Shown here piece after piece: positions 1-7,180 of a DNA stretch of 7,180 nucleotides. The DNA is taken from the NCBI GenBank assembly GCA_029933125.1, contig JAOZOU010000031.1, positions 1 through 7,180 on the forward strand, written 5' to 3'. Made by a program: the position numbers and the translations under genes. The notes under the pieces were generated by a model. It did no database searches. It saw only the letters and a program-made list of their open reading frames with translations, and had not been told where the DNA came from. The stretch comes from a bacterium (GTDB lineage Bacteria; Arandabacterota; Arandabacteria; Arandabacterales; Arandabacteraceae). Numbering within the stretch: position 1 is the stretch's first letter; each line of letters opens with the position of its first letter.

Positions 1-2
1 CC

Positions 3-3000
3 AGTAGTGGTTATTATAGTGCTACTGTGGAATGTGGCTGGAGTGGACGAGTGACGCCAACCAAGGATTGCTACACATTCAGTCCAGGGGAGATCAGCTA
101 TGAATCTGTTGGCGAGTCCATGACCGAGGATTATGAGGGCGAGCTTCCGCGTCCTTCTGGGATAGAGGCATCAGACAATGTGTGTGGTCGGGTCGTGATC
201 AGCTGGGAATATCCGGAGTGCAATGGACCCGGTGGCTTCAGAATCGTGAGAGATGGCCTGGAAATATGTGACGTCGAACGTGGAGTTCGATCCTACACTG
301 ATACTGCTATGAGCTGCTGCAGTTTTCTCGTCTATTCAGTTGCTGCTTTTGATGGCACCTGCCAATCTGATACTGTAGCTGCTAAGGGGTTTGCTCCGTG
401 CGAACCGGTCCCGCCTGACGCATTTAGTGCGACCGCGGATCTGTGCGACAGAGTCCAGCTCACCTGGAATGCCGTGTCTACAGGTGCTTGCAATGCCGAC
501 AGCCTGATAATCCTTCGGGATGGGGCCTGGTTAGCAAGTCTCGCTCCCACGGTATCTGAGTATGACGACTTCACTGCTGATGTATGTGTCTCCCACGACT
601 ACTGTATTGCTTCAAAGAATGCCTGTGGTGTGTCAGCGCTGAGCTGTGCCGCTGGTCGTTTGGTTGCGAAACCTGAACCTCCGATGATCTGTGCTGCTAG
701 CGACAGCAATTGCAAGAGAGTACATGTGGCGTGGCAGTGCGAAGAAGACGAGGCTTGTCCTGTCGAAGGCTTTAATATCTATAGAGATGGTAGTCTGATT
801 GCCACCGTGGATGATCCTGAGCGAAGGTCCTATGACGACGAGTCCGTTGAGCTTGGTGCTGTCTATGCCTACTGTGTGAAGGCATTTAATAGTTGTGGAG
901 AAGACAGCGGTAGGTGCTGTGATCAAGGCTCAATGATGGTTGATACCATACCTCCAGCTTGTGTGGTCAGCTTCTCCCGGGATTTTACCAATGAGACCGG
1001 CGTTATGCTCGGTATCGCTGCTTTTGACGTGAGTGGTCTGAAGGGTATGAAGATTTGCGGGATCTGCGGTGATTGTGAATGGAAGGACCTTCAGGGAAGA
1101 AACTGTGTTGATACAACACTTTATTGTGAGTTGTCCGGCGGCGATGGTAAAAAGAGTGTCTACGTCTATTTTGAGGATGAATGTGGGAATCGGACTTCCT
1201 GTGGAGATACGGTGATTCTCGATACAAATCCACCTGATCTTGTGACGATAAACTATCCGCTCTCAGGAAAGTGGTATAGTCGAGAGATAACTCAGTACTG
1301 TGGGCAATCTGTGGATGGGCTTTCTGGTATAGACTGGGATGCCTTCGAGTACAGTTATGATGGTGACACGTGGGTGCATTTTGATGTCGATTCTGACTGC
1401 TGTGACAGCTGTGGATTTGAATGTGATTGGTGTGATGCGGATGATATTCCCAACACTTATGAATCCGACTGCAAATCCACCCTCCGAATACGTGTCGCAG
1501 ACATGGCTGGAAATGTGGCATTCTCGCCAATAGATACCATCTGTGTCGATTCGGGTGTGCAACGCGTGGAAAATCTCTCGTGCAGCCCACATGCTAAGCC
1601 CGACTCCTGCTATCAAGAAAGGGATGTAGAGATAAGTTGGAACGCTCCCTACGATGCTTCTGGGGTAGTTGGTTATAGCTATGCCTTGGCTCCGAGCTCT
1701 CCCTCGAGTCCAAGCGAAGTGGATTCGACGGTAGATCTGAAAACTGAGCATATATCGTTCAGCAATCTTGATGAGGATCTTTGGTATTTCAGCATACGAG
1801 CGATTGATGAGATCGGCAACTGTAGCGACACGGCACTGGTAAGGTTCTGCATCGATAGAACTCCACCAGTTCTCAAGGTTGACAAATCACATCGGCTCGC
1901 TGGCAAGGACACATGTGTTACACTAACCATAGAAGGGAATGAGTCACTGGGGAATGTTTTTGTCGAGGTGAATCAGGCTGGCACATGTGAACCCTTACAG
2001 GTGGGTATGACACCGGTTGACGCAACCAGGCAGATTTGGCGGGGCAGGTACTGCGTTCTTGCCGGTTGCGACGGGCCGGCACTCATTAGTGTAACTGGAA
2101 GCGACATTGCGGCTAACATAGCTGCCTGCAGTGATACGTTCTATGCTGATACATATCCCCCTGTGATCAGAGTAGAGATAGTGTCCGCAGGGAAATTTCC
2201 CGAGACCAGGGGGAAGTTGTCGGCGGGGAGTGTTGTCAAGAACATTCCGTCAGGCTGTGTGGAAGTTTCCATACATTCGGATGAAGCCCTCAGGGACTTA
2301 CCAAGGGTCTCTTACGTAGTGGATGGGGCTAATGGATGCCACTACGAGGACAGTCTCATCATAAAGCACCAGACGGAGACTAGTTTTACTGGTTCATTCT
2401 TCATTGAGTCAGATCAGTGTTGGGGCAATGCAAGTTTCAGAGCGGAGGGTGTTGATCTTGCAGGCAATGTCGGTGGCGAGGTCGCTGGTGAATCTGTCTT
2501 TGTTGTAGATCCGGTCATAGAACCGTCAGTTGGTGGCTGTGCCATCGCCTCCGATGGGACAGCTGTCCTTGTGGGTCCTGGCTGTCTTTCCCAACCGTGC
2601 GTCATAAGTATTTCCGCTGGTGACCTAGGAAGTGACTCATTGTCAGCCGCAATAGATGCACTCCAGAAACGGGGTCAGGTCAAGTGCATATGTGGTCCAG
2701 ATCACAACAGTATCAGAGTAATATCGCAACATCCAGCTTCCGGCGTGATGACAACGAACGCGCCTGTGAGGTGGGCTGCTGCATGGCTGTACATTCCATA
2801 TTCCAAGGATGAGCAGGGAGATGTTGGAGGGGCGGAAGGTGTCTATGAGGGAGACCTTCGGGTCTTTAAGCTAGTCCGATCGAGTGACGATCAACAGCAA
2901 TCTTGGGATTGGAGATTGATTGACCCGAACGATTGCGTTGTACTGGCTGATAGCCTTCTTGTCAAGCAGCGGATAGACGGTCCCGGGACATACATGCTCG

Positions 3001-3320
3001 GCGGCTACCAACCTGTGGTGGATCTTGAGAGGGTTGTTGTCTATCCCAATCCGTTTAGGCCTTCGCGTGACGGGATTCTATCAATTCGGAACATCCCTAT
3101 CGATCCGACTGCTAATGTCAAGATTTACGATGTGGCTGGGGAGATTGTGCGTGTGCTCAAGGTAGGAAGCGGTGTCCAAGAGGTGTCAGGTGAGGGATCG
3201 ATGGAGGCAATGTGGGATGCAAAGGATGCTAATGGGAACATGGTTTCCCACGGGGCTTACATTATTGTAATTGAGACCAGACGGGGTGTAAGGAAAGGGA
3301 AGATCGCTGTAATCAGATGA
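3..3320 (+). CDS. Secreted cysteine-rich FN3/Ig-like repeat protein with T9SS-type C-terminal sorting domain (5' end outside window)
   Basis: The frame is open from base 3, so the protein begins upstream; the GTG at 27 is only the first start-like codon inside the window, and residues are numbered from it. Three fibronectin-III-like repeats lie at about 41-127, 128-217 and 218-303. Each has a C-x-R-V strand followed by a Trp (CGRV, CDRV, CKRV) and an RDG turn. A fourth FN3-like unit, with strand VEISWNAP, starts near 520. Four Ig-like units are introduced by D-x-x-PP motifs (DTIPP, DTNPP, DRTPP, DTYPP). The last ~95 residues carry YPNPF at 1006-1010, then VKIYDVAGEIV, then GAYIIVIETRRG, which is the FlgD-Ig-like/type IX sorting domain. 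By family knowledge such proteins are exported by Sec and then T9SS and kept at or beyond the cell surface. No catalytic domain is visible, so an adhesive or structural role is only a guess; an enzyme domain could lie in the missing N-terminus. Its stop is 15 bases before the PorV gene. Confidence 0.9.
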   Translation, partial: SSGYYSATVECGWSGRVTPTKDCYTFSPGEISYESVGESMTEDYEGELPRPSGIEASDNVCGRVVISWEYPECNGPGGFRIVRDGLEICDVERGVRSYTDTAMSCCSFLVYSVAAFDGTCQSDTVAAKGFAPCEPVPPDAFSATADLCDRVQLTWNAVSTGACNADSLIILRDGAWLASLAPTVSEYDDFTADVCVSHDYCIASKNACGVSALSCAAGRLVAKPEPPMICAASDSNCKRVHVAWQCEEDEACPVEGFNIYRDGSLIATVDDPERRSYDDESVELGAVYAYCVKAFNSCGEDSGRCCDQGSMMVDTIPPACVVSFSRDFTNETGVMLGIAAFDVSGLKGMKICGICGDCEWKDLQGRNCVDTTLYCELSGGDGKKSVYVYFEDECGNRTSCGDTVILDTNPPDLVTINYPLSGKWYSREITQYCGQSVDGLSGIDWDAFEYSYDGDTWVHFDVDSDCCDSCGFECDWCDADDIPNTYESDCKSTLRIRVADMAGNVAFSPIDTICVDSGVQRVENLSCSPHAKPDSCYQERDVEISWNAPYDASGVVGYSYALAPSSPSSPSEVDSTVDLKTEHISFSNLDEDLWYFSIRAIDEIGNCSDTALVRFCIDRTPPVLKVDKSHRLAGKDTCVTLTIEGNESLGNVFVEVNQAGTCEPLQVGMTPVDATRQIWRGRYCVLAGCDGPALISVTGSDIAANIAACSDTFYADTYPPVIRVEIVSAGKFPETRGKLSAGSVVKNIPSGCVEVSIHSDEALRDLPRVSYVVDGANGCHYEDSLIIKHQTETSFTGSFFIESDQCWGNASFRAEGVDLAGNVGGEVAGESVFVVDPVIEPSVGGCAIASDGTAVLVGPGCLSQPCVISISAGDLGSDSLSAAIDALQKRGQVKCICGPDHNSIRVISQHPASGVMTTNAPVRWAAAWLYIPYSKDEQGDVGGAEGVYEGDLRVFKLVRSSDDQQQSWDWRLIDPNDCVVLADSLLVKQRIDGPGTYMLGGYQPVVDLERVVVYPNPFRPSRDGILSIRNIPIDPTANVKIYDVAGEIVRVLKVGSGVQEVSGEGSMEAMWDAKDANGNMVSHGAYIIVIETRRGVRKGKIAVIR

Positions 3321-3323
3321 GGC

Positions 3324-3330
3324 AAGGAGG
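3324..3330 (+). promoter_or_regulatory. Shine-Dalgarno site of the PorV/PorQ gene
   Basis: AAGGAGG lies five bases before the ATG at 3336, in the 15-base gap after the upstream stop codon. It fixes the start of the second gene. The gap has no room for a promoter or terminator, so the two genes are probably co-transcribed. Confidence 0.85.
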
Positions 3331-3335
3331 AAGCC

Positions 3336-4271
3336 ATGGAGACACGGGCATTGACCAATCTCCGTGATGGGTTGATCATCCTTTTGGTAATGGCTGCAGG
3401 CTCTTTCGCTGATGGTGGTAGAACCGCTGCTAGTTTCCTAAATATACCCGTTGGAGCACGTGCTACTGGCATGGGGGGGGCTTTTGTGGCTGTGAGTGAC
3501 GATGCCACAGCCTGCTACTGGAACCCTGCTGGGCTTGCTACTTTAGAAGGGAGCACGGCAAGTTTTGTGCACAATACTTGGATAGTTGATACAAACTGTG
3601 AGTTCGCATGTTTCACGGCTAGGCTCAACCCTTCGACTGCGATAGGTGTTTCTACCACGGGTTTGATCTATGGGTCGATGGCTAGGCAGTCAGAGCCCGA
3701 TGAATCTGGCAGCGGTAGCTTCACTGCAAACGACGTAGCCATAAGTCTATCGGTCGCTAGAAAGATGATGCCGTCGCTTGCCTTGGGAGGGACGGTGAAG
3801 GCAGTGTTGCGCGCGATAGAGGATGAGCGAAGCAGGGGGCTTTGCTTCGACCTTGGCCTTCTGTGGCGCAGACAGGATGATCCAGGTATTTCTGCCGGTG
3901 TAACAATAAGGAATGTTGGCCCAGGTATGTCCCTGGTTGATGCCAAGGCTCCATTGCCTGTGACTGCGTCAATTGGCCTGTCTTGGGTGAAGACTTGGTC
4001 ACATTGCGATCTGATTGTCTCCGGCGACATAGAGCTGCCCAGATATGAGAGCAATAAGGTGCGTTTTGGCTGCGAGGTCAGTTATGGGCTGGCGGCGTTA
4101 CGCGTTGGCTACAGGCGTGTTCTCAGCGACTATGCTGATGATGAGGCGCTGACTGGTCCCACTTTCGGAATTGGAGTGACCTATCGGATGGTAGGCTTCA
4201 ATATCTCCCATGCGTCGCTTGGAGGCCCTCTCGGTTCGACCACCTCTGCAGGTGTCTTCATAAGCTTGTAG
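3336..4271 (+). CDS. PorV/PorQ family outer-membrane beta-barrel protein
   Basis: This 311-residue protein has a usual length for the family. An N-terminal signal peptide is visible: a charged start, a hydrophobic stretch (GLIILLVMAAG) and a likely cleavage after GSFA near residue 25. Next comes the family signature: FLNIPVGARATGMGGAF at about 33-49, then DDATACYWNPAGLA at 55-68. The rest alternates polar and hydrophobic residues, as in a beta barrel, and ends in FISL. Known PorV proteins sit in the outer membrane, bind the C-terminal domain of T9SS cargo and carry it from the translocon to the attachment complex; PorQ belongs to the same fold group. I cannot tell PorV from PorQ by eye, so no symbol is given. 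The gene follows a protein with a matching sorting domain, which suggests they act as a pair. A run of eight G bases encodes part of the GMGGAF motif. Confidence 0.9.
   Translation: METRALTNLRDGLIILLVMAAGSFADGGRTAASFLNIPVGARATGMGGAFVAVSDDATACYWNPAGLATLEGSTASFVHNTWIVDTNCEFACFTARLNPSTAIGVSTTGLIYGSMARQSEPDESGSGSFTANDVAISLSVARKMMPSLALGGTVKAVLRAIEDERSRGLCFDLGLLWRRQDDPGISAGVTIRNVGPGMSLVDAKAPLPVTASIGLSWVKTWSHCDLIVSGDIELPRYESNKVRFGCEVSYGLAALRVGYRRVLSDYADDEALTGPTFGIGVTYRMVGFNISHASLGGPLGSTTSAGVFISL
3473..3480 (+). repeat. Homopolymer run of eight G inside the PorV/PorQ gene
   Basis: Eight consecutive G bases span the Met-Gly-Gly-Ala codons of the family's GMGGAF motif, about 140 bases into the gene. 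The reading frame is intact at this length. A one-base slip would truncate the protein near residue 50. Confidence 0.9.
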
Positions 4272-4504
4272 TGGAGAAGGAGAAGTTTGCCGCCGCGTGC
4301 CGACTGTGCTGGCTTGGTAACCCCGACTCGTTCAGATTGCTAGGGTTAGTGCCTCGGTATCCCTGCTGCGGTTGAAATGCCGTAGCTGAGGCTTTGTCAA
4401 GGAAGGTTGAACGGAGAGGATGTTACCTATTCCAATAGCTTGGGCTGAGTGGCTGGATTGTTGGCAACCACCTCAATTGTGGAAACGCGAGAGTCATTTG
4501 AGAA

Positions 4505-4604
4505 CATGTGCATGCTAGTGTCGGTTACTGTTTTGCGCCTGGCCCTTCTGTTGCGGGGAACCACGCGTATAAGAGGCGACTCAATAGAAGGTCGCATGCA
4601 CGTG
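4505..4604 (+). repeat. Nested inverted repeat (two long stems)
   Basis: CATGTGCATGC at 4505-4515 pairs over 11 bases with GCATGCACGTG at 4594-4604, with one G-U pair. Inside it, CCTTCTGTTG at 4544-4553 pairs over 10 bases with CAATAGAAGG at 4582-4591, again with one G-U pair. The two stems are only two bases apart on the 3' side, so they could stack. The 28-base apical loop is unpaired in this reading. The strand is uncertain; plus was chosen because every gene here lies on it. No T run follows, so it is not a standard terminator. Confidence 0.55.
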
Positions 4605-4734
4605 ATAAGACAGGCTCTTTTTACATTGTCACCGCCATAAAGTCTTGGGCAGTAGCCGTCCTACTGAGCATCGCGTATCTTCAAGGGATTGTTTCTCATA
4701 GGCGTGTTCTGGCTCGCCCTTTCGCGAACTCGCC

Positions 4735-4759
4735 GAACCGGCATTTGGTGGTACGGTTC
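4735..4759 (+). repeat. Short hairpin next to the 13-bp inverted repeat
   Basis: GAACCG at 4735-4740 pairs perfectly with CGGTTC at 4754-4759 around a 13-base loop. Alone it is no better than chance. It is listed because its right arm meets the left arm of the 13-bp inverted repeat, sharing base 4759, so the two could form one stacked structure or compete. Confidence 0.3.
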
Positions 4760-4836
4760 TCAAGGAGCCTACTTCGCTGAAAGCATACTCTGGCCAGCAC
4801 CGGCCTTGTCTAGCCTGAGATCTTAGGCTCCTTGAG
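4759..4836. repeat. Perfect 13-bp inverted repeat, 52-base spacer
   Basis: CTCAAGGAGCCTA at 4759-4771 is the exact reverse complement of TAGGCTCCTTGAG at 4824-4836. The spacer can form GGCC/GGCC and AGCCT/AGGCT (4812-4816 with 4825-4829) hairpins. The second uses bases of the right arm, so the long and short forms exclude each other. No T run follows. It could be a recombination or protein-binding site, an RNA structure, or a remnant; the sequence does not decide. Confidence 0.7.
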
Positions 4837-5024
4837 CTTGCTCGGGAGGATCTGGCTATGAAGATCGGCCGCTGAGAGGCCAGCTGAGCTTGATCACGGG
4901 CGCCAGTGGAATCGTCATGCGTTTGGCCCCAGGATATTCGGAGCTACACCCAGTCTGGGTATGGCAGGCAAACGGCGTAGGTTGGTCCCATAGTCACCGC
5001 TGCGTGGCATTGGTACCCGCTGCA

Positions 5025-5099
5025 TGACAATCTGTCTGATGGCTCATGGAGGGCAACGTGTTATAGGTTGTGCGGCAACCGCAGCTGCCGAGATTGTCA
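5025..5099. repeat. 9-bp inverted repeat enclosing alternative hairpins
   Basis: TGACAATCT at 5025-5033 pairs perfectly with AGATTGTCA at 5091-5099. Inside, GGTTG-TGCGG-CAACC (5066-5080) forms a hairpin that competes with TGCGG-CAA-CCGCA (5071-5083). An 11-base direct repeat, CTGATGGCTCA, occurs at 5036-5046 and again near 5108-5118. A 9-bp pairing at this distance is near chance level in 2.9 kb, so support is modest. Confidence 0.35.
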
Positions 5100-5241
5100 A
5101 ACTATCACTGATGGCTCAGGCACAAGATAGGCGGTAACACAAATGATTAGAGTGGCGGGCAGAGCCCTGGGAAAGATATTGGGGAGGCACTCTGAGGGCT
5201 GATCTCTCTGATTCCCATGAAAGGGCTAGCATGCCGGATGA

Positions 5242-6208
5242 TTGTTCTTGGAGGATGTTACAGATCAGGAAAGAGGGTCTGTTGATGAGTTGTGGTATGC
5301 TGTGGGTGTTGGATTCGAGATGAACCGTGTGGTCTGCGGATCTGTTGCATTCTCGATTCATGCCTCTAATGTGTTCCCGGAGACCCTTGGTCATGATCCG
5401 AATATCGACGAAGGGCTTTGCAAGAATACGCTGCCACAACTTCGTTGACCTCACCGCGGAAGACAGAGATGCCGATTACCCGATGACGCACATCACAGCC
5501 AGACCCGGGGATAGTCTGTGATGGCAAGAGAGATACCAGTCCGCTTGAACCACTATCGCGCCAACAATGGACGCCTTTATGGACGTTTGCACAATATCCA
5601 CACCATCCGCGGCAGTGACGATCCAAATGACGAGTATTTGACCCGAGGGGCCATACCGAAAGGTCCGCCAGTCGCATTGTCCAACGATGTTGGAATATCC
5701 ACGGATGCAGGCCCCGAGGCAGATGCATCGATCTGTAACCGTTCCTACGCTCACCATGGTAGTCCTATGATAATCACCCAGAATCCTCCTGGTGCAGATC
5801 TATCGAGTAGAAGAGGTTTCATGTTTACCCCGCAGATGACTATGGCTCTCCTGGCGCCTGCTTCGCCACAATAGCTGTTGTTGAAGATGCCTTTAGGAAC
5901 GGATACCGGTCTTGCTGAGGGAATTGGGCTCAGGTTTCCCACGGTCTTGGCCATCTGCTATACGAACTTCCAACGGGCTTCGCCGTGACGCACAATTCTA
6001 GCCACCCCAGTGGGTCACGACGTCCCCACCCATCCCTCATACCGGGAACCGAATCCTTCATTGGGAGTGGCAGCCTTTGACATAATACCCCCCAGGGCGA
6101 CGCATGCGAGCTAGGAGCTTCTAAACCGGTTGGGTTTGGTGAGTTTCTTTTCAAGATGGAGGATGGCAGGGTTTTCCAGTAATGCGCGGACCAGCTCTGG
6201 AGCTGTAG
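5242..6208 (+). pseudogene. Decayed gene for a secreted Ig-repeat protein with T9SS-type C-terminal domain
   Basis: Read across frames, the plus strand gives recognisable domain pieces in the right order. In the frame of 5441, LTAEDRDADYP and ITARPGDSL match the cadherin-like pattern T-A-x-D-x-D-x-D-P-x-T-y-x-I-T-x-x-P-G-s. In the frame of 5521, PPVALSNDVGISTDAG, ADASICNRSY and ITQNPPGAD match HYR-like repeats. That repeat's end, DDYGSPGACFATIAVVED, continues in a different frame at about 5832-5885. In the same frame, after TGA at 5916, LPTGFAVTHNSSHPSGS (5967-6017) resembles the LPTGFAVxQNYPNPFNP opening of the sorting domain. VAAFDII (6067-6087, another frame) resembles its VxVFDIxGR strand, and GFGEFLFKMEDGRVFQ (6132-6179) its SGVYFFKMEAGxFVQ end. 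TAA at 6180 and a last frame change lead to TAG at 6206. At least four frame changes and two internal stops make an active protein unlikely. The piece 5242-5440 is included because it adjoins, without a domain match. Confidence 0.65.
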
Positions 6209-6352
6209 AGGACGCGATGGAGTGTCCACTCCGACTACCTTGAAAGTTTGGAGAGCCCTCACATTGAACATGCGGTGTGATTGGCTCGGTGGTTGGCCCG
6301 AGTCTAATGCGACTGCTGCAAACTCAAAATGATTAGAAGAACCACGCTTCTC

Positions 6353-6361
6353 AGGAAGGGG
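6353..6361 (+). promoter_or_regulatory. Shine-Dalgarno-like site before the short frame at 6368
   Basis: AGGAAGGGG ends six bases before the ATG at 6368 and touches the in-frame ATG at 6362, which would be too close. It therefore favours 6368 as the start of a frame with a signal-peptide-like beginning. Confidence 0.45.
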
Positions 6362-6367
6362 ATGGAC

Positions 6368-6535
6368 ATGATACCAGCGATCGCTCACCATAGGCTTTGC
6401 CTCGTTGTGTTGCTGAGCATCCTGCTAGTTGAGCTCTACCCCAGCAGTATTTCCGAACACTCCAGTGCCTCCTTGGGCACCGCATATGCAGGATGTGTTC
6501 AGGAACTTCATTTCGGCGGCACAATCCGATGATTG
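6368..6535 (+). pseudogene. Start of a secreted or membrane protein, probably truncated
   Basis: This short frame of about 55 residues opens with MIPAIAHHR, then a hydrophobic core, LCLVVLLSILLVEL, then YPSSIS, a typical signal peptide or membrane anchor. It has a good ribosome binding site and lies about 160 bases after the end of the decayed cargo gene. After GTAYAGCVQELHF it ends without a recognisable domain. Around 6490-6560 another frame (DVFRNFISAAQSDDWTGES) looks as protein-like, so a frameshift is possible. It could be a broken secreted-protein gene or a small exported protein; I do not recognise a family. The bases from 6536 to 6661 hold nothing I can name. Confidence 0.35.
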
Positions 6536-6661
6536 GACAGGCGAAAGTATACCCGATGGAACTATCTCTGCGTAGTCGTCAATGACGATTATTGACATTG
6601 CCAATTCACTGGCTCATCGTGTTTTCTCTCTGCCCACGCTGGTTTTCACCATTGATAGTGC

Positions 6662-7180
6662 ATGCTACTACTGTCACTCTGCGTCGATCCCAGTTCTCGA
6701 GGGAACCCAGCTCCCAGGGCTGATTCTTGCTCCGCATGCGCAGTGTGGGCGGTGTGTAAGCCGGCTCCCATCTCGGGTGCCGTCGGTAGATGGTACACAA
6801 GCCCTCCGGCGCGGATGGTACTGCCAGGGCGTGGGGTGGGAGCCTACGACGCCGCCGCACTTTTGTATTTGAGCAGTGGTCATGCTAGAGTGTGCGACCC
6901 CACTTACAGTTGCCACCGTCTGTTCACAGCGGAAGATCCCCAGGGCGTGATACTGTCAACCTGCGGTTGCTTTGCGGCCAGGTACACTCGGCCCAGGCCA
7001 AGCGGGTGGATACTTGGGGGATTTGCTTGCCCTTATGGCAGGCGTCTACACACCGGGGGCGGGAAAACGGTGCTCCATTGCGTGCTCGCTGCTCATTTCG
7101 ATTCCTTTCTCACCCTATGGAGCCCATTCGAGCCTTGCTCCGGAGGCAGATGATGCGTCTATTCTTTTAAGAAGCAAGCC
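6662..7180 (+). pseudogene. Probable decayed PorV/PorQ-family gene
   Basis: A 163-residue frame starts at 6662 and ends at 7153; some PorV-like features may lie in other frames beyond. Its residues 61-76 read YDAAALLYLSSGHARV. They align without gaps to the family signature D-A-x-A-L-Y-W-N-P-A-G-L-A-R-V, though the WNP core is lost. The motif sits near residues 69-73, almost where the intact upstream gene has WNPAG (62-66). Downstream, PTYSCHRLFTAED recalls the intact protein's STASFVHNTWIVDT, and GCFAAR recalls ACFTAR. No good ribosome binding site precedes 6662 and the expected GARAxGMGGA stretch is garbled (VLPGRGVGAY). The intact family is about 300 residues, so this frame is short. These are eye alignments to weakly conserved residues, so chance similarity remains possible. 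Confidence 0.35.

Follow-up and report, generated by a model that had tools for sequence, protein, structure and literature searches.

Positions 4622–5888 of the stretch analyzed here very probably represent a pseudogene, the 5′ remnant of a gene that arose as a lineage-specific duplicate of one for a secreted cysteine peptidase of family C10 and has since lost its 3′ part. This reading comes from sequence comparison with an intact sister gene, which we call C84 after its contig, elsewhere in the same genome. The window, by which we mean the whole 7,180-base contig (C38), belongs to a genome of 3.23 Mb in 176 contigs.

Results

Two intact genes occupy positions 3–4271 of the window, both with unbroken frames in the ORF listing. 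ORF and Pfam analysis assigns the first to a 1,105-residue protein that is truncated by the contig start and ends in a FlgD-like/sorting-type domain, and the second to a PorV/UPF0164-like protein, with which a scan of genome contigs gave no match. From 4272 to the contig end, the ORF listing holds no gene-like ORF. Rfam matched nothing in the window, and Pfam, applied frame by frame to the forward strand of the relic region, gave nothing either, so single-frame scans miss the relic.

A preliminary description of the window had proposed that a gene remnant lies hidden across frames where no ORF spans the region, and had suggested a frameshift-tolerant search for collinear matches on one strand; the remnant across frames is real, and such a match was obtained. 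Translated forward frames of 4272–6368, with stops masked, found a single own-genome tblastn match outside the window, at C84:8536–9642 (E = 2e-22), inside a gene of 1,209 residues; the query behind this match was two frames joined, and later searches were made by single frames. We then used a purpose-written local protein-to-DNA alignment that permits frame changes and stops, with 4272–7180 as its target. The C84 protein scored 607, against 80 for the best of 40 dinucleotide shuffles and 57 for the reverse strand, and a second intact relative (G007:C187) scored 348 (maximum of 10 shuffles, 71). The homologous stretch is collinear with residues 43–487 of the sister protein, at 171 identical codons out of 405 (42%), and carries 15 frame changes and 4 in-frame stops over 1,267 bases; the 4,271 bases of the preceding intact genes contain none. 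The remnant had initially been placed at 5242–6208, and its actual span of about 4622–5888 starts roughly 600 bases earlier and ends roughly 320 bases earlier.

The sister gene (C84:8278–11907, 1,209 residues) is intact and encodes a propeptide-like region, a C10 domain, HYR repeats, cohesins and a T9SS-type tail. Pfam recognizes Peptidase_C10 (E = 1e-51), HYR domains, cohesins and a FlgD/Por-type C-terminal sorting domain in its product, and the C10 domain matches interpain A (E = 2.6e-35). The named relatives found through this peptidase are uncultured bacteria, Candidatus Eisenbacteria bins included. Among the closest (58% identity) is L150, on DYHQ01000047.1, which is titled Candidatus Puniceispirillum; that organism label looks doubtful, as the record groups among those of Eisenbacteria and Zixibacteriota. 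In the own genome (G000), about 100 places match a profile of the T9SS-type sorting domain when the threshold is loose, and about 45 exceed the curated cut-off; judging from such matches, many of this lineage's genes seem to be given over to T9SS-type exported proteins.

Three parts of the sister are recognizable in the relic, in the same order and all on the forward strand. A remnant of the N-terminal propeptide-like region lies at 4622–4939 (residues 43–164 of C84; score 115 versus 43 for the best of 200 shuffles; identity at 43 of 104 codons). Upstream of 4622 no signal peptide is recognizable above chance, the alignment of 4272–4650 with residues 1–60 of C84 being at chance level; 4272–4650 has weak similarity with L140 only. 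The remnant of the Peptidase_C10 catalytic domain follows at 4981–5625 (residues 179–395; score 352 versus 61 for the best of 200 shuffles; identity at 88 of 203 codons). It takes in the stretch 5242–5448 that had been described as cadherin-like, which is an ORF with no Pfam match and aligns with the catalytic domain. The remnant of a single HYR domain, HYR1, split between frames, lies at 5647–5888 (residues 407–487; score 145 versus 49 for the best of 300 shuffles; identity at 34 of 78 codons), in agreement with the earlier suggestion that two HYR-like pieces adjoin in different frames.

The catalytic residues have fared unequally. We take the positions of the active-site Cys and His from the way in which the sister aligns with interpain A and streptopain and from what is generally known of family C10. 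On this assignment, the codon aligned with the Cys (5069–5071) still encodes Cys, whereas that aligned with the His (5505–5507) encodes Pro. Homology across the catalytic domain thus gives the relic Peptidase_C10 ancestry, but with the His codon changed to Pro and no open frame it would yield no working enzyme.

Substitution patterns point to relaxed constraint. Differences between the relic and C84 at first, second and third codon positions number 175, 132 and 236 of 405, compared with 110, 89 and 227 of 351 and with 129, 111 and 253 of 364 in two pairs of intact relatives. Positions 1 and 2 have thus changed more than in working pairs and position 3 less, a pattern expected for a younger duplicate released from constraint. 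In a tree of the C10 region, the relic is sister to C84 (support 0.974), a pairing that may be favored by the construction of the relic's row in C84 coordinates, and its branch is about sevenfold longer (1.38 versus 0.20). The stretch thereby combines homology to an intact gene in a broken frame with relaxed constraint in both codon positions and branch length, as befits a pseudogene, and its collinear homology with the sister's HYR1 identifies the HYR remnant.

No counterpart of the final 60% of the sister gene, its T9SS-type tail included, was found in the window. A decayed copy of all post-HYR1 sequence would be expected to score 454–626, and because nothing in the window comes near these values, a C84-like 3′ part is missing from here. 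Comparison of 5896–7180 with 513 ORFs from the loci examined gave no score above controls, and one frame of 5883–7180, compared with its own family, returned only the 5S copy described below. Pieces of a type IX sorting domain had been read by eye downstream of HYR1, and these do not rise above chance: in frameshift-tolerant alignment with 5889–6330, the C84 sorting domain scored 20 (shuffle mean, 28.6) and a profile of 29 own-genome sorting domains scored 23.1 (shuffle mean, 24.2), whereas the same profile scored 126 on the intact neighbor as a positive control; Pfam found no match in the supposed sorting-domain stretch. In only 55% of simulations does an equally decayed sorting domain clear the 5% threshold, which means that the negative result is not proof of absence. 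We dropped the by-eye reading after the profile tests and the recognition of a dispersed element at 5987–6036, in the middle of the supposed domain.

This worn, genus-specific element carries the core GGTCACCATGTCCCCACCC at 6013–6031 on the forward strand, with 2 mismatches, and matches intergenic DNA in the own genome and the sister genome. The core occurs at 17 own-genome places with up to 3 mismatches (reversed control, 0), of which the few inside ORFs look like chance. With up to 2 mismatches, a 21-base core is found 13 times in the own genome, 8 times in the genus's one other genome and 0 times in 11 further genomes. Copies with the core GGTCACCATGTCCCCACCCAT include L179, L181, L185, L187, L189, L191 and L194 in the own genome and L178, L180, L182 and L186 in G001. 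In most copies, a TTGACA-like box starts 23–24 bases past the core, a TATAAT-like box follows 17–18 bases on, and within about 80–360 bases there is a gene, whose product often begins with a signal-peptide-like sequence. The window copy has a weak promoter-like pair at the same distance from the element (6057–6086, forward strand: TTCATT at 6057–6062, an 18-base gap and CATAAT at 6081–6086); taken alone, these boxes are not better than about 6% of shuffles, and the argument is their shared spacing. We also considered a mobile-element end, and the fixed spacing of the promoter boxes better fits a regulatory element, making this a candidate operator of a secreted-protein regulon. About 300 bases past the element, a distance like that in other copies, a 67-codon ORF with a signal-peptide-like start (6329–6532, forward strand) could hypothetically be what is left of another dead gene for a secreted protein; a homologue search with this ORF was negative.

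Further downstream, 6799–6871 (forward strand) corresponds to the 3′ half of a 5S rRNA copy that has degenerated, with 84% identity over 73 columns to the intact gene at C28:21099–21215; its 5′ half is scrambled or lost, and Rfam does not recognize it. A reading of this stretch as a dockerin-like remnant (GAYDAAALLYLSSG) was rejected once it turned out to be 5S rRNA. The genome has two intact 5S genes (C69 and C28) and further degenerate or partial copies at C28:24430–24514 and C14:6552–6650 (L032 and L033). The window copy and the one at the C28 end have changed bases in common (GGGAGCC.ACGACGC versus GGGAGAGTAGGACGC), a hint that both descend from one degenerate ancestor. With a pseudogene, a worn element and a degenerate 5S copy, 4622–6871 gives the impression of a small sequence graveyard.

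Discussion

We envision that a gene for a secreted C10 peptidase was duplicated within this lineage, with C84 as the sister that stayed intact, and that the duplicate was inactivated, worn down by substitutions, stops and some 15 frame changes, and shortened by the 3′ 60% of its length. We infer that the 3′ part once existed here and was then deleted, and the ancestor may have been shorter. Export of the ancestor through the type IX system is likewise suggested by the sister copy only, because a sorting-domain remnant finds no support in the window. The preliminary description of a decayed T9SS cargo gene was therefore right about a secreted, HYR-bearing kind of protein; it missed the C10 main body, its cadherin label is mistaken, and its sorting remnant found no support.

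Several other explanations deserve weighing. Fragments picked by eye from six frames without statistics could be unrelated by descent, and the sorting-domain fragments do look like chance; for 4622–5888, a chance reading is already refuted by a score of 607 where no shuffle exceeded 80, and by three parts that each lie far above all shuffles, which leaves this explanation the least credible of all. A working gene decoded by programmed frameshifting, for which nothing speaks except that homology runs on across frames, has scarcely more credence, given a relic that changes frame about 15 times, contains 4 stops, shows relaxed codon positions and lacks both a catalytic residue and the 3′ part. 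It is also very unlikely that an intact C10 peptidase gene has been corrupted by errors at a poorly covered contig end: the contig is short, the assembly is of metagenome type (176 contigs) and the damage is confined to the 3′ part of the contig, but such errors would not explain why the amino acid differs from the sister at 58% of aligned codons, why codon positions are relaxed as under neutral change, why the catalytic His codon is altered, or why 60% of the gene is absent and the downstream 5S copy is likewise degenerate while both preceding genes are clean.

Retention of a sorting domain at about 5955–6200, fused to HYR1 through an internal deletion, is less far-fetched, since YELPTG, GTESF and FLFKMEDG can be read by eye in order in one frame and the power of the test is limited. 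We nevertheless consider it unlikely, given the scores below shuffle means for both the C84 domain and the profile, the negative Pfam scan and the dispersed non-coding element in its middle.

Taken as a decayed duplicate, the relic shares the order of propeptide-like region, C10 and HYR1 with its paralogue; C84 is intact, whereas the relic is frameshifted, interrupted by stops and devoid of all post-HYR1 sequence. Compared with the C10 peptidases interpain A and streptopain, it aligns over the sister's full catalytic domain and keeps the Cys codon, but it has Pro at the His codon, lacks an open frame and resides in an uncultured bacterium. Like other bacterial pseudogenes from decayed paralogues, it has an intact sister, stops, frame changes, relaxed codon positions and 3′ loss; it is not unusual among them, although more eroded than recent ones and beyond the reach of single-frame Pfam scans.

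Overall, a relic beyond ORF finders and Pfam could still be identified once it was set against a sister gene from its own genome. The case records a secreted C10 peptidase being duplicated and lost in an uncultured lineage whose relatives include Candidatus Eisenbacteria bins, and a literature search found nothing on such secreted C10 peptidase genes for the phyla concerned. The pseudogene biology is otherwise ordinary, and the promoter-linked element is the more useful lead: we tentatively suggest, at somewhat less than even confidence, that it may mark an undescribed secreted-protein regulon that once included a second, now dead, gene at this place.
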